A stretch of DNA of 56,537 nucleotides. Origin: Bacteroidota bacterium. GTDB taxonomy: Bacteria > Bacteroidota > Bacteroidia > Chitinophagales > Chitinophagaceae. The DNA lies in contig JAFDXI010000088.1 in assembly GCA_018268035.1 (NCBI GenBank), positions 1 through 56,537 on the forward strand, read 5' to 3'. A model generated the notes under the pieces. That model worked only from the letters and a program-made list of their open reading frames with translations, ran no database searches and had not been told where the DNA came from. Numbering within the stretch: position 1 is the stretch's first letter; each line of letters opens with the position of its first letter. This document shows, piece after piece, positions 1 through 56,537 of this stretch. Position numbers and translations under genes: made by a program.

Positions 1-1662
1 ATGGCGCTTTTGTTGCAGGGGTTAAGTTCAAGGTTGGGTATAGTGCGGAGAAAAGATTTAGCGCAGGCTAATCGTGAAATGTATCCACCGGTTACCAATT
101 TCTGTTTGTATGTGCTGGCCGAGCTTGCCATTGCAGCCTGTGATTTGGCAGAAGTGTTGGGTATGGCATTGGGCATACAATTATTAACCGGGTTGCCATT
201 AATCTGGGGAGTGTGTATTACAGTGTTTGATACTTTTCTTTTATTCTACCTGCAAAAAAAAGGGATGCGTTTTATGGAAGCATTCATCATTGCTTTGGTA
301 TTGATTATCGGTGTTTCATTTATTGTTGAAATATTCATTGCAAAACCTGTAATCGGTGATATTGCAAAAGGGTTTATACCAACTCCTTTAAGTAATGAAG
401 CTTTATATATTGCTGTAGGGATTATTGGTGCAACTGTGATGCCGCACAATTTGTATTTGCATTCTGCATTAGTACAGACAAGAAAAATAAAAAACGATGA
501 AAAGAGTATCCGAAAAGCGATTAAATATAATTTACTTGACAGCACCATTGCATTGAATGCAGCTTTTTTTGTAAATGCAGGCATTCTGGTATTGGCTGCT
601 GCAGTGTTTTATTTTAATGGGCAATCCGACGTTGCAAAAATTGAAGATGCACATCGTTTACTGGAGCCAATGCTCGGCACTTCATTAGCGCCGGTTTTAT
701 TTGCTGTTGCTTTGATTGCATCCGGTCAAAGCTCAACAGTTACAGGTACACTCGCCGGACAGGTGGTGATGGAAGGCTATTTACATTTACGCATCAATCC
801 ATTGTTACGAAGGTTGTTAACCCGTTTGCTGGCAATCGTTCCGGCAGTGATAACAATCATTATTTATGGTGAATCAAAAGTGGATGACCTGTTAGTGTTT
901 AGCCAGGTTTTATTGAGTATTCAATTAGGGTTTGCTATCATCCCTTTAATACATTTTGTGAGTGATAAAAATGGAATGGGGAAGTTTGCCATCAGGCCAC
1001 TCACAAAAATTGTTTCATGGCTGGTGGCATCAATATTAATTTTTCTAAATGTGCGGTTAGTCGCTGGTGAGATGGTTGACACAATGCAGGAGCCGGGCCA
1101 TATCGCAATAAAAATATTAATTGTAATTGCTGCAATTATTTTTACCTGGTTGTTTTTGGTGATGACATTTTATCCATTATATCAAAAACAAAAAAATAAA
1201 AGAACTGGTAGTATGCATGGTACTATCCCACAATTGCAAAATCTTGCAGTGATTCCTTTTAAAAGAATTGGTGTAGCACTTGATTTTAAAAACCTCGACG
1301 AGAAATTAATTGCACATGCTATGAACCAGGGAAAGAAAGATGCAACATATTTATTGATGCATGTGGTGGAAACTGTCTCCGCTACTTTATCCGGTAATGC
1401 TACTGATGATGAAGAAACAAGAACAGATAATGAAAGGCTGATAGCATTGGCTGAACAAATGAAAGAATTAGGCTACAATGTTGAAACTGAATTAGGATTC
1501 CAATACCGCGTAAACGAAATTGTACGGTTAACAAAAAATTTTAATGCTGATATTTTGATTATGGGCGCTCATCGCCATGCCGGTTTGAAAGACCTGATTT
1601 ATGGTGAAACTGTCAACCAGGTGCGACATAAATTAACCATCCCCGTGTTGGTAGTGAGTTGA
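1..1662 (+). CDS. Nramp family divalent metal transporter with C-terminal UspA domain (5' end outside window)
   Basis: Proton-coupled Mn/Fe-type transporter of the inner membrane, related to MntH. The visible 553 residues begin inside what should be transmembrane helix 2 (QGLSSRLGIV followed by KDLAQANRE is a conserved Nramp stretch). The ATG at base 1 is therefore probably internal, and roughly 80 residues including the helix-1 DPGN motif lie upstream. The helix-6 metal-site motif MPHNLYLHS is present near residue 146. About residues 415-553 form a universal stress protein domain with the GAHRHAG and GET nucleotide-binding pattern near the end. Known: Nramp-Usp fusions occur in Bacteroidota. 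Inferred: the soluble domain senses nucleotide or stress and modulates transport. Substrate (Mn or Fe) cannot be decided from sequence alone. Confidence 0.9.
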   Translation: MALLLQGLSSRLGIVRRKDLAQANREMYPPVTNFCLYVLAELAIAACDLAEVLGMALGIQLLTGLPLIWGVCITVFDTFLLFYLQKKGMRFMEAFIIALVLIIGVSFIVEIFIAKPVIGDIAKGFIPTPLSNEALYIAVGIIGATVMPHNLYLHSALVQTRKIKNDEKSIRKAIKYNLLDSTIALNAAFFVNAGILVLAAAVFYFNGQSDVAKIEDAHRLLEPMLGTSLAPVLFAVALIASGQSSTVTGTLAGQVVMEGYLHLRINPLLRRLLTRLLAIVPAVITIIIYGESKVDDLLVFSQVLLSIQLGFAIIPLIHFVSDKNGMGKFAIRPLTKIVSWLVASILIFLNVRLVAGEMVDTMQEPGHIAIKILIVIAAIIFTWLFLVMTFYPLYQKQKNKRTGSMHGTIPQLQNLAVIPFKRIGVALDFKNLDEKLIAHAMNQGKKDATYLLMHVVETVSATLSGNATDDEETRTDNERLIALAEQMKELGYNVETELGFQYRVNEIVRLTKNFNADILIMGAHRHAGLKDLIYGETVNQVRHKLTIPVLVVS

Positions 1663-1936
1663 TGAAATCTGTAATTTTCTTTTATAGTAAAATTGAAGAC
1701 TGAAAATATTGTTATGCTGTTTTATTAAGTATGAAATTATATCCGTCTTCTATCTTTAGCTTAGTATATAATTATCACATTTTACTCAAAGAATAGTTTT
1801 TTAGATACCAATAACTGAAATAAAAAACCAGTATCGGATTATAATAATATTAATGTATTATTTTAATAGCCAGGTATTCTTTACATCAGTTAAATTGACT
1901 ATATTGCTGTATGTGTAAAATTTAAAAACGTAACCA

Positions 1937-2959
1937 ATGAAACAAACTAATTTTTCAATTTTTATTTTAATTTCTGTTGTGATTGCAGCCTGTTCTAAAG
2001 AAAGCAGGGTAACACAAATGAAGGCGATGGATGCAAGTAATTTGATGAATGCAATTGATACTGCAATTGTCCCATTGAATGACCTTGGTAAAAACACATT
2101 CATGGGTTATGTGGGAGGATTATATCCGGGTGGGCGTAACAACCCTCCCAATGGGGCTTATGCTTCAGACCTGCTTAAAGTTTGTAAAAATATTTCCCCG
2201 CTTGATACATTTGGTAACATATCCGCTAACGGCAAAATTGTTTTTATTTCACTGGGTGGCAGCACAGGTGGACATAATATGAAACAATTGAAAGATCAGA
2301 CGGAAGGCAACTTACAAACAAATCCCAGTCTGTTGTTGCTTAAGTGTAATAATGGCAAAAGATCTGCTTCGCTAATCAGTCAGATGGATCCGAATGATCC
2401 ATATTGGGATCATGTAACTCAAATATTAACCGGTGGTGCACATTCCAGTTACAGGCAGGTGCAGATAATTTATCTTGAATCTGATGATAGTGGAAAAAAT
2501 AATATTTCATTTCCATTAAGAGCTTTAGATGCGAAGGCTGATTTGCAGGCATGTTTTAAAGTATATAAACAAAAATTTCCCAATCTTAAACTAGTTTACC
2601 TGCTTGGCAGAACAAAAACTTTCGGAAATCAAATCCTTTACAACAGAGAGCCTGCTCCATATTATTTTGGCTGGGCTTGTAAATGGGCAATTGAAGACCA
2701 GATTAATGGTGTGCCAGGAACTGAATACAAAGGTAAAAAAGCCGTATCACCAATGATAACATGGGGTTGGTATCAATGGGCTGATACTTTTCCCCGTAAA
2801 ACTGATGGGTTTAAATGGTTAGCTTCGGATACCAAAGACGGGCTACATGCAACTCCTGTTGGTCAGGATACTTTGGCAACACGTTTCCAAAATTTTCTGT
2901 TGACTGACAGGTTTGCCAAACATTGGTATGCAAACCCCGATAGCTTAAATAAAAATTAA
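1937..2959 (+). CDS. Unknown exported lipoprotein, possibly SGNH-hydrolase-like
   Basis: A 340-residue protein with a lipoprotein signal peptide (hydrophobic residues 6-18, lipobox IAAC, Cys19), so probably anchored in the outer or inner membrane. I do not recognise a named family with certainty. Two segments resemble SGNH/GDSL esterase blocks: a strand followed by GGSTGG near residue 106 (KIVFISLGGSTGG), and DGLHATPVGQ near residue 310, which looks like the Asp-x-x-His block V. Between them is a tryptophan-rich part (FGWACKWAIE, TWGWYQWAD). A carbohydrate esterase role is an inference only. It stands alone: 274 bases from the upstream transporter and convergent with recQ. Confidence 0.75.
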   Translation: MKQTNFSIFILISVVIAACSKESRVTQMKAMDASNLMNAIDTAIVPLNDLGKNTFMGYVGGLYPGGRNNPPNGAYASDLLKVCKNISPLDTFGNISANGKIVFISLGGSTGGHNMKQLKDQTEGNLQTNPSLLLLKCNNGKRSASLISQMDPNDPYWDHVTQILTGGAHSSYRQVQIIYLESDDSGKNNISFPLRALDAKADLQACFKVYKQKFPNLKLVYLLGRTKTFGNQILYNREPAPYYFGWACKWAIEDQINGVPGTEYKGKKAVSPMITWGWYQWADTFPRKTDGFKWLASDTKDGLHATPVGQDTLATRFQNFLLTDRFAKHWYANPDSLNKN

Positions 2960-3058
2960 ACTGAATTCTTTTTTATAATGATTAGGATGTGTTGTCATCA
3001 ATCACAATTGTTATTTCAATCATGTAGAATTCTATATTAATAAAAGAAGTTGAAATTT

Positions 3059-4975
3059 TTATTTTACTGTTTTACTCAGCATTCCGTTGCTGTCTATATC
3101 AATCAATTTTTCAGCTTGTAAATGTTGTATCACTTTCCAGCATTTTTCTTTTTTCAAACCTTTGGCAGAGAATAGAATTTGTTCAATCTCAAACTTTCCA
3201 TTATTCAATGAGTTAAAAATATGCTCTTTGATTTTTATAAAATCTTCTTCTGAAATTCCTGTTGATTTTCTTTTTAAACAATTATCACATATACCACAAT
3301 CTTCCAATGCAGTATCTCCAAAATAATTCCCAATGAAACGGCTGCGGCAGGTTATTTTATTATGAAGGAATTCTAACATGACTGCAATGCGTTGCTCATA
3401 ATCTTTCCGGCGTTCCTTGTAGTGTTCATAATTTATGACAAGATATTTTGCAGGCGCCCGGTTGGTAACAAAATAAATCTGCGGTGTATCTTTTTGAGGG
3501 TTGTATTCTACAATGCCTAATGAATGTAATTGATGCAATTGCTGTTTAACTTCATCAACAGTCTTTTTTATAAGCCAGCTGATTTGTTTTTCATGAATGG
3601 ATACTTTGTTATCATAAATGCCTTCATAAGTTCTCAGCAAACATTTTATCAATGGGTCAAGTTGTGGGTGTGATTGTTCAATATTCTGTAACAATTCTTT
3701 TGTTGATGTGAAGCAAACCTGTGATGGTAAAAAAACAGTTTCATTAAAACTGATATAACCTTCCTGTTCCAGCATTTTTAAAGTACCCATCACTTTAAAA
3801 ATATTGAGCTTGAAATTTTTGATGAATTCATCCAGGTTAAAATCATAATACATGCCTTCGCCACTGCCCACCGGTATTTGTAGGTAATCAACAAGTGATT
3901 GATAAATGCTTTTGATTTCTTTGATAGGTGGAAAACGGATATTGGTTAAGTTTTTCAAATCGTTTTCATCATCATTGTTGTACAATAAAACAGCGTAAGC
4001 TTTTTTATCATCACGGCCTGCACGGCCTGATTCCTGGTAATAATTTTCCAGGCAGTCGGGGGTATCATAATGTATAACTGTCCGCACATCAGGTTTGTCA
4101 ATGCCCATACCGAAAGCATTGGTACAAACAATAACTCTTGTTTTGTTGTGAAGCCATGCTTCCTGTTTTTTGCTGCGTTCAGCATAACTTAATCCTGCAT
4201 GAAAAAAATCTGCATCAATATGATGCTCTTTTAATAAATCAGCAACCTGGCGGGTAAGTTTCCGGCTCTTGCAATACACTATGCTACTGCCTTTAACTTT
4301 ATTTAAGATGTCAATTGTTTTGTTGATTTTGCTGTCAACATTAAAAACGGAATATGAAAGATTTGCCCTTTGAAATGACTGTCTGAAAACAGTGGCTTCA
4401 TTTAAATTCAGTTTAAGTGAGATATCATTGATTACCTGTGGTGTGGCTGATGCCGTAAGTGCAAGTATGGGAACATCAATCAAATCTTTAAGTGATGCAA
4501 TTTTAAGATAGGAGGGGCGGAAATCATTGCCCCATTGTGAAATACAATGTGCCTCATCCACCGCAATTAAATTGACATTGAATGAAGACAGGTATTCTTT
4601 AAAAATATGACTCTGTAACCTTTCTGGTGAGACGTATAGAAATTTATAATCGCCCCGTTGTGCGTTTTGCAGGGATTGTTTTATCTCGTAAAATGTCAGT
4701 TCGCTGTGCAGTAATAATGCAGGGATATTTTTTTTTTCAAGACTGTTGACCTGATCTTTCATTAAAGCTATCAATGGACTGATGACAAGACATAAACCCT
4801 CTTTCACCATTGCAGGCACCTGGTAACAGACAGATTTGCCACCGCCGGTTGGTAACAATGCGATGGTATCTTTATTATCAAGAACTGCATTGATAATTGC
4901 TTCCTGTGGCGGCCTGAAACTTTGATGCTGCCAGTAATGCTGAAGTATGTCTAAAGGTGAAGCCATTGACGCCAT
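3059..4975 (-). CDS. recQ: ATP-dependent DNA helicase RecQ (short form, no HRDC)
   Basis: Superfamily 2 3'-5' DNA helicase used in recombination and fork repair. The 638 residues show motif 0 (FRPPQEAI, residues 20-27), Walker A (PTGGGKS, 42-48), the DEAH box followed by the RecQ aromatic loop (DEAHCISQWG), and motif VI (QESGRAGRD). The RQC zinc site follows with a lone Cys (TCRSRF) and then CGICDNC. The protein ends soon after a winged-helix-like segment, and no HRDC domain is visible, unlike E. coli RecQ. Bacteroidota often carry more than one RecQ, and this one looks like the short paralogue. The start could be Met1 or Met4. copA lies upstream on the same strand, 84 bases away. Confidence 0.95.
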   Translation of the reverse strand: MASMASPLDILQHYWQHQSFRPPQEAIINAVLDNKDTIALLPTGGGKSVCYQVPAMVKEGLCLVISPLIALMKDQVNSLEKKNIPALLLHSELTFYEIKQSLQNAQRGDYKFLYVSPERLQSHIFKEYLSSFNVNLIAVDEAHCISQWGNDFRPSYLKIASLKDLIDVPILALTASATPQVINDISLKLNLNEATVFRQSFQRANLSYSVFNVDSKINKTIDILNKVKGSSIVYCKSRKLTRQVADLLKEHHIDADFFHAGLSYAERSKKQEAWLHNKTRVIVCTNAFGMGIDKPDVRTVIHYDTPDCLENYYQESGRAGRDDKKAYAVLLYNNDDENDLKNLTNIRFPPIKEIKSIYQSLVDYLQIPVGSGEGMYYDFNLDEFIKNFKLNIFKVMGTLKMLEQEGYISFNETVFLPSQVCFTSTKELLQNIEQSHPQLDPLIKCLLRTYEGIYDNKVSIHEKQISWLIKKTVDEVKQQLHQLHSLGIVEYNPQKDTPQIYFVTNRAPAKYLVINYEHYKERRKDYEQRIAVMLEFLHNKITCRSRFIGNYFGDTALEDCGICDNCLKRKSTGISEEDFIKIKEHIFNSLNNGKFEIEQILFSAKGLKKEKCWKVIQHLQAEKLIDIDSNGMLSKTVK

Positions 4976-5059
4976 AAATTATACAGTACAAGTGAGTGAC
5001 ACAACGAAGATGCCATGAAATGATGATGCCTGTAACAAAATAAAATAATTGTTTTTTGT

Positions 5060-7192
5060 TTAAATGACTTTTTTCCAGTTGAGCTTTACAGAATTTATGG
5101 CGAGTACCACATCGCTGAGGCCCATTACCAGGGCGCCAAAAGTAGGTGTCAGAAATCCAAAAGCTGCGACTGGTATGGCGATGATATTGTATAAAAAGGC
5201 CCAAAATAAATTTTGCCTGATGGTGAAGAAAGTGTGTTTGCCGAGGCCGAGTGATAATGGGAGGTTTTTTAAACCATTGTTCATTAAAACCACTTGTGCA
5301 CTTTGCATGGCAATGTGCGAAGCATCACTTAAGGAAATGCCTACTGCAGATTTTGCCAGTGCCGGTGCATCATTAATGCCATCACCTACCATCGCAGTGG
5401 GAGCAATTGCATTCAGCTTGGCTACCCATTGTGATTTTTGTTCAGGTGATTGCTCTGCTATTACTTCGTCAATGCCCAGCCGTTGTGCTACTGCATTGGC
5501 TTTATCTTTCCTGTCGCCACTCAACAAAATTGTTTTAATATTTTTTGAATGGAGCATTGAAATAACATCTTTGGCTTCAGTTCTGATTTCATCTTCCACA
5601 TCCACCCAACCTATCAATTCATTATTGCGGATGATATATACATTGTGTGTTGCATCTTGGGTTAAATGACGGGCTGCTTCAAAAGAGCCTGCTATGTAAG
5701 TGCTTCCATTTAAACCAATTGCTTTCATGCCGAGGCCTTTTACTTCATCAACACTTGTCCAGCGAATTGCATTATTTGTTTGCCATGCTTCACTGATACA
5801 TTTTGCGATAGGATGGTTTGAAAATTTCTCGAGAGAAAATGCAATGCGTTTTCCCTGTGTTTCTTCAATAAGAAAATGATAATTGCTGATTGAAAATTTA
5901 CCGGTGGTAAGCGTACCTGTTTTGTCAAATATCACCTGCCTGATATCTTTAAAAACTTCAAGGCTTTTTGCATTTTTAAATAAAACGCCATTGCGTGCAG
6001 CACGCCCGAGACCGACAGCTATGGCTGCAGGTGTAGCCAGGCCCATAGCACATGGACACGCTATCACCAACACTGCAATACTCCTTAATAAACTGTTGCT
6101 GAAACCAATAGTTGTAAAAAAATAATTTGCAAGAAAAGTTATGATTGCAATGGCAACAACTGTTGGTACAAACACTGCGCTTATTTTATCAGCAAGTTGT
6201 TGCATAGGTGGTTTTTCTGCCTGTGCATCTTTCACCAGTTTTAATATATTGCTGAGTACAGTATCTTTTCCAACTGCAGTGATGCGTGCTTGTGCAGAAC
6301 CGCTTTCAATTGTGCTTCCGCCAATTAATTTATCATTGATATTTTTTTCAACAGGAATGCTTTCGCCTGTGAGTAAAGCTTCATTTACACTTACGCTGCC
6401 CCAGGTGATGACGCCATCCATTGGTACAGGCTCGCCGGTTTTTATTAATACAATATCATCCAATTTTAATTGAGTGTTTTCAATAGTGATGATTTGTTCC
6501 TGTTGATTTTCGTCATACACAATTTTATTCGCCATTGTTTTTTGTGTGATGGCTAATTTTTTTAGTGCAGACTGTGTGGTTTCAACAGATTTATCTTCCA
6601 GCCAGTTGCCCATAAACACTAAAGTGATGATGGTGGCTGTGGTTTCATAAAACATAAATTGTTCTGCCTGGCCGGTTAGTGTCCCGTACAAACTATAGCT
6701 GAAAGATGCAATTGAACCAATCGCAATGAGCACATCCATATTGGGTATGCCGCCAATAATACTTCGTAAACCATTCCTTCCAAAATACATCATGCCTAAA
6801 ATAAATACCGGTAGCGTAAGTGCAAGTTGCACATAAGCATTCATGATAACTGCAATGTGCAGGCCCAACATGTGCAGGAACAAAGGAGATGAAAATATGA
6901 GGCAGAAAATAAAACGCTGGAAGTTGGTTGAGAGAAATCTTTTATTTGTTTTTATTATTTCAGAGCCTGATTCAGGTTCATTTCCAGCTTCATGCATTAC
7001 TTCATATCCCAACCGCTCTATTCCTTTTTCTATTTTAATTTTTGGTATGGTTGCATCAGCATCAAAGCTCACATCGCCACCAATAAAATTGACTTTCACA
7101 TTTTTCAATCCTTCTTTTTCAAGGTATTTATTGATGGTCAATGCGCAATTGGTGCAACTCATCCCTTTTACTTTCAGGTTCACTGTTTCCAT
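5060..7192 (-). CDS. copA: Copper-translocating P-type ATPase (CopA-like)
   Basis: P1B-type ATPase that exports Cu(I) across the inner membrane. In order over 710 residues: one heavy-metal-associated domain with GMSCTNC (Cys13, Cys16), actuator TGES (275-278), membrane CPC (379-381), phosphorylation site DKTGT (423-427), HP pair of the nucleotide domain (460-461), hinge GDGIND (603-608). The helix-7 signature N-x6-YN-x4-P (Asn661, Tyr668, Asn669, Pro674) matches P1B-1 copper pumps. In the last helix the usual M-x-x-S-S reads MGLSD (690-694), so the second serine is aspartate. No copper chaperone or CopY/CsoR-type regulator gene is adjacent. A promoter-like box lies just upstream. Confidence 0.95.
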   Translation of the reverse strand: METVNLKVKGMSCTNCALTINKYLEKEGLKNVKVNFIGGDVSFDADATIPKIKIEKGIERLGYEVMHEAGNEPESGSEIIKTNKRFLSTNFQRFIFCLIFSSPLFLHMLGLHIAVIMNAYVQLALTLPVFILGMMYFGRNGLRSIIGGIPNMDVLIAIGSIASFSYSLYGTLTGQAEQFMFYETTATIITLVFMGNWLEDKSVETTQSALKKLAITQKTMANKIVYDENQQEQIITIENTQLKLDDIVLIKTGEPVPMDGVITWGSVSVNEALLTGESIPVEKNINDKLIGGSTIESGSAQARITAVGKDTVLSNILKLVKDAQAEKPPMQQLADKISAVFVPTVVAIAIITFLANYFFTTIGFSNSLLRSIAVLVIACPCAMGLATPAAIAVGLGRAARNGVLFKNAKSLEVFKDIRQVIFDKTGTLTTGKFSISNYHFLIEETQGKRIAFSLEKFSNHPIAKCISEAWQTNNAIRWTSVDEVKGLGMKAIGLNGSTYIAGSFEAARHLTQDATHNVYIIRNNELIGWVDVEDEIRTEAKDVISMLHSKNIKTILLSGDRKDKANAVAQRLGIDEVIAEQSPEQKSQWVAKLNAIAPTAMVGDGINDAPALAKSAVGISLSDASHIAMQSAQVVLMNNGLKNLPLSLGLGKHTFFTIRQNLFWAFLYNIIAIPVAAFGFLTPTFGALVMGLSDVVLAINSVKLNWKKVI

Positions 7193-7213
7193 AACTTAAA
7201 CACATATAATTTG

Positions 7214-7245
7214 CAAAATTACCAGCCATTGATTGCTTAATGAAA
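7214..7245 (-). promoter_or_regulatory. Candidate Bacteroidota promoter of copA
   Basis: On the minus strand TTTC (7245-7242), a 20-base spacer, then TAATTTTG (7221-7214). The second element is an exact match to the Bacteroidota -7 consensus TAnnTTTG, and the first matches the -33 TTTG in three of four bases. Its distance to the copA ATG at 7192 would leave a short leader of about 15 bases. Confidence 0.4.
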
Positions 7246-7406
7246 TAATTAAAATCAACGTGGTTGCATTTATTCAGAATGATAGATTTTTTAGTTTGCA
7301 AGGATGATATGAAACATTTTTTTGTGTTTGTTGTAAAAAATATTTCATGTGTTTTGATATAAGGTTTTGTATGAGTAAAGGGATGTGATTTTTGTTTATA
7401 GAATAT

Positions 7407-7470
7407 AAAAAAACTTTCAAGGGTCTGAGACCTGCAACAGAAATCTGAGCGGATCGGGAACCTCGCAGGT
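7407..7470 (-). repeat. Cluster of three small palindromes with U-tract, probable terminator/interspersed repeat after parC
   Basis: Starting 11 bases beyond the parC stop are GGTCT-G-AGACC (7422-7432), CAGA-AA-TCTG (7438-7447) and ACCT-CGC-AGGT (7460-7470). In addition ACCTGC (7430-7435) can pair with GCAGGT (7465-7470) to enclose the middle one. Reading the minus strand, the structure is followed by CTTGAAAG and seven T (7413-7407), as expected for an intrinsic terminator of parC. The GC-rich palindromic character, unlike the surrounding AT-rich DNA, suggests a dispersed short repeat. Only one copy was noticed in this window. Confidence 0.5.
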
Positions 7471-7481
7471 AATAAAAATAT

Positions 7482-9992
7482 TTATTCAAACAAACTTTGT
7501 TGTGCTGATGCATTATCTGTAGCATCCACCCAATGCATTTTTACTGATTTACTGTAATCTTCAAAACGTGTGCCCACTGCTTTCCATCCTGTTACTTCTA
7601 TATTTTTGCCAATCTTATATTTTATTTTCTGAGTTTGTGCACCACGGCCTTTTTCAAAATATAAAACAGGGTCTGCAACAGTAGTGACTGTTTCCAGCTC
7701 AATATTTTTTTCTTCTTTAATATAGAAAAATTTATTGTGCAGGGTAGAGGTTTCAATTTTAAAACGTTTTACAAAATATTGTTTTCTGTCGAGGTCTGCA
7801 TAGATAGCTGTGATGATTTTTTCAGGGTCAAACTTTTCAATCAATGCAATTTTTTCAGCATCAAAACGCTGAGTCAGTTCCAGGTCGGTTAATTCATAGC
7901 TGCCATCTTTATACAATATTAAAATTTTATCTTCTGCTTCAAAGCTACCCAGTAAAACACCTTTTTCGTCACCATTCAGCCTGCCATAGATATCATCAAA
8001 CCACAGGTTTCTTCCTGCTAATGTAGCATTCCCTTTTTCTTTAAATTTCACAATGCGCACAGGATATTTTGTTACCTGGTTGCCCATGCTGCCACGGCCT
8101 TTGATGTCTAATGTTTCAAAATAAAAATCAAATTCTTTGATACGTGCAGAACAATTAGGACTTAATGTAATCTTCACCACTTCAGCTTCACCATTGGGGT
8201 TAAACGAGAAGTACTGAACTTTAGATTTATCACTGCCTTTGGTGAGGTCATATTCTTTATCGCGGGTGATAGCAGTTACGTTAAAACGTTTAGCATAGCT
8301 GATACCAGATGCGCCATCAGTATAAATCATATTATATGTAGTGCGGTCATCATTTTTCATAAACACGGCAGCATGCAGGATGTCTTTACCGATAAAAGTT
8401 TTATCAGCTACTTTTATCACTTTCATGATACCACGTTTGGTGAATGCGATGATGTCATCAAATTCAGAGCATTCACATAAGAACTCATCTTTTTTCAAAC
8501 CAGTGCCAATAAAACCTTCTTCGCGGTTGAGGTATAATTTTGTGTTGGCGATAGCCACCTGTTTTGCCTGAATGGTGTCGAAGAGTTTTATTTCTGTTTT
8601 ACGTTCACGGCCTTTGCCATATTTTTTTGAAAGGTTTTCAAAATAAGCAACAGTGAAATCAACGAGATTGTTCAAATCATATTTCACCTGTTTGATTTCT
8701 GCTTCAATTCCTTTTATCTGTTCATTCAGTTCATCAATATCAAGTTTATAAATCCTGCGAACAGGTTTTTCAGTGAGTTTTAAAATATCTTCCTTCGTTA
8801 CATCGCGTTTCAGTTTCTTTTTATATGGGTCAAAAGCTTTATCAATAGCAGCAATTACTTTATCCCATGTTTCATGTTTCTTTTCGAGTTCTTTATAAAT
8901 TTTTTCTTCGAAGAATATTTTTTCAAGAGAGGAGTAGTGCCATTTATCTTCAAGTTCACGGAGCTTTATTTCAAGTTCGCGCTGTAATAAATCTTTTGTT
9001 GAATCAACTGAAATTTTCAACAATTCCTGTACTCCAACAAACCTGGGCTTTTTGTCAACAATTACGCAAGCATTGGGTGAGATGCTGATCTCACAATCTG
9101 TAAAAGCATAGAGCGCATCAATTGTAATGTCGGGCGAAATGCCTGAAGCAAGTTCAACGAGTATTTCAACATTTTTTGCTGTGGCATCAGTTACTTTTTT
9201 AATTTTTATTTTGCCCTGGTCATTGGCTTTTACAATTGAGTCCATCAAAGTGGATGTGGTGATACCATAAGGGATGCTTTTTATTACCAATGTTTTTTTA
9301 TCACGTTCTTCAATATCAGCCCGCACCCTTATTTTACCTCCGCGTTTGCCTTCGTTGTAATGAGTTGTATCCATCATGCCTCCTGTCATAAAATCGGGGA
9401 GCAGTTCAAATTTTTTACCACGTAAATATTTTATACCAGCATCGCAAATTTCAATAAAATTATGCGGGAGGATTTTTGTTGACAGTCCCACTGCAATGCC
9501 TTCTGCACCTTGTGCCAGCAGTAATGGAAATTTCATCGGTAGTGTTACCGGTTCCTGTTTCCTGCCATCATAACTCAATTGCCATTCTGTAGTTTTTGCA
9601 TTGAAAGCAACTTCAAGCGCAAACTTGCTTAAACGTGCTTCAATATATCTTGGCGCAGCAGCATCATCACCTGTTCTCACATCGCCCCAGTTGCCTTGTG
9701 TTTCTATCAAAAGATCTTTTTGACCCATATTCACGAGGGCGTCACCAATACTGGCATCACCATGTGGATGGTATTGCATGCTCTGGCCGATGATGTTTGC
9801 TACTTTATTAAAACGACCATCATCCATTTCTTTCATTGCATGCAAAATGCGGCGTTGTACTGGTTTCAGCCCGTCTTCCAATGCCGGCACTGCACGTTCA
9901 AGGATTACATAAGATGCATAATCTAAAAACCAGTTTTTATATTGTCCCTGCACACCGGTTTCACCTGTTACTATTTTTTTAGTGTCTGCCAT
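7482..9992 (-). CDS. parC: DNA topoisomerase IV subunit A
   Basis: Type IIA topoisomerase subunit that cuts and rejoins DNA, working with ParE to decatenate chromosomes. The 836 residues start with the winged-helix cleavage domain: QRRIL, the HPHGD motif (75-79) and the catalytic tyrosine in APRYIEARL (Tyr116). A long coiled-coil-rich tower segment follows (about 330-470), then a C-terminal beta-propeller without the GyrA box QRRGGKG, which argues for ParC rather than GyrA. The quinolone-contact position after HPHGD is Ala80 rather than Ser. parE is not next to it, and the upstream neighbour is purE, 158 bases away. Confidence 0.93.
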   Translation of the reverse strand: MADTKKIVTGETGVQGQYKNWFLDYASYVILERAVPALEDGLKPVQRRILHAMKEMDDGRFNKVANIIGQSMQYHPHGDASIGDALVNMGQKDLLIETQGNWGDVRTGDDAAAPRYIEARLSKFALEVAFNAKTTEWQLSYDGRKQEPVTLPMKFPLLLAQGAEGIAVGLSTKILPHNFIEICDAGIKYLRGKKFELLPDFMTGGMMDTTHYNEGKRGGKIRVRADIEERDKKTLVIKSIPYGITTSTLMDSIVKANDQGKIKIKKVTDATAKNVEILVELASGISPDITIDALYAFTDCEISISPNACVIVDKKPRFVGVQELLKISVDSTKDLLQRELEIKLRELEDKWHYSSLEKIFFEEKIYKELEKKHETWDKVIAAIDKAFDPYKKKLKRDVTKEDILKLTEKPVRRIYKLDIDELNEQIKGIEAEIKQVKYDLNNLVDFTVAYFENLSKKYGKGRERKTEIKLFDTIQAKQVAIANTKLYLNREEGFIGTGLKKDEFLCECSEFDDIIAFTKRGIMKVIKVADKTFIGKDILHAAVFMKNDDRTTYNMIYTDGASGISYAKRFNVTAITRDKEYDLTKGSDKSKVQYFSFNPNGEAEVVKITLSPNCSARIKEFDFYFETLDIKGRGSMGNQVTKYPVRIVKFKEKGNATLAGRNLWFDDIYGRLNGDEKGVLLGSFEAEDKILILYKDGSYELTDLELTQRFDAEKIALIEKFDPEKIITAIYADLDRKQYFVKRFKIETSTLHNKFFYIKEEKNIELETVTTVADPVLYFEKGRGAQTQKIKYKIGKNIEVTGWKAVGTRFEDYSKSVKMHWVDATDNASAQQSLFE

Positions 9993-10150
9993 TCTTAATA
10001 TTTTGAAGCATCAACAATTGGTGCAAAGAAAAATAAACTAAACAAAAAGAAGAATTGTTTGATATATTAATAAAGACTTTTAACGTGGTTGATTGAAAAA
10101 AAAGTTTAGTTGAAATATTTTCTTACAATATTTATTCAATAAAATTTTAA

Positions 10151-10711
10151 TCATTCATCAAAATTATTCGGCCATTTGGCAGATAAATTTTTTGCTTTTT
10201 CTAAAACAGATTTTTCCATATCTGTTTTATAATTTATTAATTTATCAGCAACTGTTTTATCAGAAGTGCCGATAATTTCTGCAGCAATAATGCCTGCATT
10301 TTTTGCAGCATTCAAAGCTACTGTTGCAACGGGCACTCCATTGGGCATTTGCAAAATTGAAAGGATGGAATCCCATCCGTCAATTGAGTTGGATGATTTT
10401 ATAGGAACACCTATCACCGGTAAAATTGTTAAGCTGGCAATCATGCCCGGCAGATGTGCTGCGCCACCAGCGCCGGCAATGATCACTTTTAATCCACGTG
10501 ATGCAGCTTGTGAAGCATATTCAACCATGCGTTTTGGTGTGCGGTGTGCAGAGACAACTGTCAGCTCAAACGGAATAGCAAATTCGTTTAAAATTGTTGC
10601 AGCGTCCTGCATGACAGGCAGATCACTGTCGCTGCCCATGATGATGCCAACATGGGTTTGGTGAGCTTTCTTATTAATTATTTTCTTTTTTGATTTTTCA
10701 GTCTTTGCCAT
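10151..10711 (-). CDS. purE: N5-carboxyaminoimidazole ribonucleotide mutase
   Basis: Class I PurE, which converts N5-CAIR to CAIR in de novo purine synthesis and acts on the product of PurK encoded just upstream. The 186 residues have a lysine-rich N-terminal tail of about 20 residues, then the family hallmarks [17 protein letters not shown] and the substrate/catalytic loop GGAAHLPGM, followed by GVPIKS. The length is slightly above the usual 160-175 because of the tail. It is downstream of purK on the same strand with an 88-base gap, so co-transcription is likely but the gene may also have its own promoter. Confidence 0.96.
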
Positions 10712-10799
10712 CAGTATATTTTTATTGAAGATGGATAATCTAATTTTTCAATCTTTCAATTTATTTGCAATTGGTCTAAGATAAGTACAAAGTGAAAAT

Positions 10800-11921
10800 C
10801 TAACTGCAAACATTTAATGTTGATTTTATTTTCTTTACCTGTTCTATCAATTTTTTCCTGTCATTACTCATAACAGTGGCATGACCCATTTTCCTGCCGG
10901 GTTTGGTTTGTGTTTTTCCATACAAATGCACAAACACATTTTTCATTTTCAACACTTCATCCATGCCTTCATATTTTGCAGGGCCGCTAAATCCTTCTTC
11001 GCCGATGAGGTTTACAATAGATGAAGGCAGTATTGCATCTGTGTTGCCTAAAGGATAACCAAGCATGATGCGCCACAGCATATCATACTGGCTGCAAAAA
11101 TTTGCTTCAATAGTATGATGGCCACTGTTGTGGACACGCGGCGCTGTTTCATTTACCAACACTGTATTATTTTTATCAACAAACATTTCAATGGCAAATA
11201 AACCAGGGCTATCTAATTTTTCGGCAAGCTGCAATGCGATTACAGTGGCATCCTGTAATACTTTTTCATCAAGGTCTGCAGGAGATACCTGGTAATCGAG
11301 TAAATTTAAAACCGGGTCAAAAATCATTTCTGTTGCAGGATAGACGGTTTTTTCTTTTTTATCATTCATTGCAACAATTACTGCAATTTCCTTTTTAATG
11401 TCCACTAATTTTTCCAGGACTGCAGGAGCATCAAAGCCTTTCGTTATGGCATCAGCATTGCGGATCACCTGGACGCCTTTTCCATCATAACCACCCATTC
11501 CGATTTTATGAACAGCAGGTAAAAAATCAATATGGTTATTTATTTCACTACTGTTTTGTGTAATGATGAATGCCGGAGATGGGATATGATTATTTTTATA
11601 AAATTCTTTTTGAGTAACCTTATTTTTAATCATTTTTATAACAGATGGTGAAGGATAAACTTTTACACCTTCACTCTCCAGCCGCTCCAATGCTTCAACA
11701 TTTACAGCTTCAATTTCAATAGTGATAGCATCAAGTTGTTTGCCGAAATGATAGACAGTTTCAAAATCTTTAATATCACCTTTAATAAAATGATGACATA
11801 AATGCGCAGCAGGGCATTGCGCATCATTTTCCAAAACAAAAGTTTCTGCCACATAGTTGGCAGCAGCCTGCAATAACATCCTTCCCAACTGACCGCCACC
11901 AAGAATCCCGACTTTTAACAT
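10800..11921 (-). CDS. purK: N5-carboxyaminoimidazole ribonucleotide synthase
   Basis: ATP-grasp enzyme that makes N5-CAIR from AIR, bicarbonate and ATP. The 373 residues begin with the nucleotide-binding GILGGGQLGRM (5-15), then HKIGMGGYDGKGVQV (about 140) and the metal/ATP-site region NETAPRVHNSGHHTIEA (about 255-270), all typical of PurK. It comes before purE, the reverse of the common purE-purK order. A 22-base palindrome sits 32 bases upstream of its start codon in the region shared with the divergent LysE-family gene. Confidence 0.96.
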   Translation of the reverse strand: MLKVGILGGGQLGRMLLQAAANYVAETFVLENDAQCPAAHLCHHFIKGDIKDFETVYHFGKQLDAITIEIEAVNVEALERLESEGVKVYPSPSVIKMIKNKVTQKEFYKNNHIPSPAFIITQNSSEINNHIDFLPAVHKIGMGGYDGKGVQVIRNADAITKGFDAPAVLEKLVDIKKEIAVIVAMNDKKEKTVYPATEMIFDPVLNLLDYQVSPADLDEKVLQDATVIALQLAEKLDSPGLFAIEMFVDKNNTVLVNETAPRVHNSGHHTIEANFCSQYDMLWRIMLGYPLGNTDAILPSSIVNLIGEEGFSGPAKYEGMDEVLKMKNVFVHLYGKTQTKPGRKMGHATVMSNDRKKLIEQVKKIKSTLNVCS

Positions 11922-11953
11922 CGTTGAATGATTTAGTAAAGAGGCTGCAATTT

Positions 11954-11975
11954 GTGTAATTTTATTTGATTACAC
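11954..11975. promoter_or_regulatory. Palindromic candidate operator between purK and the LysE-family gene
   Basis: GTGTAAT, 8-base spacer, ATTACAC: perfect 7-base arms. It lies 32 bases upstream of the purK ATG and about 100 bases upstream of the likely start of the divergent exporter gene, which is where a dimeric repressor would act. The regulator is unknown. The TAnnTTTG-like sequence TATTTTG near 12040 (plus strand) could be the exporter's -7 box. Confidence 0.3.
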
Positions 11976-12076
11976 TTCTATTTAATGATAATAATAAACA
12001 CAACTGCATTTCATTTCTTTCAACAAAAAAAATTATTCAGTATTTTGCCCGCTATAATTACACTATACGTTTTATC

Positions 12077-12739
12077 ATGTTTGAACCAATAGTGAAAGGA
12101 TTTATATTAGGCTTGCTATTGATAATATCCGTTGGCCCTATCATATTTACTATTATCAAGCAAAGCCTGAATCATGGCCACCGTGGGGGATATGCATTCA
12201 TTGCAGGTGTTTCTGTGAGTGATATTGTATTGGTGTTGATTTGCAACATGTTTACCAGCCTGTTTAATACAGCAATGCAACATGAAATGGTAATAGGAAT
12301 CGCTGGTAGTGCTTTACTGGTTGCTTTAGGTGTTTATAATTTCTTTTTCCGTAAAGTGTCCACAACAGAAGATGGAATGCTGGCAGAAAATACGTTGCGT
12401 ACCCATCACCTGGTTGGGATTTTCTTTTCCGGTTTTTTTATCAATGCACTAAACCCGGGTACCTTGTTGTTTTGGTTTGCATCAACTGCTACGATAACTG
12501 CTGATTCAAAAATGGTAGAGCATCCTGACCAATACCGTTTCATTGTTTTCTTCACTGCATTACTGATTAATTTAATGTCTGATACTGCAAAAGTTTTACT
12601 TGCCAATAAAATCAGGGTGAAACTAACACCACACAATATTCATATCATCAATCGCATCTCCGGATTTATACTGATAGGTTTCGGTATTGCCATTGTGGTA
12701 ACTATGCTTATCCGTAATGCACATATCGGTAAGCTTTAA
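12077..12739 (+). CDS. LysE family translocator
   Basis: A 220-residue inner-membrane protein with about six hydrophobic helices and the LysE/RhtB-family start (GFILGLLLIISVGPIIFTII, then GHRGGYAFIAGVSVSD). The family exports amino acids or related small molecules, but the substrate here is unknown. I chose the ATG at 12077 because the protein then starts with the usual short segment before helix 1. A longer reading from 11966 would add 37 poorly hydrophobic residues and cover the palindrome at 11954-11975. It heads a closely spaced plus-strand run with the small exported protein (34 bases) and mtgA. Confidence 0.85.
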   Translation: MFEPIVKGFILGLLLIISVGPIIFTIIKQSLNHGHRGGYAFIAGVSVSDIVLVLICNMFTSLFNTAMQHEMVIGIAGSALLVALGVYNFFFRKVSTTEDGMLAENTLRTHHLVGIFFSGFFINALNPGTLLFWFASTATITADSKMVEHPDQYRFIVFFTALLINLMSDTAKVLLANKIRVKLTPHNIHIINRISGFILIGFGIAIVVTMLIRNAHIGKL

Positions 12740-12773
12740 CAAGGAGTTATAGTCTGCATGATTATTTTTAATA

Positions 12774-13334
12774 ATGAAAAGATGTTTACCTGCAATTATA
12801 CTTTCAATGATATCCTTGTCAGTATTTGCACAGTCGGATTTCATTCAGTTAAAAAAGCATCAAAAAGTTATTCAAAGCTGGTTTAAAGACAATGATATTA
12901 CTTTCCAGTTGAAGAATGGGAGTTGGTTAACAGCTATAATCAACAAAATTGAAGATGATAGTTTATACCTGAGGCCATTCCAGATATATTATTTCACAAC
13001 CCGTTCCGGTATCAATATGTCTGATACAATTTTTAGTGGGTTAATGAAAGTTCATTATCAGTCTATCTCTGCTTTTCCAAAACAGGATGAAGGCTCTGGC
13101 CTGATAAAAAATGGAACGTTATTTAAGGTTGGTGGTGGAGGATATCTTTTGTTGAATATAATAAATACGCTTAGTAAAAATGAACCTGTATTTGGTGCTG
13201 ATAATCTTCCGAAGTTAGGAATTGCAGCAGGTGTTTTAGCCGTTGGCTTTGTTTTGGGCCTTTCACATCGTTCTGATTGCATTGTCGGAAAAAAATATCG
13301 AATAGAATATATTTCAGCAAAACCATCTTCATAG
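12774..13334 (+). CDS. Hypothetical exported protein
   Basis: 186 residues with a signal peptide (about 1-20, cleavage after FAQ). The mature part has a lysine/glutamine-rich start, a beta-rich segment (FQLKNGSWLTAIINKIEDDS), and a glycine-rich hydrophobic stretch GGGGYLLLNIINTL (about 120-135) followed by a second apolar helix (about 147-162), so the C-terminal half may associate with a membrane. I do not recognise the family. It lies between a LysE-type exporter and mtgA with gaps of 34 and 14 bases, so it is probably part of that transcription unit. A cell-envelope role is only suggested by the neighbourhood. Confidence 0.75.
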   Translation: MKRCLPAIILSMISLSVFAQSDFIQLKKHQKVIQSWFKDNDITFQLKNGSWLTAIINKIEDDSLYLRPFQIYYFTTRSGINMSDTIFSGLMKVHYQSISAFPKQDEGSGLIKNGTLFKVGGGGYLLLNIINTLSKNEPVFGADNLPKLGIAAGVLAVGFVLGLSHRSDCIVGKKYRIEYISAKPSS

Positions 13335-13348
13335 TATTTTCAATTTTC

Positions 13349-14077
13349 ATGAAAGAACAAAAACAATCCTGGTTCAAAAGATTTATGAAACGGGTTTTTA
13401 CAATAATAGTTTATGGTTTTATATTCTCGCTCATTTATCTGGTTATATGTAAATGGGTGATGCCACCAGTGACCATAACTCAGTTGAGCAGTTGGATAGA
13501 GGGTTATGGTTTGAAAAAGGATTATGTTGACTGGGATGAAATCAATGTGAATGTAAAGCTGGCTGCTATTGCAAGTGAAGACCAGAATTTTGCCACACAT
13601 GGAGGTTTTGACTGGCAGGCTATTTCAAGGAGCCTGAATAATGATCCTGATAAAAATGGGAGAGCAGCAGGGGCTGCCGCAAGCACCATCAGTCAGCAGG
13701 TTGCTAAAAATGTTTTTTTATTCCAGGGTGCTGCCTATATCCGCAAACCATTTGAAGCAGTTTATACAAAATTGATAGAATGGATTTGGGGAAAGAAAAG
13801 AATCCTTGAAGTATATCTCAATACCATTGAAATGGGTAAAGGGATTTTTGGTATTGAAGCTGCAGCTGAAACATATTTTCATAAACATGCCAAAGACCTC
13901 TCACGCAATGAAGCTGCAATGATTATTGCCTGTCTGCCCAATCCGAAAATTTTTACTGTAGTACCTGTGAGCAGGAGGGTTGCATGGAGAAGTAAAGGAA
14001 TAATGAAGCAGATGAATTTTGTACAAGGTGATGAACATGTGCAGGAACTGTTGTATCCGAAGAGAAAAGATAAATAG
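13349..14077 (+). CDS. mtgA: Monofunctional peptidoglycan glycosyltransferase
   Basis: Glycosyltransferase family 51 enzyme that polymerises lipid II into glycan strands at the outer face of the inner membrane. The 242 residues contain one N-terminal membrane helix (about 17-35) and the GT51 signatures: SEDQNFATHGGFD with catalytic Glu77, ASTISQQVAKN (111-121), and RILEVYLNTIEMG. There is no transpeptidase domain, hence monofunctional. I use the ATG at 13349. A TTG at 13277 would overlap the previous gene by 58 bases. It follows the preceding gene by 14 bases. Confidence 0.94.
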   Translation: MKEQKQSWFKRFMKRVFTIIVYGFIFSLIYLVICKWVMPPVTITQLSSWIEGYGLKKDYVDWDEINVNVKLAAIASEDQNFATHGGFDWQAISRSLNNDPDKNGRAAGAAASTISQQVAKNVFLFQGAAYIRKPFEAVYTKLIEWIWGKKRILEVYLNTIEMGKGIFGIEAAAETYFHKHAKDLSRNEAAMIIACLPNPKIFTVVPVSRRVAWRSKGIMKQMNFVQGDEHVQELLYPKRKDK

Positions 14078-14169
14078 CGATTTCAGAATTACAATCTATA
14101 ATTATTTTAGCATAGTAGTTTTTTAATAATCAGCTCAAAAATTTTAATCAATTGTTTCAGTTTTCGCCA

Positions 14170-15339
14170 ATGCAATATTCACCTTTTGATGGTGGCGGTT
14201 CAGGATCAAAATTACCCGATACCCGGACGACAATTTTTACTGTGATGAGCCAGTTGGCTATCGAACACAAAGCTATAAATCTTGGACAGGGTTTTCCTGA
14301 TTATGCTATGAGCCAGGAATTAATTGCATTGGTCAACCAGGCGATGATACAAGGCCATAATCAATATGCACATACTTACGGGCTTCGATTGTTAAGAGAT
14401 CAACTTGCAGCAAAAGCAAAGAAATTATATGGCGCTAACATAAATCCTGAAACACAAATTACATTGACACCCGGCGGCACTTATGCTGTGTATACAGCAT
14501 TGACAAGTATGTTGCAGGCTGGTGATGAGGTGATTGTTTTTGAACCTGCTTATGATAGCTATATTCCTAATATTATAGTGAACTTCGCAAAGCCTGTATT
14601 GATACAAATGACTTTTCCGGGATATAGCATACCATGGGATGAAGTACATCGAAAAATTACTTCCAGAACAAAAGCTATCATCATCAATTCACCTCATAAC
14701 CCAACAGGTGCTGTTTTGAAAGACGATGATATTGAGCAATTAAAACTAATTGTGCGGAACAATAAAAATATTTTTATTGTAAGTGATGAGGTGTATGAGC
14801 ATTTAATATTTGATGGCATGCTGCATCAAAGTATATTACGTTATCCTGAATTACTGGAGCGGAGTTTTGTTTGTTTTTCATTTGGAAAAACATATAACTG
14901 TACTGGTTGGAAAATCGGATACTGTATAGCATCTCCGGGTTTGATGAAAGAGTTCAGGAAAGTGCACCAGTATAACTGTTTCAGCACAACCAGTTTTGTT
15001 CAGTTTGCATTTGCTGAATTCATGGATAATGAAGATGCTTATTTATCATTGGGAAAATTCATGCAGAGCAAAAGGGATTTTTTTCAAAAGCTGATGCAGG
15101 GTACAAAGTTTAATCCCATACCATCATATGGTAGTTATTTCCAATGTTATAGTTATAAAAACATCAGTGTAGAAAATGATATGGATTTTGCAATAAGACT
15201 TACCAAAGAATATGGTGTAACAACAGTGCCGGTCAGTAGTTTTTATCAATCAAAAAAAGATGATAAGGTATTGCGTTTTTGTTTTGCAAAAAAAGAAGAA
15301 ACATTAAAGAATGCTGCTGAGAGGTTGCTGAAAATATAA
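14170..15339 (+). CDS. PLP-dependent aminotransferase, class I/II (methionine/kynurenine aminotransferase type)
   Basis: 389-residue fold-type I aminotransferase. It has the N-terminal INLGQGFPDY motif seen in methionine and kynurenine aminotransferases (YbdL-like), the NSPHNPTG motif (about 173-180), SDEVYEH with the pyridine-binding Asp206, the Schiff-base lysine in SFGKTYNCTGWK (Lys240), and the carboxylate-binding arginine in LRFCFAK near the end. The likely role is transamination of methionine or aromatic amino acids, for instance the last step of methionine salvage. The ATG at 14170 is preferred to an in-frame TTG 18 bases earlier. It follows mtgA by 92 bases and ends in a convergent region with katG. 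Confidence 0.9.
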   Translation: MQYSPFDGGGSGSKLPDTRTTIFTVMSQLAIEHKAINLGQGFPDYAMSQELIALVNQAMIQGHNQYAHTYGLRLLRDQLAAKAKKLYGANINPETQITLTPGGTYAVYTALTSMLQAGDEVIVFEPAYDSYIPNIIVNFAKPVLIQMTFPGYSIPWDEVHRKITSRTKAIIINSPHNPTGAVLKDDDIEQLKLIVRNNKNIFIVSDEVYEHLIFDGMLHQSILRYPELLERSFVCFSFGKTYNCTGWKIGYCIASPGLMKEFRKVHQYNCFSTTSFVQFAFAEFMDNEDAYLSLGKFMQSKRDFFQKLMQGTKFNPIPSYGSYFQCYSYKNISVENDMDFAIRLTKEYGVTTVPVSSFYQSKKDDKVLRFCFAKKEETLKNAAERLLKI

Positions 15340-15401
15340 ATTTCTTTACGTCAATTATTGATGGTATTTCCGTGAAAAAGATGGATAGGGGAATATGTAA
15401 A

Positions 15402-15437
15402 ACAGAAGGCATGAAAATTTATATTCATGCCTTCTGT
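15402..15437. terminator. Perfect 14-bp hairpin between the aminotransferase gene and katG
   Basis: ACAGAAGGCATGAA (15402-15415) is perfectly complementary to 15424-15437, with an 8-base loop. It sits in the gap between convergent genes and starts 7 bases past the katG stop. On the minus strand it is followed by TTTACAT, so it probably terminates katG. It can also stop plus-strand transcripts, although the plus-strand tail is A-rich. Confidence 0.7.
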
Positions 15438-15443
15438 AAATAT

Positions 15444-17705
<2,262 letters not shown>

Positions 17706-17729
17706 TTATTGTAGTAAATATTATTGCAA

Positions 17730-17794
17730 CAAACTTAACCCATTCAGTAAATAAATTATATTGATTGGTTTTATATTTTATAGATATTAACTAT
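17730..17794 (-). promoter_or_regulatory. katG promoter region with candidate OxyR half-site
   Basis: On the minus strand TAAGTTTG (17737-17730) is an exact TAnnTTTG -7 box, 52 bases before the katG ATG. No clear -33 TTTG is present, as expected for an activated promoter. Further upstream, ATAG-N7-CTAT (17780-17794) matches one half of the classical OxyR operator and is centred about 64 bases before the predicted start of transcription. The second ATAG-N7-CTAT unit is not found at the expected spacing. Confidence 0.35.
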
Positions 17795-17868
17795 TGTTTG
17801 TCCACACCGCTTTTGCAACATAAATTATCTTTTTTCAGAGTTGGACATTATTAAGTTTGAATAAATAT

Positions 17869-17904
17869 AAAAAAAGCTGCCTCTTTATCGAGACAGCTTT
17901 TTTT
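17869..17904 (-). terminator. Intrinsic terminator of the T9SS-secreted protein gene
   Basis: Hairpin with arms A7-GCTG and CAGC-T7 plus an inner CTC/GAG pair separated by one C-A mismatch, and the 6-base loop TTTATC. It starts 21 bases past the stop codon of the gene ending at 17926 and carries a U7 tail on either strand. Confidence 0.85.
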
Positions 17905-17925
17905 GATGAAGTTTAAAATCTGATA

Positions 17926-20900
17926 TTAATCCTTTATCATTTTTAATGTTGTTTGCACCCCTGCTTCATTAGAGAACACAATCAAATAAGTGCCTGGAGC
18001 CAGATGTTGCACATTGATTGGGATAGTATTGGTGCCAGGTAAACCTGTCCCTTTTTTAGTGAATAAGGATTTGCCACTCATATCTGTTATTTTAATACGG
18101 TAGATCCATGTTTTCTCAGCAATAAAACGAATGGAAGCGATGTCTTTTACCGGGTTGGGCATCAGGATTACAGAGTTATCGATGTAACCAGGTAAATTAG
18201 CTGTAACCGCATTGATGTTATTAGTCACTTTTACAACTTTTGATTGCACCGGAGAAACGCCACAACTATTGATAGCCTGAACGGTAATGCTACCTGTAGT
18301 TGAACCCCATTTAACACTTACAAGTGGTGTGTTTTGACCTGAAATAATTTGAGCATCTGCTGGAACAGTCCACACATAAGTGTTATAGCTGATTGGATTT
18401 ATAACAGAATAAGTCATATTAACCTGTTTCATGGTAGTGGAGGTTGGCCCTTCAATGCCATTGGGCTTATTGGGTGAAGCCTGTAAACCTTGTGGCACTG
18501 TATAACCTGACTGTGTGGTACAACCTCTTGAATCGGTAACTGGATAAGTTTTAAATCCTGCTGGTACAACAAATGTTCCTGTACCATAATATGGTTCAGT
18601 GCCACCCATTGCCATTACCTGTACTGTTGTGCTGCTGCCTTTACAAATTATTGCGCTATCCTGCGTAATACTTTTGATTGAAAGCACTTCAGGTTGTGTC
18701 ATGATAAAAGATTTAGAAACGCTGCAACCTTTATAAGAATTTACAGTAACTGTAAATGTATCAACATTCAAATCTGTGAGATCTTCACCTGTATCACTCC
18801 ACCCAGATCGTGAAGCTCTTTTCCAGAGATAAGTGAATGGCCCAATGCCACCTGAAGGTTTCAGATCAATGATGCCATCCTTTTTGTTGTAGCAGCTTAT
18901 AGTGGTAACATCTGCATTTAATGTGGGGCTTGTATTTAAAACCGAACCATTAACATCAATATATGCTTTAGAAAGTCCACCACCAGAAACAGGAATTTTA
19001 CCATTGAAATCTCCTTCAGTATCGGTTACCATTTTTACAAAAATAGTACGGTTGAGAGAACTGTCTTTATACTTTGAGAAGGATATTGAGCTAAAGTAAG
19101 GACCATAAGAAAACTTGGAGAATATATAGCCGCTCAACGGACCAACTTTTACTGGGGTGCCATCTAATGAAGCGGCATTGATTACAAAACTTTTAGAATC
19201 TATAGTAGAGTTTTTGCATGTTGTATCAAATGAAGTTAAAAGAGTAGTTGCAAATCTTTTGGTAGTAGGTTTTTTCCTTGACAATTCCACTACACTAAAA
19301 ATCACATTTGCACTACCTGTATTTTTTATATAAAAATCTGAATTTCTTGAAGACTGATTAGCAAATCGGGCATCTGTTAAAACAAAACTTGCTTTCTTCC
19401 ACATATTAGTATTGGTGCAGGTGATGTTTAATGATGGTTTATCTGCGCCGCTATTTGCATCATAAAATAATTGCCAGCTACCGGTGCCATTATCATAATA
19501 AGTTACATCAATAGTAACCGGATATTGACCATTAAGAGGCTGATTATTTAAAAACGCATTATCTACATCAAAATATAATGCATCTTTTCCTTTGGCAAGA
19601 TCAAAGCCTCTTGCAAACCTGCCATACATAGAAGTCTTATGTGCATCATCAACATTCCAATAACCTGCGCTGGTAGTGTTGGCGTCTATTTGATGTAGGT
19701 ATCTTTCGTAATTGCCTGGTAATAAACGCCAGCCGACATCGTTGGTGCCTTTGGCTGATAATCCCAAATATTCATTTCCTAAAACAGCAGAAATATCTTC
19801 AAGCTTTGCACCGTAGTTGCTGTATGCTTTATAAATATTATTAAACCTTGCCTGATTGCTTTGTGATACCTCTCCATAAGTTGATGCAGGGAACCTGACA
19901 CCATCTGAAGCATCTAATGCATCTTTTAATGCACAAACAGCATTAGATGCAAGGCCGGGAACTTTTTGTCCTGAATACTTATTAAAGAAGCGAAAAGATG
20001 AATCAAAGCCCGGATCTTCAATATTACCATAAGTTTGATTAGGCCAATCCAATCCCCAATAAATGCAATAAGTCATGATGGCAAACATTTCTTTATACTG
20101 ATTTTTTGTCCACCATCCTGCATATAACTGTTGGCCAACTATTTCAGACCTTGCTTTTACATATTTTCCTCTGGAGGGTTTGTTTAACAAATCATAAAGC
20201 CATGCTTGTTTATCCAGCTCGCCATTTTGCTGAGAGCCTTTGGCCAGTGTGCCACATTTTGTCCATCCACCAGGGCAATTATCAAGAAGCCAATATTGTT
20301 GAGTCGGATCATCGTTGTCGGGGTTACTCAGCATCGTGATTTTCGGCTTTGTGTTTTTATATTCATTATAGTAATACAGTGAATATACTTTGAATAAACT
20401 GTCAAACTGGGCATCTGAGATTGCATATTTTTTTGGAACGTTCCCTTTGTATGCAATTTGGTCACCAGTGCTGCCAAAGCAAGCCTGTACGCCAATTATT
20501 TTGCTCCGGGTATAGGCATCCAAAGTATTTAAATGCTGCCTAACCTGAGAAATCATCCTTTTAAAATAAAAATTGTAATTCGAATCAAGGTAGTAAGGGG
20601 AATAACCAACAGGGTTGCCATTATCACTGGTCTCTGTTACTTTAGGCACACCACCAGTAGTAAACAACCAATTTGGTGCAGCCATGCGGGTATATACCAT
20701 AAAAATAACAGGCATACTGTCAGCTATATGGTCTTTAATATCCTGGTCAAATACTGTCCAGTCCCATACGTTGGGTGCTGTTTCTATATCTGACCAGTTA
20801 CAGTTCACTAACCTTCCTTTGAATTTTGGATAAGTATTGGCATTGACCGGGATGCCGTAATCTTGCCAGATTGCAGAATTTGAAAACACCTCCTGCGCAG

Positions 20901-20970
20901 GTTGTGCATAAACCGTTGATGTGGCAAAGAGACACGATAAGGCAATTATTTGCCTGATGCGATTACTCAT
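17926..20970 (-). CDS. Secreted multidomain protein: glycosidase-like barrel, SprB-like and PKD-like domains, T9SS sorting domain
   Basis: 1014 residues with a Sec signal peptide (1-22). Residues about 30-330 resemble a TIM-barrel glycoside hydrolase of the GH42/GH5 kind: NCNWSDIETAPNVWDW, then VIFMVYTRMAAPNWL, then KIIGVQACFGSTGD where such enzymes usually carry the acid/base Asn-Glu. That pair is absent, so activity is uncertain. A jelly-roll-like segment follows (about 430-570), then an SprB-like repeat (about 690-765, ending SYKGCSVSKSFIMTQP) and a PKD-like domain (about 855-925, VSVKWGSTTGSITVQAIN). The last 75 residues (MPNPVKDIASIRF to the end) are a type A Por sorting domain, so the protein should be secreted by the type IX system and attached to the surface or released. 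It is a single gene with its own terminator. Confidence 0.82.
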   Translation of the reverse strand: MSNRIRQIIALSCLFATSTVYAQPAQEVFSNSAIWQDYGIPVNANTYPKFKGRLVNCNWSDIETAPNVWDWTVFDQDIKDHIADSMPVIFMVYTRMAAPNWLFTTGGVPKVTETSDNGNPVGYSPYYLDSNYNFYFKRMISQVRQHLNTLDAYTRSKIIGVQACFGSTGDQIAYKGNVPKKYAISDAQFDSLFKVYSLYYYNEYKNTKPKITMLSNPDNDDPTQQYWLLDNCPGGWTKCGTLAKGSQQNGELDKQAWLYDLLNKPSRGKYVKARSEIVGQQLYAGWWTKNQYKEMFAIMTYCIYWGLDWPNQTYGNIEDPGFDSSFRFFNKYSGQKVPGLASNAVCALKDALDASDGVRFPASTYGEVSQSNQARFNNIYKAYSNYGAKLEDISAVLGNEYLGLSAKGTNDVGWRLLPGNYERYLHQIDANTTSAGYWNVDDAHKTSMYGRFARGFDLAKGKDALYFDVDNAFLNNQPLNGQYPVTIDVTYYDNGTGSWQLFYDANSGADKPSLNITCTNTNMWKKASFVLTDARFANQSSRNSDFYIKNTGSANVIFSVVELSRKKPTTKRFATTLLTSFDTTCKNSTIDSKSFVINAASLDGTPVKVGPLSGYIFSKFSYGPYFSSISFSKYKDSSLNRTIFVKMVTDTEGDFNGKIPVSGGGLSKAYIDVNGSVLNTSPTLNADVTTISCYNKKDGIIDLKPSGGIGPFTYLWKRASRSGWSDTGEDLTDLNVDTFTVTVNSYKGCSVSKSFIMTQPEVLSIKSITQDSAIICKGSSTTVQVMAMGGTEPYYGTGTFVVPAGFKTYPVTDSRGCTTQSGYTVPQGLQASPNKPNGIEGPTSTTMKQVNMTYSVINPISYNTYVWTVPADAQIISGQNTPLVSVKWGSTTGSITVQAINSCGVSPVQSKVVKVTNNINAVTANLPGYIDNSVILMPNPVKDIASIRFIAEKTWIYRIKITDMSGKSLFTKKGTGLPGTNTIPINVQHLAPGTYLIVFSNEAGVQTTLKMIKD

Positions 20971-21283
20971 AAATGTCGGATATTGAATTTGAAAAAAATA
21001 AAATTAGCCTTTAATGTATATTTAGTAAGGGGCTTTGAGCTATAAAGACTATCCCATAAAGTCAGAATAAAGATTATATCCTAATCAGACAATGCTGATA
21101 ACATTCATAAACCAATAATTTTCAAAATATTAGAGCTAAATATTTTTTTTATCAGAAAAATTCAATATTTGAGGAAGATAGATGATAAATTAATTTTTTG
21201 GATAAAGTGGCTTGAGGTGTCAAAAGGTTTCAAAAAATCAAAATTGGATCAAATTCATATCTTACCGATATTAAAATATCATT
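20971..21283. other. AT-rich divergent intergenic region
   Basis: 313 bases between two divergent genes. I see no open reading frame, RNA gene or strong hairpin. AATATTTG near 21165-21172 on the plus strand differs by one base from the TAnnTTTG box and could serve the 21284 gene from a distance. No matching box was found for the minus-strand gene. Confidence 0.5.
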
Positions 21284-21769
21284 ATGCAATTCACAACTAC
21301 CTCATATTTAAAAAACTTAAAAATATTATTCGTTGCACTGGGTGCTGTTCAAATTTTTCTGGCTTTGATTGTTTTTGTTTTGATATCAAATGGTATTTCG
21401 CTCAACGGCGAAGATTTAGTACAAGGGTTTAATTATTTAATACCTGCACTTTGCGTTGCAATGGTTTTTTTGTCTTTGGTAATTTTTAGAAAAAAAATCA
21501 ATACAATTGATAGCATTTTCTCTTTAAAAGATAAATTAGAAGTTTACCGGGGTTTATATATCACAAGATGGGCAATGATAGAAGGCCCGGTCATTTTTAC
21601 TTTGATAGCATATTTGCTGACAGGTGCTGAAAAGTTTTTGATTATAGTAGTTGTGATGTTACTTATTTACATTTCGCTTTATCCTAGCCTTCAGAAAATT
21701 TTAAAGGAACTGCCATTGTCTTCTGATGAACAGGAAATTTTAAATGACCCCAATGGGATTATTGAATAG
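21284..21769 (+). CDS. Hypothetical four-helix membrane protein
   Basis: 161 residues with four predicted membrane helices (about 14-34, 47-66, 102-118, 119-137), in two pairs separated by a polar stretch RKKINTIDSIFSLKDKLEVYRG. The C-terminus is acidic (SSDEQEILNDP). No recognisable catalytic motif. I do not know the family, although similar small membrane proteins are common in Bacteroidota. The ATG at 21284 gives a natural N-terminus in front of helix 1. It stands alone and converges with the TonB-dependent receptor gene. Confidence 0.7.
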   Translation: MQFTTTSYLKNLKILFVALGAVQIFLALIVFVLISNGISLNGEDLVQGFNYLIPALCVAMVFLSLVIFRKKINTIDSIFSLKDKLEVYRGLYITRWAMIEGPVIFTLIAYLLTGAEKFLIIVVVMLLIYISLYPSLQKILKELPLSSDEQEILNDPNGIIE

Positions 21770-21843
21770 GCTTTATGAACTGATGATGGTATTCAATTAT
21801 TTTCAACTCAAAGAATTGTTTTAGTTAATAAGAAGTCTTTTTA

Positions 21844-24384
21844 TTAGCCATTATATTGTCCTTGATCCATCTGATTTTCCTGGTTATTGTTGTCTTTCTT
21901 TTTGAATAAATCAAAATCATTGTCACCAAATTTGTAGGTGAAGGTTATCCTGAAAGTCCTCACACTCCACCTGCGATAAGAGTTTTGATAAAAGGTTTCG
22001 GTATCATAAATGTTGCCGAATTTTCTTGAGTTAAATATATCATTCACGCTTAGGGAAACTGATGCTGCCTTCTTTTTCAGGAACTCTTTTCGAAGTGCAA
22101 AATCAGAAACGAATTGCGGTTTGTTTCTTCCCTGAGGTGTTACTTCCCCCCCTTCATAATTGGCGGTTAATTGTAAGGAAAGATTATTTAAAATACTGTT
22201 TGTTGCTGTAGTTATTTTATAGTTCCCTATAAGTTTTGTATCTAAATTAAATCCATGGTTGCTTAAATCAATGCCACTAACATTAGCTTTTGTAGTGCGG
22301 TATTGAAGGTCTAAATTGTAAGTCAAATCTAACTGTGTTCCCAGTTTTTTTGTGAGCGTAAATTCAGTCCCAATACTGTTTGTGTAACCTGCATTGATGA
22401 AAGTAGATAAAATGGCATCAGGTGAAATGGATGCATTATGGAGTTGTTCATATAAATCCGGTGGAATAGTATCACTATATTCAGTTACATCGCCCACATT
22501 ATTTTTAAAATATATCACACCTAAAAAGCTGCCGCTATTATTTTTAAAACGGTTAAAATAATTGAGTTCAAATGAATTGGTATATTCAGGTTTTAAGCCG
22601 GGGTTTCCCTTTTCTATATTTAAGGGATCTGATATATCAACGAATGGGTTCACTTCCCAAAATCTTGGCCGCCTGGTGCGTTTTGAATAATTGAATTGAA
22701 TATCGGTGTTTTCATTTAAAGGCTGGGTGATAAAGAAGCTTGGGAACAAAGCATAACCAAGGTTTTTAAACCCTTTTGGATAGCTGTAACCGAAATGATA
22801 ATTGCTGTCAATGAGTGTGCCATTAAAATTTGAAAATTCAATACGTAAACCTACCTGGTAAGTAATGGATTTCCATTTATTGGCATAATTAAAATAACCT
22901 GCATTATTTGTTTCTGTGTATTTATAATTATTGCTTAAAGGTAGTTTGGTTTCATTATTAGCTTCATCAACTGAATAAGTAGCAAAATGAGACATATTGT
23001 TATTATAAAAGCTCCTGACACCAAACTCAATTCTTTTGTTGTCATTGATTTTATTGCTGTAATCCACCTGTGCTGTAACCTGGTAATTATCTCCTGAGCC
23101 AGCATCCCTTACTTTTGATTGAGGTGCATAAATGCTGCCATCAGGATTATTAAAATCATTCACAATAAAATCGTCATCTGTGTTGCTGCCTTTGTTATAA
23201 GTAACATCAGCAGTAAGTTTGTTGCCAGGATCATTATTATTGAGTTGCCTCTCAAAGCTCAGGCGGCTACTGGCTCTGCTGAAAGTGCCGAGCCCATTGG
23301 TAACACGATAGCCGGTATATTCGAGCATATTGCTGGCATCAAGGTATTGCTGGTTTTGTGTTTCATTATTACCAAAATGACCGTTGTGAAAACCCTGTGT
23401 AAATGAGATGGTATTTTTATCATTAATAAAATAATCCAGCCCAAACCGAACAGCAGTGAATCTTCTGTTCCTGTCGTTATCTGTTGTTTGATTAAAATAG
23501 CTGGTGGGTATATCATTATCTTTATTGATCCTGTATGTTTCTTCTTTAGTAGTACCACCTGATTTGTTATAATTGCCACTGGCAAAGAGATTGAATTTTT
23601 CTTCACGCAGATTCAGGTTGATATTGCCGGATAAAACCGAAGGTGTGCCAACACCAACAGATGCAATACCGTTTAATCCGATTCTTTTATTTTTCTTCAA
23701 CACTATATTTATGATACCACCTGCACTGGAAGCATCGTACTTGGCAGAAGGGTTGGTGATGAGTTCAACACGTTCAATATCATCCGCAGGTATTTGATCG
23801 AGGGTGAGGATGGTTGGCCTCCCATCAATTAATATTTGCGGGGAGCTGTTTCTCATTTGCACATTGCCATCCACATCTACAGTGAGTGAAGGAATATTTT
23901 TCATTACATCCACTGCGGTTCCCCCCTGAGCAGTAATGTTTTGTTCAACATTGAAAATTTTTCTGTCTATACCAAACTGCATGGCCGGTGGCGCCGATGC
24001 AGTAACTACTACCGTGCTTAAAGTATTTGTATGTTGAGACAAATGAATGATACCAATATCTTTTGTAGTTTGGTTGCCAGTTGATGTGTTAATTGATTGT
24101 ATGACCTGAGGGTTATAACCAATAGCAGTGATGGTAATTTGTGGTTTGTTGATAGCAGGAATATTTTTTACTGTGAATTTTCCATTCAAATCTGAAATAG
24201 CATTGCCTCTATATTCCACATTTGTATTTATGTTGGTTGCTGCAATTTCGATTGTTGCTCCAACAACAGGTTTTTGAGTTGTGCTGTCGAGTATTAATCC
24301 GATAATAGTACTTGTGGTTTTATCATTTTGTGCCACAGTAACAAGCCCGGTTAATAAAAAAGAAAATAGTAAAATATATTTCAT
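21844..24384 (-). CDS. TonB-dependent outer membrane receptor (OMP beta-barrel family)
   Basis: 846 residues: signal peptide (1-18, ending TVAQ), a carboxypeptidase-regulatory-like beta-sandwich (about 28-115: GLILDSTTQKPVVGATIEI), a plug domain (about 125-235 with NIPSLTVDVDGNVQMRN, ILIDGRPT and GGIINIVLKK), then a long barrel ending in the aromatic TFRITFTYKFG. This is the outer-membrane-protein beta-barrel group common in Chitinophagaceae, not a SusC. The RagA signature and a SusD partner are both missing. Ligand unknown. The C-terminal tail (DLFKKKDNNNQENQMDQGQYNG) is unusually polar, extends about 25 residues past the last barrel strand, and may be periplasmic. Confidence 0.9.
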   Translation of the reverse strand: MKYILLFSFLLTGLVTVAQNDKTTSTIIGLILDSTTQKPVVGATIEIAATNINTNVEYRGNAISDLNGKFTVKNIPAINKPQITITAIGYNPQVIQSINTSTGNQTTKDIGIIHLSQHTNTLSTVVVTASAPPAMQFGIDRKIFNVEQNITAQGGTAVDVMKNIPSLTVDVDGNVQMRNSSPQILIDGRPTILTLDQIPADDIERVELITNPSAKYDASSAGGIINIVLKKNKRIGLNGIASVGVGTPSVLSGNINLNLREEKFNLFASGNYNKSGGTTKEETYRINKDNDIPTSYFNQTTDNDRNRRFTAVRFGLDYFINDKNTISFTQGFHNGHFGNNETQNQQYLDASNMLEYTGYRVTNGLGTFSRASSRLSFERQLNNNDPGNKLTADVTYNKGSNTDDDFIVNDFNNPDGSIYAPQSKVRDAGSGDNYQVTAQVDYSNKINDNKRIEFGVRSFYNNNMSHFATYSVDEANNETKLPLSNNYKYTETNNAGYFNYANKWKSITYQVGLRIEFSNFNGTLIDSNYHFGYSYPKGFKNLGYALFPSFFITQPLNENTDIQFNYSKRTRRPRFWEVNPFVDISDPLNIEKGNPGLKPEYTNSFELNYFNRFKNNSGSFLGVIYFKNNVGDVTEYSDTIPPDLYEQLHNASISPDAILSTFINAGYTNSIGTEFTLTKKLGTQLDLTYNLDLQYRTTKANVSGIDLSNHGFNLDTKLIGNYKITTATNSILNNLSLQLTANYEGGEVTPQGRNKPQFVSDFALRKEFLKKKAASVSLSVNDIFNSRKFGNIYDTETFYQNSYRRWSVRTFRITFTYKFGDNDFDLFKKKDNNNQENQMDQGQYNG

Positions 24385-24728
24385 CTGATAATTTTAGTAA
24401 AATGGAATCAGGCTGTAATTAAGAAAAGAAAATGTGATAGTAAACCGTTTTTAATGCAACTAATCCCAAGTTGGTCTCAAAAGAAAGTAATGCTCAATTG
24501 CTCAAAATTCCCATAAAAACATCTTTTAAATAAATATTTATTGACAATGACTGGTTTTATAACAGTTCTTTAAGAGCAATCATGATCTGTACAAAAAAGT
24601 TGTGCATAATGAGCAGTATATTTTATTTCAAAAAAAATGTATTGCTCATGTGCTTTCAGATTTTTTGATAGCACTTTATTTTTTTGTATAAAGCTATCTT
24701 CAATAAAACAATAAAATTAATATTCAGG
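24385..24728. other. AT-rich divergent intergenic region with one hairpin
   Basis: 344 bases between the TonB receptor gene and the VOC-fold gene. ATGAGCA (24609-24615) can pair with TGCTCAT (24643-24649) across a 27-base A/T-rich loop, about 80 bases before the VOC start codon. Related fragments TGCTCAA occur near 24500. No ORF or promoter box convinced me. Confidence 0.4.
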
Positions 24729-25085
24729 ATGCTTACATCTGTTGTTCCAAAGTTGCCAATGCGCAATAAAACAAAGACAAAAGAATTTTATATGAATAAG
24801 CTCGGATTCCTGCAATCAGGTAGCCAGGATTTTGATGGTTATTTGATGTTGAAAAAAGACAATGTTGAAATTCATTTTTTTGAATGCGCAACACTTGGCC
24901 GAAAAGAAAATTACAGTCAGGTTTATATACGCTCTGAAGCAATTGAAATTTTATATCAATCTTTAATGGATAAAAAAACAGACATCCTTCCTGCCGTTTA
25001 TTTACAGGAAAGACTCTGGGGTCAAAAAGAGTTTTCTATACTTAATCCTGATAATAATTTATTGACTTTTGGGCAAGCAATGTGA
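24729..25085 (+). CDS. VOC (glyoxalase/bleomycin resistance) family protein
   Basis: 118 residues of the vicinal-oxygen-chelate fold. A first beta-alpha unit VVPKLPMRNKTKTKEFYMNKLGF is followed by YLMLKKDNVEIHFFEC and a second half with QVYIRSEAIEILYQSLM and EFSILNPDNNLLTFGQ. The pattern is that of bleomycin-resistance-type proteins (strands ending in ...LEIHFF and ...DPDGNLLTFGE). Function may be binding or modifying a small toxic molecule, with no way to name it. The ATG at 24729 is chosen. The in-frame TTG at 24684 would add 15 residues not seen in the family. Confidence 0.85.
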   Translation: MLTSVVPKLPMRNKTKTKEFYMNKLGFLQSGSQDFDGYLMLKKDNVEIHFFECATLGRKENYSQVYIRSEAIEILYQSLMDKKTDILPAVYLQERLWGQKEFSILNPDNNLLTFGQAM

Positions 25086-25099
25086 AGATTGTCTAAAAA

Positions 25100-25110
25100 A
25101 GACTAAGTCT
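25100..25110 (-). terminator. Weak hairpin with U-tract after the beta-propeller lipoprotein gene
   Basis: AGACT-A-AGTCT palindrome, followed on the minus strand by six T (25099-25094). It lies 3-13 bases past the stop codon at 25113. The stem is short, so this is only a possible terminator. Confidence 0.3.
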
Positions 25111-25112
25111 GC

Positions 25113-26117
25113 TTATTTTGTAAAACATGCACCTAATTCATTCAAAGATGTATTAATGCCAGTATTGTAGGAATCGAGTGGCCACATCATGCCAGTATTG
25201 ATATTGGCGATGTACAAATCATAAGCGCCATGACCGCCATTTTTATCACAGGATAAAACAAGAAGAGAATCATTGCAGGGAAAAGCATCTGAATAATCTG
25301 CATTGGAGGAATTGAAAGCCAGCCTTGAAGAACCAGCTCCAGTGATATTACCGGTAAACACCTGATCATAATGGAGATTACTATTAACCCATCTTGTATA
25401 TAAAACAACTGAATCATTCATGACAATGGGATAGTATTCCTGAACATTCATAGTATTAAAGAGTGGGTGGTTATTTGTGCCGTCAATATTAATCATATAA
25501 ATATCAGAGCTATTGCCTGCGCCCATTGCATAAATCAATGCTTTGCCATCACTGGTATAGTATGGCATTCCGCTTTCAATCGTATTGGAAGTAACATTGT
25601 TCGTGATATTTCCATCCAAATCCATAATTTTTATGTTACCGGTTTTGCCATTGGGAGTTTGTTTGAAACAGATATGCAGCCCATCTGGTGAAAATTTTGG
25701 ATCTTCATCCCTGCAGCCATCATCCTTAGTTAAGTTCAATGGCATATTTGTTGAATTGACCTGCCAAATATATATGTCCCATTTACTATCTGCACTTGTT
25801 TCTCCCATAAATGTTATGGCAGAACCATCATAATTAAAGTGTGCATTGATAGGATTATAAATATTCCAGTTTTTGCTGATTTCAGATAAACTATTGGTTG
25901 CAAAGTTGTATAAGAATAGTTTGGATGCTTTGCCATATTCGGCATATTGGTGATACACAAGTTTACCGGTTAGTTTTGGCAGGGAATTATTTGATGTATC
26001 AACGCCTGGTGTATTGGGGGTGTTTTGGTCATTTGTTTTGGTGCATGAGATTAAAAAGAGAAATAAATATAAAGACCAAAATGATGTTAGGATTCGAATG
26101 AGCTTTTGCTTTTTCAT
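25113..26117 (-). CDS. WD40-like/TolB-type beta-propeller lipoprotein
   Basis: 334 residues with a lipoprotein signal (lipobox LISC, Cys25), then a low-complexity linker (about 28-45), then repeated PD40-type blades: FNYDGSAITFMGE, DPKFSPDGLHICFKQ, MPYYTSDGKALIYAMG, YPIVMNDSVVLYTR. The repeat unit DIYxxxxDGTN matches TolB-like propellers, so this is a probable surface or periplasmic binding protein, not an enzyme. It lies downstream of the SusC/SusD pair on the same strand with 171 bases between, in the position where such loci often place an accessory surface-binding lipoprotein. That role is an inference. Confidence 0.8.
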   Translation of the reverse strand: MKKQKLIRILTSFWSLYLFLFLISCTKTNDQNTPNTPGVDTSNNSLPKLTGKLVYHQYAEYGKASKLFLYNFATNSLSEISKNWNIYNPINAHFNYDGSAITFMGETSADSKWDIYIWQVNSTNMPLNLTKDDGCRDEDPKFSPDGLHICFKQTPNGKTGNIKIMDLDGNITNNVTSNTIESGMPYYTSDGKALIYAMGAGNSSDIYMINIDGTNNHPLFNTMNVQEYYPIVMNDSVVLYTRWVNSNLHYDQVFTGNITGAGSSRLAFNSSNADYSDAFPCNDSLLVLSCDKNGGHGAYDLYIANINTGMMWPLDSYNTGINTSLNELGACFTK

Positions 26118-26163
26118 AAAATTATATGCGGATAATATTTTGCTTATTTAACAAGGGAAGAAG

Positions 26164-26247
26164 TGAGGCAATCAGTTAATGCAAACCTTTATAAACACAT
26201 GGTATAATTCTTTGTGTTTTGCTTGCTGTAGTTTAATGATTGCCTCA
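26164..26247. repeat. Long-armed inverted repeat between susD and the propeller lipoprotein gene
   Basis: TGAGGCAATCA (26164-26174) is perfectly complementary to TGATTGCCTCA (26237-26247). The 62-base loop contains a second perfect 7-base pair, AAACACA (26193-26199) with TGTGTTT (26213-26219). TTAATGATTGC also occurs twice in direct orientation (26233-26243, 26264-26274). Transcribed from either strand it folds into a two-tier stem in the gap between two genes of the same locus. This suggests an RNA-stability or processing element, or a partial terminator that lowers expression of the last gene. Confidence 0.45.
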
Positions 26248-26288
26248 TTCTTTATGCTGTATATTAATGATTGCTATATTTTGTAAAA

Positions 26289-27824
26289 CTAATATCCGGG
26301 ATTTTGAATCAAACTTGGATTGGCCTGCATTTCCAGCAATGGTATTGGTAATAATAATGTTGCTGTTGTGAGATTATAATTAATACTGGTTGGGGTGCTG
26401 GCATTGCCATCATTGCACGTATATTGTTTTTCATCCAACCCATTCATCACAGATACCGCAATTCCAAAACGTTTAAGATCATCCCATCGTTGACCTTCAA
26501 ATGCCAATTCCAGTTGACGTTCATTAATTATCGCTGAGCGCATTTGCGATTGTGACGTTGCAATTACGGTGCTAAGGTGAACCCGGTTTCTCACCTCATT
26601 TAATGTTATTGCTGCTGCAGCAGGGTCGCCTAACTCATTCTGTGCTTCTGCTTTTAATAAAATGATATCTGCCAAACGTAATAGATAAACATGATCGCCA
26701 CTGCTCCAGTTGTTTGGATGTTTTTGTTTCACATCGAAAGGCACTTTTATGTTTGATTTAGCGCAGGGGTTCCAGTTCTGATCTGCCCAGGGCACTGTTT
26801 CAAAACTGATGTTGGCATTTTCGCGAATTGAATCGCCTTCTGTCTCATACAGGTTAACCAAAGTTTTGGACGGCACACAATATCGTTGCCAAGCATCTGA
26901 AGGCACTTTGCCGTTGTCATTGTGTGTTGGATAAAAAAGTTCTGCACCCCAACAGGCCTGAGGTGTGTTGGCGATGTATGGTATTTCAAGGATTGATTCA
27001 GAATTGAAAGGGTGGTTACCATCAAACAGGTCTGCATAATTGTTCAACATTTGATATCCTGCCGGGCTGTTTATTACTGCATTGCAATATTGCAATACTT
27101 TATTATAATCCCTGTCAGGGCGTTGTGCCCAAATCTTTGCCAGCAATGCATTTGCAGCGCCTTTTGTTGCCCGCACTTTATTGGTTGATCCATCAGCGCC
27201 ATCATAAACATCTGGTAAGTTGGCTACTGCAACCTGTAAATCATCATTAATAAAATTATAAACAGCAGTGTCTGCTGATCGGGCAATTCTTATCACTGAT
27301 GGGTCTGTACTGTTTGAATGTTTTTCAATGGGAACACCACCCCACAATTTTACTAATTGGTAATAGTGAAAAGCGCGAAGAAAAGAAGCTTCACCGATTA
27401 TTTGTTTACGCCTTTCGTCTGTTAATAATGGGTCAGTTACATTTTCAATATTATCTAAGACAGCATTACATTTGGCAATACTGGCATATAATTCTGTCCA
27501 GTCGCGATACACCAACCCATTTGCATTTGAAATTGTATTAAGATCTACCTGTAAAAAATCAATATCGCCACTTCCACCGGCATAAGCATTATCTGACCGC
27601 ATATCACTTTGTTCAATATACTCCCATTGATAATAATTGGTTCCCATAAAAGAACTGTATGCACCATTTAATGCTGCTTCAATATTGGCAGCAGTTGTGT
27701 AAGCATTATCAGTTGTTATTAATGATATTGGTTGCTGATCAAGAAATTTTTTGCATGAATAAAATGTAACTGTAATAAGTGATAAGAGACAGATACAAAT
27801 AATGGAATATTTTTTCATAAACAT
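26289..27824 (-). CDS. RagB/SusD family nutrient-uptake outer membrane lipoprotein
   Basis: 511-residue SusD-type lid protein that binds ligand over the SusC barrel. Lipoprotein signal with Cys24 (TFYSCKKFL). Family marks: FLDQQPISLITTDNAY at the N-terminus of the mature protein, TPR-like helices with FLRAFHYYQLVKLWGGVPI, the segment VYLLRLADIILLKAEAQNELG, and the C-terminal NERQLELAFEGQRWDDLKRFG followed by PIPLLEMQANPSLIQNPGY. It lies 27 bases downstream of its susC. An alternative start two codons downstream (27818) gives the more typical MKKYS beginning. Ligand cannot be told from sequence. Confidence 0.95.
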   Translation of the reverse strand: MFMKKYSIICICLLSLITVTFYSCKKFLDQQPISLITTDNAYTTAANIEAALNGAYSSFMGTNYYQWEYIEQSDMRSDNAYAGGSGDIDFLQVDLNTISNANGLVYRDWTELYASIAKCNAVLDNIENVTDPLLTDERRKQIIGEASFLRAFHYYQLVKLWGGVPIEKHSNSTDPSVIRIARSADTAVYNFINDDLQVAVANLPDVYDGADGSTNKVRATKGAANALLAKIWAQRPDRDYNKVLQYCNAVINSPAGYQMLNNYADLFDGNHPFNSESILEIPYIANTPQACWGAELFYPTHNDNGKVPSDAWQRYCVPSKTLVNLYETEGDSIRENANISFETVPWADQNWNPCAKSNIKVPFDVKQKHPNNWSSGDHVYLLRLADIILLKAEAQNELGDPAAAAITLNEVRNRVHLSTVIATSQSQMRSAIINERQLELAFEGQRWDDLKRFGIAVSVMNGLDEKQYTCNDGNASTPTSINYNLTTATLLLPIPLLEMQANPSLIQNPGY

Positions 27825-27851
27825 GGTTGTTTATTTGTTTGAAAGTTTTTT

Positions 27852-30800
27852 TTAAAATCCGACACTTAAACCAAAGATGATATCTCTTGTTTGGGGATAT
27901 GTTCCAAAGTCAATACCGGGGGCAACATTATTGCTTTGTGACCCTGCATCTGTAGCACTGAATGCGCTTACTTCCGGATCAAAACCTGAATAACCGGTTA
28001 GTGTTAACAGATTTTCACCGGTTACATATAATTTTATTTTTTGGATTTTTAATTTAGTTAAGACAGCAGATGAGAAATTATATGCCAGTGTTAAGGATTT
28101 TATTCTTAAGTAAGAACCGTTTTCAACAAATCTGCTAGATATAAGAGAATTGTAATTTGCAAATGGAGTTGTATAATTGGTAAGATCTTGTCTTGGTATA
28201 TCCGTTACCTGACCGGGTTTAGTCCATCTTCTTAATACTGCTGTTGATTGATTTCTTGGTTCCCATAAACCTTCTGAATATATTCTGGTAGCATTGAAAA
28301 TATCATTGCCTTGTACGCCTTGAACAAAAACTGTAAGCGACCAATTTTTATATTCTACATCATTTGTTAAGCCATAATAAAAATCAGGATTTGCATTACC
28401 AATTACCTGCATATCTGAAGTTTGCAGGCCGGCACTTTTATCTGCCATTTTATAAATCATATTGCCGGTTTTTTTATTTACACCTTCTGCAACATATCCA
28501 AAGAATGAACCCAGTGGTAAACCTGCCTGTACAATTGATGTATTGCCTCTTTCATCAATAGGGCCATCATATATAGTTCCTCCGGCTATGTTCAATACTT
28601 TATTTTTATTAAAACTGATATTGAAATCGGTGCTCCATTCAAAATCTTTTTTAGAAATGTTTTTTGTTGAAATTTGAAATTCGAATCCGGTGTTTTGTAA
28701 GTCGCCAATATTTTTCAAAGCACTTGTATAACCAGAGCTTGCAGGTACAGGAGCATCCAATAAAAGGCCGGTAGTTTTTTTATAATAATAATCAGCAGTG
28801 AAAACGATTTTTGAATCAAGAAATGCAGCATCAATGCCTATATCTGTTTGCTTTGTAGTCTCCCATTTTAAGGATGGATTTTCTAAACTTACAGGTAAAT
28901 AACCTGCAACAACATTGCCTCCAATAACGTAAGACCCAGTGGGGGCAACAGTGCCGAGATAAGAATATGCACCTATCTGGCTATTTCCGACTATGCCCCA
29001 GCTTCCTCTAACCTTTAGGTCATTTATTATTGGTGCAATATGATCAAAAAATTTTTCCTTTGATATTCTCCATCCTGCTGAAAATGACGGGAAATATCCC
29101 CACCTGTTATCAGGGCCGAAGACTGAAGCCGCATCTGCACGCATATTGACTGTAAGTAAATATTTTTCGGCATAATCATAAGTAATCCTGCTGATGGCTG
29201 AAGTTGTTGTCTGTGCATCTGCAGTAGCTGTCGCATGATCAACAACAGATCCGCCGTTTACCGTAGTTATTGCCGGATTGGCAAAGTTGTGTGTGATGAT
29301 ATCTGAAGCAGCGCTTGTTGTTTTTGAAACAATAAACCCTGCCAGGGCTGAAATAGAATGTTTCCCAAATGATTTTGAATAATTGATGGTGCTTTCAGAA
29401 ATCCAGTATTGATTATCATTTTGCGATAGTTCTGCCTGACCATTAAAGCCTCTTCCAGTAACAGTTTTATATGGGTCAACATAATAATTGTATATGCCAT
29501 TATATTTTTCATAACCAAACATTGACCGCAGTTTCAATCCTGCAAAAAGATTTGCTTCTATATATGCATTACCGTTAAAACGTTGATTAGAATAATTATG
29601 AAAGAAGCCGTCTGCAAGAGCTACAGGATTATCCAGGTCATTTCTGAAAGGATCAGTTGTGTATTCCTTACCTGTAGAATCCCAAACGCCTATTACCGGT
29701 GAACCTAAAATTGCATTCAAAATACTTCCGTTTCTTGAATTTTCTGAAACATCCACATCGAACCAACGGTCGTAAGAAACGCTTGTTCCAATTTTAAAAA
29801 TTTTATTAATGCGATGATCCAGGTTTATTTTAAAATTGGTACGATTCATGGTGTTGCCAATCACTACACCATCATCTTTTACAAAGTCCCCCGATAAATA
29901 AAAATTCGTTTTTTCATTTCCACCTGAAACCGAAAGTTGATAGTTTTGAGAATGTGCAGTCCTGAATAGCTCATCCTGCCAGTTTGTATTGTCGTTATAT
30001 TGAGACCAATTGGCTGACATACCCATATCACTCATTAGTTCTTCATACTCTGTGCTGTTTAAGACAGGTAGTTTTCTCCAAACAGAAGATGTGCCATTAT
30101 AGATATCGAGATTTAATTTTGTAGCTCCGCTTTTACCACGTTTAGTTGTTATTAAAACAACACCATTTGCACCTGATGAGCCATAAATTGCAGCAGAGGA
30201 TGCATCCTTTAAAATAGAAAAGCTTTCAATATCAGCAGGATTAATTTCGTTTATGCTGGCAGTAGGTACACCATCCACAATATACAATGGCTCACTACCT
30301 GATGTTATGGTAGATACCCCCCGGATACGAATGGAGAAACCTGCCTGCGGTTGTCCTGAAGAACGGATAATCTGAACACCTGCTGCTTTCCCTTCCAATG
30401 AATAACCAAATTCTGTATTAGGCCTGTCTTCCAAAGCCTTTGAAGAAACAACTGAAATAGCTCCTGTAATATCTTTCTTTTGTTGTGTGCCATATCCTAC
30501 TACAACCACTTCATTAATAGCATTCACTGATTGAGTAAGTTTTATAACAACATCTGTTGGAAGCCCATTTTTTATTTCAACTTTTATTTTTGTCTGCTGA
30601 TAGCCTATATAAGAAACAGATAATTCATATTCTCCTTCATTCAGCCCGTCTATACTAAATTCACCTGAAGCATCTGCTACAAAACTTTTATTCAATCTGG
30701 AAATAACAAGAGTAGCACCTGGTAAAGGTTGGTCGTTTTCGTTGACGATTTTTCCTTTAATTCCACCTTTTGGAGGTGTTATCTTTGCATTGAGAGTATC

Positions 30801-31175
30801 AACTTTTTGAACAAGTGCCGGTTTGATTACAATAGTTTTTCCAATTTTCTCATAGCTCAGTGACTGATCTTTAAGACAGGCATCCAACGCTTCGTCTATT
30901 GTTGCATCTTTAAGGGTGATATTTATATTTTTTGCGTGTTGGATCGTTTTATCTTCAAACCAAAAAACATAACCTGTTTGTTTTTTTATTGTTTCAAAAA
31001 TTTTTTCGAGTGACGCATTGCTTTCATGTAATGTTACTTGTTGTGCAAATCCATTTGCAGATGCCTGCATGCAACAAATAAAAATCAGGAAGCCAGCCAG
31101 TTTCATAACATGCAATGTTTTAGTAATTAAGACACGGTGCTTATGCAACCGGATCTTATAATCCGATAAAAACAT
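27852..31175 (-). CDS. SusC/RagA family TonB-linked outer membrane protein with STN signalling domain
   Basis: 1107-residue outer membrane importer. After a long signal region (membrane part about 25-44, ending GFAQ) come an STN domain (about 50-120: LHESNASLEKIFETIKKQTG, then LKDATIDEALDACLKDQSL), a carboxypeptidase-regulatory-like domain (about 138-215) and the TonB plug with VVVVGYGTQQKKDITGAIS, SGQPQAGFSIRIRG and EPLYIVDGVP. The barrel ends in aromatic IIFGLSVGF. The STN domain is the part that contacts FecR-type anti-sigma factors, which fits the fecR gene upstream on the same strand and the divergent ECF sigma factor. Met24 is a possible alternative start. A GC-rich hairpin lies between fecR and this gene. 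Confidence 0.96.
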   Translation of the reverse strand: MFLSDYKIRLHKHRVLITKTLHVMKLAGFLIFICCMQASANGFAQQVTLHESNASLEKIFETIKKQTGYVFWFEDKTIQHAKNINITLKDATIDEALDACLKDQSLSYEKIGKTIVIKPALVQKVDTLNAKITPPKGGIKGKIVNENDQPLPGATLVISRLNKSFVADASGEFSIDGLNEGEYELSVSYIGYQQTKIKVEIKNGLPTDVVIKLTQSVNAINEVVVVGYGTQQKKDITGAISVVSSKALEDRPNTEFGYSLEGKAAGVQIIRSSGQPQAGFSIRIRGVSTITSGSEPLYIVDGVPTASINEINPADIESFSILKDASSAAIYGSSGANGVVLITTKRGKSGATKLNLDIYNGTSSVWRKLPVLNSTEYEELMSDMGMSANWSQYNDNTNWQDELFRTAHSQNYQLSVSGGNEKTNFYLSGDFVKDDGVVIGNTMNRTNFKINLDHRINKIFKIGTSVSYDRWFDVDVSENSRNGSILNAILGSPVIGVWDSTGKEYTTDPFRNDLDNPVALADGFFHNYSNQRFNGNAYIEANLFAGLKLRSMFGYEKYNGIYNYYVDPYKTVTGRGFNGQAELSQNDNQYWISESTINYSKSFGKHSISALAGFIVSKTTSAASDIITHNFANPAITTVNGGSVVDHATATADAQTTTSAISRITYDYAEKYLLTVNMRADAASVFGPDNRWGYFPSFSAGWRISKEKFFDHIAPIINDLKVRGSWGIVGNSQIGAYSYLGTVAPTGSYVIGGNVVAGYLPVSLENPSLKWETTKQTDIGIDAAFLDSKIVFTADYYYKKTTGLLLDAPVPASSGYTSALKNIGDLQNTGFEFQISTKNISKKDFEWSTDFNISFNKNKVLNIAGGTIYDGPIDERGNTSIVQAGLPLGSFFGYVAEGVNKKTGNMIYKMADKSAGLQTSDMQVIGNANPDFYYGLTNDVEYKNWSLTVFVQGVQGNDIFNATRIYSEGLWEPRNQSTAVLRRWTKPGQVTDIPRQDLTNYTTPFANYNSLISSRFVENGSYLRIKSLTLAYNFSSAVLTKLKIQKIKLYVTGENLLTLTGYSGFDPEVSAFSATDAGSQSNNVAPGIDFGTYPQTRDIIFGLSVGF

Positions 31176-31241
31176 AATTTTGTTTTGTTTGGTTAATTAA
31201 TATACTTTCTTCTCAGATTGTTACAGGTAACCAAATTTTTG

Positions 31242-31270
31242 CGGGGGTGCGCCAACACCCCCGTCTTTTT
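31242..31270 (+). terminator. GC-rich hairpin with U-tract on the plus strand, between fecR and susC
   Basis: CGGGGGTG (31242-31249), 6-base loop, CACCCCCG (31256-31263), followed on the plus strand by TCTTTTTA. Both flanking genes are on the minus strand, where the hairpin is followed by CAAAAATTTGG and would be a poor terminator. As a terminator it therefore points antisense to the operon. In the other reading it may separate fecR from susC. GTTAC-AG-GTAAC (31220-31231), a second small palindrome, lies between this hairpin and susC. Confidence 0.5.
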
Positions 31271-31286
31271 ACCCATAGCAATAATT

Positions 31287-32438
31287 TTAAGGCATTACAA
31301 TTATTTTTTTATTTTCTATTTTAAAATGAATGTTACTTGCCTGTAATATTTTCAGTACCTCAGAAAGGTTTTCGTTTCTTGATATCTCTCCTGTAAAATT
31401 TCTTTCACTGATTTTTCCATTGTAAACCACATCAACATCATACCATCGGCTTAATTGCCTCATGATTGTTTCAATATCTGCACTTTTAAAAGCAATGAAA
31501 CCATTTTTCCATGCCAGCACTTCATCCATATCCGCATTATTGAATACTTTTATTGGAGATGCTTTACTTATTTGTGCTTGTTGCCCTGGTTTTAAAATTG
31601 CACTGTCTTTGTCGGTGCCTATTTTTATAGATCCTTCTATCAGGGTTGTTTTAATGTTTGGTTCATTACTATAAGCATTAATATTAAAATGGGTACCCAT
31701 TACTTTTACTGTCATATTATTGACATTTACTGTAAAAGGCATTGCAGGATTTTTTGCAACTTCAAAATATACTTCGCCAGTCACTTCAACATTTCTTTCT
31801 TTCCCTGAAAATTCAGAAGGATACCTGATAGAGGAAGCGGCATTCAACCATACTTTTGAACCATCAGGAAGCATTAACTGATATTGTCCGCCACGGGGAG
31901 TTGACAAAAGATTATATGCAATGCTGGTTTGTGAAGCATTGATTATATTATAAACAATTTTTCCATCAGCAGTTTTTGTAATGGCTGTATTGCCCTGTTT
32001 TGCAATAATGCCTTTTTGAGCACTGTCTAAGTTTATGATTGAGCCATTAGCAAGGGTAAGTATAGCTCTGTTGCCTCCCGGAGCTGCATCGTTTATTATT
32101 TTATTGGGCACATTACTTATTACAGGAGTCTGATTTATTTTTTGATGTGCAATAAACGTGTAAATACCTGCTATAATGAAAACCAGAATTGCAGCAGCAA
32201 TAATTTTATACCATACAGGAAATCTTCGAACAGCAGCTGTTTTTGCAGGCTTCAGGTCTTTTTCAATTTTTGTATAGATAGATGCTTCAGTTTCTGTTTT
32301 ATCTCCCATATCATCCAGCCATTGCATGTCTTTTAATTCGAATGCATCCTGATAATGCTTGAGTATATCTATCTCCTCATTGGTGCATAAACCATAATGA
32401 TATTTTTCAAACAATAAAATATATTGATCTTTTGTCAT
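31287..32438 (-). CDS. FecR family anti-sigma factor
   Basis: 383 residues: cytoplasmic N-terminal sigma-binding part (1-75), one membrane helix (about 78-97, IIAAAILVFIIAGIYTF), then the periplasmic FecR domain (about 180-275: STPRGGQYQLMLPDGSKVWL, VTGEVYFEVAKN, VMGTHFNINAY) and a C-terminal DUF4974-type STN-like domain (about 315-383: RQLSRWYDVDVVYNGK, FTGEISRNENLSEVLKIL). It should hold the ECF sigma factor encoded divergently and be triggered by the STN domain of the SusC encoded 111 bases downstream. The sigma gene is not in the same operon, unlike the usual sigma-fecR-susC order. Confidence 0.95.
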   Translation of the reverse strand: MTKDQYILLFEKYHYGLCTNEEIDILKHYQDAFELKDMQWLDDMGDKTETEASIYTKIEKDLKPAKTAAVRRFPVWYKIIAAAILVFIIAGIYTFIAHQKINQTPVISNVPNKIINDAAPGGNRAILTLANGSIINLDSAQKGIIAKQGNTAITKTADGKIVYNIINASQTSIAYNLLSTPRGGQYQLMLPDGSKVWLNAASSIRYPSEFSGKERNVEVTGEVYFEVAKNPAMPFTVNVNNMTVKVMGTHFNINAYSNEPNIKTTLIEGSIKIGTDKDSAILKPGQQAQISKASPIKVFNNADMDEVLAWKNGFIAFKSADIETIMRQLSRWYDVDVVYNGKISERNFTGEISRNENLSEVLKILQASNIHFKIENKKIIVMP

Positions 32439-32489
32439 TGTAAATGGCGGATATTATAGTAAGTGCCTATTTTAATATAGCACACACAT

Positions 32490-32519
32490 ATTTTTTTCTG
32501 TTTTTTTTAAGAAAAAAAT
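32490..32519. promoter_or_regulatory. Inverted repeat in the fecR/sigma divergent promoter region
   Basis: ATTTTTTTCT (32490-32499) and AGAAAAAAAT (32510-32519) are perfect 10-base arms around a 10-base T-rich centre. It is about 50 bases upstream of fecR and 63 upstream of the sigma start codon. It could be a bent A-tract operator, a joint promoter element, or a hairpin in the sigma-factor leader. No exact TAnnTTTG box was found on either side, consistent with promoters read by an ECF sigma factor. Confidence 0.3.
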
Positions 32520-32581
32520 AATGCAATCATTTTTGTTAATATTGCGGTGTACAAAAAATTTTAATTAATGCTGTGATAATT

Positions 32582-33178
32582 ATGCTTGAAGTGCCGGAAA
32601 GTGAAAGTGATATTGATCTATGGGAACGAATCAGTAAGGATGATGAGGCTGCATTTAAAGTTTTATTCCAACGGTATTGGTCATTGTTATATACAACTTT
32701 ATTTTATTATATAAAAGATAAGGATGGTTGTGCTGATGTTGTACACGACATTTTCATCAGCTTATGGAATAGGAGGCATCGGTTGGAAATCTTTTCTTTT
32801 AAATATTATCTGACACATGCAGCGAGATATATGGCATACAAATATTTGAAGGCAAATGATAATTATGAAATTGAACTTACTCCCGCTATTGAATACAGGG
32901 CAGGCTTTTCAAATAATGATGCAGATATAAAATTCACCAATGAAGTATTGGAACAAAAGCTGAATAAGCATTTAAAAGATTTACCACAGCGCTGCCGTGA
33001 AATTTTCCTGTTAAGCCGCAAAGATTTTTTAACTAATGATGAGATTGCATTGCAATTGAAAATTTCTAAAAGAACGGTAGAAAACCAATTGACATTTGCA
33101 TTGCGTCACTTGCGATATGCATTAAATGATATTTTGCAGTTATTGGTATTGCTTTCTGTGATAAATATGTTGCTATAA
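32582..33178 (+). CDS. ECF-type RNA polymerase sigma-70 factor
   Basis: 198 residues with sigma region 2 (WERISKDDEAAFKVLFQRYW and DVVHDIFISLWNRR, about residues 10-70) and region 4.2 (LPQRCREIFLLSRKDFLTND then EIALQLKISKRTVENQLTFA, about 135-180), ending in the hydrophobic tail ILQLLVLLSVINMLL that many Bacteroidota FecI-like sigma factors carry. It is expected to drive the divergent fecR-susC-susD locus when released by FecR. The ATG at 32582 is preferred to a GTG three codons upstream. Confidence 0.95.
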   Translation: MLEVPESESDIDLWERISKDDEAAFKVLFQRYWSLLYTTLFYYIKDKDGCADVVHDIFISLWNRRHRLEIFSFKYYLTHAARYMAYKYLKANDNYEIELTPAIEYRAGFSNNDADIKFTNEVLEQKLNKHLKDLPQRCREIFLLSRKDFLTNDEIALQLKISKRTVENQLTFALRHLRYALNDILQLLVLLSVINMLL

Positions 33179-33200
33179 TCCTATCAGTTTATATAGAACA

Positions 33201-33219
33201 GAAAAAGTAGTTCTTTTTC
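33201..33219 (+). terminator. Weak A/T hairpin after the sigma factor gene
   Basis: GAAAAAG-TAGTT-CTTTTTC, a perfect 7-base stem 22 bases past the stop codon. The run of T lies within the stem, so termination would be modest. The rest of the 276-base gap to mrdA holds only a 15-base palindrome ATGAAA-ATA-TTTCAT (33294-33308) of unknown meaning. Confidence 0.3.
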
Positions 33220-33454
33220 ATTAATAAGAAAATGTTTTGATTTGAATTTGTTGTGCTGATTATTTTCCATTAGCAATTCTGTAGTTTATCAGTATGAAAA
33301 TATTTCATGTTTCAGGTTGGATATTCCTGCACAATTTGTCAACAAGATATTTGCATCTGAAATTTTATAAATAATTTTTTTTACAGTTGCATGAATTATC
33401 ATTTTTCATTCGTCAACTTTGCATAGTTATCTTTAAAGCAATTCACCTTTATCA

Positions 33455-35539
33455 ATGCCCATTTATAACCAGTCACGCAACAGGATTATCCAGGTAATTT
33501 TTGCACTTGTATTCCTGCTTATTATATTCCAGTTATTAAACCTGCAGATTTTTTCATCAGAATATAAACTGCAGGCTGAGAATAACGCTATTTACAGAAA
33601 AGTAATTTATCCTGATCGTGGAATTATTTATGACCGGCATGGAAAAGCAATTTTGGAAAACACCATCATGTATGATTTGATGGTAACTCCTTCCGAAGCA
33701 AGGGGCATTGATACTGCGACGCTTTGTAATATCCTCGGTATAGATACGGCAGAATATAAAAAAAGAATCATTTCCGCCATCATAAAAAACTCTCGCTATA
33801 AACCAAGTGTTTTTGAGCCATTAATCAGTGATGAAGCTTATGCCCGTTTAAATGAAGACATGTATAAGTTCCCTGGCTTTTCTATTACTGAAAGACCAGT
33901 GAGGGCATACCCATTCCATGCTGCTGCCAATGTGCTTGGGTATTTGGGTGAAGTAGATAAAAACTTCTTGAAAAATCATGCGAGTGAAGGGTATGATCAG
34001 GGCGATTATGCAGGTATGACCGGCCTGGAACGTAGTTATGAAAAAGTATTGATGGGTCAGCGTGGAGTGAAAAGATATATCCGCGATAATAAAAACAGAA
34101 TACAAGGCCCATATAATAATGGGTTATATGATACGGCTGCCATTGCCGGAAGAAACTTATATACCAGCCTTGATATTGATCTGCAGGTGTTGGCAGAAAA
34201 ATTGTTGCAAAACAAAATTGGAAGTGTTGTCGCAATCAATCCAAAAACCGGTGGCATACTGGCAATGGCAACAGCGCCATCGTATGACCCTACAATGCTG
34301 ACAGGTTCTCAAAGGCGTAAAAACTTTGGTAGGTTGGTTCTGGATACTGCAAGGCCATTATTAAACAGGGCTTTAAAAGGTCAATATCCGCCGGGGTCAA
34401 CTTATAAACCACTCAGTGCGTTGATTGCTTTGGATGAAGGTATCATAACTCCATCTTATGGCTATCCATGCGCTGGTGCATATTATGCTTGTGGTAGGCC
34501 TGTAAAATGTACAGAGCATTGGATAGGCCATTCAAAAGATTTACGTACTGCTATTGCCTGGTCATGTAATTCTTATTTCTGTAATATTTTCAGGATGATT
34601 GTAGATAACCCTAAATATAAAAACCCGCGACTTGGCTACCTGGCGTGGAAACAATACATGAATGCTTTTGGTTATGGTACTGACCTGCATCCGGATATTC
34701 CCGGAGAATATGATGGAAACATTCCTGATACATCAGGTTACAACCGTGATTTTGGCGGCCCCAGGTGGAACAGTTGTAACATCGTTACTTTAGGTATTGG
34801 CCAGGACAGGATGCTCGCCACGCCATTGCAAATGGCCAATGCAATGTGTATTATTGCTAATAAAGGTTATTACTATACGCCGCATTTTGTTGACAGCATA
34901 GAAAATGAAACAATTGCTGATACACAGTTTGTAGGGAGATACAGGTTTAAGCATGTTGCACTCGGACATATTTCTGATTCTGCTTTTAAAATTGTACAGT
35001 TAGGAATGAACGATGTATCTGTAATTGGTACTGCAAGAGGAGCTCAGATTGATGGCATTGATATTTGTGCTAAAACAGGTACAGCTCAAAATCCACATGG
35101 CAAAGACCACTCATTGTTTGTAGCTTTTGCACCTATGCAGGATCCGAAAATTGCAATATGTGTTGTAGTAGAAAATGCTGGTTTTGGCGCCACGTGGGCA
35201 GCTCCTATTGCATCAATTATTATGGAGAAATATCTGAAAGATTCTCTATCAGCTAAGAGCCAGGCAAATGTGGATAGGATATCTAAAGCAGACCTGATAC
35301 CTGCTGTTATAAAACACTGGTATTTTAAACAGGACTCAATCAAACAGGCAAAGCAGGCTCAAATAATCAATGCAGATGCGGCGCCGGTATTTCAAAATAA
35401 TTTAGAAACAAAGCCTATCCAGTTTGATCCGGAAGCAGAACCTAACCGTAAAGACAATAACGATACTAATGCTATCAAAACAAAACAGGATATGCAGTTG
35501 CCGGATAATAAAAATATCCGTAAACCTAATAAACAATGA
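33455..35539 (+). CDS. mrdA: Penicillin-binding protein 2, elongasome transpeptidase
   Basis: 694-residue class B PBP that cross-links peptidoglycan during side-wall growth, partnered with RodA encoded next. One N-terminal membrane helix (about 10-30), the dimerisation/pedestal region starting PDRGIIYDRHG, then the transpeptidase domain with the active-site serine in STYK (Ser315, Lys318), SCN (Ser370-Asn372) and KTGTAQNPHG. The C-terminus beyond residue 620 is polar, asparagine/lysine-rich and probably disordered. It overlaps rodA by four bases (ATGA), so the two are translationally coupled. mreB, mreC and mreD, often upstream, are not in this window. Confidence 0.95.
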   Translation: MPIYNQSRNRIIQVIFALVFLLIIFQLLNLQIFSSEYKLQAENNAIYRKVIYPDRGIIYDRHGKAILENTIMYDLMVTPSEARGIDTATLCNILGIDTAEYKKRIISAIIKNSRYKPSVFEPLISDEAYARLNEDMYKFPGFSITERPVRAYPFHAAANVLGYLGEVDKNFLKNHASEGYDQGDYAGMTGLERSYEKVLMGQRGVKRYIRDNKNRIQGPYNNGLYDTAAIAGRNLYTSLDIDLQVLAEKLLQNKIGSVVAINPKTGGILAMATAPSYDPTMLTGSQRRKNFGRLVLDTARPLLNRALKGQYPPGSTYKPLSALIALDEGIITPSYGYPCAGAYYACGRPVKCTEHWIGHSKDLRTAIAWSCNSYFCNIFRMIVDNPKYKNPRLGYLAWKQYMNAFGYGTDLHPDIPGEYDGNIPDTSGYNRDFGGPRWNSCNIVTLGIGQDRMLATPLQMANAMCIIANKGYYYTPHFVDSIENETIADTQFVGRYRFKHVALGHISDSAFKIVQLGMNDVSVIGTARGAQIDGIDICAKTGTAQNPHGKDHSLFVAFAPMQDPKIAICVVVENAGFGATWAAPIASIIMEKYLKDSLSAKSQANVDRISKADLIPAVIKHWYFKQDSIKQAKQAQIINADAAPVFQNNLETKPIQFDPEAEPNRKDNNDTNAIKTKQDMQLPDNKNIRKPNKQ

Positions 35540-36891
35540 GTACAGGCTATACAAATAAATCAGTTTCAAAAGGAGTTGACTGGATCACTGTCTGGTTATA
35601 TGTAGCATTGGTTTGTATTGGTGTTATTTGCATTTTCATGGCTGAATATAATCCTGCCACTTTTAACGCTACTTCATTTTTTAAAGGCAATACCAATTAC
35701 AGCAAACAGATATTGTTTTTTGGTATTTGTATTGTTGTTGCCACATTTATTGTTTTAAGTGATAGTAAACTATACCCTGCGTTTGCCAACCTGCTTTATG
35801 TATTTGGAATCATACTCATGCTGTCGGTGTTTGTGTTGGGAAAAGACATCAACGGATCTAAAAGCTGGATTCCTTTAGGTGGTGGTTTTAATCTGCAACC
35901 TGCAGAGATGTGTAAAATATTTGTTGCACTGGCATTGGCAAAATTCCTGTCACAACTTAATATGGATTTCAGGAAGCTGCAATCGCAGGCCATAGCCTGT
36001 GCCATTGCGCTGGCACCTGCAGCGCTTTCCGTCTTGCAACATGAGACCGGCCTTGCATTGGTTTATCTTAGTTTTTTTATAGTGATGTACCGGGAAGGCC
36101 TGCCAGGTATTATCCTGATTATAGGCTTTTCGTTTGGGGCATTGGTGGTGGCCACATTGCTGGTTGAAAAAAATTTACTTGCCATTATCCTTACAGTAAT
36201 TGCAGCTTTGCTGGTATTTATTTTTCGCAGGCAGATTTTTGTGCGTAAAAGATGGAATGTATTAATACTGATAATTTCTGTCTGGGTTTTTTGTGTAGGT
36301 ATTCAGCGGTTTGCAGTGCCTTATATTTTCAACGATGTATTTGCCTGCTACCAAAGCCAGCGCATTTATAGCGCTGTTGGTATGGATTATGATTGCAGTC
36401 AGAATAAACATGCATTGGAAAAAGAAGAGTCAGGTAAAAGTGTTACAAAACCTGATGACTATAATGTAAGGCAAAGTAAGATTGCAATTGGCTCAGGTGG
36501 TTTTTTGGGAAAAGGGTTTCTAAAAGGCACTCAAACCCGTGGCCGCTATGTGCCAGAGCAATCTACTGATTTTATTTTTACATCCCTCAGCGAGGCATTT
36601 GGTTTTGTGGGGTGCTTTATTTTTCTTGGCCTTTATTTTTTATTGTTATACAGGATTATTCATATTGCCGAAAGACAACGAAGCGCTTTCAGCAGGGTGT
36701 ATGCATATTGCGTTGCAAGCATTTTATTTTTTCATATCACAGTGAATGTGTGTATGACTATTGGCCTCTTCCCGGTAATCGGGATTCCATTGCCTATGGT
36801 GAGCTATGGAGGCTCATCACTGCTCACATTTACCATTCTTATTTTTATAATGATAAGACTGGATGCCGACAGGCAAATGGTGTTGCGTTGA
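35536..36891 (+). CDS. rodA: Rod-shape-determining glycosyltransferase RodA
   Basis: SEDS-family peptidoglycan polymerase, an inner-membrane protein of 451 residues with about ten helices. Family marks: the loop KDINGSKSWIPLGGGFNLQPAEMCKI (two parts, about 100-130), the ATGL-like QHETGLALVYL with the conserved region around residue 170, QSTDFIFTSLSEAFGFVG (about 337-354), and the C-terminal IGIPLPMVSYGGSS. There is a longer than usual extracellular insertion (about 270-310, cysteine-containing FACYQSQRIYSAVGMDYDC). It overlaps mrdA by four bases. Its stop codon is one base from the stop of the convergent icmF gene. Confidence 0.95.
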   Translation: MSTGYTNKSVSKGVDWITVWLYVALVCIGVICIFMAEYNPATFNATSFFKGNTNYSKQILFFGICIVVATFIVLSDSKLYPAFANLLYVFGIILMLSVFVLGKDINGSKSWIPLGGGFNLQPAEMCKIFVALALAKFLSQLNMDFRKLQSQAIACAIALAPAALSVLQHETGLALVYLSFFIVMYREGLPGIILIIGFSFGALVVATLLVEKNLLAIILTVIAALLVFIFRRQIFVRKRWNVLILIISVWVFCVGIQRFAVPYIFNDVFACYQSQRIYSAVGMDYDCSQNKHALEKEESGKSVTKPDDYNVRQSKIAIGSGGFLGKGFLKGTQTRGRYVPEQSTDFIFTSLSEAFGFVGCFIFLGLYFLLLYRIIHIAERQRSAFSRVYAYCVASILFFHITVNVCMTIGLFPVIGIPLPMVSYGGSSLLTFTILIFIMIRLDADRQMVLR

Positions 36892-36892
36892 T

Positions 36893-39800
36893 TTACATGC
36901 TGCGGCGGTATTGGCCACCTACTTCATACAAGGCATGAGTGATTTGTCCAAGTGAACAATATTTCACTGTCTCCATCAATTGTTCAAAAATGTTCCCATT
37001 GTTAACAGCAACTTTTTTTAATTGATTTAATGCTTCATCACATTTGTCATTATTGCGTTGTTGAAAAGCAAGCAGGTTGGCAATCTGTTGTTCTTTTTCT
37101 TCTGTTGTTGAACGGATGACTTCACCGGGTATGATTGTCGGTGAGCCTTTCTTATTCAGAAATGTATTTACCCCAATCAATGGCAATTCACCTGTATGTT
37201 TCTGGTGTTCATAATACAGGCTTTCTTCCTGTATCTTGTTGCGTTGATACATTCTTTCCATTGCTCCCAGCACACCGCCCCTTTCTGTGATTCTGTCAAA
37301 CTCTGCCAACACAGCTTCTTCCACCAAATCAGTTAATGCTTCTACTGCAAAACTACCCTGGATAAAGTTTTCAGTTTTTGCAGAACCTAATTCACGGTTG
37401 ATGATTAACTGTATTGCCATTGCACGACGCACACTTTCTTCTGTTGGTGTTGTGATGGCTTCATCATAAGCATTTGTATGTAGTGAATTACAATTGTCAT
37501 AAATAGCATACAAAGCCTGTAATGTAGTGCGGATATCATTGAAATCAATTTCCTGTGCATGCAGTGAACGTCCTGAAGTCTGAATATGATATTTTAATTT
37601 TTGAGAACGGTCATTGGCTTTATATTTATACTTCATTGCCTTTGCCCAAATCCTTCTTGCCACACGCCCAATCACGCTGTATTCTGCATCCATTCCATTG
37701 CTGAAAAAGAATGAAAGGTTAGGTGCAAAATCATCAATGTTCATACCACGACTGAGATAATATTCCACATAAGTAAAACCATTGGCAAGTGTAAATGCAA
37801 GTTGTGTAATCGGGTTGGCGCCGGCTTCTGCAATATGATAACCACTGATGCTGACACTATAAAAATTCCTTACTTTTTTGCTGATGAAATATTCCTGCAC
37901 ATCACCCATTAATTTCAAAGCAAACTCTGTAGAAAAAATACAGGTATTCTGTGCCTGGTCTTCTTTTAAAATATCTGCCTGCACTGTACCTCTTACCTGT
38001 GAAAGTGCAGCATCTTTTAAGATTGCATATACTTCTGCTGGCAACACTTCATCACCACTTAATCCTAAGAGTTGTAGTCCCAGTCCATTATTACCATCAG
38101 GCAATCTTTCAGGTGAGGAAGGATTATAATAAGTGGGTTTATTTTGATGGATGTATTTTTCTTTAAATACTTTTTCAGCACTTTCCCATTGATTTTTTTC
38201 TGTCAGCCATTTCTCACATTGCTGGTCAATAGCTGCATTCATAAAGAATGCAAGAATGATAGGTGCCGGTCCGTTGATGGTCATGCTCACTGAAGTCTTG
38301 GGGTCGCACAAATCAAAACCGCTGTATAATTTTTTTGCATCATCAACTGTTGCAATGCTTACACCACTGTTGCCAATTTTTCCAAAAATATCAGGACGAT
38401 GACCAGGGTCTTCACCATACAATGTAACGCTGTCAAATGCAGTACTCAACCGTTTTGCAGGCTGGTCTAATGAAACATAATGAAAACGTTTATTGGTGCG
38501 CTCCGGACCACCTTCGCCGGCAAACATTCTCGTAGGATCTTCACCTTGTCTTTTCAGTTCAAACACACCTGCTGTATATGGAAATTCGCCCGGCACATTC
38601 TCCTGCAACTGCCATCTTAAAATATCACCACTGTCTTTATATTTCGGTAATACCAGTTTCGGAATTTTGGTGCCACTTAATGATGTAGTTGTGAGTGGTT
38701 GTTTGATGACCTTATCCCGCACTGTGTATTCAAAAAAATCAAGGCTGTATTTTTTTTGTGTTGCTGCCCATTCATCCATCAGTTTTTTACAGTCAGGGTG
38801 AAGTCGTTTTCCATATTCCTTGTATAAAATTCCCAATGCTTCGATGGATTCTTTTGATGTAATTATACTTTCCATCGCACCCTGTATCTGATATAGTTTT
38901 GATGCAATTGCACATTGCTCATCTACCCAGTTATCATAGTGTTTATTGTTGTCAACTATTTCACTTAAATATCTTACCCGTTTAGGCGGAATAATTTGTG
39001 TTTGAGATGTTGTGTCTTTTAAATGATGTACTTCAATTTTTCCAAAATCAACTTTTGTTTTTTCTTCAACAGTCAACATGATTTTTTCAAACAACTCATT
39101 GATGCCTGCATCATTAAATTGTGATGCTATCGTTCCTATCACCGGCATGTCTTCATTCTTTGCACTCCATAAATTATGGTTGCGTTTATATTGTTTACGC
39201 ACATCATGCAAAGCATCCAGCGCACCGGCTTTATCAAATTTGTTGATGCAGACAATATCTGCGTAGTCAAGCATATTGATTTTTTCCAGTTGTGATGCAG
39301 CTCCATATTCCGGTGTCATTACATACATGCTCACATCGCAGTAATCAAGGATTGATGCATCACTCTGGCCAACGCCTGCACTTTCGAGTATGATAAAATC
39401 AAATGCAGCAGCTTTGCATATATTGAGGGCATGGCTTGCTGCAGAACTCAATGCAATATTATCATCTCTTGTAGCCAGGCTGCGCATATAAGCACGTGGA
39501 TTAGAAATAGAATTCATTCTTATCCTGTCACCCAATAAAGCGCCACCTGTTTTTTTGCGGGAAGGGTCAACGGAAATTACTGCAATTGTTTTACCGGGAT
39601 ATGCATTCAGGTAACGACGAACAATCTCATCAGTAACCGAAGATTTACCAGCACCACCGGTACCGGTAATACCGAGTACAGGGATATTACTGTTATTATT
39701 TTTTTCAGGATTTGGATTAAGATCATTTTCTGCATTGGTTATCTTTCTCGCAATAGTCCGAATATCTTTTACTTCATCTAAAGTCATTGGTGTAGAAAAA

Positions 39801-40243
39801 TCAATTTTCACAGGAAGGCAATAATCGCATTGCATGATTACATCTTCAATCATACCTTCCAAACCCATTTTTCTTCCATCATCAGGAGAATAAATCCTGG
39901 TGATACCATAATTATGCAGTTCAGTTATTTCCTGTGGTAAAATAGTGCCGCCACCACCACCAAAAATTTTGATATGGCCACAACCGTTTTCATCCAGCAG
40001 GTCTTTCATGTATTTAAAAAATTCAATGTGGCCTCCCTGGTAAGAAGTAATGGCAATGCCCTGTACATCTTCTTCAATAGCACATTCCACTATTTCTTTT
40101 ACACTACGGTTGTGTCCGAGGTGAATGATTTCTGCTCCCTTGCTTTGCAAAATGCGCCGCATAATATTGATAGCAGCATCATGGCCATCAAATAAAGAAG
40201 CTGCTGTAACAATCCTGACTTTATGGTGCGGTGTATAAGACAT
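36893..40243 (-). CDS. icmF: Fused isobutyryl-CoA mutase/GTPase (IcmF), B12-dependent
   Basis: 1116-residue fusion of all three parts of an adenosylcobalamin acyl-CoA mutase system. First the B12-binding domain with [15 protein letters not shown] (about 16-30) and [11 protein letters not shown]. Then a MeaB-like G3E GTPase chaperone with Walker [14 protein letters not shown] (about 195) and [17 protein letters not shown]. Then the mutase barrel with [36 protein letters not shown] and [14 protein letters not shown]. Methylmalonyl-CoA mutase would show a different substrate loop (TRGVY-x-x-MY), so isobutyryl/butyryl-CoA or a related branched acyl-CoA is the likelier substrate. It is a single gene with its own promoter-like box and no cobalamin riboswitch visible in the leader. 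Confidence 0.95.
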
Positions 40244-40259
40244 AAAAAATGAGTTGCTG

Positions 40260-40289
40260 CAAAAATAATTGATTGCTATGAAAGGTAAA
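40260..40289 (-). promoter_or_regulatory. Candidate promoter of icmF
   Basis: On the minus strand TTTA (40289-40286), an 18-base spacer, then TATTTTTG (40267-40260), an exact TAnnTTTG box 17 bases before the icmF ATG. It overlaps the -33 element of the plus-strand RNA promoter at 40273-40304, so the two would compete for polymerase. Confidence 0.35.
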
Positions 40290-40308
40290 CGATTGTTAGT
40301 TTTGATTA

Positions 40309-40438
40309 AACAATAATAGAATTTATTTATTTCCAGAATTAGAAAACTATACGATGGCTATTCACGTATAAATTATTGTTGAATGTTTCCCTTATTTAAG
40401 ATTATCGCCCTGCATTTTTTAATGCGGGGCTTTTTTTT
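40309..40438 (+). ncRNA. Candidate small RNA or terminated leader upstream of susC
   Basis: About 130 bases on the plus strand with no gene. A promoter-like pair precedes it: TTG (40273-40275), 21 bases, TAGTTTTG (40297-40304, exact TAnnTTTG). The predicted first base is near 40309. AACAATAAT (40309-40317) pairs perfectly with ATTATTGTT (40372-40380), and TATACG (40348-40353) pairs with CGTATA (40365-40370) inside it. An intrinsic terminator follows: 10-base stem 40407-40416/40421-40430 with one G-U pair, a T4 loop, and eight T (40431-40438). A five-codon ORF (MAIHV, 40354-40371) lies in the inner loop. The element ends 148 bases before the susC ATG, so it is either a free sRNA or a premature-termination leader of susC. 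Confidence 0.5.
40407..40438 (+). terminator. Strong intrinsic terminator with no annotated gene upstream
   Basis: GCCCTGCATT, T4 loop, AATGCGGGGC, then T8. It is the best-formed terminator of the window, and it lies in a divergent promoter region where none would be expected for the flanking genes. Confidence 0.8.
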
Positions 40439-40586
40439 GACTATGCACTTTATTACCATTCATCTTTCATATATAATATTATTTTAAGCTATAAATTAAG
40501 TTTAAAAAAAACATAAATGAAAATGGTGTTTAAACGATTAAATTGAATATTTTCATCGAACATTTATTCATTAAATATTATTGTAT

Positions 40587-43500
40587 ATGCAAAAAGCTCC
40601 TCTACTCGTTTTTCTTTTATTCTTTTTTCTGTGTGCTAATGCACAACAAACAATTACCGGTACAATATCAGCCAATGATACCAAACAGCCATTAGATAAA
40701 GCGCTTGTTAAGGAAAAAGGAACAACAAATCAAACGCTGACTGATGCCAGTGGTAATTTTTCAATTACTGTTAAGAGCAGTTCTGTCAGTCTCATCATAT
40801 CATTTATAGGATATGGTGAAAAAGAAGTGCCTGTTAATGGCCAATCTCATATTAATGTTTTGCTGGAACCCGCAAACGGAAATTTAAGTGATGTGGTTGT
40901 AACAGCATTAGGTATTAAGAGGGAAGTGCGTACATTGGGATATGCTTCGCAGGAAGTAAATGCTTCGCAGCTTACTGAATCAAGACAATCAAATCTTGTA
41001 AATGCATTACAAGGTAAAGTGGCAGGTGTAACTATTTCCAGTACAGGTGGAGGCCCCGGTCAGGGTGCCAGTATTTTAATCAGGGGAGTCAATTCTCTTG
41101 ACCCTAATAAAAGCAATCAGCCATTATTTGTGATTGATGGGTTGCCTGTTGACAATAGTACTTTTACTACTGGCACAACAGGTGGCAGAGGTGTTCAGAT
41201 GCCTAACCGTATTGCTGACATTAACCCTGAAGATATTCAAAGCATTAATATTTTAAGAGGCGGTGCTGCAACAGCTTTATATGGTTTGCGTGGTGCTAAT
41301 GGCGTTGTTGTCATTACTACAAAATCAGGACAGGCAGGTACACTGCATGTAAATCTTAATTCTTCTTTTAGCACAGATGTTGTCAATAAAACTCCGGATA
41401 TTCAGTTGAAATATACCCAGGGATACCTGGGTGTATATGACTCAACAAGTTTTTGGCCTGCATGGGGGCCAACTGTTGAAGCAGCAAGGCAAATTGATCC
41501 GACACACCCGGCCAAATTATTCAATAACTGGAAAAATGCTTACCAGACCGGTCACCAGTACAGGAATAATATTACATTTTCAGGAGGCACTGAAAAAGCA
41601 ATTTTTTCTTCTTCACTTTCCTATCAAAGGCAAAATGGTTTGATACCTTTTACCTGGTATCAGGATGTTACTGCAAGAGTGAATGGCCAGTTGAAATTTA
41701 GTGACAAATTCAAAATGGGGACATCAATTTATTATTCAGGAACCAATGGCAATTTTTATGATGCCGACCGTTATAATGAAGAATTAATTTACTGGGCTCC
41801 AAGATGGGATGTAATGGATTATATAAAACCTGATGGTACAGAAAAAACCTATGGCAATGGCAATCCTGTTTATTATGCAGCAACAAATAAGTTCAGTTCA
41901 AAAGTGAATCATGTAACTGGTAATGTCAATTTCACTTACTCACCACTAAAATGGCTGACAGCAACATATTTGTTAGGTATGGATGAATATGGTGATGCAA
42001 GGACTGCAACTGCTCCCGGGCCAAAAGGTGTGCCAGGTGAAATAATTGCATCAGATAACGATCTGGGATTTGTGCATGAGTACCAGCTTAATTACAGGCA
42101 AATAAATTCTAACCTGTTGCTTACTTTTGATCATACCTGGGGTGATAAATTTCAAACCACTTTAAGAATAGGTAATGATATTCTTGACAGGACATTAAAG
42201 CGTATCAGCGCTGAAGGTGATGAACTGGATGTTTATAATCTTTTTGCTCTGAGCAATGCTAAAGTTGTTTCAATCAATTCTTATCAACAGAACTATAGAA
42301 TTGTCGGCGCTTATGGTGATCTCACACTGGGTTATGATAATTATCTCTATTTGAATTTAACCGGAAGAAATGACTGGACATCAAGCCTTGAAGCAGCTAA
42401 TCGTTCTTTCTTTTATCCATCTGCGAGCCTGAGTTATATTTTCTCAGAAAGTTTGAAAATGCCTTCCTGGATAAACTATGGTAAGTTGAGATTATCAATT
42501 GCAGGCATTGGTAAAGATGCAGATCCTTATAGCACCAGCATTACGTATTCACCGGCATTTGATGCACCTGTAAACGGTGTGATTGGTTGGTCAAGGGATA
42601 ATGCAGCGGGTGTTGCAGATCTGCAGCCTGAAAGAACTACAACTTTTGAAGGTGGTTTCGATCTTGGATTTATAAAAAACAGGATTGCATTCAATTTTAC
42701 TTTATATAAATCAAAAAGTAAAGACCAGATTATTCCTGTTTCAACAGCGCCTTCCACAGGTTTCACCACTATTACTTTAAATGCTGGTGAAATTGAGAAT
42801 AAAGGCATCGAAGCAACTTTAAAAGTTACGCCAATCAAATCAGCAGATTTTAATTGGGATGTTACAATAAACTTCTCCGCCAATAAGAATAGAATTATAT
42901 CTATTTATGGTGGCTTATCAGAAATTGTAATAGGAAGTCAGTATGGCTATTCTAATTCAAGTGTGACTATGAAATATGTGCCCGGGCAATCAGTTGGTGA
43001 CATTTATGGTACACCATGGACGAGATACCAGGATGATAAGAGCACATTGTATTCTGATAAGAGCTTGCCTTTATTAATCGGCTCTAATGGTTTTCCTGTT
43101 TTAACACCAACCTCCAATCAAAAAATATTGGGGAATGCTTACCCGAAATGGATAGGTAGTATCGGGAATTCATTTACCTATAAAAACTGGAACTTGTATT
43201 TCCTCTGGGATTTTAGAGAAGGCCTGAAAAAATATGACCAGTTCTCCAATTTTATGGCAGCATTTGGAATATCAAAAATCACTGAAAACAGGGATCAGAC
43301 AATTGTGTTTGATGGTGTTTTGGCAGATGGTACGCCTAATACAAAATCTGTTTATTTAGGACAAGGTGTAGGCCCTGATGGAGTTGATTATGGTGCAGGT
43401 TATTACAGGAATGTTTATAGGGGCATCTCAGAAAATTTTGTTGAGGATGCATCATGGGTAAGATTACGTTCTGCTACATTATCTTATAGTTTGCCTGCAA

Positions 43501-43694
43501 CTGTTTTGAAAAATTCATTTGTGAAAAGTCTCAGTCTGGCATTTACCGGTAACAATTTATTATTGTTTACCAAGTATAAAGGATTTGATCCTGAATCAAG
43601 TTCTGCGATTTCAGGTAGCAATGTAAATGGATTTGCAGGTTTTACATACCCTGCTCTTCGCAGCTATATCCTTTCATTAAATGTTGGCTTCTAA
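40587..43694 (+). CDS. SusC/RagA family TonB-linked outer membrane protein (no STN domain)
   Basis: 1035-residue outer membrane importer. Signal peptide (1-20, ending ANAQ), carboxypeptidase-regulatory-like domain (about 22-95: TGTISANDTKQPLDKALV, DASGNFSITV), then the plug with VVVTALGIKREVRTLGYASQ, GQGASILIRGVNSL, QPLFVIDGLPVDNS and ATALYGLRGANGVVVITTKSG, and a 22-strand-type barrel ending SYILSLNVGF. Lacking an STN domain, it should not signal to a FecR, and no sigma/anti-sigma genes are nearby, so control must lie elsewhere, possibly through the structured RNA upstream. The ATG at 40587 is used rather than a TTG two codons earlier. Imported substrate unknown. Confidence 0.96.
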   Translation: MQKAPLLVFLLFFFLCANAQQTITGTISANDTKQPLDKALVKEKGTTNQTLTDASGNFSITVKSSSVSLIISFIGYGEKEVPVNGQSHINVLLEPANGNLSDVVVTALGIKREVRTLGYASQEVNASQLTESRQSNLVNALQGKVAGVTISSTGGGPGQGASILIRGVNSLDPNKSNQPLFVIDGLPVDNSTFTTGTTGGRGVQMPNRIADINPEDIQSINILRGGAATALYGLRGANGVVVITTKSGQAGTLHVNLNSSFSTDVVNKTPDIQLKYTQGYLGVYDSTSFWPAWGPTVEAARQIDPTHPAKLFNNWKNAYQTGHQYRNNITFSGGTEKAIFSSSLSYQRQNGLIPFTWYQDVTARVNGQLKFSDKFKMGTSIYYSGTNGNFYDADRYNEELIYWAPRWDVMDYIKPDGTEKTYGNGNPVYYAATNKFSSKVNHVTGNVNFTYSPLKWLTATYLLGMDEYGDARTATAPGPKGVPGEIIASDNDLGFVHEYQLNYRQINSNLLLTFDHTWGDKFQTTLRIGNDILDRTLKRISAEGDELDVYNLFALSNAKVVSINSYQQNYRIVGAYGDLTLGYDNYLYLNLTGRNDWTSSLEAANRSFFYPSASLSYIFSESLKMPSWINYGKLRLSIAGIGKDADPYSTSITYSPAFDAPVNGVIGWSRDNAAGVADLQPERTTTFEGGFDLGFIKNRIAFNFTLYKSKSKDQIIPVSTAPSTGFTTITLNAGEIENKGIEATLKVTPIKSADFNWDVTINFSANKNRIISIYGGLSEIVIGSQYGYSNSSVTMKYVPGQSVGDIYGTPWTRYQDDKSTLYSDKSLPLLIGSNGFPVLTPTSNQKILGNAYPKWIGSIGNSFTYKNWNLYFLWDFREGLKKYDQFSNFMAAFGISKITENRDQTIVFDGVLADGTPNTKSVYLGQGVGPDGVDYGAGYYRNVYRGISENFVEDASWVRLRSATLSYSLPATVLKNSFVKSLSLAFTGNNLLLFTKYKGFDPESSSAISGSNVNGFAGFTYPALRSYILSLNVGF

Positions 43695-43804
43695 AATTTT
43701 CTAAATGAATCGTCCATTAAAATTTTCAAATAATATTTCAATCATCAATGATGGAATTTGTTTAGTCAATTTCAAATGGCTTTTTAATAAATAAAAAAAG
43801 ATTT

Positions 43805-45214
43805 ATGAAAAAAATAATCACGACTTTTTCAATACTGGTATTTTGTTTGGCAGTTTTCAGCAGTTGCAAAAAATACCTGGACATTAATCAGAATCCGAAT
43901 TCTGCAACTGAAGCGCCAATCTCAGGGTTATTGGCAAATACAACTTATAATACTGCTTATAATGTTTTTAATGCCAGTAATATTACATCCTATTATGTGC
44001 AATACCTGTCTTCACCCAATCCAGGCAGCGATATTGATATCTATAATAATATTGATCCAAGCGGTACATGGAGTGGGTTTTATAATATCATGACCGACCT
44101 GCATGATATGAAGGCTTTAGCTGTAACAAAGGGTTCAAATGCTTATGAAGGTGTAGCAGATATTTTAATGGCTTTGCATTTGAATATGGCAAGCAATTTA
44201 TGGGGAGATGTTCCATATTCACAATCATTTATGGGTGTATCAAATCTGACACCGGTATTCGATAATCAACAGGATGTTTATGATACGGCAATGAAACTTT
44301 TAGATGAAGGTATTGCTGCCCTGGGAGTCACTGATCCTACCGGAGGTTTAGATGAGAACAGTGATTTTATCCATGCAGGCAGTGTTACCGCATGGATAAA
44401 AACTGCTCATGCTTTAAAAGCAAGAATGCTGACACAGGTTTCCAAAACGGGCGATTATAATGCTGATGCCGTATTAACAGAATTAGCAGCAGCATATACA
44501 TCAAACGATGATGATGCACAGGTATCTATGTTTGAAAACCGCAACCCCTGGGCACAAGTGGCAGTCAACAATGCAGGTTTGGATTTAGATGGATGGCTCT
44601 CATCTTATTTTGTCAATGCAGCAAATGGTGCAACATATAGTGTTTTCGATCCACGCCTTCCTTTGATAACTGATACTACTCAATATGGTGATTATCGTGG
44701 CACACCAAACGGGCAGGGGAGAACCGGAACAGGTACTGAAAATAAAGAATGTTATTTGTCTGTTGGCGGATGGTATTCAAGTGATAATTCTCCTTTACAA
44801 ATTATCACTTATGTGGAATGTTTGTTTATGAAAGCAGAAGCAGAATTAAGAAATAGCGATAATGATGCAGCTTATACCGATTATTTGAATGCTATCACTT
44901 TCAACATGCAGAAAATGGGTGTTGCAGATACAGCCATTACCCGATATACATCTGATCCTGCTGTTGCAGTTGGTTCTGCTAACCTGACTTTGCAATTAAT
45001 CATGAAGGAAAAATATATTGGTTGTTTTTTAAGCCCGGTTACATGGGATGATATGCGGCGTTTTGATTATAACTATGTTGATTTTGAATTACCGGTGGGT
45101 TGTGTGTTGGGGGAATTTATCCGCAGGACAAGTTACCCAACTGTTGAGATTTCTGCCAACGGTGGCAATGTGCCGGATGTTACATTAACCGACCATTTAT
45201 GGTGGGATCAATAA
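43805..45214 (+). CDS. SusD/RagB family nutrient-binding outer membrane lipoprotein (SusD-like 2 type)
   Basis: 469-residue lipoprotein with lipobox FSSC (Cys21) and the start KKYLDINQNPNSAT, typical of the second SusD subgroup. Other marks are LHLNMASNLWGDVPYSQSF (the WGDVPY element), SGFYNIMTDLHDM, CLFMKAEAELR and the C-terminal MKEKYIGCFLSPVTWDDMRRF with RRTSYPTVEISANGGNVPD. It partners the preceding SusC (110-base gap) as the ligand-binding lid. It is only distantly like the other SusD in this window, so the two loci probably take up different compounds. A strong hairpin follows the stop. Confidence 0.95.
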   Translation: MKKIITTFSILVFCLAVFSSCKKYLDINQNPNSATEAPISGLLANTTYNTAYNVFNASNITSYYVQYLSSPNPGSDIDIYNNIDPSGTWSGFYNIMTDLHDMKALAVTKGSNAYEGVADILMALHLNMASNLWGDVPYSQSFMGVSNLTPVFDNQQDVYDTAMKLLDEGIAALGVTDPTGGLDENSDFIHAGSVTAWIKTAHALKARMLTQVSKTGDYNADAVLTELAAAYTSNDDDAQVSMFENRNPWAQVAVNNAGLDLDGWLSSYFVNAANGATYSVFDPRLPLITDTTQYGDYRGTPNGQGRTGTGTENKECYLSVGGWYSSDNSPLQIITYVECLFMKAEAELRNSDNDAAYTDYLNAITFNMQKMGVADTAITRYTSDPAVAVGSANLTLQLIMKEKYIGCFLSPVTWDDMRRFDYNYVDFELPVGCVLGEFIRRTSYPTVEISANGGNVPDVTLTDHLWWDQ

Positions 45215-45239
45215 CAAGATTAAATTGATTTAAACAAAT

Positions 45240-45270
45240 AACGCTACTGGGAACAGTAGCGTTTTGTTTG
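45240..45270. terminator. Bidirectional intrinsic terminator between susD and gltD
   Basis: ACGCTACTG (45241-45249), GGAA loop, CAGTAGCGT (45254-45262): a perfect 9-base stem extended by an A-T pair. It is followed by TTTGTTTG on the plus strand and TATTTGTTT on the minus strand, between convergent genes. Confidence 0.88.
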
Positions 45271-45289
45271 TAGGGTCATTGTTAAATGC

Positions 45290-46759
45290 CTAACTGTTTG
45301 TCAAAAATTCATCTACCGCTTTTGCACATTCACGGCCTTCATTAATAGCCCACACTACCAATGACTGCCCACGGCGCATATCACCGGTAGCAAATATTTT
45401 TTCCTGATTTGTTTTATAATTTTTGTTATTCGCTGCTACATTTTTTCTATCAGTTAATTCAATATTCAAATCGTTCAACATGCCTTCAAATTGTGGATTC
45501 AAAAATCCCATAGCCAGTAACACAAGTTCACAGGGTAATTCTGTTTCTGTTCCGGGTATTTCTGCAAAACCGGCAGGCCTGTCATCAACACCTTTTTGCC
45601 ATTGAAGCTTCACCACTTTTAGTGCACACAGGTTGCCGTTTTCATCCTTCAAAAATTCTTTACTGGCAATTGCCCATTCCCTTTCACTGCCTTCTTCATG
45701 TGATGAAGTTGTTTTTAATATCATGGGATATGTAGGCCAGGGCATATAAGGCGTTCTTGATTTGGGTGGTTGCGGCAATAACTCAATTTGAGTAACAGAT
45801 TTTGCGCCCTGCCTGTTTGATGTACCAATGCAATCACTGCCGGTATCGCCACCACCAATCACAATTACATTCTTATTAAAAGCATTGATGATTTCAGGAT
45901 ATAAGTTGCTTTCTTTTGCTGCTATATCTGTTGGTAAAATTGGATTAAGGCCTGCATTTAGTTTATTCTGTTGTTTTAAAAATTCCATTGCAAAATGAAT
46001 ACCTTTCAATTCCCTTCCCGGTACTGGCAAATCTCTTGGAATAGTGGAACCGCCTGCCAGAACAATTGCATCATAATTTTCCAATAACTCCTGCACAGGT
46101 ACATTAACGCCAACATTAGAATTGCACCTGAATTCAATACCTTCTTCCCTTAATACTTCAAGCCTTCTGTCTATGACCCATTTCTCCAGTTTAAAATCAG
46201 GGATGCCATAACGCAACAAACCACCAGGTGCATCATCTCTTTCAAAAACCGTAACCAAATGTCCTGCATAATTTAATTGTGCAGCAGCAGCCAACCCTGA
46301 TGGGCCTGAACCTATCACTGCTACTTTTTTACCACTGCGAACATTGATTTTTTTAGGTTGCACAAAACCATTTTCAAAAGCAATTTCAATGATATGCTTT
46401 TCTATTTCTTCAATTGTTACAGGGGATTGATTGATGCCTAACACGCAGGCATGCTCACAAGGTGCAGGGCAAATACGTCCGGTGAATTCCGGAAAATTAT
46501 TGGTTGAGGTTAATATCTCATAAGCTTCTTTCCAACTCTTCCTGTAAACCGCATCATTAAATTCAGGAATGATGTTGCCCAAAGGACAGCCGCTTTGACA
46601 AAACGGTACACCACAATCCATACATCGTGCGGCCTGGTGATTGAGTTCATCTGCAGCAAACCTGTGTACAAATTCATTATAATTTTTTATTCTTACCTGC
46701 ACGGGTTCCTTCTCCGGAACCACCCTGTCAAATTCTAAAAACCCCGTTAGTTTACCCAT
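45290..46759 (-). CDS. gltD: Glutamate synthase small subunit
   Basis: 489-residue flavoprotein that passes electrons from NAD(P)H to the large subunit for ammonia assimilation (GS-GOGAT). N-terminal cysteine clusters for [4Fe-4S] centres: Cys46, Cys49, Cys54, Cys58 (RCMDCGVPFCQSGCP), and Cys97, Cys101, Cys105 (ICPAPCEHAC). FAD-binding VIGSGPSGLAAAAQL (about 149-163) and NAD(P)H-binding VIVIGGGDTGSDC (about 297) follow. The C-terminal FATGDMRRGQSLVVWAINEG is the usual FAD-contact end. It lies 43 bases downstream of gltB, in one operon. Confidence 0.97.
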   Translation of the reverse strand: MGKLTGFLEFDRVVPEKEPVQVRIKNYNEFVHRFAADELNHQAARCMDCGVPFCQSGCPLGNIIPEFNDAVYRKSWKEAYEILTSTNNFPEFTGRICPAPCEHACVLGINQSPVTIEEIEKHIIEIAFENGFVQPKKINVRSGKKVAVIGSGPSGLAAAAQLNYAGHLVTVFERDDAPGGLLRYGIPDFKLEKWVIDRRLEVLREEGIEFRCNSNVGVNVPVQELLENYDAIVLAGGSTIPRDLPVPGRELKGIHFAMEFLKQQNKLNAGLNPILPTDIAAKESNLYPEIINAFNKNVIVIGGGDTGSDCIGTSNRQGAKSVTQIELLPQPPKSRTPYMPWPTYPMILKTTSSHEEGSEREWAIASKEFLKDENGNLCALKVVKLQWQKGVDDRPAGFAEIPGTETELPCELVLLAMGFLNPQFEGMLNDLNIELTDRKNVAANNKNYKTNQEKIFATGDMRRGQSLVVWAINEGRECAKAVDEFLTNS

Positions 46760-46802
46760 TGAATTTTTATATTTTAAATTCTAATTTTTTATTCTGAAAT
46801 AT

Positions 46803-49800
46803 TTATGCATTCTGATGCTGTGCCTGTTGTTTTAGTTGTAACAATGCCTGTTTGTAATCTTTTGGAAATACTTTGATAAAATGTTTTGACTGGTTTTCAA
46901 AATCATCGAGCATGAACCTCGCCACTGTGCTTCCTGTAAACAAATAATGTTTACTGATGAGCTCTTTTAATACAGTTTCATCTTCTTCACTCAAAGGATC
47001 GAGGTCAATCATTTCCATATTACAATTGGATGGGAATAATCCGTTCACATCATATACATAAGCTATTCCCCCACTCATGCCCGCAGCAAAATTTTTACCT
47101 GTGTTGCCGAGTATGACTGCAACACCGCCGGTCATATATTCACATCCATGATCGCCTACACCTTCTACCACCACTTTGGCTCCTGAGTTACGCACACAAA
47201 AACGTTCACCTGCCTTACCACGGATATATACTTCACCATCTGTGGCACCATACATAGCAACATTGCCGATGATGATATTTTCTTCCGGAACAAAGCTTGC
47301 ATTTTGTGAAGGATAAATGATGAGCTTGGCGCCACTTAAACCTTTACCAAAATAATCATTGGCATCACCTTCCAGCTCCAGCGTTACACCTTTTGTATTG
47401 AAGGCGCCAAAGCTTTGGCCGGCTGTTCCTGTGAATTTAAAATGAATAGTATCTGCAGGTAATCCTTCAGCCTTATACAGTTTTGTTATTTCATTGGAAA
47501 CAATAGTGCCAGTAGTGCGATCAGTATTTTTTATATCAAACTCGGCATATACTTTTTGCTTGTTTTCGATGGCTGGTTTTGCTTTTTCAAGCAGCTTCCA
47601 ATCGAGCACATTTTCCAAAACATCATCCTGTCTTTCGCTGCAATACACAGATGCATTCAATGGTGCTGCTACTTTGTATAAAACTGCGGATGCATCAATG
47701 TTTTTGAATTTCCAATGGTTGATATTATCACGCATCTTCAGGCTATCGGCCTGGCCAATCATTTCATTCACTGTCCTGAAACCAAGATCGGCCATAATCT
47801 CTCTTAATTCCTGTGTGATAAACCGGAAGAAATTGATAACATGTTCGGGATCTCCGGTAAATCTTTTTCTCAACGTTTCATCCTGTGTAGCCACACCAAC
47901 CGGGCAGGTGTTGAGATGGCATTTACGCATCATGATGCAACCTTCTACAACTAATGCTGCAGTTGCAATGCCCCATTCTTCTGCTCCGAGCAAAGCTGCA
48001 ATTGCAATGTCGCGCCCTGTTTTCATCTGGCCATCTGCCTGCACTACAACACGGTCGCGTAATTTATTTTTTACCAATGTCTGATGAGTTTCTGCGAGGC
48101 CAAGTTCCCATGGTAATCCTGCATGCCGGATAGAGCTCATCGGTGATGCGCCGGTGCCACCATCATGGCCGGCAATCAATACCACATCTGCTTTTGCTTT
48201 GGTAACGCCTGCAGCAATGGTGCCTACTCCTGCTTTACTCACCAGTTTCACACTAACCCTTGCTTTACGGTTGGCATTTTTTAAGTCGAAAATTAATTGT
48301 GCCAAATCTTCAATAGAATAAATATCATGATGCGGTGGTGGTGATATCAAACCCACTCCCGGTGTTGCATGTCTTATCCTTCCAATCCAGTTGTTTACTT
48401 TATGACCGGGTAACTGTCCACCTTCTCCAGGTTTTGCACCCTGTGCCATTTTTATCTGTAGTTCGTCTGCTTCAGTTAAATAAATACTCGTAACGCCAAA
48501 CCTTGCAGAAGCAATTTGTTTGATAGCGCTACGCATAGAATCACCATTGGGTAATCGTTGATAACGCACATCATCTTCACCACCTTCACCAGTATTGCTT
48601 TTGCCTCCTAAACGGTTCATGGCAATGGCTAAAGTAGTATGGGCTTCCCATGATATCGAGCCAAAGCTCATTGCGCCAGTTGCAAAACGTTTGTAAATAT
48701 TTTCAGCAGGCTCCACTTCATCAATTGATATGGATGGCCGTGTTTTATTGAAATCAAATAAGCTGCGCAATGTGCAGGCCCGCTCACTTTGATTGTTGAC
48801 TGCTTCAGAATATTTTTTGAAGATCCTGTAATCATTCATCCTGGTTGAATGTTGCAACAAATGAATGGTTGTTGGATTGAATAAATGAAACTCACCTTCT
48901 GCCCTCCATTTATATACACCACCTGTGCGCAACCTGTCGCCAAGATTTTCTCTTTTGCTGAATGCATAAAAATGTTTTGCCAACACTTCATTCGCAATTT
49001 CATCAAGGCCCAATCCTTCAATACGGGAAATGGCGCCGGTGAAATATTCATCAACCACCTCTTTTTTAATACCTAATATTTCAAAAATCTGTGCGCCCTG
49101 GTAAGATTGTAAAGTGGAGATGCCCATTTTAGAAAAAACTTTCAGCAATCCTTCTTTAACTGCTTTGATATAGTTTTTCTTCAATGTTTCATCGCTCATA
49201 TCAGCAGGCAGTTTACCATTTTCTTTCATATCCCTGATGCTGGATAAGGCGAGATAAGGATTAATAGCAGTAGCGCCAAAACCTATCAAACAGGCGAAGT
49301 GGTGTACTTCCCAAACATCACCTGCTTCAACGATGATGCCTACATTGCCACGCAAACCTTTTTTAATTAAATGATGGTGCACTGCAGACGTTGCAAGTAA
49401 CGATGGTATTGGTGCATGTTCTGAATCAATTGCGCGGTCCTGTAAAATCAAAACTTTAAAATCTTCATTAACCGCATCTTCTGCATAACGGCATAATCTG
49501 TTTAGCGCATTTTCCAGTGATCCTTCTTTGCCATCGGCACGGAAATAACATTGTAATGTTTTTGCCTGGAACATACCGGTATCAATGCTTCGTATTTTTT
49601 CTAATTCAAAATCGGTGAGCACCGGTTGTTTTAATGCAACACTGTGACAGGACAATGGATTTTCAACAAGTATGTTTCCGATATTGCCTGCAAATGTGCC
49701 CAGCGACATGACAAGCCTTTCCCTGATTGGATCAATAGGAGGGTTGGTCACCTGTGCAAATAATTGTTTGAAATAAGAACTTAAATGTTGTGGCTTGTTG

Positions 49801-51323
49801 CTCAAAATTGCCAATGGGATATCAGTACCCATTGAACCAATTGGTTCTTTGCCACCTGTTGCCATTGGTGCTATTATATTATCCAACTCTTCATCTGTAT
49901 AACCAAATGCTTTCTGGTATTTGAAAACCTGGTCATGTTTTAATGGAGAAAAAGTTACTCTTGGTTCAGATAATTCTTCCAAACGGATTTTATATTGATT
50001 GAGCCAGTCTGCATACGGTTGCTGTGAACATATTTTTTGTTTGAGTTCTTCATCACTGATAATTTTCCCCTGCACCATATCCACTACAAACATTTTCCCC
50101 GGTTGCAATCTTCCTTTTTCAATGATGATAGAGGGGTCAACCGATAATACACCAGTTTCAGAACCCATGATGACACGGCCATCACTTGTAACACAATACC
50201 GTGAAGGCCTCAGACCGTTACGATCCAGAGTTGCGCCAATAATATTGCCATCAGTAAATGAAATAGATGCAGGCCCGTCCCAGGGTTCCATGAAAGCGGA
50301 GTGAAATTCATAAAATGCTTTTTTGTTGGCATCCATTTTTTCATCCTGGTCCCAGGCTTCAGGTATCAACATCATCAACACATGTGGTAATGAACGGCCA
50401 CACATAGTGAGCAGTTCAATCATATTATCAAGACAGGCAGAATCACTTTGGCCTTCTGTTACAATTGGCAGGATCAGGTCCATCTCCTGTTGTGAGAAAT
50501 AGGGAGATGTGAAAGATTTACCACTGGAACGTAACCAATTTAAATTTCCCTGCAATGTATTGATCTCACCATTATGTGCGATAAATCTGAAAGGTTGTGC
50601 CAGTTTCCATGAAGGAAAAGTATTGGTGGCAAACCGGGAATGAATGAGACCAAATCCACTGATTAATTTTTCATTTCTCAGGTCAATAAAATAATTGCGT
50701 ACCTGTGCACTTGTAAGTTGCCCTTTATATACAATGGTCTTGTATGATAAAGAAGCGATATAAAAATCAACTGAACCCTTACTAATGGTTTTATTGATGA
50801 GGTGTTTTGCATAATTGCGCAACACAAAAAGTTTTCTTTCAAATGTTTCTCTGTCATTGATATGGTTTGGACATTTGATAAATACCTGCTCAATATTGGG
50901 TTCAACACTTAATGCAGTGAAACCAACTTCAGAACCATCAACCGGCACTTTCCTGAAACCAAGTACTTTCAGGTTTAATTCATCGGCACATTTTCTGAAT
51001 AACCTTCTTGCTTCTTCCAGCCTGTCTTCTTCCTTTGGAAAAAAGATCATGCCCACGCCATATTTGCCATACTCAGGTAAATGGATATCCAGCCTGGCAC
51101 ATTCTTCAACAAAAAAATCATGTGGTGTCTGAATCATAATACCAGCACCATCGCCAGTATTATTTTCACAACCACAAGCGCCGCGGTGTTCCATATTTTC
51201 CAACACAGTTAATGCATCTGAAATAGTTTGATGTGATTTATTGCCTTTTATGTCTGCAACAAACCCGATCCCACAGGCATCGTGTTCAAATTTACTATCG
51301 TACAATCCTTTGTTCATTGCCAT
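46803..51323 (-). CDS. gltB: Glutamate synthase large subunit
   Basis: 1506-residue enzyme that transfers the amide of glutamine to 2-oxoglutarate. The N-terminal class II amidotransferase nucleophile is Cys17 (HDACGIGF), so a 16-residue propeptide must be removed, as in other GltB proteins. The central and FMN domains follow, with GGKSNTGEGGEDDVRY and AGHDGGTGASPMSS, the [3Fe-4S] cysteines in CHLNTCPVG, and a C-terminal GXGXG beta-helix (about 1250-1440, NRSGAK-like repeats such as RNSGAKVVVEGVGDHG). Full length for the family. Met3 is an alternative start. Transcribed with gltD. The 534-base upstream region shared with the next gene holds a palindrome. Confidence 0.97.
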   Translation of the reverse strand: MAMNKGLYDSKFEHDACGIGFVADIKGNKSHQTISDALTVLENMEHRGACGCENNTGDGAGIMIQTPHDFFVEECARLDIHLPEYGKYGVGMIFFPKEEDRLEEARRLFRKCADELNLKVLGFRKVPVDGSEVGFTALSVEPNIEQVFIKCPNHINDRETFERKLFVLRNYAKHLINKTISKGSVDFYIASLSYKTIVYKGQLTSAQVRNYFIDLRNEKLISGFGLIHSRFATNTFPSWKLAQPFRFIAHNGEINTLQGNLNWLRSSGKSFTSPYFSQQEMDLILPIVTEGQSDSACLDNMIELLTMCGRSLPHVLMMLIPEAWDQDEKMDANKKAFYEFHSAFMEPWDGPASISFTDGNIIGATLDRNGLRPSRYCVTSDGRVIMGSETGVLSVDPSIIIEKGRLQPGKMFVVDMVQGKIISDEELKQKICSQQPYADWLNQYKIRLEELSEPRVTFSPLKHDQVFKYQKAFGYTDEELDNIIAPMATGGKEPIGSMGTDIPLAILSNKPQHLSSYFKQLFAQVTNPPIDPIRERLVMSLGTFAGNIGNILVENPLSCHSVALKQPVLTDFELEKIRSIDTGMFQAKTLQCYFRADGKEGSLENALNRLCRYAEDAVNEDFKVLILQDRAIDSEHAPIPSLLATSAVHHHLIKKGLRGNVGIIVEAGDVWEVHHFACLIGFGATAINPYLALSSIRDMKENGKLPADMSDETLKKNYIKAVKEGLLKVFSKMGISTLQSYQGAQIFEILGIKKEVVDEYFTGAISRIEGLGLDEIANEVLAKHFYAFSKRENLGDRLRTGGVYKWRAEGEFHLFNPTTIHLLQHSTRMNDYRIFKKYSEAVNNQSERACTLRSLFDFNKTRPSISIDEVEPAENIYKRFATGAMSFGSISWEAHTTLAIAMNRLGGKSNTGEGGEDDVRYQRLPNGDSMRSAIKQIASARFGVTSIYLTEADELQIKMAQGAKPGEGGQLPGHKVNNWIGRIRHATPGVGLISPPPHHDIYSIEDLAQLIFDLKNANRKARVSVKLVSKAGVGTIAAGVTKAKADVVLIAGHDGGTGASPMSSIRHAGLPWELGLAETHQTLVKNKLRDRVVVQADGQMKTGRDIAIAALLGAEEWGIATAALVVEGCIMMRKCHLNTCPVGVATQDETLRKRFTGDPEHVINFFRFITQELREIMADLGFRTVNEMIGQADSLKMRDNINHWKFKNIDASAVLYKVAAPLNASVYCSERQDDVLENVLDWKLLEKAKPAIENKQKVYAEFDIKNTDRTTGTIVSNEITKLYKAEGLPADTIHFKFTGTAGQSFGAFNTKGVTLELEGDANDYFGKGLSGAKLIIYPSQNASFVPEENIIIGNVAMYGATDGEVYIRGKAGERFCVRNSGAKVVVEGVGDHGCEYMTGGVAVILGNTGKNFAAGMSGGIAYVYDVNGLFPSNCNMEMIDLDPLSEEDETVLKELISKHYLFTGSTVARFMLDDFENQSKHFIKVFPKDYKQALLQLKQQAQHQNA

Positions 51324-51857
51324 TTTGCAACACGTTTGTTTTAATGTCTATAAAATTTATTAATTGAAAGAACTCACACAAAAAATCAATTGTGAATTCT
51401 ATGAATTGCTGATCATCTTTGATTTAGTTCAAAAAAATATAAGCAATTCTATTTCCAGATAGCGAGCAAGGTTTTCAAAATAGTAAATTGTTTTAATAAC
51501 AATTGTTAGTTTGGCAAATAAATTCTTCACACGCTATAATTACTTGTCTAATTTATTTCATGACTGTGTTGAAAGACAATAAAAAGTTTAATTTCCTTAC
51601 TTGTATTTGATAAATTATATTGAAAAAAAAACTTCAGAAGGGAAAAACAGTAGCCAATATTAATGCAGGTGGTCATTGTTTTCAACTATGACATTTTTTA
51701 TCAAAATGATGATAACATTAAATTACATTTTTTAAACGGATCGATCTAAATATGTCTCTGGCAATTCAGGATAACAGGGCATAAACACAATTCATCCTGC
51801 AATCAATTATTATTAACTAAAATTGCATTTCAAAAAAACATTTTAAACAACTGTAAA
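51324..51857. other. Long divergent intergenic region upstream of gltB and the FAH-family gene
   Basis: 534 AT-rich bases without an ORF of note, RNA gene or terminator. The one clear structure is AATTGTT-TTAAT-AACAATT (51486-51504), overlapped by AACAATTGTT (51498-51507), which gives a direct repeat of AATTGTT at a 15-base step. It is 163 bases from gltB and 354 from the other gene. A T/A-rich TATAAT-like sequence occurs at 51536. No exact TAnnTTTG box with a -33 partner was found, although TTAGTTTG (51506-51513) differs from it by one base. Confidence 0.4.
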
Positions 51858-52871
51858 ATGAAATTGGTTTCATATTTAAAAAACGAACACGACCAGCTTG
51901 CCATTCTTGAGAATAACCTGTTATACGACACTGATTTGTTACATTATGAATTGCCTTCTTCTATGAGTATGTTTTTAAGTTACTGGGAGGATAATTATGC
52001 TATTGCCCTGCAACTCTGCCAGGCTATAAAAGATAACAGGATAGGTAAAGAAAAAGGTACGCCGGTAGATACTGCCCATCTGCTATCTCCAATACCTTTT
52101 CCATCAAGTTGTAGAGATGGATATGCATTCCGTCAACATGTGGCTGCAGCAAGAAGAAACCGTAAAGTGCCGATGATTCCTGAATTTGACCAGTATCCTG
52201 TTTTTTATTTTACTAATCATCATGGTGTGCAGGGGCCTGGTTCAGTGATATGTATGCCTGACCATTTTCACAGGCTTGATTTTGAACTGGAAGTGGCTAT
52301 TGTAATTTCTAAATATGGCAGAAACATCCCTGCAGAACATGCAGATGAATACATTGGTGGTTTGATGATCATGAATGATTTGAGTGCCCGCACCTTGCAG
52401 GCAGAAGAAATGTTGCTGAACCTTGGACCCGCAAAAGGAAAAGATTTTTCAACTGCTATCGGTCCATGGCTGGTTACTTTGGAAGAACTGGAACAATTTG
52501 AAATCCCTGCCAAAGAAAATCATATAGGAAAAAGCTGGAACATGAAAATGAAATGTAGTGTGAATGGTGTGCAGGTGAGTGAAGGGAATTTGGGTGATAT
52601 GGATTGGACATTTGCTGAAATAATTGAAAGGGCCTCGTATGGTGTAACACTTCAACCCGGTGATATTATCGGCAGCGGCACTGTGGGCACCGGTTGTTTC
52701 CTTGAACTCAATGGCACTGGCAAACTGAATGATCCCAATTATGAAGAACAATGGCTGAAAGAAGGTGATGTAATTGAAATGGAGGTGGATGGACTTGGTA
52801 AACTGGTGAACAATATTGTAAAAGATGAAAGTGAATTTTCAATACTCAGCAGGAAAAAACTACAGGGATAA
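51858..52871 (+). CDS. Fumarylacetoacetate hydrolase family protein
   Basis: 337 residues of the FAH fold, which cleaves or decarboxylates beta-diketo acids with a divalent metal. The metal ligands are seen in LDFELEVAIVI (two glutamates, about residue 140) and IMNDLSARTLQ (Asp about 175), followed by AKGKDFSTAIGPWLVT and, near the end, LQPGDIIGSGTVGTGC. Length and N-terminus fit the Bacteroidota group often found with tyrosine/homogentisate degradation, but HmgA and HppD genes are not in this window, so the substrate (fumarylacetoacetate or a related acylpyruvate) is not settled. The next gene, 77 bases on, is probably co-transcribed. Confidence 0.88.
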   Translation: MKLVSYLKNEHDQLAILENNLLYDTDLLHYELPSSMSMFLSYWEDNYAIALQLCQAIKDNRIGKEKGTPVDTAHLLSPIPFPSSCRDGYAFRQHVAAARRNRKVPMIPEFDQYPVFYFTNHHGVQGPGSVICMPDHFHRLDFELEVAIVISKYGRNIPAEHADEYIGGLMIMNDLSARTLQAEEMLLNLGPAKGKDFSTAIGPWLVTLEELEQFEIPAKENHIGKSWNMKMKCSVNGVQVSEGNLGDMDWTFAEIIERASYGVTLQPGDIIGSGTVGTGCFLELNGTGKLNDPNYEEQWLKEGDVIEMEVDGLGKLVNNIVKDESEFSILSRKKLQG

Positions 52872-52948
52872 ATAGAAATAACATGTGGTTGTATTTTTTT
52901 TAAATCACATTTAATGCTGGAGTGAAAAATTAATTACTAAAAATAGTT

Positions 52949-53851
52949 ATGGTTACACTGAACATAGATTCGCTTACTCTACATGAAAAGATGAATTGGC
53001 TGCAATATGCTATTGCGCCAAGGCCTATTGCGTTAGCAAGTACAATTGACAAAAATGGGTTGGTAAACCTTAGCCCCTTCAGTTTTTTCAATATGTTTTC
53101 CTATAATCCGGCGATTGTAATTTTTTCTCCTTCCCGCAGGGGGCGTGATGCTTCGAGTAAACATACACTTGAAAACATCCATGAAATACCTGAAGTAGTA
53201 ATCAATATCTGTGATTATGATATTGTACAGCAAACAAGTTTATCCAGTTGTGAATATTCAAAAGACACTGATGAATTTTTAAAAGCAGGTTTCCACAAAC
53301 TTCCTTCTTCAATGATTAAGCCACCGAGAGTAAAAGAAGCAAAAGTGCAGATGGAATGTAAGGTGACTGAAGTAAAAAGCCTAGGCGATCATGGTGGCGC
53401 TGGTCAACTGGTGATTGCTGAAATTGTATGCATGCATGTGAATGAAAGTATTTTGAATAAAGAAAAAACGATGATTGACCAGAAAAAGTTTCATCACGTG
53501 GCGAGACTGGGTGGCAACTGGTACAGCGTAGTAAATGAAGATTGTTTGTTTGAAGTGGAAAAACCGTTGAGGGAATTAGGTATTGGCGTTGATGCTTTAC
53601 CTGAAAGTATCCGCAACAGTAAAATACTTACCGGTAACAACCTGGCACAATTGGCAAACATTAAAGAAATGCCACAGATAGAAGTTTCTTATGATGATGA
53701 ACAATTAAAAAATATCATTCAATATTATTCCGTCAATCCTGAAGAGATGGAAAAGGAATTGCATGTCTATGCAAAGGCTTTGCTTGATAAAAATAAAGTG
53801 CATGATGCCTGGCAGGTATTGCTTGCCGGCGCGTGTCCGCAACCACAATAA
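52949..53851 (+). CDS. Flavin-reductase-like FMN-binding split-barrel protein
   Basis: 300 residues. The first 200 form a flavin reductase-like split barrel: APRPIALASTIDKNGLVNLS (23-42), PFSFFNMFSYNPAIVIFSPS, then NICDYDIVQQTSLSSCEY and CKVTEVKSLGDHGGAGQLV. The remaining 100 residues (from about 205) are helical, with conserved-looking acidic stretches (SYDDEQLKNIIQYYSVNPEE), and are not part of the barrel. Known relatives bind FMN, but their reactions are mostly undefined. The pairing with an FAH-family gene suggests a shared catabolic role for aromatic compounds (inference). It ends in a convergent region with a long hairpin. Confidence 0.88.
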   Translation: MVTLNIDSLTLHEKMNWLQYAIAPRPIALASTIDKNGLVNLSPFSFFNMFSYNPAIVIFSPSRRGRDASSKHTLENIHEIPEVVINICDYDIVQQTSLSSCEYSKDTDEFLKAGFHKLPSSMIKPPRVKEAKVQMECKVTEVKSLGDHGGAGQLVIAEIVCMHVNESILNKEKTMIDQKKFHHVARLGGNWYSVVNEDCLFEVEKPLRELGIGVDALPESIRNSKILTGNNLAQLANIKEMPQIEVSYDDEQLKNIIQYYSVNPEEMEKELHVYAKALLDKNKVHDAWQVLLAGACPQPQ

Positions 53852-53862
53852 AATTATTTTTT

Positions 53863-53925
53863 AATTAGAGATGATTAACCTGGCAACAATGTATAAACTG
53901 CCACCAGGTTTATAACATCTCAATT
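53863..53925. terminator. Two-tier hairpin between convergent flavin-reductase-like and GH3 genes
   Basis: Outer arms AATT-a-GAGATG (53863-53873) with CATCTCAATT (53916-53925), inner arms AACCTGG (53877-53883) with CCAGGTT (53904-53910). The outer arm just touches the GH3 stop codon. On the minus strand it runs into AAAAAATAATTT-type sequence and on the plus strand into ATTTTA. Probable bidirectional terminator. Confidence 0.65.
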
Positions 53926-56209
53926 ATTTTAGGGTAAACGTAGCTGTTTTAACATCCCTTGAATTTGGCCCTGTCATCACATCAAATTCACCGGGTTCTG
54001 CCACTAATTTCAAGTCAGTATTATAAAATTGTAAATCATTGTTCGTAATGTTGAATACTACCTGTTTGCTTTCGCCTTTCTTTAAAAATATTTTTTGAAA
54101 ACCTTTCAGTTCTTTTACCGCAGGTGTTATGCTGGCAAACTTATCATGCAGGTATAACTGCACCACTTCTTCACCATCATAATTACCGGTGTTGGTTACT
54201 GTAACTGTTGCGGTTAATCCTTCATTACCACTGATAGTTGTTTTGTTTAAAACCGGTTCACTAAAACTAAACGTTGTATAACTCAAACCATAACCAAAAG
54301 GAAATAAAGGGTCATTGGTTACATCAAGATAATCTGATTTGAATTTATGCCAATCGCCGGGGTGCAAAGGCCTTCCTGTGTTTTTGTGATTGTAATAAAG
54401 AGGTATTTGTCCTACATTTTGCGGGAAGGTAGTTGTCAATTTTCCTGAAGGGTTATAATTCCCAAACAACACATCTGCAATAGCATTCCCTGCTTCTGTG
54501 CCTGGGAACCACACATCTAAAATTGCATCAGCATTTTTATCTTCCCAATTCAAAGTCATCGGCCTGCCATTGAATAAAACAATTACAACAGGTTTGCCTG
54601 TAGCCACTAATGCATGTAGTAAATTTTCCTGGCTTTGTTGTAAGCCGATATTACTCATGCTGGATGCTTCACCGGTGAAATCTGCAGCTTCTCCGAGACA
54701 AGCAACCACAACATCAGCTTTATTAGCCACTGCAACTGCTTCATCAATCATTTGCTGAGGAGTCCTTGTATCATTTACAATTTCATTTGTGAAATTGTTG
54801 ACGTTGGCAATAGTCATTGAATCATCGCTGATGTTAGCACCTTTTGCATATAAAACAGTTATGTCATTGCCTGCTATATTTTTTAAGCCCTGTGCCACAG
54901 TGATGTCTTCATTATATTCTCCGCGGATATTCCATGTGCCCAGCATATTGCGCTGATTATCGGCAAGTGGCCCGATCAATGCAATCGTTCCTGATTTTTT
55001 TAATGGGAGCACATTATTGTTATTTTTCAATAAAACAAAAGAACGTTCGGCGGCTTTACGAACAGCAAGTCGGTTGGCTTCGGTGAAAATAGATGTTTTG
55101 GCACGCATCGTATCGCAATGACGGTATGGATCTTCAAACAAACCCATTTTATATTTTGCTTCTAAAATTCTTCTGCAGGCATCATCAATTTCCTGTTGTG
55201 TTACCTTGCCTTCCTGCAAAGATTTTTTGAGTGTGGTGAGAAAACCTTCTGACACCATATCCATATCAAGGCCTGCTTTTAATGCATCAGCAGAAACTGT
55301 CTGCAAATCACCGATACCATGATTGATCATTTCACTCACAGATGTATAATCACTCACGACAAAACCTTTAAAGCCCCACTGTTTGCGCAACACATCAGTG
55401 AGTAAGAATTTATTACCTGTTGCAGGAATGCCATCTACTTCATTAAATGAACTCATCACACTGCCCACGCCTGCATCAACAGCAGCTTTATATGGTGGCA
55501 GGTAATATTGGTACATCCTGATGCGGCTCATGTCAACAGTATTATAATCGCGGCCGGCTTCCGCTGCGCCATATAATGCATAATGTTTTACGCAAGCCAT
55601 CACTGCATCATCAGCTTTTAAATCAGTGCCCTGGTAACCACGCACCATTGCTGCTGCAATTTGTGAACCGAGATAAGGGTCTTCACCGGATCCTTCTGCA
55701 ATGCGCCCCCAGCGCGGGTCACGGGCTATATCCACCATTGGAGAATACACCCAGTTTAAACCATCTGCAGCGGCTTCCGTAGCTGCAATGCGTGCACTGT
55801 TTTCAATCATTTTTATATCCCAGGAACAGGATAATCCCAATGGTATTGGGAAAATTGTCCTGTGGCCATGAATCACATCAAGACCAAAAAATAATGGGAT
55901 GTGTAATCTTGAATTTTTTACTGCAATATCCTGTGCCTGCCTTATTTTATCAGGCCCATTGATGCCAAACAAACCACCTACCTGGCCTTTGCGAATTTTA
56001 TTGTCAACATCAGAGCTGACAACTGCGCCCGTAACAGCGCCGCCAGGTGTAACAAGATTTAACTGGCCTATTTTTTCATCCAGCGTCATCCTGCTCATCA
56101 GGTCGCTGATAAACTTATTCATTTTTGCATCCTGTTGATTGGCCGTTTGTGCATCGGCTATTGCTGATATAAAAAACACTGAAAGAAGTAACAAGCAAAT
56201 TTTTTTCAT
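53924..56209 (-). CDS. bglX: Glycoside hydrolase family 3 beta-glucosidase
   Basis: 761-residue exo-acting beta-glucosidase, probably periplasmic (signal peptide 1-20, ending ADAQ; no lipobox). The N-terminal (beta/alpha)8 domain has RDPRWGRIAEGSGEDPYL (about 164-181), CVKHYALYG (206-214) and the nucleophile Asp287 in GFVVSDY. The second domain has LLKNNNNVLPLKK, and GEASSMSNIGL, where the glutamate is the likely acid/base. The C-terminal fibronectin III-like domain begins near residue 660 (SGNEGLTATVTVTNTG, DGEEVVQLYL). The architecture is that of E. coli BglX. It is a single gene rather than part of a visible SusCD locus. Confidence 0.94.
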   Translation of the reverse strand: MKKICLLLLSVFFISAIADAQTANQQDAKMNKFISDLMSRMTLDEKIGQLNLVTPGGAVTGAVVSSDVDNKIRKGQVGGLFGINGPDKIRQAQDIAVKNSRLHIPLFFGLDVIHGHRTIFPIPLGLSCSWDIKMIENSARIAATEAAADGLNWVYSPMVDIARDPRWGRIAEGSGEDPYLGSQIAAAMVRGYQGTDLKADDAVMACVKHYALYGAAEAGRDYNTVDMSRIRMYQYYLPPYKAAVDAGVGSVMSSFNEVDGIPATGNKFLLTDVLRKQWGFKGFVVSDYTSVSEMINHGIGDLQTVSADALKAGLDMDMVSEGFLTTLKKSLQEGKVTQQEIDDACRRILEAKYKMGLFEDPYRHCDTMRAKTSIFTEANRLAVRKAAERSFVLLKNNNNVLPLKKSGTIALIGPLADNQRNMLGTWNIRGEYNEDITVAQGLKNIAGNDITVLYAKGANISDDSMTIANVNNFTNEIVNDTRTPQQMIDEAVAVANKADVVVACLGEAADFTGEASSMSNIGLQQSQENLLHALVATGKPVVIVLFNGRPMTLNWEDKNADAILDVWFPGTEAGNAIADVLFGNYNPSGKLTTTFPQNVGQIPLYYNHKNTGRPLHPGDWHKFKSDYLDVTNDPLFPFGYGLSYTTFSFSEPVLNKTTISGNEGLTATVTVTNTGNYDGEEVVQLYLHDKFASITPAVKELKGFQKIFLKKGESKQVVFNITNNDLQFYNTDLKLVAEPGEFDVMTGPNSRDVKTATFTLK

Positions 56210-56227
56210 GGCGACTGTTTATGTGCC

Positions 56228-56256
56228 CAAATATAAATGAGAGAAATTGAATGAAA
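56228..56256 (-). promoter_or_regulatory. Candidate promoter of the GH3 gene
   Basis: On the minus strand TATATTTG (56235-56228) is an exact TAnnTTTG box, 19 bases before the start codon. TTTC (56256-56253) at a 17-base spacing is a weak -33 partner. The distance to the start codon resembles that at copA and icmF. Confidence 0.35.
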
Positions 56257-56345
56257 GGGATGAATTGAAAATTTCCTGGCTGCACAAGAAACCTGGTGAA
56301 AAAGTCTGGTAAGCAACCCCGCATCCCGCAGGGTGCTGTAAAAAT

Positions 56346-56378
56346 AAAGGCGGCGGCTGTAAAAGCCGCCGCCACTTT
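56346..56378 (-). terminator. GC-rich intrinsic terminator of the T9SS cargo gene at the window end
   Basis: GGCGGCGGC (56349-56357), 7-base loop, GCCGCCGCC (56365-56373), followed on the minus strand by TTTATTTTTA. It lies 16-45 bases past the stop codon at 56394. The stem is made of triplicated GGC and is far richer in GC than its surroundings. Confidence 0.88.
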
Positions 56379-56393
56379 ATGTAAAAATTATTT

Positions 56394-56537
56394 TTATTCC
56401 TTCATAAACTTTTTCACAACCACTTCTCCGTCAGCCTCAATTTTTACAATATAATTTCCCGGTTTTAATGTGGCAATGTTGATGCTGCCGGAAGCAGCAT
56501 TGATCACTGTGTGCAGTTGCAGGTTACCCATAAAATC
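56394..56537 (-). CDS. C-terminal end of a T9SS-secreted protein (5' part outside window)
   Basis: Reading the minus strand from the window edge gives 47 residues and a TAA stop. The part IATLKPGNYIVKIEADGEVV followed by VKKFMKE is the last two strands of a type A Por secretion sorting domain, so the protein is exported by the type IX system. Nothing can be said about its passenger domains. It is too short to appear as a stand-alone open reading frame but is in phase to the window edge and followed by a strong terminator. Confidence 0.85.
   Translation of the reverse strand, partial: DFMGNLQLHTVINAASGSINIATLKPGNYIVKIEADGEVVVKKFMKE

Follow-up and report, generated by a model that had tools for sequence, protein, structure and literature searches.

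The icmF and susC intergenic region

In the window, meaning the whole stretch of 56,537 nucleotides analyzed here, icmF and a susC homologue face away from each other across an intergenic region of 343 bp (Table 1). An initial annotation had described, on the susC strand of this region, an orphan structured RNA of about 130 nt with its own promoter and terminator. The sequence elements behind that description (TTG, a 21-base spacer, TAnnTTTG, stems of 9 and 6 bp and a 10-bp U8-tailed terminator) are all present where they were placed, and no gene on the same strand lies immediately upstream of the terminator. At its other end, icmF (minus strand, lower end 36893) converges with a rodA-like gene (plus strand, ending at 36891); with a single base between them, there is no room for a terminator. 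The names rodA, gltD, gltB and transposase are provisional assignments.

Table 1. Features of the icmF/susC locus and sites of the motif CTAACNNNNGTTA in the same genome
Feature	Position	Strand	Remarks
icmF	36893..40243	-	Fused acyl-CoA mutase: B12-binding, MeaB GTPase and mutase domains (domain matches)
icmF -7 box, TAnnTTTG (TATTTTTG)	40260..40267	-	Starts 24 bases before ATG; recurs in relatives
Proposed promoter: TTG, N21, TAGTTTTG	40273..40304	+	Overlaps icmF operator candidate
Conserved inverted repeat CTAACAATCGTTTA (icmF strand)	40286..40299	-	Candidate PaaR/TetR-like icmF operator
Putative short non-coding transcript body	40309..40406	+	9-bp and 6-bp stems, not beyond chance; no convincing homologue
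Intrinsic terminator	40407..40438	+	10-bp stem, TTTT loop, T8 tail
susC homologue	40587..43694	+	CarbopepD_reg_2, TonB plug; no STN match
susD homologue	43805..45214	+	SusD-like_2
CTAACNNNNGTTA site	51497-51509 (window)		Between gltB (174 bp) and fumarylacetoacetate hydrolase (348 bp)
CTAACNNNNGTTA site			8 bp before acyl-CoA dehydrogenase
CTAACNNNNGTTA site			24 bp before thiolase
CTAACNNNNGTTA site			41 bp before paaA
CTAACNNNNGTTA site			17 bp before 4-hydroxyphenylpyruvate dioxygenase-like (hppD-like) gene
CTAACNNNNGTTA site			31 bp before M13 peptidase
CTAACNNNNGTTA site			175 bp before TetR-family ORF
CTAACNNNNGTTA site			165 bp before DAHP synthase

The hairpin and U run at 40407-40438 form a genuine intrinsic terminator: the stable, G+C-rich stem and its tail exceed chance expectation. 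Its arms (40407-40416 and 40421-40430) make 10 pairs, six of them G-C and one G-U, followed by T8 at 40431-40438, with a hairpin energy of -16.3 kcal/mol. None of 2000 shuffles of the 343-bp region produced a comparable structure (at least 8 bp, at least 5 G-C pairs, T5), which upholds the terminator of the initial annotation. A lenient scan of 36800-46800 returned seven sites, including that at 40407, versus 7.2 expected, and a strict scan of the whole window returned three (31241, 40407 and 17897). The terminator class GCGGGGCTTTTT occurs at five places in the genome, window included, and its reversed pattern at none. One of these starts at position 1501 of L197, just 3' of a tRNA-Arg gene ending at 1483. 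Because the class recurs at five places, one of them directly after tRNA-Arg, the window terminator probably works. An exact 20-mer of the window terminator is also present in a hairpin that lies near a putative transposase fragment, recognized by eye, of which there are two similar copies (L003, 1501-1520; L004, 761-780). This hairpin was rejected as the source of the terminator since the match covers just 20 bases and the class is found at other places too.

The sequence preceding the terminator behaves differently in folding comparisons. The 9-bp stem pairs AACAATAAT (40309-40317) with ATTATTGTT (40372-40380), and the nested stem pairs TATACG (40348-40353) with CGTATA (40365-40370). A five-codon ORF, MAIHV, runs from ATG at 40354 to TAA at 40371; it is present as annotated, except that it extends beyond the loop (40354-40364) into the 3' arm of the nested stem. 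The folding z score is -2.74 for the whole element, which 2 of 200 shuffles match, but -0.51 for the 5' domain taken by itself (40305-40400), where 60 of 200 shuffles are equally or more stable. Thus, the whole-element score is carried by the terminator, and the 5' domain shows no fold stability beyond its shuffles. Among 500 shuffles of the 5' domain, a perfect inverted repeat of at least 9 bp arose in 8.6% and an ATG followed by three to eight codons and a stop in 36%.

The proposed promoter comprises TTG at 40273-40275 and, after the 21-base spacer, TAGTTTTG at 40297-40304. A promoter consensus of TAnnTTTG with TTTG near -33 is given in PMC7366714. Of 5000 intergenic shuffles, 7.2% contained TTG-N19-23-TAnnTTTG on one strand and 1.5% contained the pair at a spacing of exactly N21. 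TAnnTTTG by itself appeared, again on one strand, in 43.6% of shuffles of this region. Five such pairs occur in the window, four of them inside ORFs of 334-846 aa; the pair at 40273-40304 alone does not fall within an ORF of at least 250 aa, a small point for the initial annotation. The proposed promoter overlaps the icmF operator candidate, the last three bases of the inverted repeat at 40286-40299 being shared with the proposed -7 box. On the plus-strand side, an exact TAnnTTTG within 150 bp of icmF is absent in all five other congeners. Five of 23 wider relatives (L057, L061, L066, L068 and L073) have TAnnTTTG facing away from icmF 74-82 bp out, unlike the window, where it lies 54 bp out. 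A sigma-70-type scan of 36800-46800 gave 38 promoter-like sites versus 37.3 expected, and no susC promoter was identified 3' of the terminator.

The initial annotation had not recognized the structure as a known family, and Rfam returned no match in the window at the gathering score. At a relaxed E-value, 12 sub-threshold matches fell within 40200-40600 (best E 0.008), and of three relaxed alignments the first two covered chiefly the terminator and the flank upstream of it. The 6S-Flavo model gave one match below cut-off (E 7.24) in the window's own genome and none over cut-off in 14 control genomes. Among the titles and opening parts of abstracts of the literature matches listed, none described the window element itself.

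Distribution among relatives

Eight genomes of the genus were compared. An icmF orthologue with at least 90% identity over the query is present in six, including the window's own, and the two congeners lacking it are 66-67% complete. The same susC was found to adjoin icmF only in congener G003, where the N-terminal 250 aa of SusC are 71% identical, and gene order continues there as in the window with susD-, gltD- and gltB-like genes (by appearance). Congener G004 has another susC beside icmF (45%). Global alignments of the window and G003 gaps were unstable across methods and gap costs; therefore, we relied on block identity and shuffles. The G003 gap measures 180 bp, 163 bp less than that of the window. 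Next to icmF, 47 of the first 60 positions match, whereas alignment of the RNA part (40305-40438) with what is left of the G003 gap does not outscore shuffled sequence, 443 of 500 shuffles equalling or exceeding it. Similarity to that gap is weak for the distal part (40439-40586), whose score is reached by 43 of 500 shuffles. The remaining 120 bases of the G003 gap fold like shuffles (z 0.29). The initial annotation had itself named orthologous regions that keep neither the stems nor the terminator as evidence against it, and the G003 gap, from the one syntenic relative found, contains no terminator and none of the four stem arms. Absence of the RNA in G003 could be loss, as the comparison involves one genome with the above SusC identity.

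We also searched more widely for the element. Relatives of susC were drawn from 244 sampled genomes of a larger family and from a second set of loci; 16 upstream regions were read, and 14 entered a terminator scan, the window included in both counts. A looser scan found no terminator upstream of the 12 relatives other than G003. In a DNA search of 59 genomes, including the window's own, the window itself was the only convincing match. Weak matches (E at most 1) occurred in 57 of the 59, the best non-self ones being 3.7e-4 in the same genome (L002, 53 query bases) and 7.8e-4 in G005 (L009, 29 bases). As homologues these weak matches were rejected: 12 of their loci, read by eye, looked unrelated in context, and L017 is apparently the start of a coding sequence. 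The window's genome holds one strong copy and showed no multicopy paralogues, the 53-base match being the next best. The covariance search that the initial annotation proposed was run with a single-sequence model of 92 positions, and at E at most 1 this matched only the window itself in the 59 genomes, under strict filters that lose weak matches. No RNA homologues with covariation emerged among these genomes. Phage and plasmid records gave no match at E at most 0.01, and a 26-base exact pattern was absent from viral contigs. Together with the chance-level fold of the body and the G003 gap, these results do not bear out a conserved structured RNA.

Two of the loci read by eye showed a feature of their own. 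In G001 (L012, about 1480-1530), a tandem direct repeat containing GGGAAACATTAAACAATTTAAA lies just 5' of a start codon, and G003 carries one copy of this repeat at what by eye is apparently the same locus (L014).

The icmF control region and a candidate catabolic regulon

The bases retained next to icmF make up the control region of that gene, and the conserved inverted repeat there lies upstream of the icmF -7 box at a distance of 18 bp. From 86 icmF upstream regions, 29 were taken as the main group (the window, five congeners and L052-L074); L052, from Parafilimonas terrae, is the same DNA as L040 from congener G005, leaving 28 distinct rows. CTAAC-N4-GTTAG with at least 8 of 10 bases precedes icmF in 21 of the 29 (20 of 28 distinct rows) where shuffles predict 1.85 of 29. 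The repeat ends 32-49 bp before the icmF ATG in 19 of these 21, and 18 of the 21 have a TAnnTTTG between repeat and gene on the strand of icmF. The repeat of congener G004 (L042) scores only 6. The other 57 upstream regions (L075-L131) include 10 at 8 or more of 10, versus 2.95 expected. Because the gene flanking icmF, judged by eye, differs among several relatives, conservation of the repeat belongs to icmF and not to susC.

The motif CTAACNNNNGTTA occurs at 10 places in the window's own genome, eight outside ORFs (Table 1) and two inside. It gave 14 oriented matches versus 108 for the reversed pattern, which is no matched control for stop codons. The motif contains TAA/TTA, and these stop codons may explain its rarity and, in part, its position between genes. 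The perfect 14-mer occurs four times, equal to its reversed control, and three of the four control sites are inside ORFs. Since stop trinucleotides favor intergenic placing, the operator argument rests on functional coherence and on conservation before icmF. On these grounds, 40286-40299 is a candidate PaaR/TetR-like operator of icmF, the nature of the regulator being suggested by the resemblance of the site. As a by-product, the analysis yields a candidate catabolic regulon for this group of Chitinophagaceae, comprising icmF, acyl-CoA dehydrogenase, thiolase, paaA and the hppD-like gene. Among the matches listed in open-licence literature, we found no description of a PaaR-like regulon of Bacteroidota.

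Interpretation and comparison with known systems

By sequence, the icmF/susC gap holds a terminator and a conserved inverted repeat, and the proposed RNA was not found in the relatives searched. The explanation we prefer, to which we give about even weight, is that a lineage-specific terminator in the gap ends a short plus-strand non-coding RNA while the conserved control element belongs to icmF. Plus-strand transcription would begin in or near the icmF control region, near 40309, and would be stopped by the terminator to yield a non-coding RNA of about 130 nt with no selected fold, a product that need not have a function. The terminator would thereby separate the icmF control region from susC, which would presumably start its own transcription further down. 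A TetR-type (PaaR-like) regulator bound at 40286-40299 would control icmF within an acyl-CoA/aromatic catabolic regulon. The element is probably an ordinary, lineage-specific feature, given that the RNA was not found in the relatives searched, that its fold is at chance level and that its proposed promoter overlaps a conserved icmF control site. It counts against the preferred explanation that an sRNA gene standing on its own would likewise show a strong terminator without an upstream gene.

A functional, lineage-specific RNA of about 130 nt acting in trans, in which a largely unstructured 5' part resembling that of FopS/GibS pairs with target mRNAs ahead of the terminator, is a possible but unsupported reading, and we consider it doubtful. 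The promoter-like pair, the sole intergenic one of five in the window, and the strong terminator speak for such an RNA, and the chance-level fold before the terminator fits the single-stranded 5' stretch of FopS described in PMC11697453. Intergenic RNAs with a transcription start site and a terminator are treated as high-confidence sRNAs in Bacteroides thetaiotaomicron, according to PMC7366714. Set against these points are the lack of a convincing paralogue or homologue in the genomes searched, the frequency of the promoter pair in shuffles and a crude duplex model in which pairing with start regions was not beyond chance: -22.8 kcal/mol for susC (33 of 300 shuffles as good), with 239 of 300 as good for icmF and 119 of 300 for susD. 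It is unlikely that the terminator is instead an orphan, left over from a gene since lost or from a small insertion and now without function. This would account for a stretch with no counterpart in the shorter syntenic G003 gap and for the conservation not found, and the exact 20-mer common to the hairpin near the two putative transposase-fragment copies points the same way; yet no decayed gene is seen, the terminator is intact, the 20-mer may merely reflect a common terminator type, and phage and plasmid records have no match at the threshold given above.

We regard as improbable an attenuating susC leader, also advanced in the initial annotation, in which transcripts from 40309 stop at 40438 unless a signal allows readthrough. 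The element does lie on the susC strand, its terminator ends 148 bases before the susC ATG, and the five-codon ORF precedes it. However, no antiterminator was identified in the leader: its best complements match 5 of 10 bases of the 5' arm and 6 of 10 of the 3' arm, and a switch is unlikely because no leader sequence competes well for either. Moreover, no Rfam aptamer scores over cut-off, the terminator is absent upstream of the G003 orthologue and the 12 other susC relatives scanned, and a short ORF arises readily in shuffles. The initial annotation had also argued that an RNA-level switch would fill a gap in a SusC without STN/FecR control. The SusC indeed has no STN match, but absence of STN is common among SusC proteins, so no gap needing RNA control is left. 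Equally improbable is a young, lineage-specific sRNA whose promoter sits inside the icmF operator, with a PaaR-like regulator controlling both icmF and a divergent RNA that adjusts SusCD; if true, it would link acyl-CoA catabolism to nutrient uptake. The RNA finding matters little unless expression is shown. The locus also carries a caution, as a T-rich conserved operator, a chance fold and a real terminator together read as a complete sRNA gene.

Compared with intrinsic (Rho-independent) terminators in general, that of the window has the mismatch-free G+C-rich stem (one G-U), short loop and T8, and its sequence class is that of other terminator-like sites of this genome; it differs in having no same-strand gene immediately upstream. 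DonS-type RNAs, as presented in PMC7366714, are cis-antisense and divergent to susC. The candidate RNA is likewise short and beside susC, but is encoded on the same strand and is not antisense. According to PMC11697453, FopS sRNAs form a conserved family of 14 members that have a seed in common; they consist of a 5' stretch that is single-stranded, followed by a terminator. The window element resembles FopS/GibS of Bacteroides in ending at a terminator, in having a body without marked fold and in lying near susC, whereas FopS is conserved and multicopy and the searches found the window element neither paralogue nor homologue. For the icmF site, the comparison is with the operator consensus of PaaR (TTHA0973) from Thermus thermophilus, given as CNAACGNNCGTTNG in PMC6651687. 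The window repeat shares its layout, a 14-bp inverted repeat. Its outer parts, CTAAC...GTTA, are found again ahead of paaA and further catabolic genes as well as icmF in relatives, but the inner CG pairs specified for Thermus are kept inconsistently, and the icmF site of the window matches 8 of 10 specified bases.
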